From Roseobacter sp. MH60115 (GTDB lineage Bacteria; Pseudomonadota; Alphaproteobacteria; Rhodobacterales; Rhodobacteraceae): 64,000 nucleotides of DNA. Where the stretch lies: assembly GCF_015644665.1 (NCBI RefSeq), contig NZ_JADOBQ010000001.1:124001-188000 (forward strand). The letters run 5' to 3'. Under the pieces are notes generated by a model that was not told the DNA's origin, did not search any database, and was given only the letters and a program-made list of their open reading frames with translations. Position numbers and translations under genes: made by a program. Positions within the stretch are counted from its first letter, which is position 1, and every line of letters starts with the position of its first letter. This document shows positions 1-64,000 of this stretch, in pieces.

Positions 1-1
1 T

Positions 2-604
2 GTCGTGCTGATCACGGATGCCAAGTGTTATTCCACCACGGACATTTTTGCCGCCGGATTTCAGGATCATGATATCGGCCCGATCATCGGGGTCGATGGC
101 AACACCGGCGCCGGCGGTGCGAATGTCTGGACGCATTCTCTGTTGCGTCGTCTGGCAGGGCGGGGTGGTCCCTATGCAGGGTTGCCGGGCGGTGCGAACA
201 TGCGTGTCGCCATCCGGCGCACGCTGCGGGTCAAGGAGCGGTCCGGCACGCCGGTCGAGGATCTGGGTGTGCAACCGGATTTCCTGCACAATCCGACACG
301 CGCCGATTTGCTGGACGGCAATGTCGATCTGATTGAATTCGCAGCCAGCAAGCTTGCCGAGCTGCCGACACGGGTTTTGCGCGGAGAGATCGTCAGCCAG
401 AGCGCTGGTGATCTTGCCCTCTCGATCAAGACTGAGAACCTCGCGCGGGTCGATGTTTATCTGGACAACCGGCCGATCGGCGCGCTGGACGTCGAGGACG
501 GTGATACGGAGCTGACCATCGAAGATGTCGATGCGTTCGACACCCTCTATCTGCAGGGATTTGACGGCGATGAATTGGCCGCCGCGTGGCGGATCAAGAG
601 CTGA
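2..604 (+). CDS. S41-family peptidase, C-terminal part (5' end outside window)
   Basis: The reading frame is open from the first complete codon at position 2, so the gene begins upstream. The visible 200 residues start with a VVLITDAKCYSTTDIFAAG segment, which matches the strand plus nucleophile-serine region of S41 (tail-specific/CtpA-like) peptidases; the serine of YSTTD would be the catalytic serine. A glycine-rich stretch (GANVWTH, GLPGG) and a vqPDf motif typical of the end of the S41 core follow. The last ~85 residues are an acidic beta-rich extension of unknown role. Signal peptide, PDZ or other N-terminal domains cannot be judged. The next gene, a nuclease, follows after 48 bases on the same strand. 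Confidence 0.75.
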   Translation, partial: VVLITDAKCYSTTDIFAAGFQDHDIGPIIGVDGNTGAGGANVWTHSLLRRLAGRGGPYAGLPGGANMRVAIRRTLRVKERSGTPVEDLGVQPDFLHNPTRADLLDGNVDLIEFAASKLAELPTRVLRGEIVSQSAGDLALSIKTENLARVDVYLDNRPIGALDVEDGDTELTIEDVDAFDTLYLQGFDGDELAAAWRIKS

Positions 605-652
605 GCCACCCGCCGGGCAGCAAGAAAACATTCACTCACAGGGGATTATCCA

Positions 653-1474
653 ATGGTCGATAACACCAGGGTGCACCCGAGCAGTCATCACTTTGCGCAT
701 TTGATTGACCTCTTTCTATTCAAGGGCGCGCCGGTCAACGAAGATGAGGACCATGAGGTGTCCATCCTCATCAACCATGGCTATGTGGCCGGGTACTGTC
801 CGACCCGGTTTCAACCGCTCTGGTCCGCGTATCGGGTCGCGCGTGCCAGTCGCGATGTCGGTTATGACCGACCGCATCTTTACTACGCGGATGAACGTAT
901 CGCGCAAGACATTAGGCTGAGTTCAAGGACCTTCGGTCGGAAAGACGGCATTCAATATCATGTGGGTCACATGGTGCCCAATGAAGCTATCAACCGGCAA
1001 TTCGGGCGTCTGGCGCAACTCGAAACCTTTTTCATGACCAACATGAGCCCGCAGCGCGGCAGCCTGAACACCGGTGTCTGGCTTGATCTCGAAAACAAGA
1101 TCCGGAACATCGATGACACGTCCGACAAGGATCATGTCTGGGCCATCGCCGGTCCCGTCTTCAGCGAGGATCCTGAGATGATCGCCCGCGACGGCGTCGA
1201 GGTGCCAATCCCCGTGGCCTATTACTACATCTCGGTCGATCCGTTCTCCTATCCCTGGGATGCGGAGGGGAACGTGGATATTGCCTGTTTTCTCTTTCCG
1301 CAGGATGCGCCGCGCGGCACACCGCTGGATCGGTTTCTGGTTGATATTCTCGATATCGAGGAGGCGACGAAGTTGCGGTTTTTCCCGGGTTGGGACTATT
1401 CCGTCGATCTCTCTGCGGCCATGGCGGGCGGACCTGTCGCACAGGTGCGGCACCGATTGCTAAGGCAGCTTTGA
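653..1474 (+). CDS. DNA/RNA non-specific endonuclease (NUC1-like), variant active-site motif
   Basis: 273 residues. Residues 100-150 match the beta-beta-alpha metal nuclease core of NUC1/S. marcescens-type enzymes: H103-V-G-H106, then M-x-P-N, TNMSPQ around N130, LN at 138-139 and W143..LE147. In the family the first block is normally D/N-R-G-H; here the general-base histidine (H106) is kept but the D-R positions are H-V, so activity is uncertain. No signal peptide is obvious. ATG is preceded by a purine-rich AGGGGAT. It follows the S41 peptidase closely, so the pair may be co-transcribed. Family placement is firm, substrate is not known. Confidence 0.75.
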   Translation: MVDNTRVHPSSHHFAHLIDLFLFKGAPVNEDEDHEVSILINHGYVAGYCPTRFQPLWSAYRVARASRDVGYDRPHLYYADERIAQDIRLSSRTFGRKDGIQYHVGHMVPNEAINRQFGRLAQLETFFMTNMSPQRGSLNTGVWLDLENKIRNIDDTSDKDHVWAIAGPVFSEDPEMIARDGVEVPIPVAYYYISVDPFSYPWDAEGNVDIACFLFPQDAPRGTPLDRFLVDILDIEEATKLRFFPGWDYSVDLSAAMAGGPVAQVRHRLLRQL

Positions 1475-1523
1475 GCGCCGGTGTCCGGTCAGAACGGGCG
1501 ATATCCGCCTTGGCTGGTGGCGT

Positions 1524-2210
1524 TCACCGCAGCCAGGTCTGGTAGTCGCTGACCAGCAGATGCACCGGATCTGTGTCCTCTTCGACGGTTGCGAAACGGC
1601 CAATGCGTTCGCGGAAGATGTTATCGGTTTCATCATCGTTCACGGTGGAAACCTCACCGACCAGCACATCGCCGCCCTCTCCCCAGAAGGCATGCCAGTC
1701 ACCCGGCCGCAGTGTCACGCTCTCCCCCGGTGCCAGGAGCAGCTTTTCCCCCGGCGCGAAGTCCCGGCGGATACCGTCACACCAGACGGTGCCGCCGCGA
1801 TCCTCGGCGAAATCACCGGCATCATCCGAGCCGAAGAGCTCGATCACAAGCGTCGCGCCGCCGCGATTGATGATGTCCTCGGCCTTGATGATATGCGTGT
1901 GCATCGGGGACAGTTGATCCTGTCGTGAGATCAGCAGTTTCTCTGCGTAGCACATGCCGCCACCGCGTTTCAGATCCGACAGCAAGCCATTGCGCAGGGT
2001 GAAAAGGAAGAGCCCCATTTCATCGAAGCGACCCGCGCCGTAATCGGTGATGTCCCATCCGCACCGTGCGTCGATCAGGGCGCGTGCCTCGGTTTTGCGT
2101 GCCTTGAATTCTTCGGGCGACCAATAGGCAAAAGGCGGCAGGGTAAAACCGTGAGAGCGGATCATTTCATCCGCCTGTGTCAGCGTGTCGTTGATGCGGG
2201 AACGTTTCAT
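1524..2210 (-). CDS. D-lyxose ketol-isomerase family protein (DUF1498, cupin)
   Basis: 228 residues, the usual length for D-lyxose isomerase family proteins. The cupin metal site is visible: H104-T-H106, K109, E111 and H173 (GDWHAFWGE). The family isomerises D-lyxose/D-xylulose or D-mannose/D-fructose with a divalent metal; the actual sugar cannot be read from sequence. It stands alone, convergent with the nuclease gene and divergent from the ClbS-like gene at 2455, with no sugar transporter or kinase beside it, so the pathway context is missing. Confidence 0.8.
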   Translation of the reverse strand: MKRSRINDTLTQADEMIRSHGFTLPPFAYWSPEEFKARKTEARALIDARCGWDITDYGAGRFDEMGLFLFTLRNGLLSDLKRGGGMCYAEKLLISRQDQLSPMHTHIIKAEDIINRGGATLVIELFGSDDAGDFAEDRGGTVWCDGIRRDFAPGEKLLLAPGESVTLRPGDWHAFWGEGGDVLVGEVSTVNDDETDNIFRERIGRFATVEEDTDPVHLLVSDYQTWLR

Positions 2211-2454
2211 GCGGGGTCTTTCGGGTTGAGCATGCGATCAGCAGCGTTCGGGGGCGGTCTGGAGGATTTAGGCATAGTTTCCCGCGGGGCACCACCAATA
2301 CACGCTTGGCAATTGTAAAAAGAGTGCCACCCTGCAGATCATTGTCAGGCAGGCACTAAGGATAGAGCTTTTCGCCCGCTCGGGCGCCGTTGACATGGCT
2401 CAATGCGCAAGATCATGAGAGATGCCAGACTAGGATCGTATCGCGAGAACAGTC

Positions 2455-2949
2455 ATGGCCGCACAAAGCAAGACAGAACTGCTGGACCTCACCCGGAAAG
2501 AGTATGCCAAGCTGCAAAAGCTTGTCATGCAGATTGAGGAACCCTTTGCCCAGCTGAAAGACGATGAGGATACATCCGTCAGGGATGTGATCGCACATCG
2601 TGCGCATTGGATCGATCTGTTCTTGGGGTGGTATCATGACGGGCTTGCTGGCAAGCCGGTGTTTTTCCCTGCTGAAGGATACAAATGGAACGAGTTGTCG
2701 CGGTACAACGCCGAATTACGACAAAAGCAGGCGCATATGAGCTGGGAGGATGCGCACAGGCTTTTGCAGGACAGATACGAAGCGTTGACGCGTTTCCTGG
2801 AAGAGCGCTCCGAGACAGAGCTCTACGGAGGTCCCATGAAGGGGGCGAAGAACAACTGGACAACCGGGCGCTGGGCTGAGGCCGCGGGGCCGAGCCACTT
2901 TCGATCCGCAGTGAGGTTTATTCGGGCACGCCTCAGAGCGGTCGGATAA
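2455..2949 (+). CDS. ClbS/DfsB family four-helix bundle protein
   Basis: 164 residues, mostly helical. The pattern KTELLDLTRKEYAKL at the start, VRDVIAHRAHWIDLFLGWY at 45-65 and the late NNWTTGRWAEAAGPSHFRSA block match the DUF1706 ClbS/DfsB family. Characterised members include ClbS, a cyclopropane hydrolase giving colibactin self-protection, and DfsB-like proteins; most are uncharacterised housekeeping homologues. No colibactin-like or other biosynthetic genes lie nearby, so a self-resistance role is not supported. The 244 bases upstream (2211-2454) show no clear gene. Confidence 0.8.
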   Translation: MAAQSKTELLDLTRKEYAKLQKLVMQIEEPFAQLKDDEDTSVRDVIAHRAHWIDLFLGWYHDGLAGKPVFFPAEGYKWNELSRYNAELRQKQAHMSWEDAHRLLQDRYEALTRFLEERSETELYGGPMKGAKNNWTTGRWAEAAGPSHFRSAVRFIRARLRAVG

Positions 2950-3009
2950 GGTTTCCGGTGTTTCAGACCCGCCCCGCGCAAATCACCAACGACGCCGGTT
3001 TTGTCGCGC

Positions 3010-4737
3010 TTACCCAGATATCAGGAGCTTGTTCTGTGCATCGTTTATCCCGACGGCGCTGTTGCCCTTCGGGCGCAGCCACCCACGATAGTGGGCCAGC
3101 AGACCGATCACGGGCAGGCTGAGGCGTACATCAAAGCAAAAACGACCCTCGCAATCCTGAAATTCGGAGGTTTCCGACCGTGGTGCGAGGACCTTGGGCA
3201 AGGGCATTCTGCCAATGGTCCAGGATGCAACAGGCATCTTGATCCTGTCGGTGCTTGCCTGCACCGGGAGGACAAAGGTGAAAGGCCAGAATGCTTCCGT
3301 CAGGCGACCCTCTTTTTGACGGGCCAGACGCGAGCTCAGGATTTTGCCGTCAAAGCTTCTTGTCCAATGCTCAACAAGGCACCTGCGCCTGGAGAGCTTT
3401 CGATCAATGCAGACAGAAACGGGTACGTTTCGCCCGGCCTTTGGGAAGCCGAAAACCCATGCGGCAAGTTTGGGCAGGAACCAGCCTCCCGCATCGATAT
3501 CCGCTTCTCCGGACCAGATGGGAGGCGCTGTTTGTCCGTGAAAATACTGCAAGGCTTGGGGCAACTTTCGAAACCGATCCGTCCCAAGGTGTGCTTCGAA
3601 CAATCCATGATCTCGCGACATCACATCCGTTTTCGTTTTGATCGCGTAGGAACCTGTCTCTACGAGGATGTCAGGCAGTGTCAGGGCGTCATGTGCAAGA
3701 CGCGCGCCGACTGCACCCTCACCTGCCAAGAGTTTCTTGAGCGCGGCGGCAGCAGGCAGGATGGGCACGTTGGGCCCGTGGTCGTCTTTGGCAACGAGGG
3801 TCCAATTGGCTTGTGTAAACGCGCCTTTTGCATCCAGACCGCAGACTGACACCTGCATGCCGCCCCGATCCGAGGTCGGAAGGCGCGTCACTTGCCTGGC
3901 TTTCAGGAGCACCGGGATCAGGAAGCCTGGGTCGGGCAGCAGATGCCATTTGCGCAAGGCCGCAAGTGTTTCAATACCACGTTGCTCAATAGTGGATTCC
4001 AGGCCTGCGGAGAAAGAAACGCGGGATTGGACCTTGTGACGTGGACCAAGATACTCGGCGTCATAGGTCTCTACGGCGGCGACGCGACGGCGGCCCAGAC
4101 CGGCGATGTCAACCACTCTCGGTTCGGACCATCCGGAGGTTTTGGATAATTGGCCGTCCTGCCAGATTGGGGTGTCTTTGCCCGCGTAGCTCAGGATCGC
4201 CTCAATGACGGAACGACCGACTTCGCTTTGACCGCCGGGGGCAATGCAGATGTCGATCGTGTCCAGGCGTTGCCAATCCCGGGCCAGATGATCCACCACA
4301 CAGGCGGACAGGGTCGGGGTCGAGCTTGCGCCGGTCAGCGCTGCGACACCCTTCGCGCGGGCAAGACCCTCCAAGCTTTCGACAAAACCTGCGAGATAGC
4401 TGCGTGCATCGGCCAAATCGATCAGATGCGAACCGGAGGCGACAACACTGCGCGCAACTTCGAAATCGGCGTGCTGGAAGGGCCCCGAACAATCGATGAC
4501 CGCGAAGGGTCTGATGTCGTCCAGCCTTGCGTCCAGATTTTCGCGACAATCGAGCGCGACGCCGTGCACCGGGGTGGCTCCATTCCCCATACGCAGGACC
4601 TTGGCAAAACGCTCTGCCTTGACTGCAGATCTGGACGTGATGAAGAGCTCAATATCTTCAAAAGTCATCAGGTGATGGGCCAGGCGTTTGCCAAAGACGC
4701 CGGTGCCCCCGATGATCAGAATGCGGGACCGTTTCAT
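3010..4737 (-). CDS. Saccharopine dehydrogenase-like NAD(P) protein fused to a C-terminal DUF4166 domain
   Basis: 575 residues when started at ATG 4737. This start is chosen because MKRSRILIIGGTGVFG gives the standard N-terminal dinucleotide-binding GxxGxxG fold, and because it overlaps the stop of the preceding DCC gene by ATGA. Residues 1 to about 370 resemble saccharopine dehydrogenase-like oxidoreductases. Residues about 390-570 resemble DUF4166 and align by eye with the separate DUF4166 protein encoded two genes upstream (shared PQA, DFDGK/GRQS, SE/HH...RFRF..L blocks). It is the last gene of the three-gene operon 5788-3010. Substrate is unknown; the family is often annotated without experimental support. 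Confidence 0.8.
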   Translation of the reverse strand: MKRSRILIIGGTGVFGKRLAHHLMTFEDIELFITSRSAVKAERFAKVLRMGNGATPVHGVALDCRENLDARLDDIRPFAVIDCSGPFQHADFEVARSVVASGSHLIDLADARSYLAGFVESLEGLARAKGVAALTGASSTPTLSACVVDHLARDWQRLDTIDICIAPGGQSEVGRSVIEAILSYAGKDTPIWQDGQLSKTSGWSEPRVVDIAGLGRRRVAAVETYDAEYLGPRHKVQSRVSFSAGLESTIEQRGIETLAALRKWHLLPDPGFLIPVLLKARQVTRLPTSDRGGMQVSVCGLDAKGAFTQANWTLVAKDDHGPNVPILPAAAALKKLLAGEGAVGARLAHDALTLPDILVETGSYAIKTKTDVMSRDHGLFEAHLGTDRFRKLPQALQYFHGQTAPPIWSGEADIDAGGWFLPKLAAWVFGFPKAGRNVPVSVCIDRKLSRRRCLVEHWTRSFDGKILSSRLARQKEGRLTEAFWPFTFVLPVQASTDRIKMPVASWTIGRMPLPKVLAPRSETSEFQDCEGRFCFDVRLSLPVIGLLAHYRGWLRPKGNSAVGINDAQNKLLISG

Positions 4738-5135
4738 AAGCCGAACCTGTGCCGGTTTGCAGCGGTTGGAAGAATGCAGTCGTCTCTCTTTCCAAACAGC
4801 CGGTATCGGTTGCGGGCCAGCAGGTCGTAGCCGATGTCGCGGAAGCGCCTTGGCAGACATTGCGTCAAGAGGATCAATCGCGCCGGGCCATTCAAATGCC
4901 GGGCAAGCGCAAGGATGGCGTCAGATTTTTCAAGGGCCGCGCCGTTCTCGATGAACAGGAATGTGACCGGATCATCGGGATCGATACCATGTGTCACTGC
5001 CAGATCGCGGCCCTCCTGCGATTGGATAGCGACAAATCGAATGCTGTCGGTTTTTTCGTGCTTCAGTGTGTACTGCACGCCGCCATCACAAAGCACACAC
5101 AGGCTGTCGAAGACCCAGGTCGACTGGTTGGACAT
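4734..5135 (-). CDS. DCC-type thiol-disulfide oxidoreductase-like protein (DUF393)
   Basis: 133 residues from ATG 5135, which has a good GGGAGG nine bases upstream. The N-terminal VFDSLCVLCDGG motif is the hallmark of the DCC (DUF393) family, a thioredoxin-fold group with a C-x-x-C pair (CVLC). The middle carries the usual SQEGRDLAVTHGIDPDDPVTF region and the end YRLFGKRDDC. It overlaps both neighbours (TGATG upstream, ATGA downstream), so the three proteins are translationally coupled. A redox role is suggested only by the fold; no partner is known. Confidence 0.8.
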   Translation of the reverse strand: MSNQSTWVFDSLCVLCDGGVQYTLKHEKTDSIRFVAIQSQEGRDLAVTHGIDPDDPVTFLFIENGAALEKSDAILALARHLNGPARLILLTQCLPRRFRDIGYDLLARNRYRLFGKRDDCILPTAANRHRFGL

Positions 5136-5788
5136 CAGCTTGATCCTCCCGCGTCCTGAAAGATTGCATCCTGACCGATCAGCATCCCAAAGAGACGATT
5201 GGTGAGGCGCAGCGAAAACCTGAAACGGCCGCCACCCAGATCGTGGTGTCCAATGGTCAGCGCGCCGGGGCTCATCCATCTGGGCAGGCGCATGCGCAAA
5301 CCGCGAAACGACAGGAAGTAGTGGTCGCTTTTGAAGAAGAGCGCGTCATCCAGTGCTTCGGTCCTCAATGCCATACCGATGCCGTAGCCGATGTATTCTT
5401 CCAACCCGGTTGGGCCCGCAAATCTTTTGGAGCTGTGTACCATTTGCGGAAATCCGGATTGACGACCATATTGCCGTATCCAGAATTGCCCGTCTCCCGC
5501 GATATCTTCGGTGACAACCACGATGGCGGGCTGACCGACGCAGGACATGTCATAGGGCAGGGGGCCGCCGACCAGACGTGCCGCCTGCGACAGCAGCCAC
5601 CCGGCCCAATTCATCTGCATATCGGTCACAACCCCCTGATAGGCAACGCTGGCACCACCCCGGACCCTTTTGCCGAAACGCTGTCGGATGGCTTGCGGCA
5701 GCTGGTGCCACATTTCGGGCCCCAGCAGGGTGCTGAAGCGGGTGTCTTTTTGCGGGTTATGCGGGTCAAATCGAGATGTCATCTGCAT
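5135..5788 (-). CDS. DUF4166 domain protein
   Basis: 217 residues consisting of essentially one DUF4166 domain (STLLGPEMWHQLPQAIR near the start, PGALTIGHHDLGGGRFRF near the end). Function is unknown for the family. The ATG at 5788 is preceded by AGGTAA; a second ATG two codons later is possible. It is first in the operon and its promoter region contains the 24-bp palindrome at 5814-5837 that is nearly repeated in the promoter of the regulator gene at 6419. The stop overlaps the start of the DCC gene (TGATG). Confidence 0.75.
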   Translation of the reverse strand: MQMTSRFDPHNPQKDTRFSTLLGPEMWHQLPQAIRQRFGKRVRGGASVAYQGVVTDMQMNWAGWLLSQAARLVGGPLPYDMSCVGQPAIVVVTEDIAGDGQFWIRQYGRQSGFPQMVHSSKRFAGPTGLEEYIGYGIGMALRTEALDDALFFKSDHYFLSFRGLRMRLPRWMSPGALTIGHHDLGGGRFRFSLRLTNRLFGMLIGQDAIFQDAGGSS

Positions 5789-5813
5789 ATTGGTTACCTG
5801 TTCACTTGATCTG

Positions 5814-5837
5814 AAATTTCTGTATTGACAGAAATAA
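5814..5837 (-). promoter_or_regulatory. Operator-like palindrome upstream of DUF4166 operon
   Basis: The 24 bases have the form (A)ATTTCTGT-AT-TGACAGAAAT(A) and match the site at 6407-6430 in 19 of 24 positions. It lies 26 bases upstream of the DUF4166 start; on the minus strand a TTTACA element just upstream (5845-5850) could be a -35, which would place a weak -10 inside the palindrome. Binding by the adjacent GbsR/MarR-type regulator is inferred. Confidence 0.65.
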
Positions 5838-5855
5838 TTTTGTAAATTTTTTGCG

Positions 5856-6419
5856 TCAGCCGGATTTTTTCCCCGTCAGCGTGAGTACTGACAGCACCTT
5901 GTTACCCATTTTCAACAGCAGGTTCAGTTTCGCCTTGGGGACACTCAGCATCTGCGCATACCAACTGTCCGCTGTTGTCAAAAACTCCTGCATGTCCTTC
6001 ATGCGCTTCAGGATGACGGGGTTGAGGTGGCCCTCGTTCTCCGCTGTAGTGACGCAATCGGAAATCAGCCGCATGGCCGGGTCAATTTCGCGCTCCTTAC
6101 GGCCCTGTGCTACGCAGCGCGCGATTTCCCAAACGTCTGTTTCTGCTTCAAAGTGCTCGCGGCGATCTCCGGGTACAGGAACGCGGCGGATCAATTTCCA
6201 ACTCACCAACTCTTTGAGAGAGTTGGATACGTTTGATCGCGCAATGCCCAGTTCTTCCGAAATCTGTTCGGCATTCAAAGGCGAGACACTCAAAAAGAGC
6301 AGTGCCTGTATTTGCGCAACAGAGCGGTTGACGCCCCATTGGCTGCCCATGTCCCCCCAATAGAGGATAAACTGCGATCTTGCATCGGCTTTGTTAGAAT
6401 TATCAGATATTTCTGTCAT
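5856..6419 (-). CDS. GbsR/MarR family transcriptional regulator
   Basis: 187 residues from ATG 6419. The GbsR-like opening (FILYWGDMGSQWGVNRSVAQIQALLF) is followed by a winged helix-turn-helix (PLNAEQISEELGIARSNVSNSLKELVSWKLIRRV, about residues 48-82) and a C-terminal helical dimerisation part. An upstream in-frame ATG (6473) would add 18 residues but has no ribosome site and lies upstream of the best promoter. The start codon itself sits in the centre of the 6407-6430 palindrome, which points to autoregulation. Codirectional with, and 67 bases upstream of, the DUF4166 operon, which carries the same palindrome. Confidence 0.8.
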   Translation of the reverse strand: MTEISDNSNKADARSQFILYWGDMGSQWGVNRSVAQIQALLFLSVSPLNAEQISEELGIARSNVSNSLKELVSWKLIRRVPVPGDRREHFEAETDVWEIARCVAQGRKEREIDPAMRLISDCVTTAENEGHLNPVILKRMKDMQEFLTTADSWYAQMLSVPKAKLNLLLKMGNKVLSVLTLTGKKSG

Positions 6420-6430
6420 GACGGAAATAT
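6407..6430 (-). promoter_or_regulatory. Operator-like palindrome overlapping the MarR-type gene start
   Basis: Near-perfect palindrome, arms ATATTTCTGTC and GACGGAAATAT around AT; with flanking bases it extends to 6406-6431. It covers the predicted -10 element and the ATG of the regulator gene. It is the better conserved of the two copies (other at 5814-5837). Confidence 0.7.
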
Positions 6431-6454
6431 CAGAGAAGAATGGTGATTTGTCAA
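6426..6454 (-). promoter_or_regulatory. Promoter of the MarR-type gene, probably giving a leaderless mRNA
   Basis: On the minus strand a perfect TTGACA (6454-6449) is followed, after exactly 17 bases, by GATATT (6431-6426, four of six matches to TATAAT). Only seven bases separate this -10 from the ATG at 6419, so transcription would start at or next to the A of the ATG. No Shine-Dalgarno sequence is present, consistent with a leaderless transcript. Confidence 0.55.
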
Positions 6455-6663
6455 GGTTTATGGGCGCGCGCATCTGCTGGCGGTGTAGGAACCGTAGCGC
6501 CCGGGAAACAACGGAGTGTTCTGCACCGGGCTAAACGGACTAAAACCGATTGGCGAACGCTCGTTTTATTTCTTTGGATGTTAACGACGTCTTGAGCGAC
6601 ATGATTATGCCTGTAAGGGCTCCAATGCTTTGAGAATGGATGAATTGTTGCTTCGTTTCTCAT

Positions 6664-6703
6664 TTGACACTGGGTGTTTCGGTCAAGTGTCTTCTTTTAT
6701 AAT
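6664..6703 (+). promoter_or_regulatory. Possible promoter/regulatory site in AT-rich leader of the SGNH lipoprotein gene
   Basis: The region 6474-6901 has no credible gene. It is notably AT-rich around 6660-6800. A perfect TATAAT lies at 6698-6703. Upstream of it are nested inverted repeats: TTGAC...GTCAA and GACACT-N14-AGTGTC (6666-6691). The TTGACA at 6664 is 28 bases from the TATAAT, too far for a normal -35, so it may be part of a regulator site instead. Confidence 0.35.
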
Positions 6704-6901
6704 GTTGAAAATAAACAATATTTTTGAAGGTCGCGGCTCTTCGGCGGTTTTTCTTTAAGAGGCATTTAGTGAAAACTGTCTGCATTTCAGATCAGGCTTT
6801 TCCACCCCGTGTTAACGGGTTTTCAGAGATCTCAAAGTACAAAAGATGCTGTGAATGCGCCCATGAGGCGAGGGAGCGGTGACAGATCGGTGGTGGTGCA
6901 G

Positions 6902-7582
6902 ATGAAGTTTCTTTGGGCTCAATTGAGTGTTTTTGTTTTAATCCTTGCCGGATGTGGAGAGACCGTTCCGCATGACGAATCCCCGCGCATTCTGGCGATG
7001 GGGGATTCGATGATGGCCTGGCATGCCGGGCATGATCAGGGCATTGCCGACGGGGTCGAGCAGATACTGAATGAACCCGTCATTGATCGCTCGGTCGTTG
7101 GCGCACGGGTCCTCTATCATCTGCCGGTGACAGGCGCGATGGGATTGAATATTTCCAAGCAGTATGCCCGGGGCGATTGGGACTGGATTATCGTCAATGG
7201 CGGCGGCAACGACCTCTGGCTGGGCTGCGGGTGCAGCCGGTGTGACAATAAGATGGAACGCATGATCGGCCCGAATGGTAAAAAGGGTGAGATTGCGCGC
7301 ATGGTGAGCATGATGCGGCAGTCCGGTGCACAGGTGATCTATGTTGGGTATCTGAGAAGCCCGGGGTTTGGCTCGATTATCGAGCACTGCCGGAATGAGG
7401 GCAATGAACTCGAACGTCGCATCTCACGCATGGCACAAGCGGATCGGGGCGTGCACTTCGTCTCCTTGAAGGATCTTGTGCCGCACGGTGACAGGTCTTT
7501 TCATTCGGGGGACCGTATCCATCCGTCCAAAAAAGCCAGCAGGGCGATTGCCGAACGCATTGCGCGGATCATCGACCGCTAG
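6902..7582 (+). CDS. SGNH/GDSL-family hydrolase-like lipoprotein
   Basis: 226 residues from ATG 6902, chosen because it gives a lipoprotein signal: MKFLWAQLSVFVLILAGC with lipobox LAGC, acylated Cys18. The mature part has SGNH blocks: MGDS (Ser36 nucleophile), a GGGND block with Asn103, and DRIHPS near the end giving the Asp-His pair. A small cysteine cluster C109-G-C111-S-R-C114 follows block III and is unusual. Likely an envelope esterase or glycan O-acyl-modifying enzyme; the substrate is unknown. Its TAG stop shares a CTAG with the stop of the convergent gene. Confidence 0.75.
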   Translation: MKFLWAQLSVFVLILAGCGETVPHDESPRILAMGDSMMAWHAGHDQGIADGVEQILNEPVIDRSVVGARVLYHLPVTGAMGLNISKQYARGDWDWIIVNGGGNDLWLGCGCSRCDNKMERMIGPNGKKGEIARMVSMMRQSGAQVIYVGYLRSPGFGSIIEHCRNEGNELERRISRMAQADRGVHFVSLKDLVPHGDRSFHSGDRIHPSKKASRAIAERIARIIDR

Positions 7583-8682
7583 CCAAGGGTGCAGGGCAGG
7601 CTGGTGCGCCCCATCTGCGCCAGCGTCAGCCCCACTTCCTCCGTGATCAATTCAGAGAAGCGCGTGAGCCCCGCCTCACCACCACCGGCAATCGCAAACT
7701 GCATGGCGCGCCCAAAGAAAACGAAGCTGGCCCCCATCATGTAGGCTTTAACCACATCTTCGCCGGATCTGAGTCCGGTGTCATAGAAAAGCGGAAATTC
7801 CGAGCCGACGGCCTCGCGGATCGCCCGCAAAGACAGGATCGGAGGCGGGGCGGCATCCAATTGGCGACCACCATGGCTGGACACTTGGATTGCATCCACC
7901 CCTTCGGCTTTCAGCCGTGTCGCATCATCCACATGGGTCACACCCTTGGCCACCAGGTTGCCGTCCCATTGATCCCGCAGACGTTTCAGGAAGTCCCAAT
8001 CCGCAGCGGCCCGACTTTCCGTGCGATCAAACTCGAAACCGGGCTCGGTAAAATTTGCCAAACTCGGAGCGCCTGCAGCCAAGGTTGTCAAAGACCAGCG
8101 CGGATGCAGGGCGAAGTCGATGAACTGCATCGGTCCGATCCGGAACGGCATCTTAAACCCGCGTCGCAATTCACGTGGGCGGCGACCGACCTCCGGCACG
8201 TCCAGGGTCATGACCAGCGTCCGGTACCCCGCGGCCTTGGCCCGGTCGACCAGCCGGGCCGTCCCGCTGCCGTCACCGCTGAAGTAGAGTTGGAACCACG
8301 CATGACCCTCGGCGGCACTGATCAGCGTCTCCATCGAGGTCGAGGCGACCGTGGACACACCGAGAGGCACTTGATGCCGCGCTGCCATCCGCGCCAGCAT
8401 CAGATCGGCGCCCGGCGCGGACAGGTTGCACATCCCCATCGGGCTGATGCCGAAGGGAACCAGCCCCGCATGATCGAAAACCGGCACCGAAAGATCGCGG
8501 TCCCTTACGTTGACCAGAACGCGCGGCTGCAATTCGATGTCGCGCAGGGCAGCAAGGTTGCGCGCTTCCGCCACGCCGTTCCCTGCCGCCCCGTCGATAT
8601 AGTCAAACACCATCCACGGCAGGCGCCTGCGCGCAAGGCGGCGGGCATCCGCGTAGTCGTGGATGGCGTTTGCCCCTCCCAA
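7579..8682 (-). CDS. FMN-dependent alpha-hydroxy-acid dehydrogenase (LldD/glycolate-oxidase family); candidate sulfolactate dehydrogenase
   Basis: 367 residues, a full-length FMN TIM barrel. Visible motifs: FDYIDGAAG near the N-terminus, QLYFSGD, AKGV (FMN-contacting Lys) and VSSHGGRQLD with the catalytic histidine and the substrate-carboxylate arginine (usual family form VSNHGGRQLD). These enzymes oxidise (S)-2-hydroxy acids to 2-oxo acids. It is the last gene of the DHPS operon, four bases after comE. HpsN makes sulfolactate and ComDE needs sulfopyruvate, so this enzyme is the natural candidate for sulfolactate to sulfopyruvate. That substrate is inferred from position; lactate or glycolate is possible. 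Confidence 0.8.
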   Translation of the reverse strand: MGGANAIHDYADARRLARRRLPWMVFDYIDGAAGNGVAEARNLAALRDIELQPRVLVNVRDRDLSVPVFDHAGLVPFGISPMGMCNLSAPGADLMLARMAARHQVPLGVSTVASTSMETLISAAEGHAWFQLYFSGDGSGTARLVDRAKAAGYRTLVMTLDVPEVGRRPRELRRGFKMPFRIGPMQFIDFALHPRWSLTTLAAGAPSLANFTEPGFEFDRTESRAAADWDFLKRLRDQWDGNLVAKGVTHVDDATRLKAEGVDAIQVSSHGGRQLDAAPPPILSLRAIREAVGSEFPLFYDTGLRSGEDVVKAYMMGASFVFFGRAMQFAIAGGGEAGLTRFSELITEEVGLTLAQMGRTSLPCTLG

Positions 8683-8686
8683 GGGA

Positions 8687-9241
8687 TCAGGCCTGCACCG
8701 ACTTCATAAAGCGGTCACGGATGACCACCGGGTCCATGGTGATGACGGGCAGTTTGATGTTTCCACTGTCGCATTTGCACACGATCACGGTCATCTTCTT
8801 GCTGTCGATGGCCTGTTGCAGCACCCCGCCCGTGTCCTTGTCCTGACACTCGATGACGTTTTCGCAACCGCAGGCCTTGGCAACCGCCGCGAGCGACGTC
8901 TTTTTGCCGGCATAGGTCGGCTGGTCCCCGGTTGAGCCATATGACCCGTTGTCGACGATCAGCAGAATGAAGTTATCGGCTACGTTGTTGGCGATGGTTG
9001 GCAGCGTGCCAAAGTTGGTCAGAACGGACCCATCCCCATCAATGGAGATGACGGTCTTGTCCTGCGCAAGCGCCACGCCGAGGCCAATGGACGACGACAG
9101 CCCCATCGTGCCCAGCATGTAAAAGTTGGACGGTTGATCGTCGATCATATGCAGCTCCTGGCTGGGAAGACCGATGTTGCAGACCACAAGATGATCCCGC
9201 AGGATCGGAGCGATTTCGCGTAAAACTTCGGAACGGATCAT
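8687..9241 (-). CDS. comE: Sulfopyruvate decarboxylase, beta subunit
   Basis: 184 residues from ATG 9241, which overlaps the comD stop by ATGA. It is the thiamine diphosphate-binding half: the GDGSVLTNFGTLPTIANN block is the TPP/Mg2+ motif (GDG...N), followed by ILLIVDNGSYGSTGDQPTYAG. With ComD it forms the enzyme converting 3-sulfopyruvate to sulfoacetaldehyde and CO2. In methanogens ComDE serves coenzyme M synthesis; in marine Roseobacters it is catabolic in sulfolactate/DHPS use. Phosphonopyruvate decarboxylase is the closest alternative, made unlikely by hpsN in the same operon. Confidence 0.85.
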   Translation of the reverse strand: MIRSEVLREIAPILRDHLVVCNIGLPSQELHMIDDQPSNFYMLGTMGLSSSIGLGVALAQDKTVISIDGDGSVLTNFGTLPTIANNVADNFILLIVDNGSYGSTGDQPTYAGKKTSLAAVAKACGCENVIECQDKDTGGVLQQAIDSKKMTVIVCKCDSGNIKLPVITMDPVVIRDRFMKSVQA

Positions 9242-9744
9242 TGGTCGCCGTAGCCTCCCCAGAAGGACGCATCCGTCAGGATCGCCACAGGTTTGTTGCA
9301 CATGAAAGTGTATTTCAGGATCGTGTCGAGTTCATCCGCATCGCTTTCCTTGTGAAAGTGATAGGTGGGAATGTTGAGCTGATTGAGCAGAGCCTTTGTG
9401 TGCACGGCCATTTCCACCTGGCAGGCCACCGGCTCACGCAGTTCGCCCCGGTAGGAGATCAGCATCGGCAGCGGCATCCGGTAGTATTGCGTCAGCGTCA
9501 CCAGCGTATTGACCGTCACACCGATGGCAGTGTTCTGCATGATGATCGCAGGGCGCTTGCCGCCCATGAATGCACCTGCGCAGAGGCCCATGCCTTCGTC
9601 TTCCTTATTGGAGGGGATGTGGTAGATCTCCTCGCGCGCCTCAACTTCGTCAATGACGCCGGCAAGCTGTTTGCACGGGACTGTGGTGACGAACTCGATG
9701 CCGTTGGCAACGAAGTCATCCACGATTTTGGTATTGATGGACAC
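9238..9744 (-). CDS. comD: Sulfopyruvate decarboxylase, alpha subunit
   Basis: 168 residues, GTG start at 9744 preceded by AAGGAG seven bases upstream. It corresponds to the pyrimidine-binding domain of two-subunit TPP decarboxylases: FVTTVPCKQLAGVIDEV, IPSNKEDEGMGLCAGA with the conserved glutamate, and QNTAIGVTVNTLVTL. It works with ComE in sulfopyruvate decarboxylation. The pair is embedded between a universal stress protein gene and the FMN dehydrogenase gene. Confidence 0.85.
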   Translation of the reverse strand: MSINTKIVDDFVANGIEFVTTVPCKQLAGVIDEVEAREEIYHIPSNKEDEGMGLCAGAFMGGKRPAIIMQNTAIGVTVNTLVTLTQYYRMPLPMLISYRGELREPVACQVEMAVHTKALLNQLNIPTYHFHKESDADELDTILKYTFMCNKPVAILTDASFWGGYGDQ

Positions 9745-9797
9745 CTACGTACTCCTTGTGGTGAAACGCTGTATAATCAGCGTATTGTGAGGGTATT

Positions 9798-10202
9798 CTA
9801 ACGTATTACATAAACAGAGCAGGGCGCGTGACGCACCACCCGAGATGCTGTTGAGCCAAGGAAGAAATCGCTCAACCCGGGCTTGTGCGATCCGACGATG
9901 ATGCAGTCTGCGCCGATTTTCTGGGCATAGCTTGTGAGCGACTGGCCGGGGTTGCCGTGCAGCAAAACCGGATCGACATCGGGTGTATCTGCCACCCGAT
10001 CCTCTAGCTTTTGCTTGGCGCCATCGACGGCGCGCTTCATCACGTCCTCCGAGACATAGGCATTCACGGTGCTGTTGGGCGTTTCATGGACGTGAACGGC
10101 CAGGATCTCGCCGTCGTCTCCTTTCAGATGACGCGCCATGGCCAGCGCCTCTTCACTGATACCGTGATCGAGAGCCAGCGAAACGATGATTTTCTTGTGC
10201 AT
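9798..10202 (-). CDS. Universal stress protein (UspA family)
   Basis: 134 residues, single Usp domain. KKIIVSLALDHG at the start and the nucleotide-binding end GSHKPGLSDFFLGSTASRV are recognisable. ATG has GAGGAC upstream. UspA-type proteins are commonly encoded beside TRAP transporters (TeaD of the ectoine TRAP system is the known example), and DHPS uptake in other bacteria uses the TRAP system HpsKLM. Here the Usp gene lies in the DHPS operon but no transporter gene is present in the window, so it may be a remnant of, or partner for, a transporter elsewhere. Confidence 0.85.
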   Translation of the reverse strand: MHKKIIVSLALDHGISEEALAMARHLKGDDGEILAVHVHETPNSTVNAYVSEDVMKRAVDGAKQKLEDRVADTPDVDPVLLHGNPGQSLTSYAQKIGADCIIVGSHKPGLSDFFLGSTASRVVRHAPCSVYVIR

Positions 10203-10246
10203 GTCATGTCCTCATATGCGACGGCCTTAGGCCGATTGATCGGGCC

Positions 10247-11263
10247 TCAACTGTCCGACGTGCGATGTTCCGGGGTCAATATGATTTTCGGCGCGGCCAC
10301 GGTGCCGGCGCGAATGTCGCGAAACGCGGTTTGCCCCTCCGACAACGGGCGCTCTTCCAGCCAGTCCAGCGGGCCCAGGCGTCCGTCACAAATCGCGGTC
10401 GCGGTATCCACGAAATCCCTGGCGGTATAGGTATATGTTCCGATGAAGGTGATCTCCTGCAGGGTCATCCGGCGGATATCAAGGCCGCCGGTTGCCTCGC
10501 CCAGGCCAATATGGACAATCGCCCCACCAGCGCGCGCCATACGGCTCGCGGTTTCGCGGGTCGCTGCATACCCCACGCCATCAATGACAAAATCCACCGA
10601 TCCATCGGGGGGCATGGCGGGCTCATCCGGGGCGCAAACCTCGAACCCGGCGACGTCGGCGAGACGCGCGCGGCGCACTTCATTGGGCTCGATCACCGTG
10701 ATGTCCCGCGCGCCCTGTGCGGAAAGAGATAGCGCCGCCCCGACACCGATGGCGCCACCCCCGATCACGGCGCAGCGCAGACCGGAGAGATCGCCCCCGA
10801 GCAGGGCCCGGCCCAGCCGGACGCCATGCCAGCCACAGGCAATCGGCTCGGCAAGGGCAGCATGCGCAAGCGGAACGTGATCCGGCACCGTCACGAGGTT
10901 CCCAAACGGCATGGAGACATATTCCGCGAAGGCCCCCTGGCGTGGCGGCATGGAAATAATCTCCCGCCGTGCACAAAGATTTTCACGGCCTGCCTTACAA
11001 TCGCGGCAGTTACCGCAGGCAACCAGAGGATTGATGGTGACGCGCCGACCGTCCTCGGGCCCGCCAACCACGATGCCCGCAGCCTCATGTCCCAGGGTCA
11101 GCGGGGCGGGGCGCCGGGGGTCGTGGCCGAGGAAGGCATGCATGTCCGAGCCGCAGATGCCGGAGGCCATGATCCGCACAAGGGCCTCGCCATCGCGCGC
11201 CTCGGGCATGGGCCGGTCCATGTAGGAGAGTTCTTCGACGTCCGTGTAAACAAGCGCTTTCAT
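10247..11263 (-). CDS. hpsP: Zinc-dependent alcohol dehydrogenase, probable DHPS 2-dehydrogenase
   Basis: 338 residues from ATG 11263 (overlaps the preceding stop by ATGA). Medium-chain dehydrogenase with catalytic zinc region GICGSDMHAFLGHD and GHEAAG, structural zinc lobe CGNCRDCKAGRENLC, and an NAD-binding GGGAIGVG. In Cupriavidus pinatubonensis the pair HpsO/HpsP interconverts the two enantiomers of DHPS through a 2-keto intermediate so that HpsN can use both. The O/P letters here follow gene order (N, then SDR, then zinc enzyme) and may be swapped relative to the reference strain; the function is inferred from the operon. Confidence 0.65.
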   Translation of the reverse strand: MKALVYTDVEELSYMDRPMPEARDGEALVRIMASGICGSDMHAFLGHDPRRPAPLTLGHEAAGIVVGGPEDGRRVTINPLVACGNCRDCKAGRENLCARREIISMPPRQGAFAEYVSMPFGNLVTVPDHVPLAHAALAEPIACGWHGVRLGRALLGGDLSGLRCAVIGGGAIGVGAALSLSAQGARDITVIEPNEVRRARLADVAGFEVCAPDEPAMPPDGSVDFVIDGVGYAATRETASRMARAGGAIVHIGLGEATGGLDIRRMTLQEITFIGTYTYTARDFVDTATAICDGRLGPLDWLEERPLSEGQTAFRDIRAGTVAAPKIILTPEHRTSDS

Positions 11264-12012
11264 TTGGCGGTGAAACCTCCGTCTACGAATAGGGTCTGTC
11301 CGGTCACATAGGCGGACGCCTCCGAGCAAAAGAACATCAGCGGCCCATCGAGATCGGCAGGTTCGCCATTGCGCCCGATACAGGTCTGGTCGGCGTTGCG
11401 TTGTGCCAGTTCCGGATCAGCGAACACCGGTCCGGTCAGTTCGGTGCGGAAAAAACCCGGCGCCAGCGCATTGGCGGTAATGCCGTGGCCGGACCACGCC
11501 TCGGCCATGGCGCGGGTCATCTGCTCTACGCCGCCTTTCGATGCGCCGTAGCTGATACCGCCCGGAAAGGCCCTGCGCGATTGCAAGGATGCAAAATTGA
11601 CGATCCGACCCCAGCCCTTTTCCTTCATGGCCGGCACCAGATGCTGGGCCAGAAAAAACGGAGCAGCCAGGTTGAGGTTCAATGTCGCGTCCCAGCCTTC
11701 GTCTGTGACTTCCTCTGCGGTTTGACGAGTGTTGATGCCTGCCGCGTTGATCAGGATATCAATGGGTCCAAACGGTTTTGCCGCGTCCGTCGCGGTCCCG
11801 CGCAGCGCCGCGCGATCCGCAAGGTCGGCGCTGATGGTGGCAGTTTCTCCCGATGTTTCCTCAGCCCAGGCGGCCAGCTGATCCGGCCGTCTGGCCACCC
11901 CGACGACCCGGCAGCCCGCACGGGCCAACAGGCTGGCTGCCTGACGTCCGAGGCCACTGCTGGCGCCGGTGACGCAGGCTACTTTGCCGGAAACATCGAA
12001 GAGTGTGCTCAT
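11260..12012 (-). CDS. hpsO: Short-chain dehydrogenase/reductase, probable DHPS 2-dehydrogenase
   Basis: 250 residues, classical SDR: TGASSGLG cofactor motif at about 15-22, NAAG, then S...YGASKGG with the catalytic Tyr-Lys, and a late VDGG. Located five bases downstream of hpsN and overlapping the zinc dehydrogenase gene. Predicted to act with it in racemising 2,3-dihydroxypropane-1-sulfonate. Without the operon it would be annotated only as a generic SDR. Confidence 0.65.
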   Translation of the reverse strand: MSTLFDVSGKVACVTGASSGLGRQAASLLARAGCRVVGVARRPDQLAAWAEETSGETATISADLADRAALRGTATDAAKPFGPIDILINAAGINTRQTAEEVTDEGWDATLNLNLAAPFFLAQHLVPAMKEKGWGRIVNFASLQSRRAFPGGISYGASKGGVEQMTRAMAEAWSGHGITANALAPGFFRTELTGPVFADPELAQRNADQTCIGRNGEPADLDGPLMFFCSEASAYVTGQTLFVDGGFTAK

Positions 12013-12017
12013 CAGGA

Positions 12018-13325
12018 TCAGTCGATCGCAGACAGATCGAAGTTTTCTTCGGGGAAGTATTTGTGCAGCCGCGCGTCCGCAGTGCGCGCATGCCCTTCCA
12101 TCCCCTCAAGGCGGGAAATCCGCGCTGTTGCTTCGGCCACCGGTCTGGACCCTTCCCGGGTTGCGCGCTGCCAGGTGACGATCTTCATGTATTTATGGAC
12201 CGACAGGCCACCGGTGTATTTTGCAGACTGCGAGGTCGGCAGCACGTGGTTGGTGCCCGATGCCTTGTCTCCGAAAGCCACGGTGGTCTCCTCGCCGAGG
12301 AAAAGTGAGCCGTAACACTGCAGGCGATCAAGCCACCATGGCAAATCCGCTGCCTGCACAGTCAGGTGTTCCGGGGCATAGTCGTCCGAACAGGCCGCCA
12401 TTTCCTCGCGGTCGGCGCAGACAATCACTTCGGCATAATCGCGCCACGCCGCTTCGGCATTTGCGCGGTTCAATTCCGGCAGATCGGCAATCAGCCCGGG
12501 CACGATTTCCATAACCTTTTCCGCAAGCGGATGGTCGTCGGTGACCAGCCAGACCGGCGAGTTGTACCCGTGCTCTGCCTGACCGACGAGGTCTGTTGCG
12601 ACAATGAACGGATCAGCGTCCTTGTCTGCGAGGATAAGACTGTCGGTCGGTCCGGCGATCATGTCGATGCCCACGCGACCAAAGAGAATGCGCTTGGCCT
12701 CCGCCACGAACTGGTTGCCCGGCCCCACAAGGATGTCCGATTTGGGCAGGCCGAAAAGACCGAAGGTCATGGCGGCCACACCCTGCACCCCGCCCATCGA
12801 CAGGATGCTGTCCGCTCCGCAGAGGTTGGCGGCGTAAATGATGGCCGGGTTGATCCCAATGCCCGGACGCGGTGGGGAACAGGCGGTGATGTGCTGGCAG
12901 CCTGCCACTTTCGCCGTGGTTACGGTCATGATGGCGCTGGCGATGTGGCTGTACCGACCGCCCGGGACATAGCATCCCGCAGCCCGGCAGGGGATGGCCT
13001 TTTGCCCCGCAATCAGCCCCGGCACAACTTCCAGTTCGACATCCTGCATGGTCGATTTCTGGGTCTCGGCGAAACGGCGGACATTGTCGTGGGCAAACGC
13101 GATGTCATCCTTCAGCTTTTGCGACACAAGAACCGACGCGGCAGCGATTTCTTCCTCGTTCAGAATGATGCTGCCCTGATAGTTGTCGAACTTCTCGGCA
13201 TACTTCAGCGCCGCCGCATCGCCGCCCGCCTCAATATCATTGAGGATGTTCTGAACAGTTTCGCGCACGTCACCGGCATCCGTCATTGCGGTTTTTGCAG
13301 CTTTCTTGAGGTACTCACGAGCCAT
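12018..13325 (-). CDS. hpsN: Sulfopropanediol 3-dehydrogenase (DHPS to sulfolactate)
   Basis: 435 residues, a histidinol dehydrogenase homologue outside any his operon. Landmarks of the HisD fold are present: GCYVPGGRYSHIASAIMTVTTAKVAGC, ILVGPGNQFVAEAKR, GPTDS, DLVGQAEHG, and EHLTVQ. The R-Y-S-H in place of the HisD Lys after VPGG and the shortened C-terminal pocket fit the HpsN branch, which oxidises (R)-DHPS in two NAD+-dependent steps through the aldehyde to (R)-sulfolactate. First gene of the operon that continues through the two 2-dehydrogenases to comDE, which strongly supports the assignment. The leader (13326-13611) holds a LacI-type operator. Confidence 0.85.
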   Translation of the reverse strand: MAREYLKKAAKTAMTDAGDVRETVQNILNDIEAGGDAAALKYAEKFDNYQGSIILNEEEIAAASVLVSQKLKDDIAFAHDNVRRFAETQKSTMQDVELEVVPGLIAGQKAIPCRAAGCYVPGGRYSHIASAIMTVTTAKVAGCQHITACSPPRPGIGINPAIIYAANLCGADSILSMGGVQGVAAMTFGLFGLPKSDILVGPGNQFVAEAKRILFGRVGIDMIAGPTDSLILADKDADPFIVATDLVGQAEHGYNSPVWLVTDDHPLAEKVMEIVPGLIADLPELNRANAEAAWRDYAEVIVCADREEMAACSDDYAPEHLTVQAADLPWWLDRLQCYGSLFLGEETTVAFGDKASGTNHVLPTSQSAKYTGGLSVHKYMKIVTWQRATREGSRPVAEATARISRLEGMEGHARTADARLHKYFPEENFDLSAID

Positions 13326-13495
13326 TTAAGGGGTTCCTGTCTGATGATCCGGATCTAATTTCTGGGCGGGAAAGCATGTGCAACTTCGATGCCCACTGCG
13401 CTGTACCGACCACAACTGTGCGCGACGAAATGTACATGACAACCCCCAAGGGTGGAGCCTGAACGGTAAGTGAACGGCTCCTCTTGGAATGTTTG

Positions 13496-13509
13496 TGTAA
13501 GCGCTTACA
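13496..13509. promoter_or_regulatory. LacI-family operator TGTAAGCGCTTACA
   Basis: A perfect 14-bp palindrome with the central CG typical of LacI/GalR-family sites, between hpsN (start 171 bases away) and the divergent lacI-type gene (start 103 bases away). Control of one or both promoters by the adjacent regulator is inferred. An 11-bp direct repeat TGCAAGCCTTT (13518-13528 and 13574-13584) and a CCGGGC-AAG-GCCCGG hairpin (13540-13554 region) lie in the lacI leader. Confidence 0.75.
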
Positions 13510-13611
13510 TTGATTCTTGCAAGCCTTTCCTTCTAATGTCCGGGCAAGGCCCGGCGGTGTCTGCGCAAGAAACTGCAAGCCTTTGACTGCAAAGGACGAT
13601 ACGATCCACGG

Positions 13612-14631
13612 ATGGCCCGAAACTCTGCCCCCACTCTTGAAGATGTCGCCCGGATGGCTGGTGTATCGACCGCCAGTATCTCGCGGGCGCTGAATGATCC
13701 CGATAAAGTCGCCAAGCAAACGCGCGACAAGATCGAGAAAGCGATTGAGGTTTTGGGCTACACGCCCAACTTCGGCGGTCGTGCGCTGGCGTCGAACCGG
13801 ACCAACACGGTGGGGGCGATTATCCCCAGCATGGCGAATGCCATGTTCGCCAGCGGGGTGCAGGCGTTTCAGGAGGTGCTTTCTGAAGCGGGCGTCAACC
13901 TACTGCTGGCCAGCACCGGCTATGATCCGGAGCAGGAGCTTCGCCAGATCAAGGCGTTGATCGCCCATGGTGCGGATGGATTGCTGCTGATCGGGGACGA
14001 ACGCCCGCAGGCCACACGTGACTTTCTGGCCAAACGGCGCGTTGAACACGTGATCTCCTGGTGTTTCAAGCCGCATTCCGCGCAGACCTACGTCGGGTTT
14101 GACAATTGCCGGGCCGCCTATGACGCGACAAGCCGCGTGTTGGCCCTGGGGCATCGCCGCTTTGCCCTGATTAGCGGTGTGCGGGATGGGAATGACAGGG
14201 CGCGCGACCGGCACATCGGCATCGAAACTGCCATTGCCGATTTCGGGCAGGGGGCCGCGTTGCTGCATGTCAAAGAAGCAAAGTATCGGCTGGAATTCGG
14301 GGGCGAGGCCTTTGCATGGATTATGGAACGTCCTGATACGCCGACGGTCATCATGTGCGGCAATGACGTTCTGGCGGCAGGGGCTTTGATGCGCGCGCGG
14401 CAGATGGGGATTGATGTGCCGGATCGCGTCTCACTTGTGGGGTTTGACGACATCGGGCTGGCGTCGGTGTCCAATCCGCCTCTGGCGACCGTGCGCGTGC
14501 CGCAGATCGAAATGGGACGTGCAGCAGCCAGAATGCTGCTTGCAAAACTGAGCGGAGGCCCGGTTGAGGCGCCTGCACCGCTGCCCACAGAATTCATTCA
14601 CCGTGGGTCGCTGGCAGCCCCGCCGGATTGA
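13612..14631 (+). CDS. LacI-family regulator, probably of the DHPS operon
   Basis: 339 residues. N-terminal LacI helix-turn-helix TLEDVARMAGVSTASISRALNDPDKV (about 8-33) and hinge, then a periplasmic-binding-protein-like effector domain ending in VPDRVSLVGFDDIGLASVSNPPLATVRVPQ. Divergent from hpsN with the perfect palindrome 13496-13509 between them, so it is the likely sensor of DHPS or a breakdown product. Its 3' end overlaps the convergent indolepyruvate oxidoreductase gene by 34 bases. Confidence 0.85.
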   Translation: MARNSAPTLEDVARMAGVSTASISRALNDPDKVAKQTRDKIEKAIEVLGYTPNFGGRALASNRTNTVGAIIPSMANAMFASGVQAFQEVLSEAGVNLLLASTGYDPEQELRQIKALIAHGADGLLLIGDERPQATRDFLAKRRVEHVISWCFKPHSAQTYVGFDNCRAAYDATSRVLALGHRRFALISGVRDGNDRARDRHIGIETAIADFGQGAALLHVKEAKYRLEFGGEAFAWIMERPDTPTVIMCGNDVLAAGALMRARQMGIDVPDRVSLVGFDDIGLASVSNPPLATVRVPQIEMGRAAARMLLAKLSGGPVEAPAPLPTEFIHRGSLAAPPD

Positions 14632-17600
14632 CGCGCCTCGTCAAGCAGTTGTTTCACCCGGTCCCGAACTTCGGTTGCCGCGTCTTCCTTGACCGGACCA
14701 TAACCGCGTATGTCCTGCGGGGCCTCGACCAGCTTGCGAACGCTTTCGTAATGACCTTCCCGCCACAGCGCTGGCACCTGCGTCAGGATATCTTCGAACC
14801 AGACGATCAATCGACGCTCCAGCCTGCGATCGGGATGGTATCCAAACGGATCTGCCCAACCGCCCCGCAGCCATTTCAGGTGCGTCAGAACGCCAAAGAG
14901 GGGGCCGAGCCATGGCCCGAATTTGCGCTTTAAAGGTCTGCCGCGGCCGTCCTTCCTGCGCGACAACAAAGGCGGCGCCAAGTGATAGCGCAGCTGAAAA
15001 TCCCCGTCGAAATCCTTTTGCAGCCGCGCCTGAAAGCCCGGATCCCGGTGCAAACGCGCCACTTCATACTCGTCTTTGTAGGCCATCAGTTTGAAGAGCG
15101 ATTTCGCCGCTGAAATCTGGATATCCTCCGGCAACTGCTTCAGCGGCGCCAGTTTGTCTTCGAAACGTCGGGCATATGCGGCGTTTTGATACGCCTTCAA
15201 AAACGTCCCACGCCGCGCCATCACATCGGTTAGTGTTTCGTCTGCGGCCTGCACGGGGGCCTGCAATTTGCCCGGTGTTGCCGCCATCACCCGCCCAAAG
15301 GCAAACGCGCGTGTATTCTGTTCGGGTGCCACGCCATTGAGCTTTATCGCCCGCATCAGCGCCTCAAACCCCACCGGTACCAGCCCCCGCTGCCAGGCAA
15401 ATCCCAACATGATGACATTGGCATAGACCGCATCGCCCATCAGGTCATCGGCGAGCTGACCCGCATCTATGGCATCCAGCGCGTCCTGGCCCACAACCGC
15501 TGCAATCGCGGCCTCACGGTCGTCGATCCGCAGATCCGCATCCCGGTTCAAAACCAGATCGCCGGTCGGCATTTCCGCCCGGTTCAACACGACTTTCGTA
15601 CCTTTGCGGTAGTGCGCTGAGGCCTTGGGCGACGAACACACAACCACGTCGCAGCCGATGACGGCGTCCGCGGCCGTGGCGTCGATTCGCACTTGGTGCA
15701 GGTGATCCGGTCTGGCTCCGATCCTGACGTATCCCAACACGGTGCCGAATTTCTGCGCAAACCCGGTGAAATCGAGCACGCTGGCGCCCTTGCCCTCCAG
15801 ATGTGCGGCCATGGAAATGAGCGCGCCGACGGTAATGACGCCTGTGCCCCCCACGCCGGTGACCAACAGATTATAGGGCCTAGCCAGGTCTGGTAACGTC
15901 GGCAAAGGCAGCGTCGCGCTCAAAGCGATCGCATCCACGTCGCGCAGGGGTGTGCGTCGGCGCGTGGCCCCTTCGAGCGTCACAAAGCTTGGGCAAAACC
16001 CGTTCAGGCAGGAGAGGTCCTTGTTGCAACTCGACTGATTGATCCGCCGCTTGGTGCCAAATTCAGTCTTCAGCGGCTCCACGCTCAGGCAATTGCTCTC
16101 CGTGGAGCAGTCACCACAGCCTTCACAGACAAGATCGTTGATCACCACAACCTGCTCAGGCTCCGGCATCTGACCACGCTTGCGTTTGCGACGTTTCTCT
16201 GTGGCGCACATCTGTTCATAAATCAGGATTGAAACGCCTGAGACCTCGCGCAGCTCTCGCTGCAGCTTGTCCATTTCGCCACGGTCATGGAAAGTTGTCC
16301 CGGTTGGACAGTCCAACGCTTTAAACTTACCGATATCGTCGGAGACAAGTGCAATGCGTGTAACGCCTTCTGCGCGGCAGGTCTGTGCGATCCCCGTCAC
16401 GGAAACAGGTCCGTCCACCGGTTGGCCCCCGGTCATTGCCACCGCATCGTTGTAAAGGATTTTATAAGTGATGTTCGTGCCCGCCGCGACCGCCTGGCGG
16501 ATGGCCAAAGATCCCGAATGATACCAGGTGCCTTCACCAAGGTTTTGAAAGATGTGTTTGCCACCATTGAAGAGCGAGGTGGCGACCCACGGAACCCCTT
16601 CGCCGCCCATCTGCGCATACCCGACCGTCTCGCGATCCATCCACGAGGCCATGACATGGCAGCCGATGCCACTGGCGGCTTTCGATCCCTCGGGCACTTT
16701 GGTGGAACTGTTGTGTGGGCAGCCGGAGCAGAAGTAAGGCGTGCGTGTTGCGCCTTCGACCCGGATGACAGGAGGCTCAACCTGTGTCAGCGCACGCGCT
16801 GTTTCCACAAACCCTTCGTCCGGAAAGAACCGGTTCAGCCTGTCCGCGATGATGGGTAGCAGCACTCTGGGGCTCAACTCCCCCGTCCAGGGCACCAGCG
16901 GTTCCATCTTTTCGTCGTATTTGCCCACCATCCGCGCCGGTTTCCGACCAGGCCAGTCGTAAAAATGCTCCTTGAACTGCGATTCAATGATCCCGCGCTT
17001 TTCCTCGATCACCAGCACCTCGCGCTTGCCAGTCACGAAATCCAACGCTGCGTGATGGGCGAGGGGCCAGACCATCCCGACCTTGTAGATGTCGATCCCA
17101 AGCGCCCGGCATCGCGCCGCGTCCAGTCCCAGAAGGCGCAGTGCCTCCATCAGATCCAGATGCGCCTTGCCCGTGGTCACAAATCCAAAACTCGCTTTCT
17201 GGATCCCGTAAATCGCGTGATCAATCGGGTTTGCCTCGACAAAAGCCTGCACCGCATCGAGCTTGTGGCGGATGCGCGCTTCGATGTCCGGGCTGGGCAG
17301 ATCCGCAACCCGCACATGCAGCCCGCCGGGTGGACCGGTGTAGTCCGGCTGGCGGAATACCCGGTCCGGCACGATCTCTACAGATTGCCCGCTCTCCACG
17401 GTCTCAGAGATGGCCTTGAACCCGACCCAAGTGCCCGAAAACCGTGAAAGCGCAAAACCATATTCGCCAAAGGCCTGGTATTCGGCGACACTTGCGGGGT
17501 TCAGGGTGGGCATGAACCACGACATGAAGGCGACGTCCGATTGATGTGGCATCGATGAGCTGACACAGCCATGGTCGTCGCCTGCAATCACCAGCACGCC

Positions 17601-18029
17601 GCCTTTCGGAGCAGATCCATAAGCGTTGCCGTGCTTCAGCGCGTCGCCGGATCGATCCACGCCCGGGCCCTTCCCGTACCACATCGAAAACACGCCCTCG
17701 ACAGCACACTGCGGATCCAGGCTGGCTTGCTGTGCTCCCAAAACTGCCGTCGCGCCAAGATCCTCATTCACCGCAGGCATGAATTTGATCGCTGCCGCCT
17801 TGAGCAAAGCGTCGGAGCGCCACATTACCTGATCCACACCGCCCAAAGGCGAGCCGCGGTAGCCGGAGACAAATCCCGCGGTGTTAAGTCCGGCGAGCCG
17901 GTCGCGGCGTGCCTGGTCCAGCATGATCCGCACGAGCGCTTGCGTGCCAGTCATGAACACACGACCCTTCGCCTTGGTGTAACGATCTTCCAGCGCGTAG
18001 CCACTGATGTCGCATGGGTGTTGGGTCAT
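14598..18029 (-). CDS. Indolepyruvate ferredoxin oxidoreductase, fused form
   Basis: 1143 residues from ATG 18029, which has AGGA upstream; earlier in-frame starts would add a low-complexity tail. The order is a TPP-dependent alpha region (GTQALVRIMLDQARRD...GFVSGYRGSPLGGVDQ), the TPP C-domain (TPYFCSGCPHNSSTKVPEGS ... GIGCHVMASWMDR, MGGEGV), a cysteine-rich iron-sulfur segment (VCEGCGDC, SCNKDLSCLNGFCPSF), a gamma-type domain (LLVTGVGGTGVITVGAL) and a long C-terminal DUF6537-like region. The fused enzyme oxidatively decarboxylates aryl pyruvates (indolepyruvate, phenylpyruvate) to aryl-acetyl-CoA. Stand-alone gene; the 227-base gap to adhC is divergent. Confidence 0.9.
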   Translation of the reverse strand: MTQHPCDISGYALEDRYTKAKGRVFMTGTQALVRIMLDQARRDRLAGLNTAGFVSGYRGSPLGGVDQVMWRSDALLKAAAIKFMPAVNEDLGATAVLGAQQASLDPQCAVEGVFSMWYGKGPGVDRSGDALKHGNAYGSAPKGGVLVIAGDDHGCVSSSMPHQSDVAFMSWFMPTLNPASVAEYQAFGEYGFALSRFSGTWVGFKAISETVESGQSVEIVPDRVFRQPDYTGPPGGLHVRVADLPSPDIEARIRHKLDAVQAFVEANPIDHAIYGIQKASFGFVTTGKAHLDLMEALRLLGLDAARCRALGIDIYKVGMVWPLAHHAALDFVTGKREVLVIEEKRGIIESQFKEHFYDWPGRKPARMVGKYDEKMEPLVPWTGELSPRVLLPIIADRLNRFFPDEGFVETARALTQVEPPVIRVEGATRTPYFCSGCPHNSSTKVPEGSKAASGIGCHVMASWMDRETVGYAQMGGEGVPWVATSLFNGGKHIFQNLGEGTWYHSGSLAIRQAVAAGTNITYKILYNDAVAMTGGQPVDGPVSVTGIAQTCRAEGVTRIALVSDDIGKFKALDCPTGTTFHDRGEMDKLQRELREVSGVSILIYEQMCATEKRRKRKRGQMPEPEQVVVINDLVCEGCGDCSTESNCLSVEPLKTEFGTKRRINQSSCNKDLSCLNGFCPSFVTLEGATRRRTPLRDVDAIALSATLPLPTLPDLARPYNLLVTGVGGTGVITVGALISMAAHLEGKGASVLDFTGFAQKFGTVLGYVRIGARPDHLHQVRIDATAADAVIGCDVVVCSSPKASAHYRKGTKVVLNRAEMPTGDLVLNRDADLRIDDREAAIAAVVGQDALDAIDAGQLADDLMGDAVYANVIMLGFAWQRGLVPVGFEALMRAIKLNGVAPEQNTRAFAFGRVMAATPGKLQAPVQAADETLTDVMARRGTFLKAYQNAAYARRFEDKLAPLKQLPEDIQISAAKSLFKLMAYKDEYEVARLHRDPGFQARLQKDFDGDFQLRYHLAPPLLSRRKDGRGRPLKRKFGPWLGPLFGVLTHLKWLRGGWADPFGYHPDRRLERRLIVWFEDILTQVPALWREGHYESVRKLVEAPQDIRGYGPVKEDAATEVRDRVKQLLDEARQSGGAASDPR

Positions 18030-18256
18030 GTCAGGGTCCTGAATTCTATGCCTGCATGCAATCTTATAAAAAGTGGTCGAAAAGACTTGCCGTAAATTCA
18101 CAGGTTGCCGGTTTGGTGAAGGTAATTTTCCGATTTTCCCGGGTTTGTAGGAATAGTTTTTCAAATCCGTATGTTTCCCTCCGACCATCCTGCTCTTGAC
18201 ATCATGGCCATGCGGCTTTCTCTGGCAGTGTCGGAATTCAATGAGGAGAAAACCCT

Positions 18257-19372
<1,116 letters not shown>

Positions 19373-19383
19373 GGGGACGCAGC

Positions 19384-21027
19384 ATGGACGGCTTTGACCT
19401 TGGCACCTATGCCCGCGCGGTGACGACCAGTTCGGAGGCCGCGCAGGCCCAGGTCAACGCTGGGATGGTCTGGCTCTTCGGGTACAACCACGAGGCCGCG
19501 GCGCGCTGTTTCCAGAAGGCGATTGACGCGGATCCCGCGTGCGGGTTCGCATATTGGGGCGTGGCCTACGCGGTCGGCCCCAACTACAATAAGCCGTGGG
19601 AATTCTTCACCGCAGAGGAGCGCGTCGCGACATTGCAAGAGGCCCACGAGATGTTGGCCGAGGCACAGCGTGTCAAACACAGGCTCTCGCCGGTTGAGGC
19701 CGCGTTGATCGAGGCGCTTTGTGAGCGCTTTCCCGACGATCCGGAGATTGAGGACTTCGCGCCATGGAACGACGCTTTTTCCGAGGCCATGCGCCGTGTC
19801 TATGCCGCGCACCCGCGTGATCTTGATGTGATCTGCCTTTTTGCTGAGGCCCTGATGAATCGTACGCCGTGGCTGTTGTGGGACTTGCCCAGCGGTGAGC
19901 CGCGCGAAGGCGCGTCAACGCTTGAGGCGCAGGCTGCGTTGGAGACGGCCTTCAACACCCTGCCGGGCGCCTGGGATCACCCCGGTCTTCTGCACATGTA
20001 CATTCACCTGATGGAGATGTCGCCTTTTCCAGAAAAGGCCCTGCGTCATGGGGACCGGCTGGTCGATCTCGTACCTGATTCCGGGCATTTGGTGCATATG
20101 GCGACACATATTGATGTGCTGTGTGGTGAATATCAGAATGTCGTGGCCCGCAATGCGCGTGCAGCAGAGGTGGATCGCAAGTACGAAGCCTTGATGGGCG
20201 CCAAGAATTTTTACACCGTCTACCGCATTCACAACGTGCATTTCGAAGCCTATGGGGCGATGTTTCTGGGGCAACCCGAACGCGCGTTGGCGGCCTCTGA
20301 CCGATTGATCGAAATGCTGCCCGATCCGGTTGTGCGCTACATGCCGGATTTGTTTGAAAGCTTCTGGGGCAAGAAAATTCACGTCATGGTCCGCTTTGGG
20401 ATGTGGCAGCAGATTATCGACATGGCGCTTCCCGACGACGCGGAGCTCTATAGTTACACAACGGCGGCCATGCGCCAGGCTCGGGTCATTGCGTTTGCCA
20501 ATCTCGGTCAGATCGATGCGGCGAAGGTGGAGCGTAAGCTGGCTGATCAAGCGCTGACCACCGTGCAAGAAACACGTATGGTTTTCAACAACTTCGGGTT
20601 CGATGTTCTTGCAGTGGGTGAGGCGATGATGGAGGGTGAACTTGCCTTTAAATCGGGCGATCCCGAAGCGGGTATCGCGCATCTGCGCCGCTCCGTGACG
20701 CTGGATGATGCGTTGCTCTACGACGAGCCCTGGGGGTGGATGCAGCCTACGCGCCACGCGCTGGGGGCATTATTGATGGAACTGCGGCAGTTTGACGAGG
20801 CCGAAGCGGTTTACCGCGCAGACCTCGGGCTGGATGAAACGCTGGCCCGCGCCTGCCAGCACCCGCGTAACGTCTGGTCTTTGCACGGCTTGCACGAATG
20901 CCTCATGCAGCGCGGCGCGTTGATAGAGGCTCGGCACATCAAACTTCAACTCGACCCGGCTCTGGCTCGCGCGACTGTTCCCATCCGCGCGTCCTGCTTT
21001 TGCCGGGGTACGAACGCCGCCGCTTGA
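19384..21027 (+). CDS. TPR-repeat protein of unknown function downstream of adhC
   Basis: 547 residues, soluble, helical, with several tetratricopeptide-like helix pairs (VWLFGYNHEAAARCFQKAIDADP at 29-51; FKSGDPEAGIAHLRRS and LLMELRQFDEAEAVYR near the end). The centre is rich in conserved histidines (DHPGLLHMYIHLMEMS, GHLVHMATHIDV), which could bind a metal. The C-terminus ends in a SCFCRG cysteine motif. It is 11 bases after adhC and probably co-transcribed. No function is known to me; metal binding and a link to formaldehyde handling are guesses from position. Confidence 0.75.
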   Translation: MDGFDLGTYARAVTTSSEAAQAQVNAGMVWLFGYNHEAAARCFQKAIDADPACGFAYWGVAYAVGPNYNKPWEFFTAEERVATLQEAHEMLAEAQRVKHRLSPVEAALIEALCERFPDDPEIEDFAPWNDAFSEAMRRVYAAHPRDLDVICLFAEALMNRTPWLLWDLPSGEPREGASTLEAQAALETAFNTLPGAWDHPGLLHMYIHLMEMSPFPEKALRHGDRLVDLVPDSGHLVHMATHIDVLCGEYQNVVARNARAAEVDRKYEALMGAKNFYTVYRIHNVHFEAYGAMFLGQPERALAASDRLIEMLPDPVVRYMPDLFESFWGKKIHVMVRFGMWQQIIDMALPDDAELYSYTTAAMRQARVIAFANLGQIDAAKVERKLADQALTTVQETRMVFNNFGFDVLAVGEAMMEGELAFKSGDPEAGIAHLRRSVTLDDALLYDEPWGWMQPTRHALGALLMELRQFDEAEAVYRADLGLDETLARACQHPRNVWSLHGLHECLMQRGALIEARHIKLQLDPALARATVPIRASCFCRGTNAAA

Positions 21028-21259
21028 GCTGCTTTGCGACTAGCAAATAGCCGATCCCAACAACAAGATTGCCCACAGCTGAAACTTGGCTGAAGTGATG
21101 ATTTGCGATGAGACGAAGCGCTTTTCCACAGGCGCGACCGTTGTTCGCCAATCGCGCTGACGGCAACCGTCATATGCCAGCCTCCAAGCTGACGCGACGC
21201 CGTCATTGCTGCAGATAGCGGCGCAGGTTAAGATAAGAGCACCCCGAAAGGCGCGTCAG

Positions 21260-21718
21260 ATGAAGCTCATAGTGAATGGCACCGAACATACTGTCAACGT
21301 GGCGGAGGACATGCCGTTGCTTTGGGTTCTGCGGGATACGCTTGGCATAACGGATGTAAAATATGGCTGCGGGATCGCGCAATGCGGTGCGTGCACTGTG
21401 CATGTGGATGGCATTGCGGTTCGGTCATGCCAATTGGCGGTTGCGGATGTCGACGGAGATGTCACGACCATCCAGGGTCTGGGTGCGCCCGGCGCGTTGC
21501 ATGCAGTGCAGGCCGCATGGATCGAGCATCAGGTGGCGCAGTGCGGCTACTGTCAGTCCGGTCAAATCATGCAGGCGGCCTCTTTTCTGGATCTTGTGCC
21601 GGACCCTACCGACGAGGATATCGATGCGGCGATGAGCGGTAATCTGTGTCGATGCGGAACCTATCCGCGCATTCGATCGGCAATCAAAACAGCGGCATCT
21701 TCGCTGAAGAGCGAATGA
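21260..21718 (+). CDS. [2Fe-2S] subunit of a xanthine-oxidase-family (isoquinoline 1-oxidoreductase-like) enzyme
   Basis: 152 residues from ATG 21260. Plant-type ferredoxin domain with C37, C42, C45 and C57, then the helical second domain with C95, C98, C130 and C132, so all eight cluster ligands are present. Such small subunits feed electrons from a molybdopterin large subunit. Here no large subunit follows: the next gene, overlapping by ATGA, encodes a diheme cytochrome c. The 232 bases upstream (21028-21259) contain no recognisable gene or fragment. Confidence 0.85.
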
Positions 21719-22296
21719 AGTATTTTCTAATATTTTTCATATCTTTCACGGCTCCTTCTCATGTGAAAGGTGAAGTGAATGCCAGCCATGGAGAAGGCCT
21801 GGCCGCCTGGGATCGTATCTACGAGGTTGTTTCCCATCCACGCTGCGCAAACTGTCACGTCGGGCCTAGCGATCGCCCCATGTGGTCCGGCCCGAGCTAT
21901 GGAGATCCGCGACCGCATGGCATGATGATCCGCGCGGGGGAAAGCCGCATTGGCGCGGAAACGATCCCCTGTCGCACCTGCCATGTGACCAATGAGACCG
22001 GCGGACAGGATACCCCGCACGCGGCACCGCAGGTTGCCGATGCGTGGCGACTGGCCCCGGTGGAAGCTGACTGGTTTGGACGCTCCAGTGACTTTATCTG
22101 TGCTCAGCTGCGCGATCCGGACCGTAACGGCGGGCGCACCATCGTAGAGCTTGCCGCGCATCTGGATCACGACGTGATCTTGCATTGGGCCTGGGAACCC
22201 GGCGGCACCCGGGAATCTGCCCCCTATGATCTCGAAAGCCATATCGCGGATCTGCGCCTCTGGGGCGCAGCCGGTCAGCCCTGCGCCTTTGACTGA
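21715..22296 (+). CDS. Diheme cytochrome c-like protein (isoquinoline oxidoreductase-associated type)
   Basis: 193 residues from ATG 21715. A short hydrophobic N-terminus ([20 protein letters not shown]) looks like a signal peptide. Two covalent heme motifs are seen, CANCH (44-48) and CRTCH (86-90), with [19 protein letters not shown] between them. Proteins of this type are often annotated as isoquinoline 1-oxidoreductase subunit. It overlaps the [2Fe-2S] subunit gene by four bases, implying a shared complex, but the two would sit on opposite sides of the membrane unless the oxidoreductase is exported by Tat through its missing large subunit. Ends three bases from convergent ureG. Confidence 0.8.
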
Positions 22297-22298
22297 TC

Positions 22299-22921
<623 letters not shown>

Positions 22922-22925
<4 letters not shown>

Positions 22926-23563
22926 GTGCGAAATACCTTTGAATAGAGAGTTTCATGCTGCATCGACGCGATATCGGCGGCAAAACAGTTGGCGGACAGG
23001 CGCGACAAGGGGGTTTGCGTGGCTTGCTCCACCGTCTCACGGATCAGAGCGGCAAGGCTTGCGAGCAGGGACTGACCCTCGGTCTGCCCAAGGGGCACCA
23101 GCCGCACAGCCGCGGAAATCAGATTGGCAGTAAATGCCTGCAGATAGAGGTGCGCGGTCAGATCCAGCGCAAAACCTTTGGCTGATGCGGCGCGTCCAAC
23201 GGCCACAGGGTAGGTCAGCGCGCCCAGGCCGGTACCCCACACCTCATCCACCGTGCGTGCAAAAGCCCCGCCTTGCTGGTCCGTTTCCATCAGGCGACCT
23301 GCACTTGCAGAAAAGGCGCGCGCGGTCGCGTCGATGTCGGCAACGTCGTTCTCGGTCGCGTGGTAGGCCGCCGAGAGGATCACCACATCGGCCTGCCCGC
23401 TGCCAAAGGCGATGATGTCGCGCAACCATTCCTCCAGACTGTCCCTGTCGTCGATCTCGCCATGGGCGATGGCCGTCTCCAGTCCATGCGAATAGGCGAA
23501 GGCTCCCACCGGAAAGCCAGGCGACATCCATTGCGTCAATGTCAGAACGGCATCAGTGGTCAT
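22922..23563 (-). CDS. ureF: Urease accessory protein UreF
   Basis: 213 residues from ATG 23563, chosen because [29 protein letters not shown] is the normal UreF N-terminus and gives the usual family length; longer in-frame starts run through the His-rich end of ureE. It overlaps ureE by 11 bases and ureG by four. UreF is an all-helical chaperone bridging UreD and UreG in nickel insertion. Confidence 0.93.
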
Positions 23564-24029
23564 GGGCGTGACCGTGCTCAGGGCCATGTTGTGCACCGTG
23601 ATCATGCCCGTGGGTGCGGCCGTGCCCGTAGGCGCCACCCTCAGGGGTGAAGGGTTCCACGACCTCGTGCACATGGGCACCCAAGGTTTTCAGCATCTGC
23701 GCCATGACATGGTCGCGTTGGATCAACAGGCGGTCTGCCTCGATCTGGCAGGGGGTGTGGCGGTTGCCAATGTGCCACGCGATGCGGTGCAGATCCTCGC
23801 CCTTGATTTCAAGCAGCGGTTCGGCAGCCGCCCGAATGCCGATACGGACACCATCGTTTGTTTCCAGGGCATCCCCATGTGCAAGCGACGTGGTTTTGGG
23901 AAGATCCACCAGAACCTGCGCGCCCTTGTCGGTCGTCAGCACCTTGCGGCGCAGAAAGCGGGCGTCGTAGTCCAGCGTAACGTGGTCATCAGCGTCGTGT
24001 GTATGAATGAGGTGTTGGGCTGTCAGCAT
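23553..24029 (-). CDS. ureE: Urease accessory nickel chaperone UreE
   Basis: 158 residues from ATG 24029 (MLTAQHLIHTH). The N-terminal peptide-binding domain and C-terminal metal-binding domain (KGEDLHRIAWHIGNRHTPCQIE with the nickel-site histidine) are present, and the C-terminus is a histidine-rich tail (about nine His in the last twenty residues) able to hold extra nickel. A longer in-frame start exists but would translate through a GC-rich hairpin region, so it is not favoured. Separated from ureC by the HEPN-like gene. Confidence 0.92.
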   Translation of the reverse strand: MLTAQHLIHTHDADDHVTLDYDARFLRRKVLTTDKGAQVLVDLPKTTSLAHGDALETNDGVRIGIRAAAEPLLEIKGEDLHRIAWHIGNRHTPCQIEADRLLIQRDHVMAQMLKTLGAHVHEVVEPFTPEGGAYGHGRTHGHDHGAQHGPEHGHAHDH

Positions 24030-24061
24030 CGAGGTATGTCCCAAGGGCGGTCCCCGGCCGC

Positions 24062-24123
24062 GGGTGGGGGCAAAGCCCCCGCCCATGGGGGGCGGTCGGG
24101 GGCTGCCCGGCGTGCCGCCGGGC
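24062..24123. repeat. GC-rich double hairpin between the HEPN-like gene and ureE
   Basis: Two strong inverted repeats: 24062-24084 (stem of ten, one wobble, loop AAA, C/G runs) and 24105-24123 (GCCCGGC-GTGCC-GCCGGGC). Neither is followed by a U-run on the minus strand. It sits just upstream of ureE and could act in mRNA processing, partial termination or stability within the urease transcript. Confidence 0.5.
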
Positions 24124-24140
24124 GAGGTGTTGCTTCTGAA

Positions 24141-24764
24141 CTAGGCCGTTCCGTTCAATCTGTTATCCTTTTCGATCTCCGCTTCAGCTCGTTTGATAAG
24201 GGCTTCGCAGATAATCACGCATTCCTGGAAATCGGGGTAAGACGTAGTACCACCCAGCCTTGGATAGCGTAAAGCGTGCCACCAATTCTCAACCTTCTTG
24301 CCAAATTCCAGCTTTGTCATCTTGGACTGCCCCAATGCTCCTAATACTCTAAGTGTCGTCATCAGCCCCACAGGTCGCTTGTCTATCGCTTCAATCTCAA
24401 TCTGCATCGATGCCTTCGCAACTTCAGAGTCAAGCCCCTCCCATTTGCGTTTGAGGGCTTGGCGGCGGAGCGCCCGCACGTTGCGATATGCCTCCCTCGC
24501 GCAGCTTCGTTGTCGACCTTGGCCGACGAGGCGGATCAATTCGACAACGTCGTGTGTGCGTCCGGGGTTTTGAGCGCGCGCTAGAATACATGCCTTTGAA
24601 GCGAGTTCAGTTGCATGTAGCAGTAGGAAAAACATCGGATTGCGGTTTGTCCACTTCAACGGGTCTTCCGAAACACCAAGCGCCTCCGTATGAAGAATTT
24701 TTGCACTCGCGAGGTACGCTCTAGCCTCCCGCAAATGGAGTGTCGCCTCAGTCTGTTTCCTCAA
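24141..24764 (-). CDS. HEPN-like domain protein inserted between ureC and ureE
   Basis: About 207 residues. The first in-frame start is TTG at 24764, overlapping the ureC TGA; no ATG occurs before residue 44, so the exact start is uncertain. Residues 10-80 resemble HEPN helical bundles: [18 protein letters not shown], then [22 protein letters not shown] and [14 protein letters not shown]. The strict R-x4-6-H ribonuclease motif of HEPN toxins is not evident, so a binding rather than nuclease role is possible. Its lower GC and weaker third-position bias than the flanking urease genes suggest acquisition. No nucleotidyltransferase (MNT) partner gene is adjacent. No link to urease maturation is known. 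Confidence 0.6.
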
Positions 24765-26470
24765 AACATAAAGTACCGCTGCGCCATCGGCAGGACCTCC
24801 GCCGGTTGACAGGTCAGCAATTCACCATCGGCGCGCACCTCATAGGTCTCCGGGTTCACCTCGATCTGCGGCAAGGCATCGTTCAGGACGAGGTCACGCT
24901 TACCAATGCCCCGGGTTTTCTCAACCGCCACCGTTTCCTTGCGCAGCCCTAGCTGGCCGCGCAGTCCTGCCGCCTGTGCCGCTGCACTCACGAAGGTCAC
25001 CGCAGAGTGCTCGACCGAGCGGCCAAAGCTGCCGAACATGGGCCGGGTGTAAACGGGCTGTGGCGTGGGGATCGAGGCATTGGGGTCACCCATCTGTGCG
25101 CAGACAATGGTGCCCGCCATCAGCACGATCTCGGGCTTCACACCGAAGAACGCGGTGTTCCACAACACGAGATCCGCGCGCTTGCCTTCTTCGATGGAGC
25201 CGATCTCGTGGCTGATCCCGTGCGCAATCGCCGGGTTGACCGTGTATTTCGCGATGTAGCGGCGCACGCGCATGTTGTCGTTCTCGCCGGTCTCTTCCGC
25301 AAGCCGCCCACGCTGCTTTTTCATCTTGTCCGCTGTCTGCCAGGTGCGGATCAGCACCTCGCCCACGCGTCCCATTGCCTGGCTGTCCGAGGCGATGATC
25401 GAAAAAGCGCCCATGTCGTGCAGGATATCCTCTGCGGCGATGGTCTCGCGCCGGATGCGGCTTTCGGCAAAGGCCACATCCTCGGGGATCGACTTGTCGA
25501 GGTGGTGACAGACCATAAGCATGTCCAGATGCTCCTCCAGCGTGTTCACGGTGAAAGGCCGCGTCGGGTTGGTGGAGGAGGGGATCACATTCGCGTCGCC
25601 GCAAATCTTGATAATGTCCGGTGCATGCCCGCCGCCCGCGCCTTCGGTGTGAAAGGCATGGATTGTCCGGCCTTTCAGAGCCGCCACGGTGTTCTCCACA
25701 AAACCGCTCTCGTTCAGCGTATCGGTATGGATCATCACCTGCACGTCCATGTCGTCGGCGACAGAGAGACAGCAGTCGATGGCACCGGGCGTTGTGCCCC
25801 AATCCTCATGCAGTTTGAGCGCGCAAGCCCCGCCTTCGACCATCTCAACCAGCGCCTCGGGCTGGCTCGCATTGCCCTTACCCGACACACCGATGTTCAT
25901 AGCAAAGTGATCCACGCTCTGCAGCATCCGCCCTATGTGCCACGGCCCGGGCGTGCAGGTGGTGGCCAGCGTGCCGTGCGCAGGCCCGGTGCCGCCGCCC
26001 AGCATGGTGGTTACGCCGGAATGCAGCGCGTCGTCGATCTGTTGCGGACAGATGAAATGGATGTGGCTGTCGAACCCGCCTGCCGTCAGGATTTTACCTT
26101 CCCCCGCAATGGCTTCGGTGCCGGGGCCCACAATGATATCCACGCCTGGCTGCGTATCGGGGTTGCCCGCCTTGCCGATCTTGTGAATTCGCCCGTCTTT
26201 CAGCCCCACGTCCGCCTTGTAGATACCAGTGTGATCCACAATCAACGCATTGGTAATCACCGTATCGACAGCACCGCCTGCGCGTGTGACCTGAGACTGT
26301 CCCATGCCATCGCGGATCACCTTACCGCCGCCGAATTTGACCTCCTCGCCATAGATCGTGTGGTCGCGCTCCACCTCTATGATCAGGTCGGTGTCGGCCA
26401 GCCGCACCTTGTCGCCCGTAGTCGGGCCGAACATCGCAGCGTAGGAGGAGCGGGAAATTGTGGCTGGCAT
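24761..26470 (-). CDS. ureC: Urease alpha (catalytic) subunit
   Basis: 569 residues, full family length. Nickel-site and mobile-flap elements are visible: HIHFICPQQ (HxH), [19 protein letters not shown] containing the lysine that is carbamylated, [26 protein letters not shown], and MVCHHLD with the flap histidine. Hydrolyses urea to ammonia and carbamate in the cytoplasm with UreA and UreB. In this operon it is separated from ureB by two genes (cyclase and LprI-like) and from ureE by the HEPN-like gene. Confidence 0.98.
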
Positions 26471-26484
26471 GGGTGTCGTCCTGG

Positions 26485-26910
26485 TCAGTTGGTCATTGCA
26501 AAAAGGCGAAGGTCATCGGTGCGGTGGCGCGTAAGCCGTTCGAGACAGATGAGAAACAGCTGGCTGGCCATAGTGCCGCCCCGTGCAATGGTGGCCTCGG
26601 CACTGCAGGCCTGATCGCGAAAGGTGATCCAACTGCGTTGCGCGTCGCGCAGGATGTCTTCGCTCGGCGGCGCACCGCTCAGATCTGACGCATCCCGCGT
26701 TCGGGCCACAGCGATGGCCTGCGCCCAGACGGCATTCAATTCCTTGTCCGCCACATCTGCCGCGAGACCTGCACAGCCCGTCATCTCCACTTGCGTCACC
26801 GGATCCTCGCAATTGAGATTCTGTGCTTGCACGGCCGAGCACAGGCCCAGCAGGGCGAGGCCCAAGGCGCAGTGCAACCCGGCACGCAAGGGGGAGAAGA
26901 CGGAAGGCAT
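26485..26910 (-). CDS. Secreted LprI-like (DUF1311) protein
   Basis: 141 residues from ATG 26910. A signal peptide ([23 protein letters not shown]) leads to a small four-helix domain with [29 protein letters not shown] and [19 protein letters not shown], the pattern of the DUF1311/LprI family. Four cysteines could form two disulfides in the periplasm. Some members inhibit lysozyme; others are unstudied. It follows the cyclase gene by two bases and precedes ureC by 14, so it is carried within the urease operon without an evident link. Confidence 0.75.
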
Positions 26911-26912
26911 GA

Positions 26913-27734
26913 TTACACCATCGCAAAGATGCGGGCAGGCCCGCCTGTGCCGCCCACGTGGTTCGGCGCCCCCACAACCAGCGTTGCCCCTGCGGCTGGC
27001 ACTTGGTCGAGACCGGCAAGGTTCTCGATCCCGTAGCGTCCGGTGGGCAGCCACGCGTAGTGGGTGGCGAAATCCGGCGACGGGCCGTGGTCGAGCGAGA
27101 GCGTATCCACGGCCATGGCCGCTGCTGTCGTTTGCTCCAACAACATCTGAGTTGCCTCGACATGGAAGCCGGGGAAGTGTTTCACACCCTCGTCGTCATT
27201 GCCGACATACTCCGGCCCATCCGTCTTCGCCGCCCAGCCCGAATGCATCGCCACACAGGCCCGGTCAGGAATGTCGCCATGCTCGGAAATCCAAGCGGTC
27301 AGATCATCCGGCGTCACCTGCGCATCCGGGTTCTCGGCGGCCCGCTCGGCAATATCGATCACGCAGAGCGGCACCACAAGGTTGCCCACCGGGATTTCAT
27401 CCACCGAGGCCCCATCCGCCGAGAAATGCAGCGGTGCGTCGATGTGAGTCGCGGTATGCTCATTGATGCTCAGGTTCATGAGGTTGAAGCCGTGTTCGGC
27501 GAAGTTGAACAGCTGCTCCATCGAGATGCCGGGCACCCCGAAGAAGGTCGGAAACTCCGGGCTGAGCTTGTGGGTCATGTCGATGATCCCACCATGCCCT
27601 GCCGCCAATGCAGCAGGCGCTGCCGCCATGGCGCCGACAGTCGCTGCAGCTCCCACAGCGGCAGATGTCTTGAAGAACTCGCGCCGCGACAGCATCCGAT
27701 CCTTCACCGCATTGATCACACAGATATCACACAT
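26913..27734 (-). CDS. Tat-exported cyclase-family (kynurenine formamidase-like) metal hydrolase
   Basis: 273 residues. ATG 27734 is chosen over an upstream TTG because GGGAGG lies nine bases before it. After MCDICVINAVKDRML comes a twin-arginine signal SRREFFKTSAAVGAA with a hydrophobic Ala-rich stretch to about residue 45. The mature domain has the cyclase-family metal motif H-T-A-T-H-I-D-A-P-L-H. Family members hydrolyse arylformamides or cyclic amides. Export by Tat implies a metal loaded in the cytoplasm and a periplasmic substrate. Lies between ureB and ureC; a role in supplying urea or amide nitrogen is only a guess. Confidence 0.8.
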   Translation of the reverse strand: MCDICVINAVKDRMLSRREFFKTSAAVGAAATVGAMAAAPAALAAGHGGIIDMTHKLSPEFPTFFGVPGISMEQLFNFAEHGFNLMNLSINEHTATHIDAPLHFSADGASVDEIPVGNLVVPLCVIDIAERAAENPDAQVTPDDLTAWISEHGDIPDRACVAMHSGWAAKTDGPEYVGNDDEGVKHFPGFHVEATQMLLEQTTAAAMAVDTLSLDHGPSPDFATHYAWLPTGRYGIENLAGLDQVPAAGATLVVGAPNHVGGTGGPARIFAMV

Positions 27735-27761
27735 GGCTTTTTTCCTCCCAAAGTCAGACAA

Positions 27762-28067
27762 TCACAGATCGCCCATAACCTGTTGATTGAACCCAAAGAC
27801 CCGCCGCGCCCCAAGCAGCGGGATCAACTGCACCTCGCGCCGCTGTCCCGGCTCAAACCGCACGGCGGTTCCGGCAGCAATGTCCAACCGGCGGCCGCGC
27901 GCAGCCTCCCTGTCAAACTCCAGTGCCGGATTGCTTTCGGCAAAATGGTAGTGGCTGCCCACCTGCACAGGTCGGTCGCCAGTGTTGGCCACCATCAGCG
28001 TGATCGCCTCCGCACCCGCGTTCAGAACGATCTCACCGCTTGCAGTTATGACTTCCCCTGGGATCAT
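27762..28067 (-). CDS. ureB: Urease beta subunit
   Basis: 101 residues, starting [18 protein letters not shown] as is usual, with the conserved [18 protein letters not shown] and [10 protein letters not shown] blocks. Structural subunit of urease. Encoded as a separate protein rather than a UreAB fusion. Followed on the same strand by the Tat-cyclase gene after 27 bases. Confidence 0.97.
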
Positions 28068-28108
28068 ATGCGCATCCTCTGCTTCATTGTTCCAAAAATA
28101 TGCCTCTG

Positions 28109-28411
28109 CTACCGGATCGGATTATGCACGGTCACCAGTTTTGTCCCATCCGGAAACGTCGCTTCGACCTGCACGTCGTGGATCATCTCGGGCACGCCCT
28201 CCATACACTGGTCACGCGAGATCACCTCGGCTCCCGCCTGCATCATATCCGCAACGGAACGCCCATCGCGTGCCCCTTCGACCACCGCATCGGTGATCAG
28301 CGCAATGGCTTCAGGGTGATTGAGCTTCACCCCACGGTCCAGCCTTCTGCGCGCCACCTCGGCAGCCATGGCCACCAGCAGTTTGTCTTTTTCACGGGGA
28401 GTGAGCTGCAT
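28109..28411 (-). CDS. ureA: Urease gamma subunit
   Basis: 100 residues, [39 protein letters not shown] is canonical, as is [27 protein letters not shown] at the end. Smallest structural subunit of the UreABC heterotrimer. Follows ureD by three bases. Confidence 0.97.
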
Positions 28412-28414
28412 GGG

Positions 28415-29230
28415 TCAAAGCCTCCAATTCGCAGGTAGTTTGTGGTGCGTCAGTTGCTCCAGCACCGGGATCAGGCGTTGCCGCAATTCGAAACCGTCAG
28501 ATGCCAGCAGCCGTGCCACCAGCAACCCGTTCGCCAGAAGGCTCGCGCCGCCGGTCGCGCCGAAGGTCTCACGTACCATGGGAAGCAGCCCTTCCGCCTC
28601 CGGCGCGACGAGAACGAGGTTGGCCATTGCGCGCGCGCCGCCGCCGATGGCCGAGCGGTCAAGGGCTGCGACGGCGTCTCCGTCAAATGTGACACCATCG
28701 CGGTAGATCAGGCTGCCTGCCTGGCGGATGCTGACGCGATCCCGGAACAGAATACTGCGGGGCTCCTCACCCATGGCCTGCCGACCAAAAAGCACCGACT
28801 CCACCATCAGAAATCGCCCCTGATCGGACAATGTAACCTCCAACCGACGTGACAGGGCGCAGGCGTCGTAAAGAATGGTCTCCTGCGGCAGCCAGTGCAT
28901 CCGGGCGTCGCCTTCGACGGTCAGGCGCGTCCGGACCCGGCCAACCTGGCCCGCCTGCGCGCGATAGGCGCGCTCTGCTGCCTGGGTGGTAAGCGTCAGC
29001 CTGGAGCCTGCTTGCGCTGTCGCCGCAACTTCAAATCGGTCCCCACCTGTGATGCCGCCAGCGGTGTTGATCAACGTGGTTTCCAGCAGATCATTGTTGC
29101 GCGGGAACAGCAGCTTCAACGCCCCCGATTGCCGCAACCCATCAATACAGGAACGCCCGTCGCGCAGTTTGCTCGACACCATCGCCGACCCGATCGCACG
29201 GGGTTGGTCCAGCAAGGTTGCGGGCTGCAT
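28415..29230 (-). CDS. ureD: Urease accessory protein UreD
   Basis: 271 residues from ATG 29230 (MQPATLLDQPRAIGSAMVSSKL), which gives the standard QPRAxG N-terminus; an in-frame ATG at 29326 would add 32 residues and cannot be excluded, as neither start has a strong ribosome site. Conserved LLFPRN, NTAGGITGGD, TTQAAERAYR and WLPQETILYD blocks are present. UreD (UreH) is the scaffold of the UreDFG nickel-insertion complex. First gene of the urease operon. Confidence 0.92.
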   Translation of the reverse strand: MQPATLLDQPRAIGSAMVSSKLRDGRSCIDGLRQSGALKLLFPRNNDLLETTLINTAGGITGGDRFEVAATAQAGSRLTLTTQAAERAYRAQAGQVGRVRTRLTVEGDARMHWLPQETILYDACALSRRLEVTLSDQGRFLMVESVLFGRQAMGEEPRSILFRDRVSIRQAGSLIYRDGVTFDGDAVAALDRSAIGGGARAMANLVLVAPEAEGLLPMVRETFGATGGASLLANGLLVARLLASDGFELRQRLIPVLEQLTHHKLPANWRL

Positions 29231-29404
29231 CAACAAGTCAAACGGCCTTCGGTTGGTGATTTCTCCGGGCAGCAATCTCACATGGGTCCGGGCCAGTTGC
29301 CAGAGTTGGCCCGCTGCTTGGCGCATTTGCAGGCGGCAGTGCCTCTTTTTTGTGCAGATGCTGGCAGGGATGGGCGTGCAAGGCCTTCTGTTGCCAGTGC
29401 CGGG

Positions 29405-30211
29405 CTAGTCGCCCGTGATCAGACCGGGGGTCTTGGGCCCCTGATCCAGCCGCCAGATGTGGTCTGCCATGGCACGCGGAAAGGCCTGCGTGACCAGCGG
29501 ATCATGCCCCGGCACGATCAAGGTTTTTTGAGAAGCCAGGGCCTCCAGCCTGTCGAAACCGTCCAGCATGTTCTGCAAATCGACCACAATGGGGAAGGGT
29601 TTGCGGGCAAAGATGTTCTCATAGTAATGCGCGGCATCCGAGGCCAGCACCAGCCACCCCGCCGCGGTGCGCACGCGTACTGCCTGAAGCCCACGGCTGT
29701 GCCCGCCGATGCAATGTACCGTGACCCCTTCGGCAATTTCGGCGTCCCCGTCGTGAAAGACCAGCTGACCGGCGTAGAGCCGTTTGACCGCCTCACAGAT
29801 ATGACCGGCGGTGAAGGGCATGCGCAGCGTGTCATGACACATGCAGGGGCCCGTGGCATAGGCCATTTCTGCCGCCTGCATATGCAGTGTCGCGTTGGGG
29901 AAAAGATGCAGGCCACCTGCGTGATCATAGTGCAGATGCGTGACGATCACCGATGTGATGTCCTCGGGTGTCAAGCCCAGGGGCGCCAACGAGGCGGCAG
30001 GGTCCATGCGAATGGGGCGGTCGCGCAGACGGGCTTCGTCCGTATCATAGCCGGTGTCGACCAGAATAACCTCCGTCCCCCGGCGCAACACCCACATAAA
30101 GTAGTCCATTGGGTGGGGCGCATCGTGGTTGTCATCAAAGATGAAACTGTCGCGCCGGGTCCGCGCATTGCGGTCGGCGTATTTTACGGCAAAGACCTCC
30201 CAGGCGCTCAT
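29405..30211 (-). CDS. N-acyl-homoserine-lactonase-family metallo-beta-lactamase-fold hydrolase
   Basis: 268 residues. Dinuclear zinc ligands are complete: THLHYDHAGG (HxHxDH), GGHSRGLQ, the aspartate of LASDAAHYY and PGHD near the end. Overall order and length match the AttM/AiiA-like lactonase group. Its start overlaps the stop of the monooxygenase-like gene by ATGA. It could quench acyl-homoserine-lactone signals, but its position next to a sugar-acid cluster makes an aldonolactone substrate equally reasonable; sequence alone does not decide. Confidence 0.75.
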   Translation of the reverse strand: MSAWEVFAVKYADRNARTRRDSFIFDDNHDAPHPMDYFMWVLRRGTEVILVDTGYDTDEARLRDRPIRMDPAASLAPLGLTPEDITSVIVTHLHYDHAGGLHLFPNATLHMQAAEMAYATGPCMCHDTLRMPFTAGHICEAVKRLYAGQLVFHDGDAEIAEGVTVHCIGGHSRGLQAVRVRTAAGWLVLASDAAHYYENIFARKPFPIVVDLQNMLDGFDRLEALASQKTLIVPGHDPLVTQAFPRAMADHIWRLDQGPKTPGLITGD

Positions 30212-30498
30212 TGGCTCACCTTCGCATAGGTTTTCACGGATTTCGCGGCAATCATGTCGGTGACGGCAGCGTCGAAGGATTTGAAGTGTTCGGAGGCCAG
30301 ATGCGCCTCGAACGCGGCGGCATCTTTATAAAGCTCATAGAGGAACACCTCTTCGGGCCGTGCCGGGTCTGTTGCGACATCGAACTGGTGACACCCAGGT
30401 TCCTCCGCCAGAGAGGTCGCGGCGTTGCGCGTCATGAGAGGCAGGAAATCTGCCACGTGGTTCGGTTTGATCTGAAATGTGACAACAACCGCGAACAT
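30208..30498 (-). CDS. ABM-domain putative quinol monooxygenase
   Basis: 96 residues from ATG 30498, selected because AAGGA lies just upstream, while the ATG two codons earlier has no room for a ribosome site. A single ferredoxin-like antibiotic-biosynthesis-monooxygenase domain: FAVVVTFQIKPNHVADF, EPGCHQFDV, and FLYELYKDAAAFEAHLASEHF. YgiN-like cofactor-free monooxygenases or degradation-associated helpers share this fold. First gene of a two-gene operon with the lactonase-like gene; transcribed from the palindrome-rich region 30535-30572. Confidence 0.75.
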   Translation of the reverse strand: MFAVVVTFQIKPNHVADFLPLMTRNAATSLAEEPGCHQFDVATDPARPEEVFLYELYKDAAAFEAHLASEHFKSFDAAVTDMIAAKSVKTYAKVSQ

Positions 30499-30534
30499 GT
30501 CCATCCTTGCAACTACTCTATTTGTCAACTACGC

Positions 30535-30572
30535 ATGCATTAATGCATACATTAATGTGACAACCTTTGTCA
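30535..30572. promoter_or_regulatory. Cluster of palindromes in the divergent promoter region
   Basis: ATGCATTAATGCAT (30535-30548) is a perfect 14-bp palindrome; its core CATTAATG recurs at 30550-30557, 12 bases later. TGACAACCTTTGTCA (30558-30572) is a second perfect inverted repeat (arms TGACAA/TTGTCA), and a further TTGTCA lies at 30522-30527. Together these look like operators for one or two regulators controlling the divergent operons; no regulator gene is adjacent. Confidence 0.55.
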
Positions 30573-30630
30573 TTATCCAAATATCGACCGGCATGTGACC
30601 GCCAGCAAACTGTAAGGGGCGCAAGAATAA

Positions 30631-31719
30631 ATGAAAGAGAGTTTCGACATCGCGGTTTTTCGCGGCGATGGCATCGGGCCGGAGATCACCGATCCGACGC
30701 TGGAGATTTTGAGCGCCCTCGCGTCGCAGGGCGGCTACACACTATCGTTCAAGGACTGTCCTGCCGGGGCGGCGCATTACGCGCAAACCGGCCAATCGCT
30801 GCCGGAGGCCTCGATGCAGGCGGCCCGCGCCGCGGATGCCATTCTGCTCTCTGCTATGGGGCTTCCGTCTGTACGTTACCCGGATGGCACCGAGATTTCG
30901 CCACAGATCGACCTGCGCAAGGCTCTGAACCTGTTCGCCGGGGTGCGCCCGGTACGGATCTTTCCGGGCCAGAAAACGCCGCTGAACATGCCGGCGGGGA
31001 AAGAGGTTGATTTTGTCCTGATCCGGGAAAGCACCGAAGGGTTGTTTCACACGCAGGGGCGGGGCGAGGTGACGCCGGATGAGGCGCGCGAGACGCTGCT
31101 GATCACCCGGAAAACCTCGGAGCTGCTGTTCAAATTCGCCTTCAGTCTCGCGCGCGAACGCAAGGAAGCCGGGCGCGGTCCGGGGCGGGTGACCTGTGTC
31201 GACAAGGCGAATGTATTCCGTGCCTTTGCCTTTTTCCGCGCGTTGTTTGATGCTGAGGCGGCAAACCATCCCGATCTGGCCAGCGATCACGCTTATGTCG
31301 ATGCGATGGCGCTGTGGTTTGTGCAAAAGCCGTGGGAGTTCGACGTGTTGGTCACCGAAAACATGTTTGGGGATATCCTGTCCGATCTCGGCGCGGGCCT
31401 GATGGGCGGTCTGGGCGTGGCGCCTTCTGCGGATATCGGGCTGGACCATGCCGTGTTCCAGCCTTGCCACGGCTCGGCGCCGGATATTGCAGGGCAGGGG
31501 GTGGCCAACCCGCTGGCGATGATCCTGTCGGCGGCGATGATGCTGGAATGGCTGGGGTTGCGTCACGACCACCCTGCGATGGTTGCCGATGGTGCGCGGC
31601 TGCGGGCTGCAACGGAGGGCGTCATCGCCGACGGCAGCGTGTTGACCGGTGATCTTGGCGGGCGGGCGACAACCGCCGAGGCGGCCGGGGCGGTGACAGC
31701 AGCGCTTGGGGACGCGTAA
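30631..31719 (+). CDS. Isocitrate/isopropylmalate dehydrogenase-family oxidoreductase (tartrate/D-malate dehydrogenase-like)
   Basis: 362 residues. Motifs of beta-decarboxylating dehydrogenases: FRGDGIGPEI at the start, IRESTEGLF, VTCVDKANVFR, and ENMFGDILSDLGAGLMGGLG with metal-binding aspartates, then HGSAPDIAGQG. The family oxidises 2-hydroxy acids with NAD(P), often with decarboxylation. Not part of a leu operon. It overlaps the Gfo/Idh gene (TAATG) and leads the sugar-acid cluster, so a tartrate-, malate- or tetronate-type substrate is likely; exact substrate unknown. Confidence 0.8.
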   Translation: MKESFDIAVFRGDGIGPEITDPTLEILSALASQGGYTLSFKDCPAGAAHYAQTGQSLPEASMQAARAADAILLSAMGLPSVRYPDGTEISPQIDLRKALNLFAGVRPVRIFPGQKTPLNMPAGKEVDFVLIRESTEGLFHTQGRGEVTPDEARETLLITRKTSELLFKFAFSLARERKEAGRGPGRVTCVDKANVFRAFAFFRALFDAEAANHPDLASDHAYVDAMALWFVQKPWEFDVLVTENMFGDILSDLGAGLMGGLGVAPSADIGLDHAVFQPCHGSAPDIAGQGVANPLAMILSAAMMLEWLGLRHDHPAMVADGARLRAATEGVIADGSVLTGDLGGRATTAEAAGAVTAALGDA

Positions 31720-32738
31720 TGGCGGCGGCTCTCAAAGTTGCCTGTCTCGGCGCGGGATACTTCAGCCAGTTCCACTATGGCGCCTGGGCGCGGATTCCTG
31801 ACGTTACTTGTGTCGGTGCGGCAGACCGTGACATCGAGGCCGCGCGGGCAACTGGGTTTCCCGCTTTCAACCGTTTGAAACCGATGCTGGCCGCCACCAA
31901 CCCTGACATTCTCGACATCATCCTGCCGCCGGTGGCCCATCGCGCAGCCATTCTGACCGCGCTGGATGCCGGGGTGAAAACCATCATCTGCCAGAAGCCC
32001 TTTTGCCGTGACCTGAAAGAGGCTGAGGGGGTGAGTTTGCTGGCCGAACAGGCGGGCGCCCGTCTGATTGTTCACGAAAACTTCCGGTTTATGCCGTGGT
32101 ACCGTGCGATCAGGAAAGAGATTTCCGCAGGGCGAATCGGGACGCCCCTGCAGGCGCAATTTCGTCTGCGGCCCGGTGACGGGCAGGGACCCGACGCCTA
32201 TCTGGACCGTCAGCCCTATTTCCAGCAGATGCCGCAGTTTCTGGTGCATGAGACCGGCGTGCATTGGATCGACACCTTTCGTTTTCTGTTTGGCAACCCA
32301 AGTGCCGTCTATGCCGATCTGCGCCAGATCAACCCGGTCATCCAGGGCGAAGACGCAGGCTTTGTGATCTTTGACCACCCGGAGGGCGTGCGGACCCTCT
32401 TTGATGGCAACCGCCATTGCGACCATGCGGCGGATAACCAGCGGCGCACGATGGGCGAGGCCTTTTTCGAAGGAACGGCGGGTGTGCTGACCCTGATGGG
32501 GGATGGTCGCGTCGACTTTCGGGCACATGGTCACCTCGAGGTCGAGCCGGTTCTCCCGCCCGACACCTGGGAGGGTTTTGGCGGGGACTGCGTCTACCAC
32601 CTGCAAAACCATGTGGTGCGCGCGGTGCTCGATGGGGACGCGCTGGAGAACGAGGCCCACGACTATCTGCAGGTCATAAGGATCAAGGATGCGGTCTACA
32701 GATCCGCTGAGACGGGGCAGAAGATTGCACTCCCCTGA
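31719..32738 (+). CDS. Gfo/Idh/MocA-family oxidoreductase
   Basis: 339 residues. N-terminal Rossmann fold VACLGAGYFSQFHYGAW, then the family EKP-like motif as CQKPFCRDL (Q in place of E), and a C-terminal alpha/beta domain. These enzymes oxidise or reduce sugars, inositols and related polyols with NAD(P). Translationally coupled to the preceding dehydrogenase by a one-base overlap. Convergent with the aspartate-dehydrogenase-like gene (13-base gap). Confidence 0.8.
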   Translation: MAAALKVACLGAGYFSQFHYGAWARIPDVTCVGAADRDIEAARATGFPAFNRLKPMLAATNPDILDIILPPVAHRAAILTALDAGVKTIICQKPFCRDLKEAEGVSLLAEQAGARLIVHENFRFMPWYRAIRKEISAGRIGTPLQAQFRLRPGDGQGPDAYLDRQPYFQQMPQFLVHETGVHWIDTFRFLFGNPSAVYADLRQINPVIQGEDAGFVIFDHPEGVRTLFDGNRHCDHAADNQRRTMGEAFFEGTAGVLTLMGDGRVDFRAHGHLEVEPVLPPDTWEGFGGDCVYHLQNHVVRAVLDGDALENEAHDYLQVIRIKDAVYRSAETGQKIALP

Positions 32739-32751
32739 CCGGGCGTGCCGG

Positions 32752-33561
32752 TTAAGATCCGAGGCTGTCGCGGATCTGGTCGATCTCGCGGATCACGCTG
32801 AATGCCGTTGCCATCGATGTCTTTGCGTTCCCCGATGATGCGGCGTTGTCAATCTGCATGGCAAAACGACCCACGGGGCTGTCCACCTCATAGGCGTGGG
32901 CATTGCCCGGTGCTGCGGGGTCGGCGATCAATTCAACCCTGGTTGCTTCAAAACCGGCCCCGGCCAAGGCCAGCGTGGCCGCGACATTGGCGTTTTTCGG
33001 ATAGGTCTGCGCTGCCTCCCGCGCGGAGCCCGAGAAAAACACGCATGGCTCCGTCAAGGCGGCGAGGTTACAGCAATCCTCTGCCGGGGTGCCGCGCCAG
33101 GCATCGGGTGGTTTGGTGCCGCGATAGGTTACTGTCACCTCTCCGGCCAGCGTCAGCGCGCTCAGAAGGTCTATGCCGCCAATGGCGCCCGGTGGCAGGA
33201 TCACGCGGGACCGTCCCGATTGGGTTGCCCGTTGCAGAGTGTCGAACAAAGCCTCATCCGCCAACGCGCCGGTGGAGACAATCACCATGTCGAGGCCAGC
33301 CGACAGAACGGCTGCGCCGAACGCCGCGACGGCGGTCTGCCCCGCGCATTCCACCACCAGATCAGGGGCGGCCTCGATGAGTGTCGTGATGTCATCGGTG
33401 ATCGTCACCGAAGCCCCCGCCTGCGCGAGCGCTTCATCCTTGAGCGCTGTTGTCAGGGACGTAGAGCGTACCAGCACGGTGAGACGCGCAACCGGTTTGG
33501 TCCCGAGCCATTCGAGGACCGCCTGCGCAATATTGCCATACCCGATAATCGCAAGATGCAT
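32752..33561 (-). CDS. L-aspartate dehydrogenase-family protein (DUF108)
   Basis: 269 residues from ATG 33561 with GGGGAGGGG upstream. N-terminal Rossmann motif IIGYGNIAQAV, then PDLVVECAGQTAV and the family block LPPGAIGGIDLLSALTLAG; the C-terminal part includes TYPKNANVAATLALAGAGF. The type enzyme converts aspartate to iminoaspartate for NAD synthesis, but no nadA/nadC is nearby. Its orientation opposite to the flanking sugar-acid genes and divergence from ltnD suggest it was recruited for an amino- or hydroxy-acid of the same pathway. Confidence 0.75.
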   Translation of the reverse strand: MHLAIIGYGNIAQAVLEWLGTKPVARLTVLVRSTSLTTALKDEALAQAGASVTITDDITTLIEAAPDLVVECAGQTAVAAFGAAVLSAGLDMVIVSTGALADEALFDTLQRATQSGRSRVILPPGAIGGIDLLSALTLAGEVTVTYRGTKPPDAWRGTPAEDCCNLAALTEPCVFFSGSAREAAQTYPKNANVAATLALAGAGFEATRVELIADPAAPGNAHAYEVDSPVGRFAMQIDNAASSGNAKTSMATAFSVIREIDQIRDSLGS

Positions 33562-33720
33562 GCTATCCCCTCCCCGGATGTGGGCACGAGCCCCCGAACC
33601 TAGACGAGGCCGGGCGCTGCGTCGATCTGCATTTGCCGGAATGGCCATTTTCTTGGCGCGGGATATGCCTCATAGTGGCCCGACGGGCGGCGCACGGTCC
33701 GGGACGAGGGAGTTGGAAAC

Positions 33721-34620
33721 ATGTCGCAAAAGGTAGCTGTCATCGGTCTGGGCTCCATGGGGTACGGGATCGCGCAATCAGCACTGCGGGCCGGGCTTGA
33801 TACCCTGGGCTGCGATGTGAACCCCGCCCGCTGCGATGCCTTTGTCGCGGAAGGGGGCAACCCAGGGGATCTGGCCGCCGTGGCCGGTGATCTGGATGCG
33901 GTGATTGTCGTGGTTCTGAACGCACAGCAGACCGAAGATGTCCTCTTTGGGGCGGATGGGATCGTGCCGAAGCTCAGGTCCGGTGCGGTGGTCCTGTCCT
34001 GCGCCACGGTCCCGCCCGAAGTGGCGCGCGATCTGGCGGCGCGGGCGGCCGCGCATCAGGTCCACTATCTTGATGCGCCGATCTCAGGGGGCGCTGGCAA
34101 GGCGGCGTCCGGGCAGTTGAGTGTTATGGCGGGGGGCAGCGCGGAGGCCTTTGCCGCCGCAGCACCGGTGCTGGAAGCCATTGCAGAAACCGTGTTCGAA
34201 CTGGGTGACGTGGGCGCCGGGTCCGCCATGAAAGCGGTCAACCAGCTGCTGGCAGGCGTTCATATCGCCACGATGGCCGAAGCGCTGACCTTTGGCATGA
34301 CCCAGGGCGTGCCGCCGGAGAAATTCGTTGAAGTCATCAGCAAATGTGCAGGCACCAGTTGGATGCTGGAAAACCGCGCGCCGCATATCGTTGCGGGGGA
34401 TTACACGCCGCACAGCGCCGTCAACATTTGGCTGAAAGACCTCGGGATCGTGCTGGACATTGCCAAGGGCGACAACTTCAGCGCGCCGCTGACCGCCGCC
34501 GCCCTGCAGCAGTTTGTTGCCGCCGCCGGGCAAGGGTTGGGCGGCGAAGACGACGCCGCAGTGGCCAAGGTCTATGCCCGCAACGCCGGTCTGACACTGC
34601 CGGGCGACGCGGCGGAATGA
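33721..34620 (+). CDS. ltnD: L-threonate dehydrogenase
   Basis: 299 residues of the beta-hydroxyacid dehydrogenase family: VAVIGLGSMGYGIAQSAL for NAD, DAPISGGAGKAASGQLSVMAGG for substrate, and GSAMKAVNQLL with the catalytic lysine. The family alone covers many substrates, but the next three genes are otnK, otnC and otnI, the known L-threonate set, so LtnD (L-threonate to 2-oxo-tetronate) is the best call. GAGGGAG upstream of ATG. Lies 28 bases before otnK. Confidence 0.85.
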   Translation: MSQKVAVIGLGSMGYGIAQSALRAGLDTLGCDVNPARCDAFVAEGGNPGDLAAVAGDLDAVIVVVLNAQQTEDVLFGADGIVPKLRSGAVVLSCATVPPEVARDLAARAAAHQVHYLDAPISGGAGKAASGQLSVMAGGSAEAFAAAAPVLEAIAETVFELGDVGAGSAMKAVNQLLAGVHIATMAEALTFGMTQGVPPEKFVEVISKCAGTSWMLENRAPHIVAGDYTPHSAVNIWLKDLGIVLDIAKGDNFSAPLTAAALQQFVAAAGQGLGGEDDAAVAKVYARNAGLTLPGDAAE

Positions 34621-34648
34621 ACCTACCGACCAAGAGGGCCCTGTTTTC

Positions 34649-35914
34649 ATGACCACACTGCTTGGCTGCATCGCCGATGATTTCACCGGTGCGACGGATC
34701 TTGCCGGTCTGCTGGCCCGCAGCGGCGTGCGCGTGTCCTTGCGTATCGGCGTGCCGAAAGGGCCGCCAGAGGAAACCGCTGCTTTCGAGGTGATTGCGCT
34801 CAAGTGCCGAACAGCACCTGTTGCGGAGGCTGTTGCCGACTGCCGTGCGGCATTGGCGTGGCTGAGAGAGGCCGGAGCGCAGCGGTTTTTCTGGAAGTAC
34901 TGCTCTACTTTCGACAGTACCGAAAAGGGCAACATCGGCCCGGTTGCCGAGGCGCTGATGACCGATCTGGGTGCGCAGCAGACGATCTATTGCCCTGCCT
35001 TTCCCGAAAACGGGCGTTCCATCTTCATGGGCAACCTCTTCGTTGGGCAGCAGCCTCTGGCCGAAAGCCCGATGAAGGATCACCCGCTGACACCGATGAC
35101 GGACAGCAACCTGATGCGCCTGCTCGCGCCGCAGGTTACCGGGTCGACCGGGCTTGTGGACCGGCTGACCGTGGCGCGGGGGGCGGCGGAGATTGGTGTG
35201 GCACTGGCCCGATTGGCGGATGATGGGGTCGCGCATGTGGTCGTCGATGCGGTGGCCGATGCCGATCTGCAGGAGATCGCAACAGCCTGTCGGGATATGC
35301 CGCTGCTGACCGGCGGCAGTGCGCTCGCGATGCCTCTGCCGTCACTCTATGCGCAGGATGGCAAACTGGACGTTGACGGCGCCAAGGCTGCACCACCGCA
35401 GATCGAACCGGGGGCAATTGTCCTGTCGGGCAGCTGTTCGGCCATGACGCGCGCGCAGGTGGCGGACTATGCCAAGGACGCGCCAAGTTACCGACTCGAT
35501 CCTCTAGTTCTGGCCCGCGACGGGGCCGGGGCGGCACTTGACTGGTTGGCGACACAATCTCCGGACGCCGCTCCGATCATCTATGCCACAGCAGAACCGG
35601 AGGACGTGCGCGCCGCGCAGGCGGAGCTGGGCACCGCGCAAGCCGGGGAGGTGGTCGAGGCTGCCCTGGCCAAACTCGCCATCGCAGCGCGGGATCGCGG
35701 GACGCGCCGTTTTGTCGTCGCTGGCGGCGAGACATCTGGCGCTGTGACACAGGCGCTTGGTGTCACCCGTCTCGACATTGGCGCAGAAATCGCGCCCGGC
35801 GTGCCGTGGACATTCTGCGAGAGCGGCGGTCACCAGATCGCGCTGGCTCTGAAGTCAGGTAATTTCGGGTCCGAGGGCTTTTTCGGCACCGCACTGGCAA
35901 AACTGGGGGATTAA
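34649..35914 (+). CDS. otnK: 3-oxo-tetronate 4-kinase (DUF1537 family)
   Basis: 421 residues. N-terminal LLGCIADDFTGATDLAGLL is the DUF1537 signature, followed by KYCSTFDSTEKGNIGP and PAFPENGRSIFMGNLFV. The C-terminal half holds the ATP-binding GGETSGAVTQALG. The family was assigned as acid-sugar kinases; with OtnC and OtnI beside it this member should phosphorylate 3-oxo-tetronate at O4. Confidence 0.9.
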   Translation: MTTLLGCIADDFTGATDLAGLLARSGVRVSLRIGVPKGPPEETAAFEVIALKCRTAPVAEAVADCRAALAWLREAGAQRFFWKYCSTFDSTEKGNIGPVAEALMTDLGAQQTIYCPAFPENGRSIFMGNLFVGQQPLAESPMKDHPLTPMTDSNLMRLLAPQVTGSTGLVDRLTVARGAAEIGVALARLADDGVAHVVVDAVADADLQEIATACRDMPLLTGGSALAMPLPSLYAQDGKLDVDGAKAAPPQIEPGAIVLSGSCSAMTRAQVADYAKDAPSYRLDPLVLARDGAGAALDWLATQSPDAAPIIYATAEPEDVRAAQAELGTAQAGEVVEAALAKLAIAARDRGTRRFVVAGGETSGAVTQALGVTRLDIGAEIAPGVPWTFCESGGHQIALALKSGNFGSEGFFGTALAKLGD

Positions 35915-35917
35915 AGA

Positions 35918-36565
35918 GTGGCGGATACGGCCCTGCGTGAACAGATGTGCCTGCTGGCGAAGTCCCTGTTTGACCGGGGCCTGACCGGCGGCAGCACCGG
36001 CAATATCTCTGCGCGGACCGAGGAGGGCGGCCTGCTGGTGAGCCCCACCGGGACGAGCTTTGGCCGCCTCGACCCGGCACGGCTCAGCCACTTTGACGCG
36101 CAAGGCAATCTGGTCTCCGGCGACGCGCCGACCAAGGAAATGCCGCTGCACGCCGCCTTCTACGACACGCGGAGCACCGCAGGGGCGGTCGTGCATCTGC
36201 ATTCCTGCCATTCGGTCGCCTGGTCGATGATGCCGGGGGTGGACCCGGATAATTTTCTGCCGCCGACGACCCCCTATGCGATCATGAAACTGGGCAAGGT
36301 GAAACTGCTGCCGTTTTTCCGCCCGGGCGATCCGGCGATGGGGGCGGCGGTGCGCGGTCTTGCGGGTAAAAGAACCGCTGTGATGCTGGCCAATCATGGT
36401 CCGGTGGTGGCGGGCAAAGACGTGGAGGCGGCCTGCAATGCCATCGAAGAGCTGGAAGACACCGCGCGCCTGGCCATGATGATGCGCGGCTATGATGCCA
36501 ATATGCTGAGCCCCGGACAGGTTGCCGATCTGGTCACGCATTTCGATGTGGAGTGGGACACATGA
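35918..36565 (+). CDS. otnC: 3-oxo-tetronate 4-phosphate decarboxylase (class II aldolase fold)
   Basis: 215 residues. Class II aldolase/adducin-type domain: GLTGGSTGNISAR, VSPTGTSFG, EMPLHAAFYDTR, and the zinc pair VHLHSCHS with a later ANHG. It decarboxylates 3-oxo-tetronate 4-phosphate to dihydroxyacetone phosphate. Three bases after otnK and overlapping otnI by ATGA, so the enzymes are co-translated. Confidence 0.88.
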   Translation: MADTALREQMCLLAKSLFDRGLTGGSTGNISARTEEGGLLVSPTGTSFGRLDPARLSHFDAQGNLVSGDAPTKEMPLHAAFYDTRSTAGAVVHLHSCHSVAWSMMPGVDPDNFLPPTTPYAIMKLGKVKLLPFFRPGDPAMGAAVRGLAGKRTAVMLANHGPVVAGKDVEAACNAIEELEDTARLAMMMRGYDANMLSPGQVADLVTHFDVEWDT

Positions 36566-37329
36566 CCCGGTTTTCCGCCAACCTCGGGTTCTTGTGGAAT
36601 GATCGGCCCCTGCCGGACGCCATTCGCGCGGCGAAATCCGCCGGTTTTGATGCGGTGGAGTGCCATTGGCCCTATGACATCCCCGCCGCTGAGGTTGCCG
36701 CGGCCCTGTCGGAAACGGGCCTGGGCATGTTGGGGCTCAACACGCGGCGGGGGGATGTCGCCGCGGGCGAAAACGGTCTCTCGGCGCTGGTCGGGCGCGA
36801 GAACGAGGCCCGCGAGGCGATTGATGAGGCGTTGGACTACGCGCGCCAGACAGGAACGGGCAAGGTGCATGTGATGGCCGGATTTGCGCAGGGAGAGGCG
36901 GCCCATGCCTGTTTCATCTCAGCCCTGCGATATGCCTGCGACAAGGCCGCGCCCTTGGGCATCAGCATTTTGATTGAACCGTTAAACCATTACGATGCGC
37001 CGGGGTATTTTCTGAGCACAACCACGCAGGCGCAGCAGATCATTGCGGAAGTGGACCGGCCAAATCTGAACCTGATGTTCGACTGCTACCACGTGCAGCT
37101 GATGGAGGGCGATCTGAGCCACCGGCTGGAAAAGCTGATGCCGCTGATTGGTCACATCCAGTTTGCCAGCGTGCCCGACCGGGGGCCGCCCGACAGCGGC
37201 GAAATCAACTATGCCCATATCTTTGACGTGGTGGCCCGGCTGGGATTCGACGCCCCGCTGGGGGCCGAATATAAATCCACACAGAAAACGGATGAGACAT
37301 TGGGATGGATGACTGAACTTCGCGCCTAG
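36562..37329 (+). CDS. otnI: 2-oxo-tetronate isomerase (hydroxypyruvate isomerase family)
   Basis: 255 residues from ATG 36562. Xylose-isomerase-like TIM barrel: MTRFSANLGFLWND, ECHWPYDIPA, IEPLNHYDAPGYFLST with the metal-binding glutamate, MFDCYHVQLMEGD and GAEYKST. It interconverts 2-oxo- and 3-oxo-tetronate between LtnD and OtnK. Ends the operon, eight bases from the convergent LysR gene. Confidence 0.88.
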   Translation: MTRFSANLGFLWNDRPLPDAIRAAKSAGFDAVECHWPYDIPAAEVAAALSETGLGMLGLNTRRGDVAAGENGLSALVGRENEAREAIDEALDYARQTGTGKVHVMAGFAQGEAAHACFISALRYACDKAAPLGISILIEPLNHYDAPGYFLSTTTQAQQIIAEVDRPNLNLMFDCYHVQLMEGDLSHRLEKLMPLIGHIQFASVPDRGPPDSGEINYAHIFDVVARLGFDAPLGAEYKSTQKTDETLGWMTELRA

Positions 37330-37336
37330 TCACCAC

Positions 37337-38242
37337 CTACAGTCCGAACTGTCCGGCGTGTTGTTCGAACACATTCGTGAAACGATCAATCGCAAGTGGT
37401 AGCTTTTGGTAAGGCGGATAGAAAGCCGTGAGCCAGATCTCAGGCGCGCGCCAATCCTCCAGTACCGTTTGAAGTGTGCCAGCCTCAAGCATGTCGGCCA
37501 CGATAAACCGGGGCAGTAGAACGATCCCGCCGCCCGCCGCAGCCATCTGCGCGAGCAAATCACCATTGTTGCAGGCAAACGCGGGCGTGAGCCGTACAGG
37601 GCGCATCGTCTCCTCCGCATTGTGCGCCAGATGCCAGGTGTCGCCCTCGGATTGATTGGTGTAGCTCAGGCAGCGGTGGTTTGGCAGATCAGCAGGCGTG
37701 GCGAGCGGGGGCGCCTGTTTCAGATAGCCTGATGCTGCCACCAGACAGCGCGGCACCGGGCAGATTTTACGCCAGATCGTTGATTTATCTGCGGGCGCTG
37801 CAGAAATCCGCAATGCCATATCGTAGCCATCCTTGATGATGTCCACAAAGCTGTCGGTCAGGTTGATCCTGAGGTCGATACCCGGGTGTAATTCCGCAAA
37901 TTCGGTCAGGGGGGCCTGCAGAAAGCGGGTGCCGAAGGACAAGGGGCAGCTGACCTGCAATGTGCCGCTCAACGCCTTCTGCTGCGCGCGCGCACCATCA
38001 TCGGCAGCCGTGAGGGCAGAGATCAGGGGGTGCACTTTCTCAAAGTAAACGGCGCCTGCCTGGGTCAGCGATACTTTCCGCGTGGTGCGGACGAAGAGCT
38101 GGACACCAAGGGTCTGCTCAAGGTCTGCAACATGGCGGGTGACAGCGGACGACGAGCTGCCCTGCGCGCGCGCCGCAGCGGTAAAGCTGCCTGCGCTTGC
38201 CACCTCCATAAAAGTCTTGATCCGTTCTAGGTGCCCGGTCAT
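37337..38242 (-). CDS. LysR-family transcriptional regulator
   Basis: 301 residues. N-terminal winged helix ERIKTFMEVASAGSFTAAARAQGSSSSAVTRHVADLE and a periplasmic-binding-like effector domain. Divergent from the glyoxalase-fold dioxygenase gene; a 23-bp inverted repeat (38248-38270) begins six bases upstream of its start, so it probably controls itself and that gene. Control of the convergent threonate operon is less likely from the geometry. Confidence 0.85.
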   Translation of the reverse strand: MTGHLERIKTFMEVASAGSFTAAARAQGSSSSAVTRHVADLEQTLGVQLFVRTTRKVSLTQAGAVYFEKVHPLISALTAADDGARAQQKALSGTLQVSCPLSFGTRFLQAPLTEFAELHPGIDLRINLTDSFVDIIKDGYDMALRISAAPADKSTIWRKICPVPRCLVAASGYLKQAPPLATPADLPNHRCLSYTNQSEGDTWHLAHNAEETMRPVRLTPAFACNNGDLLAQMAAAGGGIVLLPRFIVADMLEAGTLQTVLEDWRAPEIWLTAFYPPYQKLPLAIDRFTNVFEQHAGQFGL

Positions 38243-38247
38243 TTACT

Positions 38248-38270
38248 ATTGTCCCATATTTCGGGATAAT
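38248..38270. promoter_or_regulatory. LysR-type inverted repeat ATTGTCCC-N7-GGGATAAT
   Basis: Eight-base arms with one mismatch around seven bases, directly upstream of the LysR gene and 102 bases upstream of the dioxygenase gene. Placement suits an autoregulatory LysR site. Confidence 0.6.
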
Positions 38271-38372
38271 CATTTCCACAATAATACTCTTATCGCAACA
38301 GTGGGGCGGAACTATCTTTTGTTGCAACCGGCGCCCCTTGCGGGAGCCCCTACCGTTGCAAAGGAACATGCC

Positions 38373-39305
38373 ATGCTTACTCAGATCAAAGGCCTGCATC
38401 ACATGACGTCGCTCGCCAGAGATGCGGTCGAAAACAACAGCTTTTTCACGCAGGTCCTCGGCCTGCGGCGGGTCAAGAAAACGGTGAACTTCGACGCGCC
38501 GGATGTCTACCACCTCTACTACGGGGACGAAGTCGGCACGCCCGGGTCGGTGATGACCTATTTTCCCTTTCCCAACATGGTGAAAGGCAACCGGGGCACG
38601 GGCGAGATCGGGGAGACTGTGTTCTCCGTACCCACAGGATCGCTGCCGTTTTGGCAGGATCGTCTGGCTGCGCGGAACGTACAGGGTCTGGCACGCGAAG
38701 ATCACTTTGGTGAAGCGCGTCTGCGCTTTAACAATCCCGACGGTGAAGGTTTTGCATTGGCGGAGGTTGACGATGACACGCGACCGGCCTGGACCGGCCA
38801 TGGCGTGAGCGCGGATCACGCCATTCGTGGCTTTCACTCTGCCGGGATGCGCCTGCGCGATGATGGCCAGATGGCCGAGCTTCTGACCTTCATGGGCTAT
38901 CAGAAGGTGGACAGGCAGGGGAATGTCACGCGCTACGCCGTCTCGGGCCGTACCGGCGCCAATACCATCGATCTGGTCAATCTGCCGGAGGTTGCACCCG
39001 CGCGTGAAGGGGCGGGTTCCGTGCACCACATCGCTTTTTCCGTGGACAACCGGGCGGCCCAGCTTGAGGTGCGCAAGGCACTGCTCGACACGGGCTATGC
39101 CGTCACCCCGGTGATCGATCGCGATTACTTCTGGGCGATTTACTTTCGCACGCCCGGTGGCGTTCTTTTCGAGGTCGCTACTAATGAGCCCGGGTTCGAT
39201 CGCGACGAGGATACCGCCCATCTGGGAGAAGCCCTGAAGCTGCCCACCCAGCACGAGCATTTGCGTGAGGCGCTGGAAAAGAAGCTGCAGCCGATCCCGG
39301 CCTGA
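38373..39305 (+). CDS. Ring-cleaving dioxygenase-like protein (glyoxalase/VOC superfamily)
   Basis: 310 residues from ATG 38373, with AAAGGAAC upstream. Two vicinal-oxygen-chelate halves: IKGLHHMTSLARDAVENNSFFTQVLGLRRVKKTVNFD and GSVHHIAFSVDN...YFWAIYFRTPGGVLFEVATNEPGF. Metal ligands H (LHHM), H (VHHIAF) and E (FEVATN) are present. Related MhqA/MhqO-type proteins are linked to quinone resistance and hydroquinone cleavage. Regulated, probably, by the divergent LysR. Confidence 0.8.
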   Translation: MLTQIKGLHHMTSLARDAVENNSFFTQVLGLRRVKKTVNFDAPDVYHLYYGDEVGTPGSVMTYFPFPNMVKGNRGTGEIGETVFSVPTGSLPFWQDRLAARNVQGLAREDHFGEARLRFNNPDGEGFALAEVDDDTRPAWTGHGVSADHAIRGFHSAGMRLRDDGQMAELLTFMGYQKVDRQGNVTRYAVSGRTGANTIDLVNLPEVAPAREGAGSVHHIAFSVDNRAAQLEVRKALLDTGYAVTPVIDRDYFWAIYFRTPGGVLFEVATNEPGFDRDEDTAHLGEALKLPTQHEHLREALEKKLQPIPA

Positions 39306-39322
39306 TCCCGACCATCGGGAGG

Positions 39323-39349
39323 CCGCCGCAACCTGTCCCGTTGCGGCGG
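39323..39349 (+). terminator. Hairpin downstream of the dioxygenase gene
   Basis: Perfect ten-base stem CCGCCGCAAC / GTTGCGGCGG with a seven-base loop, 18 bases after the stop. Only a short pyrimidine run follows, so termination may be inefficient or factor-assisted. Confidence 0.55.
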
Positions 39350-39350
39350 T

Positions 39351-39366
39351 TCCTTACGCGTAAGGA
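39351..39366. promoter_or_regulatory. Perfect 16-bp palindrome TCCTTACGCGTAAGGA
   Basis: Sits immediately after the hairpin and 134 bases upstream of scoA. A perfect palindrome of this size is likely a regulator site for the scoAB promoter; no adjacent regulator matches it. Confidence 0.5.
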
Positions 39367-39464
39367 CGTGGAAATGCCGCCTCCCGCCGGAATGTGGTTG
39401 CAAGCCAAGCCGCTGCGCGAAACAGTTGCCCCTAGGATTCGATAATAGATTGTGCGTTTTCCGC

Positions 39465-39485
39465 CCTGGGCGTGATGCGCCCAGG
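39465..39485 (+). promoter_or_regulatory. Hairpin in the scoA leader
   Basis: CCTGGGCG-TGATG-CGCCCAGG, a perfect eight-base stem ending 15 bases before the scoA ATG and just ahead of its GGGGG ribosome site. May influence translation or mRNA stability. Confidence 0.4.
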
Positions 39486-39500
39486 TTGCATGGGGGTTTT

Positions 39501-40205
39501 ATGAAAAAAATCTATGATACGGCGTCCTCGGCGCTGGATGGGGTGTTGCAGGACGGCATGCTGATTGCCGCCGGTGGCTTCGGGCTTTGCGGTATCCCAG
39601 AGTTGCTTTTGCAGGCGATCAAGGACGCGGGCACCAAGGATCTGACCTTTGCCTCCAACAATGCCGGTGTGGATGATTTTGGCATCGGCATCTTGCTGCA
39701 GACCCGGCAGGTCAAGAAGATGATCAGCTCTTACGTCGGCGAAAATGCCGAATTCATGCGTCAGTATCTCAGCGGAGAGCTGGAGTTGGAGTTCAACCCG
39801 CAAGGAACCCTCGCCGAACGCATGCGTGCAGGCGGCTGCGGCATTCCGGGGTTCTACACAAAGACCGGTGTCGGCACGGTGATCGCCGAGGGCAAGGAGC
39901 ACAAGGATTTCGACGGGGAGACCTACATCCTGGAACGCGGTATTTTCGCGGATCTGTCCATCGTGAAAGCCTGGAAAGCGGATGAGACAGGCAATCTGGT
40001 CTTCCGCAAGACCGCGCGCAATTTCAACCCACCGGCGGCGATGTGCGGCAAGGTCTGCGTCGCCGAAGTGGAGGAGATCGTACCGCTGGGTTCGCTCGAC
40101 CCCGACAGCATCCATTTGCCGGGCATCTACGTGCATCGCCTCATCCAGGGCACCCATGAGAAACGTATCGAACAGCGCACCGTGCGCAAGAAGGAGACCG
40201 CCTAA
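39501..40205 (+). CDS. scoA: 3-oxoacid (succinyl-CoA:acetoacetate-type) CoA-transferase, subunit A
   Basis: 234 residues from ATG 39501. Class I CoA-transferase alpha subunit: [23 protein letters not shown] with the CoA-binding [23 protein letters not shown], and [16 protein letters not shown]. Transfers CoA from succinyl-CoA to acetoacetate or a related 3-oxo acid in ketone or aromatic catabolism. Coupled to scoB through TAATG. Confidence 0.92.
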
Positions 40206-40828
40206 TGCCGTGGGATCGCAATCAGATGGCCGCGCGGGCGGCGGAAGAGCTCGAAGATGGCATGTATGTCAACCTCGGCATCGGCATCCCGACGCTGGTG
40301 GCCAATTACGTGGGCGACAAGGATATTACCCTGCAGTCGGAAAACGGCATGCTGGGCATGGGGCCCTTCCCGCTTGAGGGCGAGGAAGATGCCGACCTGA
40401 TCAACGCGGGCAAGCAGACGATCACCGAGTTGCGCCGCACGTCGTATTTCGACAGCGCACAAAGCTTCGGCATGATCCGCGGTGGCAAGATCGCGGCGGC
40501 CATTCTGGGGGCCATGGAGGTGGCTGAGAATGGTGACCTCGCGAACTGGATGATCCCGGGCAAGCTGGTCAAGGGCATGGGCGGCGCGATGGATCTGGTC
40601 GCGGGCGTGGGCCGGGTGATCGTGGTCATGGATCACACCAACAAGCACGGCGACAGCAAGCTTCTGACGGAATGTACGCTGCCCCTGACAGGTCAGGGCG
40701 TGGTTGACCGGATCATCACCAACCTCGGTGTGCTGGACGTGGTCGACGGCGGTTTGAAGATTGTCGAGACGGCCGAGGGCGTGACCGAAGCGGAGCTGCG
40801 CGACGCAACAGAAGCCACGATTGTCTGA
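40205..40828 (+). CDS. scoB: 3-oxoacid CoA-transferase, subunit B
   Basis: 207 residues. Beta subunit with NLGIGIPTLVANY and LQSENGMLGMGPFPLEGEED; the glutamate of SENG is the covalent CoA-thioester residue. Forms the active enzyme with ScoA. A strong terminator follows at 40920. Confidence 0.93.
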   Translation: MPWDRNQMAARAAEELEDGMYVNLGIGIPTLVANYVGDKDITLQSENGMLGMGPFPLEGEEDADLINAGKQTITELRRTSYFDSAQSFGMIRGGKIAAAILGAMEVAENGDLANWMIPGKLVKGMGGAMDLVAGVGRVIVVMDHTNKHGDSKLLTECTLPLTGQGVVDRIITNLGVLDVVDGGLKIVETAEGVTEAELRDATEATIV

Positions 40829-40919
40829 TCACCGACGCGCTGCGGGAACTGCAGGCCTTTAAGTGGTGGCAGGTGTCGCGCGGCAGCGAATAGGTCATTG
40901 TAAATGACACCCTAAGTAG

Positions 40920-40950
40920 GCCCTCAGCACAGAGCGCTGGGGGCTTTTTT
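40920..40950 (+). terminator. Rho-independent terminator after scoAB
   Basis: Nine-base stem GCCCTCAGC / GCTGGGGGC (one wobble), seven-base loop, followed directly by TTTTTT. Confidence 0.85.
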
Positions 40951-40984
40951 GTCGGCGAATGGGGCGAAGTCAGGGCGGCGCTTA

Positions 40985-41206
40985 TCAACCTCGCCTTGAA
41001 TCGGGGCGGATGATGGGTCGGGTGACCATCTGAAAGCAAATGGTTTTTCCGTCTGGCGGGCAGGTCGTGCAGGTGATTTCATGGATCGCGCCCAACCTTG
41101 CGTCCATCGCATAGGGTTTCGAGTGGGCCACGTCGTCCCGGTGAAGGGCGGCTATCTCATCGCCTTCATGCAATGTCCCGTCAGGATGTTGGATTTGGGG
41201 CGCCAC
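40985..41206 (-). CDS. Small hypothetical protein
   Basis: 73 residues if started at GTG 41206; there is no strong ribosome site and a later ATG near residue 34 is possible. Soluble, with a CTTC cysteine pair and a third cysteine (KTICFQ). Codon choice is typical of the surrounding genes. Not recognised. It faces the scoAB terminator and lies upstream of, and divergent from, the GGDEF-EAL gene at 41342. Confidence 0.45.
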   Translation of the reverse strand: MAPQIQHPDGTLHEGDEIAALHRDDVAHSKPYAMDARLGAIHEITCTTCPPDGKTICFQMVTRPIIRPDSRRG

Positions 41207-41341
41207 GCCGCCGAACTTTAGGTGCTACGACAGGTTTCGCCACGATCAAGTTTTTAACGCCAATACGATTAGATTTTTATGTGATAACGCGACCTTAAGC
41301 GCAAACGCCTATCGTTTCCCGAGGTTGTCAGAAGAGATGTG

Positions 41342-44209
41342 ATGCGCCGGAATGGAAACGCAACGGATGTTTCTTTAATCGGACCGCTGGTGGATGCGCT
41401 GGCGGTACCGGCATTCTTTGTGGACTGTGACTACCGGATTGTTGCCGCAAATGACCTCTGCAGGACGCTGTTGGCGGGGCGGAACGGGGAGGCGCTCTCT
41501 GGTCAGGGCCTTCCTGCGCTTATCCATTCAGATCGCGCGCAGGCTGTTTGCAGACATCTGGACTTGGCGCGGTCGGGTAAGGCTGCGTTGGATGTGGTGG
41601 CCCTGCCCGTCGATGTATCCGACGTCCTTCATTTCTTTTCCGCGACCCTGCTCAGGTTTCACGAAAATGAGCCCGGCGGGTTCCTGTGTCAGAGCGCTGA
41701 TGTGCTGTCGCATGCCGAAGACGGTCAGATTGCGGAAGCTGCGCCCGACACGCCGGTGCAGCGCCATTGGCGTTTTGCCGTTGAAGGCGGAAAGATCCTG
41801 CAAGATCAACCGAGTGGACGGGGAATGCCCGCAGTTTCAGGCGAGTATCTGCATGATTATCTGCAAAGTGTTACGGCTGATACCCGGGACCGGCTAAAGT
41901 GGGCTCTCGCGGCATTGATCTCCACCGTGACAGAGGAGATTTGCCTGACATATCAAGCGACGGTTGGGCATAAATATGATGTCTCCATCCTGGCAAAGGG
42001 GTGCGTGACCCGCCGGGACGCCGAAGGTTTCCCTACCGAAATCAGCCTGGTGGAAACAGACATTTCGGATGTTTCCCGATGCGACGGCAGCGATACCTCG
42101 CTCGCCGAGAGCGAACTGCGTTGGAAAACAGCAGTGCTCAGCGCGAAACAGGGCGTTTGGGATCACGATTTCGAGCAGAACAGGCATTTCCTCTCCAAGA
42201 CCTGGCGCGAATTGCGGGGATTGAATGACGATGACCAGGTGCCGGAAACGACCGAAGACTGGTTGAAAACCATTCATCCGCAGGATCTTGATCACATCAA
42301 GGCGGAACTTGAACGTCTCGACAGCGGGGAGACAGATGACATCAACTACAAGTTTCGTCAGCGTCATTCCAATGGGCAATGGGTCTGGTTTCTGAGCCGG
42401 GGACGTATTGTCAGACGGGACGCCGAGGGATTGCCGGCACGTATCATCGGCACGGATATCGATATCACCGACATCAAGACGGTTGAGATCGAAAGCCAGA
42501 GAATGGCGGAGCGTCTTGGGGTCGCGATGGAAGCGGCAGGCATGGCGCGCTGGGAATTCACCGTCAACTCTGATCAGGCCTTCTGGGACGACCGGCTGCT
42601 GGAGATGTTCGGCATCAAGGATGGCCAGAACCTGCGGACGGGCGCGGATTGGAGCACCTTTATCCATCCCGACGACAGAGAGGCCACCGTCGCCTATACC
42701 GAGGACTGCCTGCAAAAAGAGCAAGACGTCGCCTGCGACTATCGGCTTGTCGCCAGAGACGGGACCCTCCGCCACATCCGGACACGCGGGAAGTTCGTGA
42801 ACGACAGTGAAACAGGCCCGCGCTACTACGGGGTGAATTTCGATATCACGCAGGACCAGCAGCGCGCGCAGGAACTGGAGGACGCCCGGGCCCGGTTGGA
42901 GCATGAAAGCCGCCACGATGCGCTGACCGGATTGGCAAACCGCAGGCGTCTTGACGATGTCTATACGGAATACATGCGCAACATGGCCGCCACGGATGTG
43001 CGTCTTGCCGTCCTGCATTTCGACATCGACCATTTCAAGCAGATCAACGACACGCTGGGCCACGATGCGGGGGATGCGACGCTGAAACACGCCGCTGATA
43101 TTCTGCGCAGGAATGCGCCGGAAGGGGCGCTTGTCTCACGGGTCGGGGGCGACGAATTCGTTGCCCTTCTCTTTGATGCGCCGGAGGATGTCGTGCTCGA
43201 AGAGATCGCGGAGCGGATTATCGATGATATGTCGCGCCCCTACTTCTACGGTGCGCAGGAATGCAACATCGGGACGAGCATTGGGATCGCGACCGTCGAT
43301 GGGCAGGTGACCCCGGAGTGCAATCTGTTCATTGACGCGGATCTGGCACTCTACGAGGCGAAAAAGGCCGGTCGCGGACGATATCGCTTTTACAACAGGG
43401 CGATGAAGGAGGAGGCACGGCGTCGCAAGAACTCGTTTGACGCTCTGCTCGCAGGGTTCGACCAGGGTGAAATCACCTGCCACTACCAGCCGCAGTTCGA
43501 CACCAACACGCTGGAACTGACCGGCCTGGAGGCGTTGGTGAGATGGGAGAGCGCCAAGTTTGGTCTGATCATGCCGGAAGAGTTTCTACAGACAGCGGAA
43601 GACATGGGGCTACTTGCACAGTTTGACGAGTTGGTCCTGCGGCGTGCGCTATATGATATGAAGCAGTGGCAGGGCGCGGGTTTGGCGGTGCCGCCCATAT
43701 CCGTGAATGTTTCGGCCAACCGCCTGAATGACCCCAGCCTCGGGGATCGGCTGCGCGAGTTGGAGCTGCCGCGGGGCATGCTGTCCTTTGAACTGCTGGA
43801 ATCGGCGTTTCTGGACGCCCGGAATGACGTGGTTGACAGAAACCTGAAAAAGATCAGCGAGATGGGGATCGACATCGAAATCGACGACTTCGGCAGTGGT
43901 CACGCCTCGATCGCCAGCCTGCTGCAGGTCGCTCCGCGGCGCCTGAAAATCGACCGGACACTGATACAGCCAATTGTCGACTCCCGACGCCAGCGGGAGT
44001 TGGTCAAGACAATTATTGGCATTGGTCGCATGCTGGATATCCGCGTTGTTGCCGAAGGCGTGGAGACTGCGGCGCATGTCCCGATCCTGAAGAACATGGG
44101 ATGCTGTTACCTACAGGGATATGGATTGGCCCGGCCAATGGACGCGGACGCGGTTCGTGATTTCCTGGCTGAAATCGGCGAAACGCAGGGCAGACTGCGG
44201 TTGGCGTGA
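41342..44209 (+). CDS. PAS-GGDEF-EAL c-di-GMP turnover protein
   Basis: 955 residues from ATG 41342 (AGAAGAG upstream; a GTG three bases earlier is also in frame). Soluble: no membrane segment seen. A PAS-like N-terminus (about 14-110), two PAS_3-like modules (about 262-375 and 390-510), GGDEF domain with an intact GGDEF at 602-606, and EAL domain with EAL at 730-732 plus NVSANR, ELLES, DDFGSG, LKIDRT and EGVET. Both catalytic sets look complete. The inhibitory RxxD site before GGDEF is absent (the spot reads APEGA). Convergent with a second GGDEF-EAL gene. Confidence 0.9.
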   Translation: MRRNGNATDVSLIGPLVDALAVPAFFVDCDYRIVAANDLCRTLLAGRNGEALSGQGLPALIHSDRAQAVCRHLDLARSGKAALDVVALPVDVSDVLHFFSATLLRFHENEPGGFLCQSADVLSHAEDGQIAEAAPDTPVQRHWRFAVEGGKILQDQPSGRGMPAVSGEYLHDYLQSVTADTRDRLKWALAALISTVTEEICLTYQATVGHKYDVSILAKGCVTRRDAEGFPTEISLVETDISDVSRCDGSDTSLAESELRWKTAVLSAKQGVWDHDFEQNRHFLSKTWRELRGLNDDDQVPETTEDWLKTIHPQDLDHIKAELERLDSGETDDINYKFRQRHSNGQWVWFLSRGRIVRRDAEGLPARIIGTDIDITDIKTVEIESQRMAERLGVAMEAAGMARWEFTVNSDQAFWDDRLLEMFGIKDGQNLRTGADWSTFIHPDDREATVAYTEDCLQKEQDVACDYRLVARDGTLRHIRTRGKFVNDSETGPRYYGVNFDITQDQQRAQELEDARARLEHESRHDALTGLANRRRLDDVYTEYMRNMAATDVRLAVLHFDIDHFKQINDTLGHDAGDATLKHAADILRRNAPEGALVSRVGGDEFVALLFDAPEDVVLEEIAERIIDDMSRPYFYGAQECNIGTSIGIATVDGQVTPECNLFIDADLALYEAKKAGRGRYRFYNRAMKEEARRRKNSFDALLAGFDQGEITCHYQPQFDTNTLELTGLEALVRWESAKFGLIMPEEFLQTAEDMGLLAQFDELVLRRALYDMKQWQGAGLAVPPISVNVSANRLNDPSLGDRLRELELPRGMLSFELLESAFLDARNDVVDRNLKKISEMGIDIEIDDFGSGHASIASLLQVAPRRLKIDRTLIQPIVDSRRQRELVKTIIGIGRMLDIRVVAEGVETAAHVPILKNMGCCYLQGYGLARPMDADAVRDFLAEIGETQGRLRLA

Positions 44210-44287
44210 ACCCACACTGCGCCTTTGGGAAAAGGGCAGACCCGTCCTCAGTCGTCAGAAGTCAAGCCGCTTCCGTCAGAGCGATCA

Positions 44288-47200
44288 TCACGATCCAAAT
44301 CGCTTTCCGGCTTGATACCTCTCCAGATAGGTCAGCAAATCCGGCAGGCTGAGCGGCTGGGAAAAGTAGTAACCTTGCAGTTTACCGGCACCGAGCTCGC
44401 TCAGAATGCGTGCCTGTTCCTCTGTCTCGACCCCTTCCGCAATCACACCGATGTCCAGTGCATTGCCGATCTCAATGATTGATTGCACCAGACGTGTCGC
44501 GTTGTTTCCCCGCGCCATGGGGCTGACCAGGCGGCGATCGATTTTCAAGCGATCCGGGGCGATCCGTTGCAGGGCCACGATGGAGGCTCGCCCGCTGCCG
44601 AAATCATCCACCTCCAACGCGATGCCCATGTCCCGCAACTGGTCAAGCTGCATCAGGAAGGCATCGCTTTCCTCCTCAAGGAAAATCGTCTCCAGCAATT
44701 CAAAGGCAATCTCGCCCGAATATGTATTGGCCAGCCGTCCAATTTCGGCAATCTCTTCAAATTGGATGCGATTGGCACTGACGTTGAAGGATAGGTTGGG
44801 CAGCCGTTCCATCCCGTGAAACGCATCCTCGCATTCCCTGATCGCTTTTTCGAAAATCATCTGGTCGATATCCGCCACGACGTTCAAATCCGTCGCGACC
44901 GGCAGAAATTTGTCAGGCGCCAGCACACCCTCTTTGGGGTGGTGCCATCGTGCAAGGGCCTCGACACCCACAATGCGGCCCGACTGCGCATCTACTTGTG
45001 GCTGATAGTGTGGCACGAATTCGCGTTCTTCCAGCGCGCGCATGATGTCATCCGCCAGTTTTTTGGTCCGGCGCATCTCCTCGATATCTGACCGGTCGAA
45101 TATCGCAAGCTGTCCGCGCCCGGCGCGTTTGGCCTTGTAAAGGGCCACATCGGAATTCGTCAGCAGGTCCTTTTCGTCGGCCAAAGGTGTCCGCGCGATC
45201 CCGATGGACGCGCCAAAACGACACTCGCGACCTTCGAACACCGTCGGCTTGACCAGATCGACGAGGAGCGCCTCGGCCAGGCGCTCCGGACGGTCACTGT
45301 CCTCGGGAACACTGAGCAGGATCACAAATTCATCGCCGCCAATCCGCGCAACCACATCTGCCTCCCGGACATTGCCGCGAATGCGGTTGGCCACGTCGAT
45401 CAACACGTGATCCCCGGCTGCGTGACCAATCGTGTCGTTGATCTGCTTGAACCGATCCAGATCGATGTGAAGTGCAGCAAGTTCGCCGCCGGATGTGCGC
45501 CGCAACCGCGACAATTCACTGAATTTTTCGGATAGGTAGCGCCGATTTCCCAACCCGGTCAGCTGGTCATGCAACGCCTTGAAGGTGATCTGTTGGTTGG
45601 CTTCTTCCAACTGGTGGGCATAGTTTTCCAACGCGCGGCGCTGGCGTACCGTTTCGGTCATGTTCAGCCGCAGCACCAGGGTCTCGCCGTTTTCCGAACG
45701 CGAGCGGACGATGCGGTAGTGCTTGTCCCCTGAGAACTCGAAATCTTCCGCTTCGACATGCACGGTCTCGGAGGTGATATATTCATCCACCCATTCGCTT
45801 TCCCGTCCCTTGGCCGCAGGGACATGGCCGTTTCGCGCGGCTACATTCAAGACCTCTGCAACGTTCATGCCAACGTAGATGTCGTCGGGGTCGGTCGTCA
45901 GGGATGCGGTAAACGCGGGGTTCCAGATCAGCAGATTGAGGTCCTTGTCGTAGATGGAAAAAGGGTCGGGAAAAGCGTTGATGGCGGAGATCAAGCGATC
46001 CTGGGATTCTTCGAGAGCCCGCCGCTGTCGCACCAGCTCAGTGGTGTCGAGACGCACGACCACCAGATCGCCATTGCGAGATTTCGAGCGCAGCAGCCGG
46101 TGGTGCATGTCCCCGGCGATTTCAATATCTTCGACCGGGATCAGATTTTCGGCCGCCTTCAGCGTCTCCTGCAACCAAGCCTCCTCCCGCCCGGTGGCAT
46201 CGATAAAACGACTATTTCGCAAGCCGATGCGCATCGCTTCTTCGAGGCACATGCCTTCGTGCATCTCTTGCGGCGTATCGGTCAGCGCAGCGGCATAGCT
46301 TTCATTCCAGGCGACCAGTTTCAAGTCTGAATCGTAGATGCAGAACGGGGCGGGATAAGCGCTGATCGCGGCCAGAAAACGCTCCTTCAGGGCTTCAGCA
46401 TCGCGCCGTTGCCGGACCAGTTCGGTCGTGTTCATCTGGATGACCACAAAATCGCCATTGGGCGCCTGGCTGCGCAAGACCCGGTGATGCACGTCGCCGG
46501 GCAATTCCACATCCGTATGCGGTGACGCCTGCGCCAAGGATCCGGTGTGTCCTGTCAGTTTCGCGGACTTGTTTTCGTCTTGCGGCCGGAAACGCCCATT
46601 CCGGGCACCCAGCGCCTGTACCTCCGACGCGGTCATGCCGACCTGCAAGTCATCCGGTGTGCCGGTGATCGAAGTTGTGAAGGCGTCGTTCCACATCACC
46701 AGACGTTCTTCGGCATCATAGATGGCAAAGGGATCAGGATAGGCGTTCAAGGCCGCAATAGTACGCTCGTGCACCTCCGTGGACTGGCGGCGCTGGCGGA
46801 CAAGCTCGGAGATGTCCATCCGGATAATCACCCAGTCACCGTTTTCTGCCACGCTGCGTAGAATACGGTGGTGCACGTCGCCCGCCAGCTCGATGTCCTC
46901 CGCCGTGCGCTGGAGTTTGGCAGGTTCTCTGAGCTTGTCGAAATATGCGTCGCGGTCTTGCGGTGGTACGTCGATCAACCCGCAATCAAAGGCGGTATGC
47001 ATGACATCGCGAATATGCATGCCCGGCGTGATCGCTTCGGGGTCGGTGGACATCGATTTGCGATAGGCCGTGTTGCTGATCACCAGCCGCATGTCCTTGT
47101 CGTAAATCACGAACGGGTCGGGATAGGCGTTCATCGCCGAGAGCAGGCGGGTTTGCGTGGCCAGGAGCTCACGGTACATGCCATCCTGCTTGGCCAGCAG

Positions 47201-47623
47201 GGCGTCGCGATCCTTCAGTGCCTGTGCAGCGGCATCTTCGCGGGCCTTCAGGTCGGAGATGTCGCGAAATGTCGCGCAGCTGTACCGCCCACCACCTTCC
47301 GGATCATCAAAGGCGAAAAAGGAAATGCTGGCCCAGAACTTGCTGCCGTCGGCCCGCATGCAAGTGGTTTCGGCACGGAACTGCTGTTCTCCGGCCTCGA
47401 ACTTTGGCGCGACTTCGGCTACGTAGTCGTCCCAGGTGTCGGGATCATGCACGATGTCCACTGGACCACCGAGGATGTCCTCGGGGTTGTGGCCAAAGAG
47501 CTTGGTGTAGGACGGGTTGATATAGACAAGCCGTGCGGTGTCATCCGAGGGGCCGCGATAGCCAATCCCGACCGCGTCCTGGGTCAGCGATAGAAAGTCC
47601 TTCAGAACATCTGACAGCTGCAT
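44288..47623 (-). CDS. GGDEF-EAL c-di-GMP turnover protein with five PAS modules, four in exact tandem repeat
   Basis: 1111 residues from ATG 47623 (AAAGG upstream; the in-frame TTG nine codons earlier is not favoured). An N-terminal PAS/PAC (about 5-130) and short coiled linker are followed by four related PAS repeats whose AYPDPF-type motifs begin at residues 166, 294, 422 and 550, a constant 128-residue period; each repeat ends with GD-x-H-x-R-x-x-R-S, NG(D/E) and a V-R-Q-R-R linker. Then GGDEF (762-766) with an RxxD inhibitory site (READ) five residues before, and an EAL domain with EALARW, NVSANR, ELLET, DDFGSG, LKIDRR and EGVET. Soluble, likely cytoplasmic sensor. Confidence 0.92.
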   Translation of the reverse strand: MQLSDVLKDFLSLTQDAVGIGYRGPSDDTARLVYINPSYTKLFGHNPEDILGGPVDIVHDPDTWDDYVAEVAPKFEAGEQQFRAETTCMRADGSKFWASISFFAFDDPEGGGRYSCATFRDISDLKAREDAAAQALKDRDALLAKQDGMYRELLATQTRLLSAMNAYPDPFVIYDKDMRLVISNTAYRKSMSTDPEAITPGMHIRDVMHTAFDCGLIDVPPQDRDAYFDKLREPAKLQRTAEDIELAGDVHHRILRSVAENGDWVIIRMDISELVRQRRQSTEVHERTIAALNAYPDPFAIYDAEERLVMWNDAFTTSITGTPDDLQVGMTASEVQALGARNGRFRPQDENKSAKLTGHTGSLAQASPHTDVELPGDVHHRVLRSQAPNGDFVVIQMNTTELVRQRRDAEALKERFLAAISAYPAPFCIYDSDLKLVAWNESYAAALTDTPQEMHEGMCLEEAMRIGLRNSRFIDATGREEAWLQETLKAAENLIPVEDIEIAGDMHHRLLRSKSRNGDLVVVRLDTTELVRQRRALEESQDRLISAINAFPDPFSIYDKDLNLLIWNPAFTASLTTDPDDIYVGMNVAEVLNVAARNGHVPAAKGRESEWVDEYITSETVHVEAEDFEFSGDKHYRIVRSRSENGETLVLRLNMTETVRQRRALENYAHQLEEANQQITFKALHDQLTGLGNRRYLSEKFSELSRLRRTSGGELAALHIDLDRFKQINDTIGHAAGDHVLIDVANRIRGNVREADVVARIGGDEFVILLSVPEDSDRPERLAEALLVDLVKPTVFEGRECRFGASIGIARTPLADEKDLLTNSDVALYKAKRAGRGQLAIFDRSDIEEMRRTKKLADDIMRALEEREFVPHYQPQVDAQSGRIVGVEALARWHHPKEGVLAPDKFLPVATDLNVVADIDQMIFEKAIRECEDAFHGMERLPNLSFNVSANRIQFEEIAEIGRLANTYSGEIAFELLETIFLEEESDAFLMQLDQLRDMGIALEVDDFGSGRASIVALQRIAPDRLKIDRRLVSPMARGNNATRLVQSIIEIGNALDIGVIAEGVETEEQARILSELGAGKLQGYYFSQPLSLPDLLTYLERYQAGKRFGS

Positions 47624-47792
47624 GCGCCGGCCTTTGTGCAAATGACGCAAAACATACAGTTGATAGGTTACCCGAAGCGTAATCCTAGATTTTTAACTAT
47701 TCGGGTTTCGCGCTGAAAACGGTGTAAATTGGTGTTTTCGAGGTCTTGCAGCGGTGATTTGCTGCCAAAAGCCCGCTGATACATAAAACTCA

Positions 47793-48107
47793 ATGCATTT
47801 TCAGTCTTTCCCGAGCGCAGAGGATATCTTGGGCGTGGCTCTGGACGGATTGCGGGGCGGACCAGTCGTCGGCCGCTGGATGCCCGGAGAACAGACTATC
47901 GCCGTCTTGCCTCAGTTCCCTTTCCGCGTTCAACCTGGCGGGGCGCTACTTTGCAACCTTGTCAGTTCGTTCAAGGCCGGGCCGGTCGCATTGCCATTTG
48001 GCGTCGTGACCGAAGAGCGGTTCCTTCAGACCGATCTTGCACTGTTTGAACGCTGGCCCGGCGACGTCAGCCATCAGAGCGTCGGGTGCGTTGATCCTTT
48101 GCCGTGA
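47793..48107 (+). CDS. Small hypothetical protein (doubtful)
   Basis: 104 residues in an otherwise empty 443-base gap between the GGDEF-EAL gene and the cytochrome b561 gene; its end overlaps the latter's 3' end by 41 bases. No motif recognised and no good ribosome site. The preceding stretch 47624-47792 is AT-richer and probably holds the GGDEF-EAL promoter. Possible real gene by codon use, but weak. Confidence 0.35.
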   Translation: MHFQSFPSAEDILGVALDGLRGGPVVGRWMPGEQTIAVLPQFPFRVQPGGALLCNLVSSFKAGPVALPFGVVTEERFLQTDLALFERWPGDVSHQSVGCVDPLP

Positions 48108-48804
48108 AGCGGTGTACGCCCAGACCGATTGGTTTGCGTCGGTTGCCGGGCAGGGTGGGGTCCGGGCCCCAGATTGCCTGGTAGGTGTCGACAGCCATGC
48201 CGCGCGATTGCAGGACCAGGGACGCGCCGCCCAAACCTGCCCACCAACCCGCCAGCGACAGCCACATCCAGTTCGGCGCATTCGCCTGCCAGAGACCCGA
48301 CAGAATGGTCGCGATGGAGAGCAGGAGCGCCAGATATCCGGCCCCCTTGTGTACATATTCAAATGCCAGCCGCCGGGGCGTCATGTCATAGTGGTCGCCA
48401 TGCAGGCTGCCGTCCGGCGCGGGCTCTGTCGGGCCGCCCTTGCTGCCCCTGAGCACCCCTCCGGTCAGCTGAACCACTGCCAGCGCCAGCACGCTCCATC
48501 CCAGAAACTGATGCGGGCCGGGGATCGTCGTCAGAGGTGGCGCGCTGCGAATGAACCAGAGCCCGACCACCATCAGCACACAGGCCGAATACTGACAGAT
48601 ACGATGGGTATTCCACCAGAAATGATGGTCCAGCGTTTCAGGCCAGTTCTGGCCGGGCGCAATCTTGAAGTAGCGGGCGATGAATATCCCCAGCGGGACA
48701 AGAACACCCCAGGAGACAACCATGAAACGGGCGTGCCAACTCAGATGCAAGCCCACATCATGCAGGCGGCTGGGATCCATCGGGGCGGCAAGCCAGTCCA
48801 GCAT
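48067..48804 (-). CDS. Cytochrome b561-like membrane protein at the end of the sugar ABC operon
   Basis: 245 residues from ATG 48804, which overlaps the stop of the upstream permease gene (TGATG). About five hydrophobic helices with paired histidines typical of eukaryote-type b561/DOMON-associated proteins: LHLSWHARFMVVSWGVLVPLGIFIARYF, HHFWWNTHRICQYSACVLMVVGLWF, PHQFLGWSVLALAVVQLTGGVLRG and FEYVHKGAGYLALLLSIATILSG. Such proteins carry electrons across the membrane via two hemes. Its translational coupling to a transporter permease is unusual and has no known explanation. Confidence 0.75.
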   Translation of the reverse strand: MLDWLAAPMDPSRLHDVGLHLSWHARFMVVSWGVLVPLGIFIARYFKIAPGQNWPETLDHHFWWNTHRICQYSACVLMVVGLWFIRSAPPLTTIPGPHQFLGWSVLALAVVQLTGGVLRGSKGGPTEPAPDGSLHGDHYDMTPRRLAFEYVHKGAGYLALLLSIATILSGLWQANAPNWMWLSLAGWWAGLGGASLVLQSRGMAVDTYQAIWGPDPTLPGNRRKPIGLGVHRFTAKDQRTRRSDG

Positions 48805-49676
48805 CAGCCCTTGACCGCGCCCGCAGTCATGCCGGTGATGATCTGGCGCGACGCCACGAAGGTAAAGATGATCGGCGGAATGGCCAGCAACATGCCTGTG
48901 GCCATGATTACGCCCCAGTCGATGTCGAACTCGGTGATGGAATTCACGATTGTCACGGGCACGGTGCGTGAGTTGCGGTCGGCCAGCGCATTGGCCAGCA
49001 GGAATTCGTTCCACGCCACCCTGAAGGTGAAGATCGCCGCCGCCGCCAGCCCCGGCTTGATCAGCGGCAGGACGACGAGAAAGAAAACCTGGAAGGGCCC
49101 CGCGCCGTCCATGCGTGCGGCCTCTTCCAGCTGGATCGGCACCTGCACGATGAAACTCTGCAGGATCCAGATGACGAAGGGGAGGTTCATCGCCACGTAA
49201 ACCAGAATGATGCCCGCGCGCGTCCCGTCGATCTGGAACTGGAAGGTCCAGATGCCAAAGACGGGCACCAGCAGCACGGCGGGCGGCACCATGCGCATCG
49301 CGAGCGTCGAGAGTGACACCGTATCGCGCCCCATGAAACGGAACCGCACCAGCGCGTAGGCGGCCATACAGCCGATCACGAGCGTCAGCACGGTGGAGAC
49401 AAGCGCGATGATCAGCGAGTTCATCAGCGCGCGCCCGAACGTCTTGTCGCAATAGTCGATATGCGGCGCCTCGTACCACAGGAAATCACAAAGTGCGGTC
49501 TCGTAGTTTCGGATGGTCGGCATGAAGAGCAGCGAAGAGCTGTCCGACATGATGTCCACGTTCAGCTTCAGCGAAGTGGTCAGCATCATAACGATGGGCC
49601 CCACGGCCATCACCACCAGCGCCACCAAAAGCGCGTAAAAGGCCGGGTTCTGCTTGTCGTAGATTTTCTCGGCCAT
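48804..49676 (-). CDS. CUT1 sugar ABC transporter permease (MalG/UgpE type)
   Basis: 290 residues, six membrane helices. FYALLVALVVMAVGPIVMMLTTSLK at the start and the ATPase-contacting EAA loop EEAARMDGAGPFQVFFLVVLPLIKPGLAAAAI. Works with the permease encoded just upstream (one-base overlap) and the ATPase at 52159. Substrate unknown, expected to be a sugar or polyol. Confidence 0.92.
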   Translation of the reverse strand: MAEKIYDKQNPAFYALLVALVVMAVGPIVMMLTTSLKLNVDIMSDSSSLLFMPTIRNYETALCDFLWYEAPHIDYCDKTFGRALMNSLIIALVSTVLTLVIGCMAAYALVRFRFMGRDTVSLSTLAMRMVPPAVLLVPVFGIWTFQFQIDGTRAGIILVYVAMNLPFVIWILQSFIVQVPIQLEEAARMDGAGPFQVFFLVVLPLIKPGLAAAAIFTFRVAWNEFLLANALADRNSRTVPVTIVNSITEFDIDWGVIMATGMLLAIPPIIFTFVASRQIITGMTAGAVKG

Positions 49677-50593
49677 CAGAGGTCCTCCTCTGCCGCCTTG
49701 CGCAGCCGCGCGGCACGGGCTTCGACCGCCTTGTTGTAGGCAAACATCGCGAAGGTCAGGATCACCAGCAGGATCAGCAGGTAGTTCGACATGGCCGCCG
49801 CCTCGCCAAGTTCTCGGAATTCCGACGCCGTGCGCGAGATGCGCAGCGACAGGATTTCCGTCGACAGCCCCGGCCCGCCGTTGGTGAGCACGAGGATCAC
49901 CTCCAGCACCTTGAAGGCATCGATGAGACGCAAGAGCAGCGTCACAATCAGCACCGGCATCATCAGCGGCAGTTTGATATAGACGATCTGCTGCCAGCCG
50001 GTGGCCCCGTCAATCCGCGCGGCCTCCATGGCGGATTGGGGCAGCGATTGCAGCGCCGCCAGCGACAGGATGAAGATGAACGGCGTCCACTGCCAGACAT
50101 CCGCGATCACCACCGAGGCGAAGGCCCAGCTGCCGTCACTCAGCCAGGGGACCGGCTCAAACCCTAGTGATTTCAGCGTTCTGTTAAATATGCCAACCGA
50201 CGGGTGATACATGTACCGCCACATGAGGCCGACCACGATCGGCGCAATCATCATCGGCAGAATGAACAGCGTCCGCAGCACAGACATGCCGCGGATGTTG
50301 CGGTCGAGCAGCAGCGCGAGACCGACACCCAGCACCATCTCCAGCGTGACCACCACGGCGGCGAACTTCAGCGTAACAAAGAAACTCTCGCGAAAGGCCG
50401 CGTCGCTCAGCAGGCCGATGTAATTCTTCAGCCCGACAAACTCCGCCTCGCCGATCCGCTGGCTGGGGTTCCAGTCGAGGAAACTGGCGTAGATCATGTA
50501 GCCAATGGGGTAGAGCAGGGCCACCGCCATCACCAGCGCTGCTGGCGCCAGGAAGAGATAGGGCGTAAGCCGATTTGCGTTGGCGGTCTGCAT
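49676..50593 (-). CDS. CUT1 sugar ABC transporter permease (MalF/UgpA type)
   Basis: 305 residues. N-terminal helix TPYLFLAPAALVMAVALLYPIGYMIYASF, a periplasmic loop, and EAA loop MEAARIDGATGWQQIVYIKLPLMMPVL. First gene after a 194-base gap that contains two hairpins and separates it from the binding-protein gene. Confidence 0.92.
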   Translation of the reverse strand: MQTANANRLTPYLFLAPAALVMAVALLYPIGYMIYASFLDWNPSQRIGEAEFVGLKNYIGLLSDAAFRESFFVTLKFAAVVVTLEMVLGVGLALLLDRNIRGMSVLRTLFILPMMIAPIVVGLMWRYMYHPSVGIFNRTLKSLGFEPVPWLSDGSWAFASVVIADVWQWTPFIFILSLAALQSLPQSAMEAARIDGATGWQQIVYIKLPLMMPVLIVTLLLRLIDAFKVLEVILVLTNGGPGLSTEILSLRISRTASEFRELGEAAAMSNYLLILLVILTFAMFAYNKAVEARAARLRKAAEEDL

Positions 50594-50732
50594 GGGGTGC
50601 GGGTCCGTGCTACGATGCGTTGAAGGTGGGGTCCCGACGCTAAAACGGCGCGCCGGGGCCTTGGAGGTAGGTTCGGTCTGGGCGAGGACAGGGTTGCACC
50701 GTCATCGCCTAGAGTGGTGAGGGGGTGGGGCC

Positions 50733-50757
50733 GCAGGTTTTCCGATGGAAAACCCGC
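50733..50757 (-). terminator. Second hairpin after the binding-protein gene
   Basis: Stem of about eleven pairs (one wobble), core GGTTTTCC-ATC-GGAAAACC, 30 bases downstream of the binding-protein stop. No long U-run. Probably an attenuator or 3' stabiliser. Confidence 0.5.
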
Positions 50758-50768
50758 TTTTCCCCACT

Positions 50769-50787
50769 CGGTCAGCGGCGCTGACCG
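50769..50787 (-). terminator. Hairpin abutting the binding-protein stop codon
   Basis: Perfect nine-base arms CGGTCAGCG / CGCTGACCG around one base, directly after the TAA of the binding-protein gene. Typical place for an mRNA-stabilising or attenuating stem that keeps binding protein expression above that of the permeases. Confidence 0.6.
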
Positions 50788-52125
50788 TTATTGCCAGGTG
50801 TAGTATCCGGCCTCGTCCATGATCGCGCGGGCGCGTTCCGCGACACCGTTCAGCGCCTCTTGCGGGTCGAGGCCCTCGGTCAGCACCTGGCTCATGGTGG
50901 TGCCGATGTCGGCGTTGATCTTGCCCCATGTGGGGATGATCGGACGCCAGTCGGGGTCGGCATGCTTCAACGCTTCACCAAAGGTGGCGGAGTAGGGGTA
51001 CTTCTCGTTCAACTCCGCATTCTCATAGGTGGAGAAGCGCGAGGGGTTGCCGCCCGCCATGGCCACCATCAGATCACCCTTCTTGGAGGTCAGCCACTGC
51101 ATCAGCAGGAAGGCCGCTTCCTTGTTCTGGGCATTCTTGGGGATGGCGATGCCGAAGCCGCCGGTCTGACTGCCACGACGCACACCTTCGGGGTGCAACG
51201 CATAGCCAACGTTACCGGCCACCGTGGATTTGGTCGGATCTTCAAACCCAGCCGCAAAGGCGATGCTGTCCATGAACATGGCCGCTTGGCCTTGCTGGAA
51301 CGCAGCCGCAGCCTCTGCCGGACCGAAGGTCTGCGACCCTTCGGGTCCGCAATCCACGATGGTTTTCAATGCGTTGGCCGCAGCGACACCGGCCTCATTG
51401 TTGATGATCGGCTCCCAGTTGTCGTCAAAGACACGACCGCCCAATGGCGCGAGATGCAAAAGGAACGCGTGACTGGCCTGGTGGCCGGATGCTGCGCGCG
51501 ACGCCATGCCGCCCATACCCGGCTCAACCTCGGGGATCTTGCAGGCCGCGTCGAGCAGTTGGTCATAGGTTTCCGGCACCGCAATGCCATGCTTTTCGAA
51601 GATATCCTTGCGATAAGCCAGAACGGAGGTCTCAGAGCCAAAGGGAATGCCAAAGGCCGAACCCAACTGACCCGGCAGATAGCCCTTCTGACCACCCGCC
51701 ACGCCGATGTTTTCCACGTAGCCTGAAATCAGGTCCGCCTGATCATAGTTCGGATCGGCTAGCGCGGGATTCATGAAATACTTCGCCAGATTTTCCAGCT
51801 GATCGGCATAGACGTAGTCGGCCTTGGAAAAGACCACATAGGCGATCATGTCATAGTCGCCTTCGGATTTGGTCAATTCCAGCGTCTGGCGCTCGCGCAT
51901 TTTCAGGTATTGCAGCTGGTCGACTTCGACCTCGATGCCGGTCTCTTCGGTGAAGGCGGGCAGCACCTTCATCATCGCGTTGTAATGCGGGTGCGCTGGC
52001 ACGTTGATCACCAGCGTGGTCCCAGCGTAGGGCTCGTACGGCCCGCCGTGACCCGCGGCAAAGACAGCGCTCGCCAGTGTCGCGGAAACGGCTGTCCCCG
52101 TCAGGATTGTCTTGAGTGATAGCAT
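50788..52125 (-). CDS. Sugar ABC transporter substrate-binding protein
   Basis: 445 residues with a Sec signal peptide (MLSLKTILTGTAVSATLASAVFAAGHG). Cluster B/D type extracellular solute-binding fold: LVINVPAHPHYNAMMKVLPAFTEETGIEVEVDQLQY, GIPFGSETSVLAYRKDIFEKHGIAVPETYDQLLDAA and LMQWLTSKKGDLMVAMAGGNPSR. Lies 33 bases after the ATPase gene. The ligand cannot be read from sequence. Confidence 0.92.
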   Translation of the reverse strand: MLSLKTILTGTAVSATLASAVFAAGHGGPYEPYAGTTLVINVPAHPHYNAMMKVLPAFTEETGIEVEVDQLQYLKMRERQTLELTKSEGDYDMIAYVVFSKADYVYADQLENLAKYFMNPALADPNYDQADLISGYVENIGVAGGQKGYLPGQLGSAFGIPFGSETSVLAYRKDIFEKHGIAVPETYDQLLDAACKIPEVEPGMGGMASRAASGHQASHAFLLHLAPLGGRVFDDNWEPIINNEAGVAAANALKTIVDCGPEGSQTFGPAEAAAAFQQGQAAMFMDSIAFAAGFEDPTKSTVAGNVGYALHPEGVRRGSQTGGFGIAIPKNAQNKEAAFLLMQWLTSKKGDLMVAMAGGNPSRFSTYENAELNEKYPYSATFGEALKHADPDWRPIIPTWGKINADIGTTMSQVLTEGLDPQEALNGVAERARAIMDEAGYYTWQ

Positions 52126-52158
52126 TCGTCAGTCCTCCCTGATGCTATTTCTGATGTG

Positions 52159-53241
52159 TCAGAGCCGAAGCCCGGACGTTTTGTCGAAAATCATGATCTC
52201 GTCGGTCAGAACCCCAAAGGTCTGTTGAGTGCCGGAGCGGACAGGCGAGGCGCTCTGCGTCTCGACCAGGATTTCCGCACCGCCGCAGCGGGTGACCAGA
52301 ACCGATTGTGCGCCGAGGTATTCGGACACGACCACCTTCAGCTCAATGGGGGCGCCTTGTGTCAGATCGGTGGTGAAACTGGACGGGCGCAGTCCGACCG
52401 TCACGGCGCGATCCTTGGCCACTGCCAGACGCTGGCCCGCGTCGGCGGTTAGAGGCAAGGCAAACCCATCCCCGCGCACCCAAAGCGTGCCTTTTTCATC
52501 AACAAGATCGCCGTCCACAAAATTCATCGTCGGCGCGCCAATGAAGCCCGCGACGAATTTATTGACCGGCGCCTTGAAGAGTTCCTCCGGCGTGCCCTGT
52601 TGCTGGATGAACCCGTCGCTCATCACGACGATCCGGTCGCCCAGCGTCATCGCCTCGACCTGATCGTGGGTCACATAGACCATGTTCTTGTCGATAGTGT
52701 CGCGCATCTCGGCAAGCTCCGCGCGCATCTTGCCGCGCAACTTGGCGTCGAGATTGGACAGCGGTTCGTCGAAGAGAAACGTGCCCGCGTCCCGCACCAG
52801 CGCCCGGCCCATAGCGACCCTTTGACGCTGCCCGCCCGACAACTCCGCCGGTTTGCGGTCCAGCAAATGTGCGATGTTCAGCATCTCTGCCACGCGCTGC
52901 ACCTTGGTCTCAATTTCGGATTTCGACACCCGGGCGAGACGCAAGGCAAAGGACATGTTCTTGGCGATGTTCATATGCGGATAGAGCGCATAATCCTGAA
53001 ACACCATCGCAAGGTCGCGCTCTTTCGGATCCAGCCTGCTGATCGGTGTGTCATCAAAAAAGATCTCGCCACCGGACAGCGTCTCCAGCCCCGCGAGCAT
53101 CCGCAAGGTCGTGGACTTGCCGCAGCCCGACGGACCAACCAGAACCGTGAACTCCCCATCGTCAAGATGCAGGTCGAAGGGAGGCAGAACCTCCACCGCG
53201 CCATAGCTCTTTGACACCTGATCAAAAACGATACGTGGCAC
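52159..53241 (-). CDS. Sugar ABC transporter ATPase (UgpC/MsmX type)
   Basis: 360 residues from GTG 53241, preceded by a GGGGGG run; an in-frame TTG 25 codons upstream lacks support. Walker A GPSGCGKST, signature LSGGQRQRVAMGRALV, Walker B FLFDEPLSNLD, H-loop VTHDQVEAM, and the C-terminal OB-like regulatory domain of CUT1 ATPases (VTVGLRPSSF). First gene of the transporter operon; its promoter faces the LacI gene. Confidence 0.93.
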   Translation of the reverse strand: MPRIVFDQVSKSYGAVEVLPPFDLHLDDGEFTVLVGPSGCGKSTTLRMLAGLETLSGGEIFFDDTPISRLDPKERDLAMVFQDYALYPHMNIAKNMSFALRLARVSKSEIETKVQRVAEMLNIAHLLDRKPAELSGGQRQRVAMGRALVRDAGTFLFDEPLSNLDAKLRGKMRAELAEMRDTIDKNMVYVTHDQVEAMTLGDRIVVMSDGFIQQQGTPEELFKAPVNKFVAGFIGAPTMNFVDGDLVDEKGTLWVRGDGFALPLTADAGQRLAVAKDRAVTVGLRPSSFTTDLTQGAPIELKVVVSEYLGAQSVLVTRCGGAEILVETQSASPVRSGTQQTFGVLTDEIMIFDKTSGLRL

Positions 53242-53340
53242 TTGCCCCCCTGACGCGCCGACTTCCTTAGAAAAGCCTCCCAGCTTTGGGCTCCAGAGTG
53301 CCGAAAGGGGTTCCAATAACGAAGCGAAAAAGCCAAAATG

Positions 53341-53361
53341 AACGTTAGCGTTAACGTTAAC
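53341..53361. promoter_or_regulatory. LacI-type operator region with three CGTTAR repeats
   Basis: GTTAACGTTAAC (53350-53361) is a perfect 12-bp palindrome, overlapped by the near-palindrome AACGTTAGCGTT (53341-53352); read together it is CGTTAG-CGTTAA-CGTTAA. It lies about 100 bases from the ATPase start and 58 from the LacI start, the expected place for binding by the divergent LacI regulator. Confidence 0.65.
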
Positions 53362-53418
53362 CAGTGTTTAATGTGCTGAAAATATTGATGAAAAATCAAA
53401 TCTGGAAGAAACGGTTCC

Positions 53419-54435
53419 ATGACCAAAAAGCGTCAACCAGCCAAGATTGAGGATGTCGCAGCCCGCGCGAACGTCAGCATCATGAGCGTTTCGCGCGCCA
53501 TTCGCGGGGTCGACGGGGTGTCTGAAAAGAAGCGCAGGGAGATCCTCAGGATTGCCCGCGAGATGAAATACGTGCCCAACAGCAATGCCCGTTCCCTCGC
53601 CGTCGCGAACTCCAACCTGATTGGCATTTCGCTGCCGACCTTCGCGGGCGAGGTCTTTGCCGACATCCTCAACGGGATGCGACGGACGTTTGATTCAGCG
53701 GGCTATTCCAGCGTGATCGACACCACGGAATACAGCCCCGAGGCGGAGCTGAGCTGGGTCCGCCGCTTGCTGTCCTGGCAGCCTGCAGGCATCATCCTGA
53801 CCGGCCTCGATCACCAGCCGGAGACGGTGGACTTGCTCAGGGCCTCGCCCATTCCGGTTCTGGAGATATGGGATCACACGGACACCCCAATCGATATCTG
53901 TGTCGGGATCGATCACTACAGGGCGGGCCAGATGATCGGGGATCACGCAGTGTCTTTTGGGTATCGTCGTCCGGCTTTTGTCAGCACCCCGCGCGGGCAC
54001 GACACGCGCGCCGATAATCGCCTTGCAGGGCTCCGGGACGTGTTTGCGCGCGAAAGAGGGACCGAGGTGCTCTCTGCCCGCCCGCAGTCTGGCAATTCAT
54101 TCGCCACGGGGTTTGACGGCACCGCCGAATTGCTGGACGCGGGCGCGCCCGACATCATCTGCTATCTCAATGACCACATGGCTTTTGGCGGGTTGATGTG
54201 TTGCCAGATGCGTGGGCTGTCCGTGCCCCAAGACCTCGGTATCGTTGGTTTCAATCAACTGGATCTGGCAAGTGTACTGCCGAGGAAACTGACAACCGTT
54301 CGGACGCTGCGGCGCCTGATGGGGATCACCGGCGCCACCCAGCTTCTGGCGCGGATCAACGGGGTGCCGACGGAAAAGAGCAAACCCCTGCCGTTGGAAC
54401 TGATCCCGGGTGAAACCACGCGGGCGCAGATCTGA
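53419..54435 (+). CDS. LacI-family regulator of the ABC sugar operon
   Basis: 338 residues. Helix-turn-helix KIEDVAARANVSIMSVSRAIRGVDGVSEKKR (about 9-39), then an effector domain with YLNDHMAFGGLMCCQMRGLSVPQDLGIVGFNQLDLASV. Divergent from the ABC operon with a palindromic site between. GGAAGAAACGG lies upstream of ATG. The effector is presumably the transported sugar. Confidence 0.88.
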   Translation: MTKKRQPAKIEDVAARANVSIMSVSRAIRGVDGVSEKKRREILRIAREMKYVPNSNARSLAVANSNLIGISLPTFAGEVFADILNGMRRTFDSAGYSSVIDTTEYSPEAELSWVRRLLSWQPAGIILTGLDHQPETVDLLRASPIPVLEIWDHTDTPIDICVGIDHYRAGQMIGDHAVSFGYRRPAFVSTPRGHDTRADNRLAGLRDVFARERGTEVLSARPQSGNSFATGFDGTAELLDAGAPDIICYLNDHMAFGGLMCCQMRGLSVPQDLGIVGFNQLDLASVLPRKLTTVRTLRRLMGITGATQLLARINGVPTEKSKPLPLELIPGETTRAQI

Positions 54436-54466
54436 CAAAGACCGCACGAGAACGTCTTCCTGAGTG

Positions 54467-55390
54467 CTACCGGCTCAATCGGCGCAGCAACCGGCGGCGT
54501 GCCTCCACAGCTTCGGGCAAAATCACCGCGCTGTCGGCGGCAAACCGCCCCGTATAGGCGCCGCTGAACCGAACCCGCGCCTCGGCGTACTGCTTCAGAT
54601 CAAGGGTCCGTTCGAAACTGTGGCCGAGGCCGGAAATCCGGTAGCCCGGTGCCGTGTCGGTGGGTTCGAGGTATCCTTCGATGGACAGGCGGGCCAAAGG
54701 CCCGGCAGCGCCGACAAAACGTTGTGTGCTCAGCGCGTCGACCCGGAAGCGTCCGGTGTCCGCGTCATAGCGACCGGTGGCGCTTGCGAAGGAGCCTTGT
54801 GCCAGAGCGCCAACACCTCGGCCCCGCACGGAAACTGTACCAAGGCGTATGTCTCCTGCGCTGCGCTTGACGTCGCCCGAGATCAGATCCAGATCGGAAC
54901 GCGCCGCGGTGAGACGGCTCGCCATCACGCGCGCGCTCTGCCACAGGCCGGAGACAGCAACACGATCGCCAAGGACAAATCCGCGATCACGGCTGCCGGT
55001 CACAACCTCGACACCATTGATCGTCAGCTTGCGCCCGTCTTCAGATGCGGCACTGATCCGTCCGACCAGCGGATGTGTCACATGCACCCGGCGTGCGATC
55101 AAGGCGTCGGAAGCGCCGGTCGCCTCGATCGTCAGGCTGTCACCGATCTGCACATCCTCTTCACGCAGACCGCCGAAGCCATCGCTGAACCCTGTTGTCG
55201 CGTCCGTCTGCACGCGGTTGCCGCCGACAATCAGGCTGCCGAAATCGGTCAGCACGCCGACGATCCCGGTGCCGCCGATCCCGCCTTCGACCTCGCGCTC
55301 CGCCGGTTGCGACCAGACGGTGCCCGGCAGCATCAGGCCGGACAGACCTGCGGCCAAGGCTGCACGGCGGGAGAGTTTACCGGTCGTCAT
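54467..55390 (-). CDS. DUF5666-domain exported protein
   Basis: 307 residues from ATG 55390. A twin-arginine-like signal (KLSRRAALAAGLSGLMLPGTVWS) precedes repeated small beta modules: GTGIVGVLTDFGSLIVGGNRVQTD, then units of the form LVGRISAASEDGRKLTINGVEVV with VLGDRVAVSG, characteristic of DUF5666. Function unknown, probably periplasmic. Its start overlaps the end of the DUF6502 gene by 14 bases, so the two are co-translated. Confidence 0.8.
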   Translation of the reverse strand: MTTGKLSRRAALAAGLSGLMLPGTVWSQPAEREVEGGIGGTGIVGVLTDFGSLIVGGNRVQTDATTGFSDGFGGLREEDVQIGDSLTIEATGASDALIARRVHVTHPLVGRISAASEDGRKLTINGVEVVTGSRDRGFVLGDRVAVSGLWQSARVMASRLTAARSDLDLISGDVKRSAGDIRLGTVSVRGRGVGALAQGSFASATGRYDADTGRFRVDALSTQRFVGAAGPLARLSIEGYLEPTDTAPGYRISGLGHSFERTLDLKQYAEARVRFSGAYTGRFAADSAVILPEAVEARRRLLRRLSR

Positions 55391-56219
55391 CTGAGGTCTT
55401 TCCTTTTGTCTCGGCGTCTTCATCTTCCTTGTAGAAAAACACGCCAAATCTGAATCGGTGGGTGGCAGAGGCCTCTGTCTTGTCTTTTGCCTGTTTGCCC
55501 GCAGCCAGCGCATTGATTTGCCGCAAGGCATCCAGCGAAAGACGCCGCGCCTCGCTTTCAACGTCCTCTACGGATGCCGCGTTGAGGTGGTTGTAGAACA
55601 CCGCGCGTTCCAGATGTTGCGGGTCATCGGACAGCAGGTTTTCAACCGCCGCCTGCATATGATCCCCCAGGTTATGCGCGAAAAAATGCAGTTTCTGATC
55701 GGTGTCTGCAGAGCCGACCAGACCCTCTGACATCAGGCTGACCTGATCCTCGTCGATGCCTGTGATGCCTTGACGTGTCAATTCATCCAGCACCGTACGG
55801 GGCCGTATGTCTCTGCTGATGAACTGCACCAGCGTTTCGAAATTCGGGCCGTCCTGACTAAAACGGGGCAGGACGCGGGGCTGGCCGTTATCAAGATAGA
55901 CAGGGTCCGACATCCAGCGTCCCACCACGGTCAGCAGGATGGAAACCTTGCGCTGTGTCTCGCCATCCTCTTCCTGATCGCGGGTGCGAAACTCCTTGAC
56001 GTCGCGCCGGTGTACCCCGGTCAACACCGTGATCCGGCTGTCTGTTGCCGCCGCGCCCAGATCATCGGAAGCGACCTCCACGTAGGTCTGTTTCACGATC
56101 CGGTAGAGTGCCGGAGCAGACACGCCCTGCGCAATCAGCGCGCGCACCAGTGGTCTGAGAAGACGTCTCAGCGCCCGCTCGAACAGGCGGGATTGAGAGA
56201 TGGGGTCGCGCGCAGTCAT
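55377..56219 (-). CDS. DUF6502 family protein
   Basis: 280 residues from ATG 56219. A helical N-terminal part (LFERALRRLLRPLVRALIAQGVSAPALYRIVKQTYVEVA) leads into a wing-like region with TDSRITVLTGVHRRDVKEFR, which resembles a winged helix with a DNA-binding look, then a helical C-terminus and a charged tail. No catalytic motif seen. Co-translated with the DUF5666 protein; the pair is found together in marine proteobacteria as far as I can recall. Divergent from the fasciclin lipoprotein gene. Confidence 0.75.
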   Translation of the reverse strand: MTARDPISQSRLFERALRRLLRPLVRALIAQGVSAPALYRIVKQTYVEVASDDLGAAATDSRITVLTGVHRRDVKEFRTRDQEEDGETQRKVSILLTVVGRWMSDPVYLDNGQPRVLPRFSQDGPNFETLVQFISRDIRPRTVLDELTRQGITGIDEDQVSLMSEGLVGSADTDQKLHFFAHNLGDHMQAAVENLLSDDPQHLERAVFYNHLNAASVEDVESEARRLSLDALRQINALAAGKQAKDKTEASATHRFRFGVFFYKEDEDAETKGKTSDDDR

Positions 56220-56343
56220 GGCGGCAACATGGGTGCAAGTGTGAAAAATTTCCACAAAAATCTTGCCAATTCCGGTGTTCGGTACAGATATGTCGCATGC
56301 GTTGTGTGTAAAATGCACACGAATATAGAGGAGGACCCACTTG

Positions 56344-56835
56344 ATGACGTTTTCGAAACTGCTGAAGGCATCTGCTCTGGCCGCGACCGTGGCCCTTGCG
56401 GGATGCGCCGGAACAACCACGCCCCCCAATCCCGATATTGTCGAGGTCGCGCAGTCAGCGGGCTCCTTCGACACCCTGGTCGCCGCAGTGAGCGCCGCCG
56501 ATCTGGTGGACACGCTGAAGAGCGATGGCCCCTTCACAGTGTTTGCGCCAACCGATGAGGCCTTTGCCGCCTTGCCCGCAGGCACCGTTGAGACATTGCT
56601 AAAGCCGGAGAACAAAGACCAGCTGACCGCGATCCTGACCTACCACGTGCTGCCCGGCAAAGTGATGGCGGCGGATGTGGCGGGCAAGCGCCTCAGCCCC
56701 ACGACGGTGAACGGCAAGGCCCTGAAGGTTGACGGGCGCAATGGCGTGAAAGTCGACAATGCAACGGTGGTCAGCGCGGATATCGCGGCCTCGAACGGCG
56801 TCATTCACGTGATCGACAAAGTGCTTTTGCCCTGA
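56344..56835 (+). CDS. Fasciclin (FAS1) domain lipoprotein
   Basis: 163 residues from ATG 56344 with GAGGAGGA upstream. Lipobox signal [21 protein letters not shown] (acylated Cys21), then one FAS1 domain with [46 protein letters not shown] and the H2-like [20 protein letters not shown]1 domains mediate adhesion. The leader has a short inverted repeat GTGTGTA-AAA-TGCACAC (56304-56320). Followed by the larger FAS1-RTX protein after 23 bases. Confidence 0.9.
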
Positions 56836-56858
56836 TCCAAGACAGAGAGGACTTTAAC

Positions 56859-58781
56859 ATGAGTGTTTTTACTTTCACCGGGTTTGCTGCGGCTGATCTC
56901 TTTGGTGCAGGTCATATTGCCCGACACGCCAGTTTCACAATGCCTGAAGCGGCAACCCTCGACTTCAGCGTGACCGATGACGACGCTTACCTGTCGGGGG
57001 ACGCGTTCAGAAACGAGCGCGGCGATGACCGTTCCGGCCAGACCGCAACCATTACCCGCGACGGCGAGGAGGTCGGCAATGGTGGGCGCCTTTACGCCGA
57101 ACAGGTGTGGCATCTCTACGGCGACAACGGTCAGACTTACCGGCTGGTGGAGCTGGAACAGCCGGGCCGGTTGCCGGACAGCTTCACCTTCCTCGGGCCT
57201 GTGCCGCCTGCGGGGGTGACGCTCACCGTCGGGGGCAGCGCCAATGTGTTCCGGGGGCTGAAATACGATGACCTCTCTGCGGGGGATCTGCCGGCGCCAC
57301 CGCCCAACATTGTAGACATTGCGGCGGGATCTGATGATTTCAACATCCTCGTGCAGGCCTTGACGGTCACGGGTCTGGCAGGGGCGGTGCGGGCCTCGGA
57401 CGACATCACCGTCTTTGCCCCCACCGACGCTGCCTTCACCGCGCTGGCGGTTGATCTGGGCTTTGACGGCGACCAGACGGATGAAGACGCGGTCTTTGGC
57501 TTCATCGCCGATGCGCTGGCCGGGCTTGCGCCAGATGGCGACCCGATCCCCTTGCTTGCGGATATCCTGCTTTACCATGTGTCTCCGGGCGCCAAGACCG
57601 CCGAGGAAGTCGATGAGGCCAGTGAGGTGACGACATTGCTCGACGGGGCGACGTTCGGATCGGAGGGCACCGAGCTGGTGGACAACGAGCCTGACGTTGC
57701 CAATCCGAACATCGTGGCGGAGGACATCCCGGCGTCAAATGGCACTCTTCAGGTGATCGACCGGGTGCTGCTGCCCATCGACATTCCCGGCAACACCCCG
57801 CCGGAGCCGGAGTTGCCGACCCTGGCCGGTATCGTCGCAGCCAGCGGGGGTACCTTCGATCAGGACGGGACCGACTTCGACTTGCTGTTCAACGCGGTGC
57901 AGGCGGCGAACCTGACCGGAGCGCTGGACGATCCGGCGGCTGACCTGACGGTCTTTGCACCCAACGACGCGGCCTTTGTCGGCCTGTCGCAAGCGCTTGG
58001 GTTTGAGGGCAGTGATGAAGGCGAGGCCTTTGCCTATCTCGTGGAGGCGCTGACGCTTCTGGGCGGTGGCGATCCGATCCCGCTCCTGACCGAGGTTCTG
58101 ACCTATCACGTGGCCCCCGAGGCGCTTGGATCAGAGGCAGTGCTGGCCGCCACAGAACTCGAAACCCTGCAGGGCGGTACGCTGGGGGTCGATGGGGTCA
58201 CGCTTGTGGATGCCGACCCGGACGTGCCCGATCCGACGCTGATTGCAACCGATATCGCCGCCTCGAACGGCATTGCGCATGTGCTGGACGGCGTGCTCCT
58301 GCCCGCTGACCTGCTGCAATCCGACGGGTCGAACGATGTGGATTTCATCATTGATGACGATAGCAACAGCCACATCCGCACTGGGCGCGACAATGATCTG
58401 GTCGATGGCAATGGCGGGCGGGATTTCATTTCGCTGGGGCGCGGTGACGACGTCGGCTTTGGCGGTCACGGCAATGACGTCATCGCGGGCGGGCGCGGCA
58501 AGGATATGCTGACCGGCGGTCAAGGCAACGACAAGCTTTACGGTGGTCGAGATGCGGATGTCTTCATCTTCAACACCGGGGACGGGCACGACCGCATCAT
58601 CGGCTTTGAGGACGGTCTGGACCTGATTGATCTCAGCGGCACAAGGTTCGAGAGTTTCGCCGAGCTGGAGGATGCCATTCATGTCCGAGGCCACCGGGCA
58701 GAGATCACGCTGAGCGACGATCAGAGCATTCTGGTTCAGGGGGTGCGGTTGGATCTGACGGAAGAGGATTTCATCTTCTGA
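56859..58781 (+). CDS. Secreted FAS1-FAS1-RTX adhesin-like protein
   Basis: 640 residues without a Sec signal. An N-terminal beta domain of about 140 residues (SVFTFTGFAAADLFGAGHIARHASF), two fasciclin domains (about 146-305 and 318-485) each ending in ASNG-x-x-x-V-x-D-x-V-L-L-P, then RTX calcium-binding nonapeptides at about 505-575 (GGRDFISLG, GHGNDVIAGG, GQGNDKLYGG) and a terminal acidic DLTEEDFIF. This is the layout of a type I secretion substrate with a C-terminal export signal. No type I exporter genes are in the window. Likely surface adhesin acting with the FAS1 lipoprotein; co-transcribed with it. Confidence 0.9.
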   Translation: MSVFTFTGFAAADLFGAGHIARHASFTMPEAATLDFSVTDDDAYLSGDAFRNERGDDRSGQTATITRDGEEVGNGGRLYAEQVWHLYGDNGQTYRLVELEQPGRLPDSFTFLGPVPPAGVTLTVGGSANVFRGLKYDDLSAGDLPAPPPNIVDIAAGSDDFNILVQALTVTGLAGAVRASDDITVFAPTDAAFTALAVDLGFDGDQTDEDAVFGFIADALAGLAPDGDPIPLLADILLYHVSPGAKTAEEVDEASEVTTLLDGATFGSEGTELVDNEPDVANPNIVAEDIPASNGTLQVIDRVLLPIDIPGNTPPEPELPTLAGIVAASGGTFDQDGTDFDLLFNAVQAANLTGALDDPAADLTVFAPNDAAFVGLSQALGFEGSDEGEAFAYLVEALTLLGGGDPIPLLTEVLTYHVAPEALGSEAVLAATELETLQGGTLGVDGVTLVDADPDVPDPTLIATDIAASNGIAHVLDGVLLPADLLQSDGSNDVDFIIDDDSNSHIRTGRDNDLVDGNGGRDFISLGRGDDVGFGGHGNDVIAGGRGKDMLTGGQGNDKLYGGRDADVFIFNTGDGHDRIIGFEDGLDLIDLSGTRFESFAELEDAIHVRGHRAEITLSDDQSILVQGVRLDLTEEDFIF

Positions 58782-58805
58782 CGGTCAACGCTTTTGGCTC
58801 CAAGG

Positions 58806-58834
58806 CCCGGCGCCGCTCAATTGGTGGTGCCGGG
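58806..58834. terminator. Hairpin between convergent FAS1-RTX and LysR genes
   Basis: Nine-base arms CCCGGCGCC / GGTGCCGGG (one G-T wobble) with an 11-base loop, 25 bases after the FAS1-RTX stop. No U-run on either side, so only a possible terminator. Confidence 0.4.
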
Positions 58835-58897
58835 TCAGTGCTCAGAACGCGGCGCGGTCCTGCGACCGGATGGATGTGCTGCGCGGCGTTCTGGCGG

Positions 58898-59797
58898 TCA
58901 GCCCCCGAGCACAGGGGATGGTTTCGTGACGTCCAGAAACCAGTCAATGAACTGCTGTTGTTGTTCCGGCAGCGCGGTGGCCTTCAGGGCAACGTAATAC
59001 CCCTCTTCTGCAGGGACATGTGGCAGGGCGATTTCACAAAGCTCACCGCGCTGGATCGCGTTGCGCGTGATCTGACAGTGGGTCAGCGCGACGCCAGCCC
59101 CGGCGATGGCAAGGTCCACAGCCATCCCGTGGGTATCGACATAAAGGTCGGCTTCCAGCGTGTCCGAAAGCTTTTGTCGACGTGACAGAGCGGTCCATCC
59201 GGTCGACAGGCCAACCGCCTGTATCAGGGGCAACGCGCGCAGATCCGTCAGACGCACGGGCGCTGGCAACGCGCCCGCAACCTCGGGGGCGGCCACAATA
59301 TGCAGATAAGAGGGTTCCAGCAGGCTGGCACCGGCCCCCACAACCCCCGGCGCGCCAAAGCGGATCTCGATGTCGGCGGTGCTGGCGGCGAAGTCATCCG
59401 GCCAGATCGTCGTGATCAGCTGCAGCGCAATGTCCGGATGGCGCGCGGTGAAAGCAGCCATATGTGGAGCGATCACGAAATGGGCGATACTGGCGCTGGT
59501 GGCGATGGTCAGCTTTGCCCGATCGCCATCGGGTATAAACCGGCGCACGGCCTGGGTCAGCAGGCCCATGGCTGCCGTCACATCCGGCACCAGCAGGCGC
59601 CCGGCATCTGTCAGTTGCAGGGACCGGTTCGCGCGCACGAAAAGCTGACATCCCAGCCGGTCTTCGAGGGCCCGCACATGCTGGCTGATCGCGGATTGCG
59701 TAAAGCCCAGCTCGTCTGCGGCGAGGGTAAAGCTCAGATGCCGCGCGGCGGCTTCGAACGCCCGGAACCAGGTGAGCGGAGGCAGGGATTTCGACAT
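58898..59797 (-). CDS. LysR-family regulator (GcvA-like)
   Basis: 299 residues from ATG 59797 (MSKSLPPLTWFRAFEAAARHLSFTLAADELGFTQSAISQHVRALE), a GcvA-type opening; in-frame starts further upstream would begin within the operator. Effector domain follows. Divergent from the monooxygenase operon; a perfect inverted repeat 59810-59826 begins 13 bases upstream. Likely activator of that operon. Confidence 0.87.
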   Translation of the reverse strand: MSKSLPPLTWFRAFEAAARHLSFTLAADELGFTQSAISQHVRALEDRLGCQLFVRANRSLQLTDAGRLLVPDVTAAMGLLTQAVRRFIPDGDRAKLTIATSASIAHFVIAPHMAAFTARHPDIALQLITTIWPDDFAASTADIEIRFGAPGVVGAGASLLEPSYLHIVAAPEVAGALPAPVRLTDLRALPLIQAVGLSTGWTALSRRQKLSDTLEADLYVDTHGMAVDLAIAGAGVALTHCQITRNAIQRGELCEIALPHVPAEEGYYVALKATALPEQQQQFIDWFLDVTKPSPVLGG

Positions 59798-59809
59798 AGG
59801 CGGTAATCT

Positions 59810-59826
59810 CATTAGAGTATCTAATG
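59810..59826. promoter_or_regulatory. LysR-type inverted repeat CATTAGA-GTA-TCTAATG
   Basis: Perfect seven-base arms with a three-base centre (ATTAG-N5-CTAAT), between the LysR gene and the divergent catabolic operon. Matches the T-N11-A form expected for LysR binding. Confidence 0.7.
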
Positions 59827-59904
59827 AATTCATATCATTTTCTATCGTTTGTCACACTCTTTTGCCGTGGATAGGGTTTCACGACAACAGGGAGAGGTGT
59901 GGTC

Positions 59905-60504
59905 ATGCAGCCGGATATCCGGAAAATCGTTACATATCAGGAAGATGTTCTGGTGGAAGGCTTCAAGCCTGCAGCCGAGCCGTGGGTGATGTGCGCTGCG
60001 GCAGCTGTAGTCAAAAACCCCTGGGCCGGGCGCTTTGTCGAGGATCTCAGCCCGGTAATCCAGGCTTTCGGCCCGCCGCTGGGCGCTTTGCTGACCGAAC
60101 GGGTCACGGCAATGACCGGGGGTGGAGAGAAGGTCGAAGCCTTCGGCAAGGCCGCCGTGGTCGGGCTGGACGGAGAGATTGAGCATGCCTCGGGTCTGAT
60201 CCACACGTTGCGGTTCGGCAATCACTTCCGACAGGCGGTTGGGGCGAAATCCTACCTCGCCTTCACCAATATTCGCGGCGGGGCGAATGCGCCCATCCAG
60301 ATCCCTCTGATGGACAAGAACGATGCCGGGCGTCGGTCACATTACCTGACGGTCCATTTCGCCATTTCGGACGCGCCGCGCGCGGACGAACTGGTGATCG
60401 CGCTGGGGGCCGCAACAAGCGGACGTCCGCACCACCGGATCGGGGACAGATATCAGGATCTGAAGGAAATGGGCCATGACGTGGACAACCCGGCAGCGGT
60501 CTGA
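59905..60504 (+). CDS. Amino acid synthesis family protein (DUF1185)
   Basis: 199 residues from ATG 59905 (GGGAGAGG upstream; a GTG two codons earlier is possible). Conserved blocks: RKIVTYQEDVLVEGFKPAAEPW, AAVVKNPWAGRFVEDLSP, GKAAVVGLDGEIEHASGLIHTLRFG and KSYLAFTNIRGGANAPIQIPLMDKND. The family has no established reaction; it is recurrently found in catabolic operons for nitrogenous compounds. Overlaps the hydrolase gene by 29 bases. Confidence 0.8.
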   Translation: MQPDIRKIVTYQEDVLVEGFKPAAEPWVMCAAAAVVKNPWAGRFVEDLSPVIQAFGPPLGALLTERVTAMTGGGEKVEAFGKAAVVGLDGEIEHASGLIHTLRFGNHFRQAVGAKSYLAFTNIRGGANAPIQIPLMDKNDAGRRSHYLTVHFAISDAPRADELVIALGAATSGRPHHRIGDRYQDLKEMGHDVDNPAAV

Positions 60505-61288
60505 AGGCGCGGGTGCGCTGGCCTATTGCGTCGAAGGGCGCGGTCCAGCAGTGGTTCTGATCCACGGTGTCGGGCTGCGCGCGGAAGCGTGGAACGCGGT
60601 TTCTCAGGCCCTTGCGCCCGATTTTACGGTCTACACGCTGGACATGCCGGGGCACGGCGCATCACCGCTGGAAGGTGCAGCACGGCTGAATGACTACGTG
60701 GCGCGGATATTGACCTTCATCCATACCTTGGATGCACCCATTTGTTTGGCCGGTCATTCCATGGGCGCGATGATCGCTGTGGAAGTGGCAGCGCAAGCGC
60801 CCGAAAGGGTGGCGGCGGTTGCAGGTCTGAATGCAATCTACCGCCGGTCCGCCGAAGCCGCTGCCGCTGTCCAGAGCAGGGCGGCAGCTTTGACGCAATC
60901 GGGTGTGCCCGATCCAGCACCGACCCTCGCGCGCTGGTTTGGCGCGGCGCCCTCCGGAGCAACGGCGGAGGCTTCTGCGGCCTGCCGGAGTTGGTTGACG
61001 CAGGTCGATCCCGATGGCTACGCAACCGCCTACGGGATTTTTGCGCGGCACGACGGGCCATCAAAAGACAGGCTGCAGCGTCTGCAGATGCCAACCCTGT
61101 TCCAAACCGGGGCGGATGATCCGAACTCGACGCCCGATATGTCACAGGCCATGGCGGCGAAGGCGCCGTTTGGTCAGGCACTAACCGTCCCGGGTGCCGC
61201 GCATATGATGCCCATGACCCATCCCGAGGCGGTGGCGGAGGCGCTGCACAGCTGTTTTACCCGCAGGGTCCAAGCTGATGCGGATTGA
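60476..61288 (+). CDS. Alpha/beta-fold hydrolase
   Basis: 270 residues. VVLIHGVGLRAEAW (oxyanion HG), nucleophile elbow GHSMG with serine at about 97, an acid in TGADDPNSTP, and AAHMMPMTHP with the catalytic histidine near the C-terminus. Could hydrolyse an ester, amide or ring-fission product of the operon's substrate. Its end overlaps the flavin reductase gene by 11 bases. Confidence 0.85.
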   Translation: MTWTTRQRSEGAGALAYCVEGRGPAVVLIHGVGLRAEAWNAVSQALAPDFTVYTLDMPGHGASPLEGAARLNDYVARILTFIHTLDAPICLAGHSMGAMIAVEVAAQAPERVAAVAGLNAIYRRSAEAAAAVQSRAAALTQSGVPDPAPTLARWFGAAPSGATAEASAACRSWLTQVDPDGYATAYGIFARHDGPSKDRLQRLQMPTLFQTGADDPNSTPDMSQAMAAKAPFGQALTVPGAAHMMPMTHPEAVAEALHSCFTRRVQADAD

Positions 61289-62177
61289 TCGGACAACCTT
61301 GCGCGCGGCCTTCAGCCGGTTCCTGACCGGGGTCACGGTGGTCACCACACGAACTGCAACCGGGGAGCCGGTGGGCTTCACCGCCAATTCCTTTTCCTCC
61401 GTGTCGCTCAACCCGCCGATGCTGCTGGTTTGCCCCGGCAATCACCTGAGCAGTTTTCACGTCTTTCGCGACGCCACGCAGTTCGGGGTCAGCATCTTGG
61501 CGGAAGGGCAGGAGGCCGTCTCCAACCTCTTTGCATCCCGCGCAGCGGACAGGTTTGCAAACTGCGACTGGGAAGAAGCAGGCGGCATGCCCCTTATCGC
61601 GGGACGCGCCGCGGGGTTTGTCTGCACGACATCTTCCGTGGTCGCAGCGGGCGATCACATCGTGCTGATCGGCCAGGTCTCTCACTTCGATGATGCCGCG
61701 CGGCCCGGCCTTGGCTACGGGCCCGATGGCTATTTCTCGCAGGCCAAGGAGCGCAAGGCCGAAGCGGCGGATGCGGCCGCAACGCGTGCCAGCGTGCTAC
61801 TGGAGGATGGGGCAAGGATTTACCTGACGGATCACGGGCAGTTGCCGATGGTGCCGGTTGAAAGGGGCCAGAGCCCGCTGAGCGCTTTGGAGGCCGGGCT
61901 TGTCGCGCGGCACGTCCGGGCGGATCTGAGCGTCGTCTACGCCATCTACGACGAAGCGGACAGCCGCAGGCACATCGTCTTTCGCGGCAGGACCAAGGGC
62001 ACGCAACCGGGGCTGCAGGCCCATGAGATCGCGACGCTGGATGCCGCAAGTGTGAAAAACACCGCCGTGCGCGCCCTGCTGGAGCGGTTTCAACAGGAAC
62101 ACCGCACGCAGAGCTTCGGGCTCTACGTCGGCGACGCAGAGGCGGGTGACGTGCTGCCCGCCCAAGGGAGGGATTGA
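61278..62177 (+). CDS. Flavin reductase-family protein with a C-terminal extension
   Basis: 299 residues, longer than ordinary flavin reductases (about 160-180). Residues 1-160 are the split-barrel FMN domain: FSRFLTGVTVVTTRTATGEPVGFTANSFSSVSLNPPMLLVC and FGVSILAEGQEAVSNLFASR. Residues about 175-299 form a separate domain of unknown type (YLTDHGQLPMVPVERG, FRGRTKGTQPGLQAHEIATLDAAS) that recalls NUDIX-like folds but lacks a clear Nudix box. The first domain should supply reduced FMN to the LLM monooxygenase encoded next. Confidence 0.8.
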   Translation: MRIDRTTLRAAFSRFLTGVTVVTTRTATGEPVGFTANSFSSVSLNPPMLLVCPGNHLSSFHVFRDATQFGVSILAEGQEAVSNLFASRAADRFANCDWEEAGGMPLIAGRAAGFVCTTSSVVAAGDHIVLIGQVSHFDDAARPGLGYGPDGYFSQAKERKAEAADAAATRASVLLEDGARIYLTDHGQLPMVPVERGQSPLSALEAGLVARHVRADLSVVYAIYDEADSRRHIVFRGRTKGTQPGLQAHEIATLDAASVKNTAVRALLERFQQEHRTQSFGLYVGDAEAGDVLPAQGRD

Positions 62178-62178
62178 G

Positions 62179-63213
62179 ATGGAGTTCTCACTCTTTGCGC
62201 ATATGGAACGGCTGAGCGCCGATCAGCCCCATGAGGCGCTTTACGGGGAGTTCGTGGCGCTGTGCAAGATGGCCGATCAGGGCGGGATGCGGGCGATCTG
62301 GACGGGCGAACATCATGGCATGGAGTTCACGATTGCCCCCAACCCTTTCACCACGCTGGTGGATCTGAGCCACCATACGCAGAACGTGCGGCTTGGCACC
62401 GGGACCGTGATCGTCCCCTTCTGGCACCCCATCAAGCTGGCGGGCGAGGCGGCGATGACCGATGTGATCACCGGCGGGCGGTTGGAAATCGGTGCGGCGC
62501 GGGGCGCTTACTCTTACGAATACGAGCGGATGATGCCGGGGCTCGATGCCTGGGATGCGGGGCAGCGGATGCGGGAAACCCTGCCGCTGCTGCGGCCCTT
62601 ATGGGCGGGGGACTGCGCCCATGACGGCACCTACCACAGATTTCCGCCCACCACCTCGGCGCCAAAACCGGTGCAGCAGGATGGCCCACCGATCTGGGTC
62701 GCCGCGCGCGATCCCAACAGCCACGAATTCGCCGTCCAGAACGGGTTCAATGTGCAGGTCACCCCGCTTTGGCAGGGCGACGCGGAGATCGAAAACCTGA
62801 TGGCGACTTTCAAGACTGCCTGTGCGGCCCACGCCGGACCCAAGCCCAAGATCATGCTGCTGCACCACACCTATGTCGGCTCGGACGCAGAGGATGTCGA
62901 TCTGGCAGCGCAGGAGCTCAGCCGGTTCTACAATTACTTCGGCGCCTGGTTTCAGAACAAGCGGCCGGTGTCTCAAGGGTTGATGGAGAAGATCAGCACG
63001 GAAGACATGGCGCAAAACGCGATGATGTGCCCGGAAAACATGCGGCGCGATCTGACGGTGGGCACGGTGCAGGAGGTGATCGACCGGCTCAAACGTTTCG
63101 AAGACCTTGGCTATGATGAGTTTTCCTTCTGGATCGACAGCGGGATGAGCTTCGAGCGCAAGCGCGCCTCGCTTGCGCGCTTCATCGATCATGTCATGCC
63201 AGCTTTCTGCTAA
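62179..63213 (+). CDS. LLM-class flavin-dependent monooxygenase
   Basis: 344 residues from ATG 62179 with GGGAGGG upstream. Bacterial luciferase-like TIM barrel: IWTGEHHGMEFTIAPNPF, VRLGTGTVIVPFWHPIKLAGEAAMTDVITGGRLEIGAARGAYSYEYERMM. Oxygenase component of a two-component system with the upstream flavin reductase. Substrate not identifiable; the operon has a hydrolase, DUF1185 and aldehyde dehydrogenase, suggesting ring or C-N cleavage to an aldehyde. Confidence 0.88.
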   Translation: MEFSLFAHMERLSADQPHEALYGEFVALCKMADQGGMRAIWTGEHHGMEFTIAPNPFTTLVDLSHHTQNVRLGTGTVIVPFWHPIKLAGEAAMTDVITGGRLEIGAARGAYSYEYERMMPGLDAWDAGQRMRETLPLLRPLWAGDCAHDGTYHRFPPTTSAPKPVQQDGPPIWVAARDPNSHEFAVQNGFNVQVTPLWQGDAEIENLMATFKTACAAHAGPKPKIMLLHHTYVGSDAEDVDLAAQELSRFYNYFGAWFQNKRPVSQGLMEKISTEDMAQNAMMCPENMRRDLTVGTVQEVIDRLKRFEDLGYDEFSFWIDSGMSFERKRASLARFIDHVMPAFC

Positions 63214-63228
63214 ACCTTCGGAGGGACT

Positions 63229-64000
63229 ATGCCCGATCTTCCTCAGTACTCTCTTTTTATCGCGGGCCAGTGGCGTGCCGGATCGCAAGGTCAGACGTTA
63301 CAGAGCGTAAGTCCGGCAACAGGAGAGGCCTGGGCCCGTTTCGATTGTGCCAGCCCCGATGACGTGTCGGACGCGGTATCGGCGGCACAGGCAGCACTCG
63401 ATGCGCCTGCCTGGCGGGACATGAGCCAGACCGCGCGGGGCAAGCTGCTCTACCGCCTGGCCGATCTGGTGGCGGAGAAGGCCGAGCACCTGGGCCGGAT
63501 CGAGACCACCGACAGCGGCAAGCTCGCTGCGGAGACGAGGGCGCAGACCGGCTATGTGGCAGACTACTATCGCTACTACGCCGGGCTGGCCGACAAGATA
63601 GAGGGCGCGGTGCTGCCCATCGACAAGCCTGACATGCATGTTTTTACGCAGCGCCTGCCCATCGGTGTGGTGGCCGCCATCGTGCCCTGGAATGCGCAGA
63701 TGTTTCTGGCGGCAACCAAGCTGGCACCCGCCCTTGCGGCTGGATGCGCCGTGGTTCTGAAAGCCTCTGAAATCGCCCCCGCTCCGATGTTGGAGTTTGC
63801 CAGGCTGATCGAGCAGGCCGGATTTCCACCCGGCGTCGTTTCCGTCCTGACCGGGGATGCAGAGAATTGCGCCATTCCGCTGACCTGTCATCCCGGCGTG
63901 GACCGGATCGCCTTTACCGGCGGGCCGGACGCCGCGCGCCATGTCGTGCGCAATTCCGCGGAAAACTTCGCCGTGACAACGTTGGAGTTGGGGGGGAAAT
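63229..64000 (+). CDS. Aldehyde dehydrogenase, N-terminal part (3' end outside window)
   Basis: ATG 63229 with GGAGGGA upstream; the frame is open to the window end (257 codons). ALDH landmarks: FIAGQWRAGS, VAAIVPWNAQMFLAATKLAPALAAGCAVVLKASE (Rossmann entry and NAD-binding lysine), GFPPGVVSVLTG, RIAFTGG, and the start of the LELGG glutamate block at the very end. The catalytic cysteine lies beyond the window. Last visible gene of the LLM monooxygenase operon, expected to oxidise the aldehyde it releases. Confidence 0.92.
   Translation, partial: MPDLPQYSLFIAGQWRAGSQGQTLQSVSPATGEAWARFDCASPDDVSDAVSAAQAALDAPAWRDMSQTARGKLLYRLADLVAEKAEHLGRIETTDSGKLAAETRAQTGYVADYYRYYAGLADKIEGAVLPIDKPDMHVFTQRLPIGVVAAIVPWNAQMFLAATKLAPALAAGCAVVLKASEIAPAPMLEFARLIEQAGFPPGVVSVLTGDAENCAIPLTCHPGVDRIAFTGGPDAARHVVRNSAENFAVTTLELGGK

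Follow-up and report, generated by a model that had tools for sequence, protein, structure and literature searches.

A predicted leaderless gene for a probable GbsR/CydE-type repressor, with its start codon at the centre of a probable operator, and a probable second operator coupled to a T-tract ahead of DUF4166

Why would two near-identical palindromes flank a single regulator gene, one of them spread across its start codon? The question arises from a stretch of 64,000 nucleotides of Roseobacter sp. MH60115 (contig NZ_JADOBQ010000001.1), hereafter the window, whose minus strand carries four genes of interest. The regulator is a GbsR/CydE-like MarR-family protein of 187 aa (5856..6419, minus strand), followed by a DUF4166 protein of 217 aa (5135..5788, minus strand), a DCC1-like (PF04134, by Pfam) thiol-disulfide oxidoreductase family protein as gene 3 of the run (4734..5135, minus strand), and an NAD-binding dehydrogenase-like (SDR) protein with a C-terminal DUF4166 (3010..4737, minus strand; Pfam DUF4166 at 392-554), in which the dehydrogenase label was given by eye to a part with no Pfam match. 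An earlier note, made from the sequence alone, had proposed that the palindromes link the regulator to a three-gene module under its control, with autorepression and a probably leaderless mRNA. A GDSL-lipase-like gene lies divergently at 6890-7582 on the plus strand, and 2/80 related loci, L053 and L054, which are the closest, keep it as a neighbour. Further along, two minus-strand ORFs at 8687-9744 match the beta and alpha subunits of sulfopyruvate decarboxylase above curated cut-offs and adjoin an FMN-dependent dehydrogenase (7579-8682) and an alcohol-dehydrogenase-like gene; this neighbourhood is likely a C3-sulfonate cluster.

Direct reading confirmed 19 identical positions out of 24 between the palindrome at 5814-5837 and that at 6407-6430, and a repeat search paired them in a direct repeat of 28 nt (82% identity) with a start-to-start distance of 593 bp. 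The earlier note had placed both palindromes correctly but had drawn site 1 too short at 24 bp, as its arms are 19 nt long and 84% complementary (6400-6418 and 6419-6437). The motif TATTTCYGTNNTGACRGAAATA, with up to three mismatches, was present at two sites in the window and at none in 100 dinucleotide shuffles; no third match at this threshold was found in the 4.76-Mb genome, which bears out the remark that there is no other copy. A looser pattern of the 14-base core gave one extra site with one mismatch (C1:632422), and stray matches of this pattern were as many as those of a reversed control pattern. Further regulon members in this genome were thus rejected, the lone site being at control level. 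We refer to the site at the regulator start as operator 1 (6403..6434 on both strands, including outer TC/GA arms; 18-bp core at 6410-6427, centred on the start codon) and to the other as operator 2 (core 5817..5834 on both strands), which has 14/14 dyad bases and begins 21 nt past the regulator stop.

Conservation was assessed in 81 loci, namely the window and the best 80 of 102 relatives from a scan of 84,980 species genomes; all counts out of 81 or 80 below, and those for the 64 loci with and 17 loci without operator 2, refer to this set. It spans Rhodobacterales, Caulobacter, Sphingomonadales, Hyphomicrobiales and others, and its members are kin, so that the counts are not independent. One locus, L108, is part of the main 81-locus counts and was left out of those for codon usage, spacing between the operators, anti-Shine-Dalgarno pairing at internal ATGs and the mirror of the tract. 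Additional loci came from a family sample (295 genomes with 50 matches, loci being taken from 30 of these) and from phylum and class samples (398 and 385 genomes, of which 64 and 21 matched), which yielded 37 new loci.

The identity of the regulator as a GbsR/MarR-type protein, suggested in the earlier note, is upheld by a Pfam MarR_2 match (E 9.6e-14; 51.7 bits vs a cut-off of 27) and by its best solved-structure match, Mj223 (1ku9; E 1.6e-13, profile positions 11-125), a protein used as structural model of GbsR proteins (PMC7396694). The curated model of the choline regulator CudC (NCBIfam NF047500) gave 41 bits, far short of its equivalog cut-off of 218, which speaks against CudC as an identity and counts against the reading preferred below. 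A tree of 106 regulators fell, on supported branches, into three clades: one of 80 members with DUF4166, its sister clade of 19, and one of 7 that is linked to cytochrome bd. The bd-linked relatives, which occur in the window's own family, precede a cytochrome bd subunit I gene (checked with Pfam in 3/7, by eye in the rest), and a motif scan detected TTTCAG-N6-CTGAAA in 6/7 of them. No cytochrome bd subunit was detected among the six window proteins scanned with Pfam. In Alishewanella sp. WH16-1, the GbsR-type repressor of cytochrome bd, CydE, gave the footprint TATTTCAGAAATTTCTGAAAGTTCA (PMC6096048). This footprint contains TTTC-N10-GAAA, the same outer frame as the operator 1 dyad (PMC6096048). 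Similarly, CioR of Chromobacterium violaceum, also a GbsR-type repressor of a cytochrome bd operon, directly represses its own operon (PMC11837568). The likeness extends to gene order, since in both systems the regulator gene sits in the operon that it represses (PMC6096048, PMC11837568). The window differs from them in that the partner is DUF4166 rather than cydAB or cioAB, and in having a predicted leaderless start and a second, internal operator; its inner half-site, TTTCTGT instead of TTTCAG, also sets it apart from CydE. Because operator 1 and the footprinted CydE operator share the TTTC-N10-GAAA frame, it is likely, by analogy, that the regulator represses its own promoter at operator 1.

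That promoter, P1, consists of a -35 element TTGACA (6449..6454, minus strand) and a -10 element GATATT (6426..6431, minus strand) with a spacer of 17. In agreement with the earlier note, it puts the predicted +1 on the first base (6419) of the regulator ATG (6417..6419, minus strand). P1 has the top score (10/12) among four promoter-like sites in 5000-8000, but the score by itself is no proof, because shuffled sequences yield 2.1 such sites. The related loci are more informative. The operator 1 dyad, TTTCTGT-N4-ACAGAAA (18 bp), is centred on the regulator start with at least 13/14 bases in 81/81 loci, and is complete (14/14) in 69/81. The earlier note had named a lack of conservation beside orthologous regulators as a refuting result; the palindromes proved to be conserved there, and its view that an operator covers the start codon is supported. 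The start codon at its centre is ATG in 78 loci, ATA in 2 and GTG in 1. Outside the core, T and C at 15 and 14 nt upstream of the start (67 and 75 of 81 loci) are mirrored by G and A at +16 and +17 (67 and 72 of 81); therefore, the recognised palindrome appears to be about 32 bp long and to reach codon 6.

The promoter is held in register with this start. TTGAC lies exactly at -35 from the start-codon A in 67/81 loci and TTG in 77/81, with TTG at -36 in 3 further loci; the best promoter-like match is at the -35 place in 69/80. In the -10 region, T is present at -7 in 81/81 and A at -11 in 67/81, and position -1 is a pyrimidine in 80/81. A clade of seven Yoonia/Loktanella loci (L098-L100, L102-L104, L106) has TTGC in place of TTGAC at -35. 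Shine-Dalgarno pairing below -4 kcal/mol was found at 0/81 regulator starts; the mean duplex energy with the anti-Shine-Dalgarno sequence was +0.39 kcal/mol, vs -2.46 at 640 internal ATGs, which are the fair control. The corresponding value for DUF4166 starts, -5.17 (75 loci), is biased low, as the best of the possible in-frame starts was taken. Given TTGAC at -35 in 67/81 loci together with the lack of a Shine-Dalgarno sequence, the leaderless start predicted in the earlier note is strongly supported by conserved sequence and by a geometry kept in 81/81 loci.

Leaderless mRNAs are common in this class, with 375 in Caulobacter crescentus (PMC4117421), and 171 have been reported in Sinorhizobium meliloti (PMC3616915). 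A close counterpart is AcuR of Rhodobacter sphaeroides, a leaderless autorepressor that lacks a Shine-Dalgarno sequence and stands first in its operon, acuR-acuI-dddL (PMC3017554). Its +1 was mapped to the AUG by 5'RACE, and this arrangement is conserved in diverse lineages (PMC3017554). Together with CydE and CioR, AcuR supports the autorepression suggested in the earlier note, by analogy. AcuR is a TetR-family protein, unlike the MarR-family regulator of the window, and its operator overlaps the promoter, with no report in the cited text of the centring on the start codon seen at operator 1 (PMC3017554). Fusions indicated no internal promoter in the AcuR operon, and the cited text makes no mention of a second operator (PMC3017554). 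Only AUG and, weakly, GUG worked as leaderless starts there (PMC3017554); by this analogy, the ATA starts of L073 and L102 count against the leaderless reading. These ATA codons (L073:6001-6003 and L102:1716-1718) lie at the centre of a dyad that is still 14/14, and inspection by eye showed no plausible alternative start in frame nearby. An open-access PMC search for 'GbsR' together with 'leaderless' found no literature.

Operator 2 is present in 64/81 loci, 15-55 nt after the regulator stop and about 580-660 bp inside the predicted P1 transcript; its left half reads TTTCTCT in 33 and TTTCTGT in 22 of the loci that have it. By analogy with characterized regulators, it would most likely act as a roadblock to elongation within the P1 transcript. 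The conclusion reached for Bacillus subtilis GbsR, which belongs to the same MarR subfamily and has half-sites likewise 4 bp apart, was that it forms a roadblock beyond the transcription start, while its relative OpcR blocks a promoter instead (PMC7396694). That species thus divides the two modes between two proteins, and its ligand and targets (choline, osmoprotection) differ (PMC7396694); in the window, one protein would do both at two sites of one operon. A second parallel is the controller protein C.Kpn2I, which stops RNA polymerase within its own transcript (PMC6237814). It is from another protein family and limits itself, since its site is inside its own coding region (PMC6237814); unlike that site, operator 2 follows the regulator gene and would limit the downstream gene only. 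The cited part of the C.Kpn2I report does not mention a T-tract (PMC6237814).

Such a tract is a regular companion of operator 2. In the window it is AAAAAATTT (5844..5852, minus strand), just upstream of operator 2 on the coding strand. TTT occupies positions -12 to -10 from operator 2 in 59/64 loci, in 16/16 loci of the sister clade and in 9/12 of a further sample. A run of at least 8 A/T was found in 50/64 loci with operator 2 vs 0/17 without it, and a looser criterion gave 60/63 vs 1/17. On the tree, this association comes down to only 3 independent changes (sign test median p 0.25), a number with which the test cannot pass 0.05. The Yoonia/Loktanella clade of seven lacks both operator 2 and the tract. 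An ordinary intrinsic terminator was rejected for this region because no hairpin is conserved before the T-tract: the search for a GC hairpin gave a mean fold z of -0.31 over 64 loci, with 11% below -1.5. A hairpin is present in a few loci, e.g., L084 and L101.

The combination recalls RNA polymerase I terminators, in which a roadblock protein (Reb1, Nsi1 or TTF1) acts with a T-rich non-template stretch 15 bp upstream, where the polymerase pauses (PMC12366685), compared to about 9-14 bp upstream of operator 2 for the T-tract here. Those terminators are eukaryotic and an RNA hairpin is essential to them (PMC12366685), whereas no hairpin is conserved before the present tract. In that system, LexA as a roadblock did not support efficient termination (PMC12366685). 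It is conceivable, and we put it forward tentatively as a reading to be doubted more than believed, that operator 2 and its one-sided tract form a repressor-gated, hairpin-less terminator, in which polymerase, halted by DNA-bound repressor on a weak A/U hybrid, would release the transcript. The register for release is imperfect, as a polymerase whose 3' end is at the end of the tract would have a front edge overlapping the operator. Moreover, a review counts Mfd among the chief causes of release when LacI forms a strong roadblock (PMC10310618), so that a T-tract need not be involved. We accordingly give a plain roadblock the larger share.

Other explanations for operator 2 have to be weighed. 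The one that survives best, possible if not probable, assumes no stopping of polymerase: the tract and operator 2 would help the repressor to bind through the shape of the DNA, or would serve gene 2 as a U-rich site for the ribosome (S1). Two points favour it: A/T tracts bend DNA, and in most sister-clade loci, judged by eye, purine-rich bases resembling a ribosome site come after the tract and just before operator 2. However, operator 1 has the same dyad and mostly lacks the tract (TTT at the equivalent place in 8/80 loci); the tract is one-sided, with a mirror AAA in only 9/63 loci with operator 2; and its distance is fixed to operator 2, whereas the distance from the regulator stop to operator 2 varies between 15 and 55 nt.

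The earlier note had assigned operator 2 to the promoter of the downstream operon, here called P2. On this view, P2 would drive the DUF4166 operon, and the T-tract would belong to it. Operator 2 does lie just upstream of DUF4166, its dyad is that of operator 1, which overlaps a promoter, and the constant distance of the T-tract would suit a degenerate -35 element. Nevertheless, a scan for sigma70-like promoters near operator 2 in 63 loci gave scores equal to the distribution for shuffled sequences, at scattered positions, compared to P1 with its match fixed at -35 in 69/80; a consensus scan of this kind may miss an unusual promoter. The 17 loci without operator 2 still have DUF4166 directly behind the regulator, and no promoter signal was found after the regulator stop in them either, so P1 presumably transcribes DUF4166 there. 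The sister clade (L008-L031) has the same two operators in other gene neighbourhoods. Its operator 2 (at least 11/14 bases) was detected in 16/19 loci, and 10 of these 16 have at its centre an ATG from which a frame of 138-167 aa runs, which is probably gene 2. Gene 2 would then be read from a message begun earlier, as a start within or after operator 2 could not serve it. With no promoter signal in loci with or without operator 2, this part of the earlier proposal is probably wrong, and we regard P2 as unlikely.

A repression loop of about 590 bp, formed by repressor bridging the two operators, is less probable still. In 64/81 loci the sites do lie on either side of the regulator gene and are similarly spaced, but this similarity follows from the length of the gene. 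Helical phasing was not seen in the spacings of 63 loci, which range over 579-658 bp (Rayleigh nR2 0.3-0.4 for periods of 10.4-10.55). A roadblock within the P1 transcript thus remains our preferred role for operator 2.

At the other end of the gene, choice of codons indicates what is under constraint at operator 1. Codon 2 is ACA in 80/81 loci, vs 12.6% of the Thr codons in the remainder of these genes; codon 3 is GAA in 81/81, vs 49% of glutamate codons elsewhere; and codon 4 is never ATC, which elsewhere makes up 64% of isoleucine codons. The bias at codons 2 and 3 shows that the DNA and not the peptide MTEI is conserved, and, together with the ATA loci that keep a 14/14 dyad, indicates that the first four residues are read off the operator. 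An alternative start at the in-frame ATG at 6473, which would give 205 aa and draw on a more distant upstream promoter, with MTEI conserved for the protein's sake, is very improbable. In its favour, no stop interrupts the frame up to 6473 in the window, and M1, T2 and E3 are invariant in 26 aligned regulators. Against it, 34/81 loci have no upstream in-frame start and 17/81 have an in-frame stop within 36 nt upstream, codons 2-4 follow the operator rather than the usual codons of these genes, two loci lose the ATG and keep the full dyad, and the -35 and -10 elements would fall inside the longer reading frame.

The phylum and class samples were not picked by peptide pattern, and 18 of their 37 loci had at least 50% identity. 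Among these 18, the ATG at the dyad centre was in frame with the regulator in 17 (L158 was out of frame), and DUF4166 was downstream in 17. Of the 19 loci below 50% identity, L157 and L170 had an in-frame central ATG, L179 an out-of-frame one, and 16 had none. CATG is itself palindromic, so that an ATG may sit in the dyad without being a start, as L158 and L179 illustrate. Distant relatives from the family (26 loci) had a similar dyad, with the start 22-48 nt further on and hence a leader, a figure that depends on the analyst's choice of start codon. Some leadered regulators (L167, L177 and L179) still adjoin DUF4166. These patterns suggest that the leadered state is probably older and that the start codon later moved into the operator.

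What, then, does the regulator control? A DUF4166 gene lies directly after it on the same strand in 78/80 loci, whereas the DCC and SDR genes occur together in 9/80 and an SDR-DUF4166 gene in 10/80. The three-gene module of the earlier note is therefore a local arrangement, and the conserved partner is DUF4166 alone. Two Novosphingobium loci (L109 and L128) keep the regulator and both operators, and DUF4166 was not found in them. In L128, the gene after the regulator is weakly polyketide-cyclase-like; it was rejected as a hidden DUF4166 (hhalign probability 0.2%). The structure predicted for DUF4166 has a nitrobindin-like beta-barrel fold, and the protein is accordingly described here as a predicted nitrobindin/lipocalin-like barrel. 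The likeness is one of fold only: Foldseek gave no match at E <=0.001 (best 2.2e-3, at about 9-12% identity), and a sequence profile search against solved structures detected nothing (best E 0.55). A look for a counterpart of the proximal heme histidine of nitrobindin among 44 DUF4166 proteins showed H181 to be invariant (44/44) and H118 to be present in 40/44. Pfam recovered DUF4166 itself in 44/44 and, weakly, DUF1413 in 7/44 (best E 9e-4); other weak matches were limited to single members. No literature on 'DUF4166' was found in open-access PMC.

Taken as a whole, the reading we consider probable is that of one transcription unit. A GbsR/CydE-type repressor would control a single unit, regulator-DUF4166 (followed by DCC and SDR in this genome), from P1. 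The P1 transcript would begin at, or 1-2 nt from, the A of the regulator ATG, and the regulator would be made without a Shine-Dalgarno sequence, as the conserved sequence indicates. To judge from the CydE operator frame, a repressor dimer on operator 1, overlapping the -10 element, would shut off P1. In most species, a second dimer on operator 2, about 590 bp inside the transcript, would halt polymerases that had escaped operator 1; the effector gene would thereby be held more tightly than the regulator. Some ligand or stress would release the repressor. DUF4166, from its predicted fold, would be a barrel that probably binds a small ligand (lipid or heme) and acts with an SDR enzyme.

Each of the components is known by itself: the leaderless autorepressor, the operator that blocks a promoter, and the operator that acts as a roadblock. 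What appears to be new, on the evidence of sequence conservation, is the coincidence of operator centre, predicted transcription start and start codon in a GbsR/CydE-type autorepressor, together with an internal operator coupled to a T-tract. Start codon, predicted +1 and operator centre fall on the same base pairs in 81/81 loci from several alphaproteobacterial orders, and the second operator is tied to the tract at a fixed distance in two separate clades. This raises the questions of why a repressor gene should lack a leader and whether a protein roadblock with a T-tract serves bacteria as a switchable terminator. If the gated terminator were true, one protein would repress its own leaderless promoter at operator 1 and terminate leak-through transcription of its target at operator 2, so that cells could make the regulator and keep the effector off; this would be the bacterial analogue of the Pol I T-rich element and roadblock. 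For the uncharacterised family DUF4166, the analysis points to a likely regulator and to an enzyme that is a frequent partner, and it adds a prediction of the fold.
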